In this document: positions 1-7,266 of the stretch, in pieces
How positions within the stretch are numbered: the first letter of the stretch is position 1
Layout of the letters: the number at the start of each line of letters is the position of its first letter
Source: an uncultured Collinsella sp.
GTDB lineage: Bacteria; Actinomycetota; Coriobacteriia; Coriobacteriales; Coriobacteriaceae
Assembly: GCA_900551205.1 (NCBI GenBank)
Contig: URUW01000087.1
Location: 1-7,266, forward strand
Reading direction: 5' to 3'
DNA: 7,266 nt
Program-made: the position numbers and the translations under genes
The notes under the pieces: generated by a model
Database searches by the model: none
The model's input: only the letters and a program-made list of their open reading frames with translations
Told to the model about the DNA's origin: nothing

Positions 1-234
1 CGGTGGTAGATTTCGGAACGTGTCCGTCAGCCCCGTTCCGAAAAGCGAGCCGCATGCAACGGCCAAGCCACGACAGGCCCCGGGAGAGCGGGGACACCGG
101 CTTAGGTTTATCGCGAGTTCCGCACGAACAGGAGGCCACTTAATGTGGCCTCCGTCGTGAGCAGGACTGTAGAGCAGGAAAGTTCATATGCGGCCGTTGG
201 CGCCCGGGCAGCGCCGGGGATCGCACCTTTGCGG
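1..234. ncRNA. structured non-coding region, candidate RNA gene (strand and family unknown)
   Basis: No convincing coding frame lies between the tsaD stop codon and the window edge, yet the stretch is dense in inverted repeats. These are a 10-bp hairpin at 11-20/34-43; CCAAGCC 63-69 with GGCTTAGG 99-106 (one bulge) enclosing CCCCG 78-82/CGGGG 89-93; a long hairpin at 116-168; and GGCGC 199-203/GCGCC 211-215. Two long-range pairings, 49-55 with 188-194 and 57-64 with 192-199, would hold the ends together. Unpaired segments are purine-rich on the plus strand (40-49, 83-88, 172-182), which mildly favours plus-strand transcription, convergent with tsaD. I see no promoter or U-run terminator. I could not match it to tmRNA, RNase P RNA, SRP RNA or a familiar riboswitch. 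It could instead be the long trailer of the tsaD transcript. Confidence 0.35.
116..168. repeat. long inverted repeat / hairpin downstream of tsaD
   Basis: A 9-bp perfect stem (GGAGGCCAC 131-139 with GTGGCCTCC 145-153, five-base loop) continues, after a small internal loop, through CACGA 123-127/TCGTG 155-159. It extends further to AGTTCC 116-121/GGACT 164-168 with one bulge. It could act as a transcription barrier or 3'-end stabiliser for the operon message, but no T run follows on either strand, so it is not a standard intrinsic terminator. It may instead be one arm of a larger structured RNA. Confidence 0.7.
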
Positions 235-2619
235 CTACAGCGTCATGTTCGGATCGGCATCGACGTCGAACGGCGAGATTTCTCCTCGGTCGAATTTACG
301 GCGAGCAACCTCTGCGATCATGGCGGCGTTGTCGGTGCACGCCGAAAGCGGTGGCACCGTTACGCGGATCCCCTGACGCCCGAGCTTCTTGATCATCATC
401 TCGCGCAGATGCGGATTAGCCGAGACACCACCGCCGATGCAATACTCCTTGCACCCGGTGGCGTGCAGGGCGTTTTTGGCCTTCTTGTACTGCACGTCAA
501 AGACCGCCGCCTCAAACGAGGCCGCTAGGTCGGGCAGGTGAATCGTGCGCCCGGCCTTGGTCTCCTGCTCGATGTAGAGCGTCACCGCCGTCTTGAGGCC
601 CGAAAGCGAGAAGCGATAGTCCCCCCTGCTGTTAAGCGCGCGAGGAAAATCGATCGCGCGGGGATTGCCCGTCTCGGCCAGCTTGGAGATGATGGGGCCA
701 CCGGGATAGCCCAGGCCCAGCGCCTTGGCCACCTTGTCGAAGGCCTCGCCCACGGCATCGTCGAGCGTCTCGCCGAGCACCTCGTAGTCTCCCCACGCCT
801 TGACGTGAACAAGCATGGTATGACCGCCCGAGACGAGCGTGAAGATAAACGGCGGCTTGAGATCGGGCTGCGCCAGCAAGTTGGCAAACAGGTGCCCCTC
901 CAGATGGTTGACGCATACGAGCGGCTTACCGGCAGCGTAGGCAAAGCCTTTGGCAAAGGCAACGCCCACCACGAGGGCGCCCACCAGGCCCGGACCCTGT
1001 GTCACGCCTACGGCGGCAAGCTCGCTGGGAGCAATGGCTCCACCCTCAAGACCAAGCGATGCTGCGGCATCCTCGAGTGCCGCGTCCACGACGCTCACGA
1101 TAACCTCAACGTGCTTGCGCGAAGCGATCTCGGGCACTACGCCGCCAAAACGGGCATGAAAATCGATCTGCGTCGAAACCTGATTGGCCAGCATATTACC
1201 GTCCGCGTCGATAATCGCCACAGCCGTCTCATCGCACGAACTCTCGATGGCAAGCACCAGGCGACGGCGCTCAATTTCGGCGCGCTCCTCAACGGTGCGC
1301 TCGGGTGCAAGTAGCGGCCATACACGCTGCTCAGCTGCCGTCGGCTCGGGCGAAGCATTGTCGACCGGAAGCACCAGGGGCAGCGGAGCCGTCATGACGA
1401 TGGCATCCTTGCCGGCACCATAGTAGCCGCGGCGCCGTCCTGCCTCGGTAAAGCCCAGAGCGTTATAAAGCGCGATCGCTCCCTCGTTGCCGTCCTCGAC
1501 CTCGAGCGAAGCCGTGGTGCAGCCGAGCATCTGGGCATCATAGCTCACATGCGACAGCAGCTTGCGGGCAATGCCCTCACGGCGATGTGCCGGGTCGACG
1601 GCGACATCCAGAATCTGCACATCACCGTCCACGACCATACCGCCGGCAAGGCCCAGCAGCTTGCCGTCGTCGTGTGCCACCCACCAACTACGCGGCGCAG
1701 CGACGTCCTCGCCCAGTTCGGACAGGAACATGCCCGGCGTCCACGCCTCGTGTCCGGCACCTTCAAAGCAGGCAACCTCCAGCGCGCTCGCGCCCTCGGC
1801 ATCCGCCGCGCCCATGGGACGGAACTGCAGATGACGACCGGCGAGCTCATCGGCAACGCCCGTAATTTCGCTCTGTGCACTCTCGGCAAGACCAAGACGC
1901 TTGCGCTCGTTTTCCTCGGCATCCGAAAGGCGCGTGTAAATCGGCAGGACGCGGGCCGGATCGCCGTCACCCGCAGCGTGCGCGAGCAGCAAGCCCTCGC
2001 CCGAAGGCCACCACAGGTCGCGCTCCACGCAGCGGGCGGTCTCGTCCTCACCCAGCAGCTTGCCATAGCGCACGAGACCGTCACCGGTCAGCTGAACCTG
2101 GTCCCAGTCCGCTGCTCGGCGCCACTCATCGAGCGCCACGGCGGCCTTGACCACGTGTTCGCGCTCAAATTGACGCTCGGGGCCCTCATCGACCAGCATA
2201 TACAGCGCCGGATATACCTCACCGCGCATAGCATCGGCCAAGATACCAAGCTTGCCGCGCACGCCAGCCTTCCACGCCGTCCAAGCGCAAGCGTCGAGCG
2301 TCGACACGCCCAGCAGCGGAACATTGGCACCACGCGCGAGGCCCTTGGCAGTGGAGATGCCGATGCGCACACCCGTAAAGGACCCCGGGCCGCGGCCGAC
2401 CACATAGCAGCCAACATCGCTGCGATCCAGACCGGCTTGAGCCAGCACGCCATCAACGGTATTCACGAGCTCAACGTTGGCGTGACGGCGACACATGTGG
2501 TCGCCACTCACGAGCTTCGTCTCGCCCGTCTGCCCATCAATCCAGCTTGCCGCGCAGGCAAGCATGTCGGTCGAAGTATCGAGCGCCACCACCAGCGCGT
2601 TGTCGTTATGCAAGCTCAT
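235..2619 (-). CDS. TsaB-RimI-TsaD triple-domain fusion protein (tRNA t6A37 synthesis plus ribosomal-protein N-acetyltransferase)
   Basis: One uninterrupted 794-residue reading frame joins three proteins that are normally separate. Residues about 8-240 are TsaB (ALDTS at 12-16, GRGPGSFTGVRIG at 75-87). Residues about 264-410 are a RimI-type GNAT acetyltransferase (acetyl-CoA loop RREGIA at 346-351, ALYNALGF at 383-390, YY at 399-400). Residues about 454-794 are full-length TsaD (SSCDET at 460-465, metal ligands H572 and H576 in HLEGH, SGGHT at 597-601, GGGVSAN at 729-735, D763 in CTDN). TsaD transfers threonylcarbamoyl from its AMP ester to A37 of tRNA, TsaB is its dimerisation partner, and RimI acetylates the N-terminal Ala of S18; all act in the cytosol. 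I chose the ATG at 2619 because AAGG lies 9 bases upstream; the frame could extend to a TTG at 2637. The start overlaps the end of tsaE by 14 bases. All key residues seen are intact, so the domains look functional. The domain calls are firm; the activity of the fused enzyme is inferred. Confidence 0.95.
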   Translation of the reverse strand: MSLHNDNALVVALDTSTDMLACAASWIDGQTGETKLVSGDHMCRRHANVELVNTVDGVLAQAGLDRSDVGCYVVGRGPGSFTGVRIGISTAKGLARGANVPLLGVSTLDACAWTAWKAGVRGKLGILADAMRGEVYPALYMLVDEGPERQFEREHVVKAAVALDEWRRAADWDQVQLTGDGLVRYGKLLGEDETARCVERDLWWPSGEGLLLAHAAGDGDPARVLPIYTRLSDAEENERKRLGLAESAQSEITGVADELAGRHLQFRPMGAADAEGASALEVACFEGAGHEAWTPGMFLSELGEDVAAPRSWWVAHDDGKLLGLAGGMVVDGDVQILDVAVDPAHRREGIARKLLSHVSYDAQMLGCTTASLEVEDGNEGAIALYNALGFTEAGRRRGYYGAGKDAIVMTAPLPLVLPVDNASPEPTAAEQRVWPLLAPERTVEERAEIERRRLVLAIESSCDETAVAIIDADGNMLANQVSTQIDFHARFGGVVPEIASRKHVEVIVSVVDAALEDAAASLGLEGGAIAPSELAAVGVTQGPGLVGALVVGVAFAKGFAYAAGKPLVCVNHLEGHLFANLLAQPDLKPPFIFTLVSGGHTMLVHVKAWGDYEVLGETLDDAVGEAFDKVAKALGLGYPGGPIISKLAETGNPRAIDFPRALNSRGDYRFSLSGLKTAVTLYIEQETKAGRTIHLPDLAASFEAAVFDVQYKKAKNALHATGCKEYCIGGGVSANPHLREMMIKKLGRQGIRVTVPPLSACTDNAAMIAEVARRKFDRGEISPFDVDADPNMTL

Positions 2620-3112
2620 CTTGTACAGCCTTATCAATCAAATGGGAAAGCTCCATTGCGCGGTCACCGTGCGCCTCGAGCGTTATCGTTCGCACATCAC
2701 TGTCGTCCTCGTCACGCTTGAGCGTCACCGAAAGATACTCATCCGTCAGCTCGTCCTGGAACTGTTCGCCCCACTCCAGCAGACAGGCACCCTCATAGCC
2801 CAGTACATCGAAAATGCCCGTATCCTCGAGCTCGTAAGCATGTTCCAGACGGTACAGGTCAAAGTGGAACAGCGGAATACGCCCTTGATCGTGAACGGCC
2901 ATGAGCGCAAACGTAGGACTCGTAACCATATGCCCATCGCCCAGCCCGCGCGAGACGCCCTTGGTAAAGTGAGTTTTGCCCACTCCCAGGCCACCGGTCA
3001 GGATGAGCACATCGCCGTCCTCAAGGCACGGTGCAATTAGCTCGCCAAAGTACTCCGTATCGGCAGCACAAGTCGTTTTGTAAGTACCTACCCCCAGGCG
3101 CTCCAGGGACAT
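2606..3112 (-). CDS. tsaE: tRNA threonylcarbamoyladenosine biosynthesis ATPase TsaE
   Basis: This 168-residue protein is the small P-loop ATPase that works with TsaB and TsaD in t6A37 synthesis, where ATP turnover resets the complex after each cycle. The Walker A motif GGLGVGKT is at 40-47, followed by TSPTF at 64-68, the family signature HFDLYR at 83-88 and EWGE at 113-116. Length is close to the usual 150-160 residues, with a slightly longer acidic C-terminal part (RDEDDSDV near 133-140). The ATG at 3112 has a strong AAGGAG ribosome site at 3118-3123, five bases upstream. It sits 12 bases after the glycosylase gene, and its last codons overlap the start of the TsaB-RimI-TsaD gene. Its direct partners are therefore encoded next and probably translated in a coupled way. 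Confidence 0.95.
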   Translation of the reverse strand: MSLERLGVGTYKTTCAADTEYFGELIAPCLEDGDVLILTGGLGVGKTHFTKGVSRGLGDGHMVTSPTFALMAVHDQGRIPLFHFDLYRLEHAYELEDTGIFDVLGYEGACLLEWGEQFQDELTDEYLSVTLKRDEDDSDVRTITLEAHGDRAMELSHLIDKAVQDELA

Positions 3113-3124
3113 ATATGCTCCTTA

Positions 3125-3745
3125 TTATTCCGAGGCGTCCTCTGGTGCGGGATGTCGCTCCAGATAATCGCCCAGCATCTTAAAGTCTTCCTCCAGCAGC
3201 TCCTGCCACGCCGGATTGCGCAGCGCTGCTGCCGGATGAAACGTCGGCATCACCACAAAATGCCCCATCTGATGGAACCTGCCGCGCAGCTTGGTAATGC
3301 CGATCTCGGTCTTGAGCACAAAGTGCGTTGCGGGGTTGCCGAGCGTCACGATGATATCGGGCCAGATGCTTCGAATCTGCTCGCGCAAAAACGGTGAGCA
3401 AGCCAGCACTTCCTCGGGGCGCGGATTGCGGTTTCCCGGCGGGCGGCACTTAAGCACGTTGGCAATGTAGACGTCTTCGCGTTTGAGCCCCGCCAGCGAC
3501 AAAATGCCGTTGAGGTCCTCGCCTGCCGCCCCCACAAAGGGCTCGCCCTGCAAATCCTCATTGCGGCCCGGCGCCTCGCCAATAAACATCACGCGAGCGT
3601 GGGGGTTTCCCACGCCAAACACGATGTTATGGCGCGACTGGTAAAGCTGGCAAAGGTGACAATCGCCCAGAACGGCCTCGATCTCCTCGAGTGCGACCTC
3701 ACGCGGCGCCTGATGGCTATGGCCGGGGATGTGCATGACGCCCAT
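3125..3745 (-). CDS. family-4 uracil-DNA glycosylase, iron-sulfur type
   Basis: The 206-residue product should excise uracil from DNA as the first step of base excision repair. It carries the four cysteines expected for the [4Fe-4S] cluster (C29 and C32 in CHLC, then C100 and C116). The family motif GEAPG is at 56-60, continuing into NEDLQGEPFVGAAG; NVLKCRPPGNRNP lies at 96-108 and FHPAAALRN at 169-177. This pattern separates family 4 from the Ung family and matches proteins often labelled phage SPO1 polymerase-related. The frame extends upstream to 3793 into alr, but the ATG at 3745 is preferred: TAGGAG at 3751-3756 lies five bases before it and contains the alr stop codon, a layout that suggests translational coupling. 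The acidic tail PAPEDASE follows the fold. The family call is firm; the exact damage range (uracil only, or others) cannot be read from sequence. Confidence 0.92.
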   Translation of the reverse strand: MGVMHIPGHSHQAPREVALEEIEAVLGDCHLCQLYQSRHNIVFGVGNPHARVMFIGEAPGRNEDLQGEPFVGAAGEDLNGILSLAGLKREDVYIANVLKCRPPGNRNPRPEEVLACSPFLREQIRSIWPDIIVTLGNPATHFVLKTEIGITKLRGRFHQMGHFVVMPTFHPAAALRNPAWQELLEEDFKMLGDYLERHPAPEDASE

Positions 3746-3753
3746 AGCGACTC

Positions 3754-4899
3754 CTACACGTAGACCTTGTCGAGACGCATACCAAAGCCGCAAGCGACCT
3801 CGTAGTTAATCGTGCCGCGTAGGCGCGCCATCTCGTCCATGGTAATCTCGGCATCTCCATCGCAGCCGACAATGATCATCTCGTCACCATACTCGGCCTC
3901 GGGAATCTCATGCGCCGGGTTGGACTGAATGGCGACCATAAACTGATCCATGCAGATATTGCCAACCTGATGCACGCGCTCGCCGCGATACAGCACATCC
4001 ATACGATTGGAAAGCGTACGCGATAGGCCGTCGGCATAACCGATCGGCAGCGTGCAGATCTGAACGCGCGTACGCGGTACGCGGTAGGTAAAACCGTAGC
4101 CCACGCCCTCGCCCATCGCAGGGTGTGCCACGCGCGTCACGCGCGCATGGACGCTCATAACGGGATCAAGCTGCATCACGCGACCACTCAGCTCACATGG
4201 CTGCAGACCATACAAACCGATGCCGGCACGAATCATGTCAAAGTGCATTGAAGAATCGAGCATCGAGGACGGCGTGTTGGCGCAGTGCACGATACCGCAC
4301 TCAAAGCCCGCATCCTTAATGGCCTGAACGGCCTCAGTAAAGCGCTGACACTGCAGTTTGTAGTCCCAGCCCGAAGGTTCATCGGCCGTGGCGAAGTGCG
4401 TAAATACGCCGTCGCACTGAATACCGCGATGGAAATTAATACCGCGGACAAAGTCGAGCACCTGCGTGTAATGTACGCCAATGCGGTTCATGCCCGTCTC
4501 GATGGCGAGATGATACTTGCCCACCTTGCCCGCCGCGACGGCACATTCGCCATACGCAAGAGCAAAGTCAGACGTATAGACCGAGGGCATGATATCAAAC
4601 TCGAGCAACGTCGGAATAGCCTCGATAGGCGGCTCGCTTAGGATGAGGACGGGTTTCGTAATCCCGCCCTGTCGGAGCTCAACGCCCTCGTTAACCGTCG
4701 CCACGGCAAACATGTCGGCACCGGCCGAATACATGATCTTGGCGCACTCAACAGCTCCATGACCATAAGCATCGGCCTTGACCACGCAGCACAGGCGCTG
4801 ACGCGGATTCAACAAGTTCTTATAGGCCCTCGTGTTGCGACGGAGCGCCCCGCGGTCGATCTCGACCCAGGACCAGCGCGTCAAATCGGCTTTATTCAT
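3754..4899 (-). CDS. alr: alanine racemase
   Basis: This 381-residue PLP enzyme interconverts L- and D-alanine, supplying D-Ala for peptidoglycan. The PLP lysine is K41 in VVKADAYGHG (39-48), and the second catalytic base is Y268 in GYGFTYR (267-273). TGMNRIG at 135-141 (R139), THFATADE at 167-174, VHCANTPSS at 204-212, IGYADG at 286-291 and GNICMDQ at 313-319 are all family landmarks. Length matches the usual 370-390. It starts two bases after the nnr stop, with only a weak ribosome site (GGATGA inside the end of nnr), so it probably depends on ribosomes finishing nnr. One oddity is A132: in the Geobacillus stearothermophilus enzyme the aligned position (HLK before MDTGM) is the carbamylated Lys129. 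The identification is firm; the effect of the substitution is inferred. Confidence 0.96.
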   Translation of the reverse strand: MNKADLTRWSWVEIDRGALRRNTRAYKNLLNPRQRLCCVVKADAYGHGAVECAKIMYSAGADMFAVATVNEGVELRQGGITKPVLILSEPPIEAIPTLLEFDIMPSVYTSDFALAYGECAVAAGKVGKYHLAIETGMNRIGVHYTQVLDFVRGINFHRGIQCDGVFTHFATADEPSGWDYKLQCQRFTEAVQAIKDAGFECGIVHCANTPSSMLDSSMHFDMIRAGIGLYGLQPCELSGRVMQLDPVMSVHARVTRVAHPAMGEGVGYGFTYRVPRTRVQICTLPIGYADGLSRTLSNRMDVLYRGERVHQVGNICMDQFMVAIQSNPAHEIPEAEYGDEMIIVGCDGDAEITMDEMARLRGTINYEVACGFGMRLDKVYV

Positions 4900-4901
4900 G
4901 A

Positions 4902-6518
4902 TTAGTCATCCGACCCTTCGTCCATGATTCCCAGATCTTCGAGCGCATCCTTTGCCGCCAGCTCCATGGCAGGACCGATCAAGTCGATAAGATCGGTCGC
5001 GATGACGCTCTTCTCACCATACTCCGTCGCCGCGGCAAAACCGGCGTAGCTGTGAAGTGCGACGGCGTACGAATACAGCAACTCCCAACGATCCATCTCG
5101 TCGCGCATGGTGGCAAGCGTGCCGGCCAAAATACCCGCGAGAACATCACCCGAACCGGCAGTTGCCAGAGAAGCCGGACCCGAGAGCGGCAGCAGCACAC
5201 GCTCAACGCCACAGATAGCCGTCGTCGGCCCCTTGGCAATGACCACCAGATTGTCGGAGCCTGCAGCCCAGACAACCTTCTGCGCGGCCGCAATCGCGGT
5301 ACCAAGGTCGTTCACCTCGTCACCGGCAACCAGGCGCGAAAGCTCACGATAGTGCGGCGTCATAACCAACGGCTGCTCGCGGCGATACATCTCGGGGTTA
5401 CTATCAATACCGTCAATGGCAATCTTAGCAAGGCAGTTGAGTGCATCGGCGTCCAAAATTAGCGGTACATCAAGCTCGAGCAAGCCCGAAACCACCTGCA
5501 TAGCGCCGGCAGACGTCGTCATACCGGGACCGCACAGCACGCAGCTGTACTTCTTTGCGATCTCGCACACCGTCATGCGCGCAGCGGCGCCAAAGGAGCC
5601 GCGGGAATCAGACGGAATAGCAAAGACCGGAATCGAAGGAAGTGCCATGCGAATGAGATTGGCGCAGGCGTCAGGAGCCGCGACTGCCACGTAACCAGCA
5701 CCCGCGCGAGCTGCAGACTTGGCCGCCATAATGGCAGCACCAGGATATTGCGCAGATCCGGCGACAATAAGCACGGAGCCACGGGAATACTTATCGATAT
5801 TCGATGGTAGCGGAGCAAAGTAATCAACTAAGTCACCGGGCTCGACAATCTCGGCGGCGTGGTCGACATCATCGATGACCTCGTCAAGACGGTCGTAAAG
5901 ATTGCCGCAGATCAAATCGCCAGCATACTCAGGACCATCAGCGCTATACAGACCAATCTTGGGCGCAATCATCGTCACCGTGCGCTCGGCACGAATGCAG
6001 TCGTCATCAACAACGCCCGTCTCTGCATTCAGGCCCGAGGGGACATCAATGGATACGACACAATCGGCGCATTCATTGACCGTAGGAATCCAAATGGAGA
6101 ACGGCGCACGCAGATTCCCGTGGAAACCGGTACCAAAAATGGCATCGACAACAACATCGGCCTTATCGATCAAAACCTCGAGTTCATCACGCGAGGGGCC
6201 GACGCAAACGTGCACATCGCGGCCGGCAGTACGACGAGCAACATGACGTGCCAGAGCAGCAGGAATCTCATCCGGTTCAACCGGAGAAACGATATCCACG
6301 TCCACACCCTTATGGCTCAGGATATCGGCGGCAACCCAACCGTCGCCGCCATTATTACCAAAACCGACCAAAACGAGAACCCGATCAGGATTGAGCTTCA
6401 AGACCTCGTTAGCGGCAAACTCACCCGCTAGCTCCATAAGCTCGGCCTTCGAAGTCCCTTCGCGTTCGATGATATCCTCGAGACGAACGACTTCTTCGGT
6501 ACTCAAAACCGGTTTCAT
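4902..6518 (-). CDS. nnr: bifunctional NAD(P)H-hydrate epimerase / ADP-dependent NAD(P)H-hydrate dehydratase
   Basis: This 538-residue protein repairs damaged NADHX and NADPHX. The N-terminal half (about 1-225) is the epimerase domain, with GNNGGDG at 54-60, VDAIFGTG at 124-131 and IDVPSGLNAETG at 157-168. The C-terminal half (about 228-515) is the ribokinase-like dehydratase, with KYSRGSVLIVAGS at 243-255, GPG at 330-332, DADAL at 356-360, TPH at 387-389, AKGPTT at 428-433 and AGSGDVLAGILAG at 454-466, where D458 is the expected catalytic aspartate. Length and domain order match the family. A minor deviation is TPHYRE, where TPHxGE is more usual. The ATG at 6518 follows the acpS stop codon with no gap, and TAGGAG at 6524-6529 lies five bases upstream inside acpS. 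The acidic tail DEGSDD is not part of either domain. The acpS-nnr-alr neighbourhood is common in Gram-positive bacteria. Confidence 0.95.
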   Translation of the reverse strand: MKPVLSTEEVVRLEDIIEREGTSKAELMELAGEFAANEVLKLNPDRVLVLVGFGNNGGDGWVAADILSHKGVDVDIVSPVEPDEIPAALARHVARRTAGRDVHVCVGPSRDELEVLIDKADVVVDAIFGTGFHGNLRAPFSIWIPTVNECADCVVSIDVPSGLNAETGVVDDDCIRAERTVTMIAPKIGLYSADGPEYAGDLICGNLYDRLDEVIDDVDHAAEIVEPGDLVDYFAPLPSNIDKYSRGSVLIVAGSAQYPGAAIMAAKSAARAGAGYVAVAAPDACANLIRMALPSIPVFAIPSDSRGSFGAAARMTVCEIAKKYSCVLCGPGMTTSAGAMQVVSGLLELDVPLILDADALNCLAKIAIDGIDSNPEMYRREQPLVMTPHYRELSRLVAGDEVNDLGTAIAAAQKVVWAAGSDNLVVIAKGPTTAICGVERVLLPLSGPASLATAGSGDVLAGILAGTLATMRDEMDRWELLYSYAVALHSYAGFAAATEYGEKSVIATDLIDLIGPAMELAAKDALEDLGIMDEGSDD

Positions 6519-7058
6519 CTATGCTCCTAGCGTATCTTGCGAAGCATCGCCCAGGTGCTCCGTCAATGCTGAATTCTGCAGCTGCTCGAGCTCATCTAAT
6601 ACAGAGCGAGCCTCTTTAAATGTCTGTGCAACGCGTTTCTTGGTGCTCACCTTTTCATCTTTTGGCTTAGGCCGAGCATCTTCGGTAATCGCGATGGCAT
6701 TCGCAACGGCCAAGTCTCCCGTAAGCGTAATGGAAAGAGCGACCTCAACAACGCCCAGTTCTTGAGCGATCTCGAGAGCACGGCCCGAAAGCAGCGCCTT
6801 CGGTTTGCCGAGTTTATCACGCGTTACCGAAACATCCTTGCGACCCACGCCTTGACTAAAACCCGTGCCGAGAGCTTTAAGCACCGCCTCGCGCGAAGCA
6901 AAGCGGCTCGCATAGTGAGCAGCGGGACGCGATGATGCATCGCAATACGCACGCTCTTCTTCGGTAAACACACGCCGAGCAAACGACGGCGTCTTTTCAA
7001 GAATTGATTTCATGCGGGAAATCTCGACGATATCAACGCCGATACCAGCTTCAGCCAT
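6519..7058 (-). CDS. acpS: holo-[acyl-carrier-protein] synthase with C-terminal extension
   Basis: The enzyme transfers 4'-phosphopantetheine from CoA to apo-acyl carrier protein, switching on fatty acid synthesis. GVDIVEISR at 7-15 holds the metal-binding D9, and FASREAVLKALGTG at 53-66 holds E57 and K61. SITLTGDLAVANAIAI at 109-124 forms the last strand of the fold. The normal domain ends near residue 126; typical family members are about 115-130 residues, so the charged tail from about 127 to 179 (rich in K, E, D, likely helical) is extra and unexplained. I chose the ATG at 7058 because a GGAGG ribosome site lies at 7064-7068 with five-base spacing; the ATG at 7070 overlaps that site and is unlikely. 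It is first in the operon, downstream of two candidate promoters. The family call is firm; the role of the tail is unknown. Confidence 0.93.
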   Translation of the reverse strand: MAEAGIGVDIVEISRMKSILEKTPSFARRVFTEEERAYCDASSRPAAHYASRFASREAVLKALGTGFSQGVGRKDVSVTRDKLGKPKALLSGRALEIAQELGVVEVALSITLTGDLAVANAIAITEDARPKPKDEKVSTKKRVAQTFKEARSVLDELEQLQNSALTEHLGDASQDTLGA

Positions 7059-7087
7059 GTTCACCTCCATATCGCACAGACTAAGTT

Positions 7088-7117
7088 ATTGTAGCCCGTT
7101 CACAGAAGATGCAACAA
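7088..7117 (-). promoter_or_regulatory. candidate operon promoter, proximal
   Basis: On the minus strand TACAAT (plus-strand positions 7088-7093) matches a sigma-70 type -10 box. TTGTTG (7112-7117) lies 18 bases upstream as a possible -35; TTGCAT at 7109-7114 gives a less favourable 15-base spacing. Transcription would start near 7080, leaving a leader of about 20 bases before acpS. The stretch is AT-richer than its surroundings and sits just after the upstream terminator. This rests on sequence match only. Confidence 0.5.
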
Positions 7118-7123
7118 ACGAGG

Positions 7124-7153
7124 GTTATAAAACACAGCTACTATGTGAGACAA
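7124..7153 (-). promoter_or_regulatory. candidate operon promoter, distal
   Basis: TTGTCT (7148-7153, minus strand) is followed after 17 or 18 bases by TTATAA or TATAAC (within 7124-7130), a second plausible -35/-10 pair about 36 bases upstream of the proximal one. Both could serve the operon in tandem. TTATAA is a palindrome, so it could also be read on the plus strand. Prediction from consensus only. Confidence 0.4.
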
Positions 7154-7167
7154 ATTGCCCGAGATAC

Positions 7168-7202
7168 AAAAAAGGGGGAGGCCGCGAGGCCTCCCCCTTT
7201 TT
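7168..7202. terminator. bidirectional intrinsic terminator
   Basis: A perfect 10-bp stem (GGGGGAGGCC at 7174-7183 with GGCCTCCCCC at 7188-7197) encloses a four-base GCGA loop. Six A residues flank one side (7168-7173) and five T residues the other (7198-7202), so the RNA of either strand has a GC hairpin followed by a U run. For the minus strand it would end an upstream transcript just before the acpS promoters. Confidence 0.9.
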
Positions 7203-7266
7203 CAGTTTCGTTGACGGCTCGGTGCCGTCCACCGGTCAGCGGCGCCCTGGCCTCCCACGGGCTGGC
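7203..7266. other. GC-rich window edge, probable 3' end of an upstream minus-strand transcript
   Basis: This short stretch beyond the terminator is strongly GC-rich. It contains a 6-bp hairpin, GACGGC at 7213-7218 with GCCGTC at 7224-7229. On the minus strand one frame ends at a TGA at 7236-7238 after PARGRPGRR, a basic ending seen in some RNA-binding proteins. Another frame ends at a TGA at 7202-7204, right at the terminator. Neither can be chosen with so little sequence, and the tail of a structured RNA is equally possible. Confidence 0.3.

What the first reader, a model, noticed from the sequence alone, without database searches (positions are those of the whole stretch)
235..2619. TsaB, RimI and TsaD fused into one 794-residue protein
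Three enzymes usually encoded by adjacent genes form one uninterrupted frame, in the order of the classical tsaB-rimI-tsaD cluster, with all catalytic motifs kept. Fusion would force 1:1 TsaB:TsaD stoichiometry and put an S18-type acetyltransferase inside the t6A complex, tying tRNA modification to ribosomal-protein acetylation. How widely this exact triple fusion is described I cannot tell from here; two-part fusions of neighbouring members may already be annotated.
Basis: partly seen in the sequence, partly recalled or inferred. Interest (0 to 1): 0.72.

Follow-up and report, generated by a model that had tools for sequence, protein, structure and literature searches.

The report
Single-chain tRNA t6A enzyme with acetyltransferase
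A Collinsella gut bacterium encodes TsaB, a RimI-type acetyltransferase and the tRNA-modifying enzyme TsaD as one long protein; this triple fusion was already reported in a related species, but in several lineages of relatives the acetyltransferase is missing or the helper ATPase TsaE is part of the same chain, so the joined tRNA enzyme is likely what selection keeps.

Summary
Minus strand 2619-235 is one 794-codon frame: TsaB (about residues 1-240), a RimI-type GNAT (265-415), TsaD (453-794). Twenty named Collinsella loci match it over its whole length at 96-99% identity. The acetyltransferase scores below the curated RimI cut-off, but keeps the catalytic Glu and Tyr and is under purifying selection.

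The architecture is known: a 2013 paper reports the yeaZ::rimI::ygjD triple fusion in Coriobacterium glomerans.

New here is the pattern across class Coriobacteriia. Of 259 genomes whose tsaD locus I read, 170 are TsaB-RimI-TsaD, 13 TsaE-TsaB-RimI-TsaD, 52 TsaB | RimI-TsaD; 8 have TsaB and TsaD in one frame without RimI, 3 a decayed RimI, 13 other or unreadable. Seven further four-part frames came from the order (20 in all); a single origin of the TsaE joining is rejected.

It most likely works as a single-chain TsaB-TsaD t6A transferase. RimI looks like a useful but dispensable passenger, so coupling of t6A to ribosomal-protein acetylation is not supported as the reason for the fusion. Against this: in the 52 split genomes it is TsaB, not RimI, that is unjoined. 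No expression or activity data exist here.

The parts
235..2619 (-). TsaB-RimI-TsaD fusion gene, 794 codons plus stop
   Evidence: single open frame; three families by HMM; full-length matches in 20 named Collinsella loci
1900..2619 (-). TsaB domain, residues about 1-240
   Evidence: TIGR03725 166.2 bits over cut-off 69.3; E. coli and Salmonella YeaZ chains match
1906..1944 (-). TsaB C-terminal tail motif PxYTRxSDAEExE (residues 226-238) leading into the linker
   Evidence: invariant positions in 77 selected aligned fusions; looser pattern present in 182 of 183 frames with RimI, 7 of 8 without, 2 of 2 decayed
1375..1827 (-). RimI-type GNAT domain, residues about 265-415, catalytic E373 and Y385 kept
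   Evidence: TIGR01575 78.1 bits, below cut-off 86.4; alignment to solved RimI; pN/pS 0.06 among close loci
1264..1374 (-). linker between RimI and TsaD, residues 416-452, low predicted confidence in part
   Evidence: pLDDT below 50 at 420-424 and 426-429
238..1263 (-). TsaD domain, residues 453-794
   Evidence: TIGR03723 419.8 bits over cut-off 296.1; 43% identical to E. coli YgjD (4wq5) in fold search
2606..3112 (-). tsaE, separate gene overlapping the fusion start by 14 nt (joined to the chain in some relatives)
   Evidence: TIGR00150 109.7 bits over cut-off 60.1; overlap from coordinates

Best explanation
The minus strand of this window encodes TsaB, a RimI-type acetyltransferase and TsaD in one 794-codon frame, which is predicted to fold into a single-chain TsaB-TsaD unit that, with the separately encoded TsaE and TsaC, would make the t6A mark on ANN-decoding tRNAs. 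Shown: the frame, the three families, the kept catalytic residues, purifying selection on all three domains, and tsaE immediately upstream. Predicted: AlphaFold2 gives one confident 794-residue model, pTM 0.80. Inferred: the TsaB half pairs with the TsaD half as in the E. coli and Thermotoga heterodimers, so the pair is always made 1:1; the conserved TsaB tail now serves as the connector; TsaE docks on that pair. Inferred: the RimI domain is an active N-acetyltransferase in Collinsella, but a passenger of the t6A unit rather than part of its mechanism, because several lineages of relatives lack it and still have TsaB and TsaD in one frame.
For: HMM matches; conserved catalytic residues; pN/pS; model pLDDT 87.8, pTM 0.80, and a four-part relative pLDDT 86.4, pTM 0.77. 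In G001, a C. aerofaciens genome, the fusion query finds one place only, and a PF01300 (TsaC/Sua5) match lies in a 252-aa frame elsewhere. RimI-less TsaB-TsaD frames in 8 genomes and a decayed RimI in 3; at least 4 and 2 label changes on the tree. TsaE is in the same frame in 20 genomes, single origin rejected, p-AU 7.9e-6. TsaD-TsaB pairing, and the role of the TsaB tail in tRNA/TsaE binding, are from PMC11648230 (passages).
Against: In 52 genomes TsaB is a separate gene while RimI and TsaD stay joined, and in one more (G071) RimI is a stub and TsaB still separate; there the RimI-TsaD join is the constant one, which speaks against TsaB-TsaD joining as the general reason. No coordinates of the model could be inspected, so the TsaB:TsaD interface is untested; pTM only says that the domains are placed with confidence. 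No expression, mass-spectrometry or activity data. Low-confidence linkers leave room for cutting or internal starts. RimI is kept with intact catalytic residues in most fusions read and has a lower pN/pS than TsaB (0.27 against 0.38), more than a dead passenger would show. RimI of M. tuberculosis was reported to interact with TsaD in vivo (PMC4926160, passages), which favours a link.
Confidence: 0.75

Rival explanations
1. The fusion exists to couple tRNA t6A formation to Nalpha-acetylation of ribosomal protein S18, so that the two marks are made together.
For: RimI sits between TsaB and TsaD in 183 of 259 genomes read (170 three-part, 13 four-part) and is joined to TsaD in 52 more; catalytic residues kept; S18 of G001 (C. 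aerofaciens) starts MANDFS, an N-terminal Ala after Met removal; RimI-TsaD interaction in M. tuberculosis.
Against: RimI absent or decayed in 11 of 259, at least 4 + 2 label changes on the tree; in G261 and G377 no RimI match elsewhere at E 1e-8, in G204, G346, G314 and G302 only weak GNATs of 36.5-52.8 bits against a cut-off of 86.4 (the other five genomes were not searched). S18 residue 2 is Ser or Pro in 4 of 13 intact-RimI fusions and Ala in 4 of 5 RimI-less or decayed ones.
Confidence: 0.15
2. The frame is translated or cut into separate subunits in the cell, and the fusion is only a gene-level arrangement.
For: Low-confidence linkers; tsaB is separate from rimI-tsaD in 52 relatives.
Against: The 24-residue TsaB-RimI linker is also conserved (pN/pS 0.03 among close loci); joining of TsaE with in-frame linkers of 19-75 aa by domain boundaries would be pointless if the pieces were always separated. 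No protein data either way.
Confidence: 0.09
3. The long frame is a sequencing or assembly artefact.
For: None found. Three odd loci elsewhere were artefacts (runs of N in L051, L328, L330).
Against: Full-length matches in 20 named Collinsella loci, the same architecture in 170 class genomes and very many database members.
Confidence: 0.01

Closest known systems
yeaZ::rimI::ygjD triple fusion of Coriobacterium glomerans (PMC3571937, section 13 read)
   Same: same three domains in the same order, within the Coriobacteriia
   Different: reported as a synteny observation only; no survey of the class, no RimI losses and no TsaE-containing chain of this kind in the section read
TsaB-RimI two-part fusions of Mycobacterium leprae, Bordetella and Neisseria species (PMC4926160 and PMC5335608, passages)
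   Same: TsaB joined to RimI
   Different: not described there as joined to TsaD
alr-tsaE-tsaB-rimI-tsaD operon of M. tuberculosis (PMC5335608, passages)
   Same: same gene order, alr nearby, 4-bp overlaps between genes
   Different: separate proteins; the window joins three of them
TsaD-TsaB-TsaE complexes (E. coli 4wq5/4ydu, T. maritima 6nak/6s84, A. aeolicus 8iey)
   Same: both t6A halves of the fusion match chains of these complexes
   Different: those are separate chains; the helical-bundle contact is from PMC10792529 (passages)
Other joined t6A enzymes: Kae1-Bud32 fusion MJ1130 (2vwb, 3en9) and TsaN TsaD-TsaC-SUA5-TcdA (8ide)
   Same: t6A components covalently joined
   Different: other partners; by their titles no TsaB, RimI or TsaE

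Membership tests
TsaD (TIGR03723) | curated score cut-off 296.1 bits | tested here: met
   419.8 bits
TsaD (TIGR03723) | HxxxH metal motif and N-terminal SCDET (roles recalled) | tested here: met
   HLEGH 572-576 and SCDET 461-465 in the window; H572, H576, C462, D463, E464 invariant in 77 selected fusions
TsaB (TIGR03725) | curated score cut-off 69.3 bits | tested here: met
   166.2 bits
TsaB (TIGR03725) | forms the TsaD-TsaB dimer through the helical bundle | not testable with these tools
   model coordinates not available; pTM 0.80 is compatible
RimI (TIGR01575 equivalog) | curated score cut-off 86.4 bits | tested here: not met
   78.1 bits in the window, 83.0 and 80.1 in G001 and G002; the same domain passes in C. 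intestinalis, C. provencensis and Enorma massiliensis (88.4, 92.5, 94.9). I therefore call it RimI-type
RimI (TIGR01575 equivalog) | catalytic Glu and Tyr | tested here: met
   E373 and Y385 aligned to solved RimI, invariant in 77 selected fusions
RimI (TIGR01575 equivalog) | acetylates the N-terminal Ala of ribosomal protein S18 | not testable with these tools
   only that S18 of G001 (C. aerofaciens) begins MANDFS
yeaZ::rimI::ygjD triple fusion (PMC3571937) | TsaB, RimI and TsaD in this order in one frame | tested here: met
TsaE-TsaB-RimI-TsaD four-part chain | TsaE in the same frame | tested here: not met
   window tsaE ends in a stop 14 nt inside the fusion start, other frame

The most novel reading that the evidence does not exclude
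Coriobacteriia have converged several times on a one-chain t6A transferase. Starting from TsaB-RimI-TsaD (the window), lineages joined the ATPase TsaE to the front (TsaE-TsaB-RimI-TsaD, 20 genomes, single origin rejected), and others threw the acetyltransferase out (TsaB-TsaD, and TsaE-TsaB-TsaD in G261). G261 would be a complete, single-polypeptide equivalent of the bacterial TsaB-TsaD-TsaE complex, with the TsaB tail turned into the hinge that lets TsaE and tRNA take turns on TsaD.
Probability: 0.55. Interest if true: 0.6.

Novelty: already known. Interest (0 to 1): 0.36.

Why it matters
The window's fusion is a known architecture, so its own news value is small. The class-wide pattern is useful: nature has run the experiments that separate the partners. 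RimI-less and RimI-decayed chains argue that the acetyltransferase is not needed for t6A, and the four-part and TsaE-TsaB-TsaD chains offer ready single-chain constructs for the open question of how TsaE resets TsaB-TsaD between tRNAs. They also warn annotators that one frame here can hold up to four functions.

Tried and rejected
RimI loss in Collinsella bouchesdurhonensis (L051): rejected, a 39-base run of N stands in its place. Apparent splits of TsaB from the rest in G371 (L328) and G364 (L330): rejected, runs of N of 101 and 951. The last two form a class of their own in the tally and were left out of the 94-row tree; L051 was never in either.

Co-variation of S18's N-terminus with RimI: no relation seen (start codons picked by eye; one of 30 loci, G302, gave no readable S18). 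The six split-form genomes read all begin Met-Ser.

Polarity (RimI-TsaD first or triple fusion first): unresolved. Holding the separate-TsaB rows together is not rejected (p-AU 0.23), and the deepest splits inside the class have SH-aLRT of only 81-84. FastTree and the quick IQ-TREE place some rows differently; both use TsaD alone. Label changes cannot tell gain from loss. L172 (G302) and L288 (G171) are long branches whose place is unsure; the TsaE-origin test includes L288. G453 is not in the tree.

Triple fusion elsewhere in the phylum: 159 Actinomycetota genomes searched with the RimI family; 142 had a match at E 1e-20. Twelve of these are handles that the class search had drawn too; 11 of the 12 have frames over 800 aa. 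Longest frame among the other 130: 682 aa. The 17 without a match, and bacteria outside Actinomycetota, were not tested.

What the 259-genome tally leaves out: it includes 10 loci cut by a contig end and 2 with N runs as separate classes. 137 of the 396 class genomes had no locus read: mainly genomes with full-length matches that I did not fetch, others with broken or no TsaD, and 6 left out for the handle limit. Four-part chains: TsaD frames of 940 codons or more listed were compared with TsaE frames, and 80 of the 82 handles new were searched; the row list itself was truncated and chains cut by contig ends would be missed, so 20 of 395 order genomes is a lower figure. G454 (frame broken inside TsaD) and G456 (contig end) are not counted. 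RimI elsewhere in the genome was not searched in G055, G043, G037, G373 and G378. In G378 the contig starts inside RimI, so its TsaB was not seen. The 4-nt overlap count picks the start codon nearest the tsaB stop, which favours short overlaps. PF01300 matched in 28 of 28 genomes, but in G055 and G387 only in a frame over 800 aa (HypF-like, recalled), so TsaC is not shown there. No GNAT chain is among the 50 fold-search rows listed. The second look at solved structures (pdb_via) was not run.

Full report
What is there. The window is from Collinsella aerofaciens or a very close relative: 20 named Collinsella loci match the protein over residues 1-794 at 96-99% identity. On the minus strand, ATG 2619 to stop 235, lies one frame of 794 codons. 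It holds TsaB (TIGR03725, 166.2 bits, cut-off 69.3), a GNAT domain whose best family is RimI (TIGR01575, 78.1 bits, cut-off 86.4 not reached) and TsaD (TIGR03723, 419.8 bits, cut-off 296.1). Directly upstream, tsaE ends 14 nt inside the fusion start in another frame; before it come a family-4 uracil-DNA glycosylase, alr, the NAD(P)H-hydrate repair gene and acpS, all on the same strand. No promoter-like match lies between tsaE and the fusion (consensus scan only).

Is each domain alive? In 77 aligned triple fusions, TsaD's SCDE and HLEGH and RimI's E373 and Y385 are invariant. These rows were chosen from 102 candidates without the two decayed ones among them, so the unselected check counts more: 227 of 241 RimI domains read fit a catalytic pattern (Cys allowed for Tyr), 12 of the other 14 keep Glu and Tyr by eye, and 2 do not. 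The two residues align with the catalytic Glu and Tyr of solved RimI proteins (the E103/Y115 numbering is recalled). Against nine of the close Collinsella loci pN/pS is 0.092 (TsaB), 0.061 (RimI), 0.020 (TsaD); against 19 loci of Collinsella and close relatives 0.38, 0.27, 0.16. So in Collinsella the acetyltransferase is kept by selection, more strictly than TsaB.

Structure. AlphaFold2 on the 77-row alignment gives pLDDT 87.8 and pTM 0.80 for the whole chain; stretches with pLDDT below 50 are 1-4, 249-256, 258-262, 420-424 and 426-429. Foldseek lists TsaD chains of the E. coli and Thermotoga complexes first and TsaB chains further down; no GNAT chain is among the 50 rows shown. A pTM of 0.80 for a three-domain chain suggests that the domains are placed with confidence relative to each other; I could not look at the interface, so that the two halves pair as in the heterodimer is inference.

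How common is it? A class-wide search from G001 covered 396 genomes, 391 with a match. I read the tsaD locus of 259 of them and sorted these by profile HMMs built here: 170 TsaB-RimI-TsaD; 13 TsaE-TsaB-RimI-TsaD; 52 TsaB | RimI-TsaD; 7 TsaB-TsaD; 1 TsaE-TsaB-TsaD; 3 with a decayed RimI; 1 TsaB | TsaD with a RimI stub (G071); 10 cut by a contig end; 2 with N runs. In the split form, tsaB and rimI-tsaD overlap by 4 nt in 35 of 37 measured cases (nearest start codon taken), so a small insertion or deletion there could join or separate them. Split-form handles that I looked up (G019, G093, G105, G069) are not in the list of the window's order. In 159 genomes of the phylum, 142 with a RimI match, frames over 800 aa occur only in 11 handles of this class.

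RimI can go. Eight genomes have TsaB and TsaD in one frame with no RimI between them (G204, G261, G346, G314, G302, G055, G043, G037, and down to 12 bits). Three have a RimI remnant that has lost the acetyl-CoA loop (G377) or the catalytic Glu and Tyr (G373, G378). On a 94-row TsaD tree the seven TsaB-TsaD rows need 5 changes, at least 4 forced by well-supported branches, and the decayed rows 2 (quick search, SH-aLRT only); G261 sits apart as TsaE-TsaB-TsaD beside a chain with RimI. On a 275-row FastTree the eight rows need 6, at least 5 forced. For six of these genomes I looked for a RimI elsewhere: none at E 1e-8 in G261 and G377, only weak GNATs of 36.5-52.8 bits in the other four. In three small genomes (G055, G043, G037) most of the C-terminal part of TsaB is missing too, yet the tail motif PxYTRxSxAEE or a close variant remains before TsaD. 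The tail pattern is found in 182 of 183 frames with RimI, 7 of 8 without and 2 of 2 decayed. In A. aeolicus the TsaB tail was reported to govern tRNA and TsaE binding (PMC11648230, passages), a plausible reason for its conservation.

TsaE can join. A search of the order (395 genomes, 383 with TsaE) showed TsaE matches inside frames of more than 1,000 codons. Sequences confirm TsaE-TsaB-RimI-TsaD in 20 genomes (17; G329, G384 and G453), 13 of them in the class tally. TsaE-TsaB linkers are 19-75 aa by domain boundaries in the 17 measured (in L288 part of this is TsaB's own start). G261 has TsaE-TsaB-TsaD without RimI. Holding the 20 TsaE-fused rows of the tree together costs 249 log-likelihood units, p-AU 7.9e-6: several origins, with the caution that one row (L288) is a long branch. 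A four-part chain models with pLDDT 86.4 and pTM 0.77. A TsaC/Sua5-type (PF01300) match lies outside the fusion in 28 of 28 genomes searched, in two of them only in a HypF-sized frame.

S18. If RimI's work on S18 explained the fusion, S18's N-terminus might follow it. It does not: among 13 fusions with intact RimI the second residue is Ala in 9, Ser in 3, Pro in 1; among five RimI-less or decayed ones Ala in 4, Pro in 1; in six split-form genomes Ser.

What speaks against. In the 52 split genomes RimI and TsaD are joined and TsaB is free, so there the RimI-TsaD join is the constant one. RimI is intact in most chains read. Which fusion came first is open.

What is known. The SyntTax paper (PMC3571937; section 13 read whole) states that a triple fusion of YeaZ, RimI and YgjD is particularly noticeable in Coriobacterium glomerans and calls it a yeaZ::rimI::ygjD fusion; two-part TsaB-RimI fusions are noted in PMC4926160 and PMC5335608 (passages). 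One public source names a 79% identical protein as TsaD joined to a further t6A protein (P0080; the name is cut in the listing). So the window's architecture is known. I found no description of the TsaE-containing chain or of the RimI losses in ten full-text searches of the open library. One search (TsaE, TsaB, TsaD, fused) listed 15 papers, of which I looked at passages of three; papers outside that library are not covered.

Verdict. The best reading is a single-chain TsaB-TsaD t6A transferase carrying a RimI-type acetyltransferase that is useful in Collinsella but dispensable over the class. What is shown is sequence, selection and distribution; the physical pairing, the activity and the existence of the full-length product are inferred.

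Noticed in passing
L171, L260, L265-L268, L276, L311, L314, L327: In ten loci of the class tally the RimI domain of the fusion gives two matches in one frame, split by an in-frame insert near profile position 50.
   Followed up: no
L293, L335, L336: TsaD of three fusions is split into two matches near profile position 125-130, as if by an in-frame insert.
   Followed up: no
L376, L377, L378 (G055, G043, G037): Genomes of 0.9-1.5 Mb have lost most of TsaB's C-terminal part and RimI but keep the TsaB tail motif and a separate tsaE.
   Followed up: partly
L205 (G031) and L181 (G261): S18 would start Met-Pro, an unusual N-terminus for a RimI substrate; G031 has RimI in its fusion, G261 has none.
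   Followed up: no
window 7169-7202: 15-pair hairpin whose outer pairs are an A run and a T run, a likely bidirectional terminator upstream of the acpS-to-fusion gene row.
   Followed up: no
window 131-153: Inverted repeat GGAGGCCAC/GTGGCCTCC just downstream of the fusion's stop, without a T run (read).
   Followed up: no
window 3754-3793: The listed TTG start of the uracil-DNA glycosylase frame overlaps the end of alr by 40 nt; the true start is probably internal.
   Followed up: no
L102 / L379 (G071): In a split-tsaB genome the part before TsaD holds only some 30-45 residues, which look by eye like a RimI stub.
   Followed up: partly
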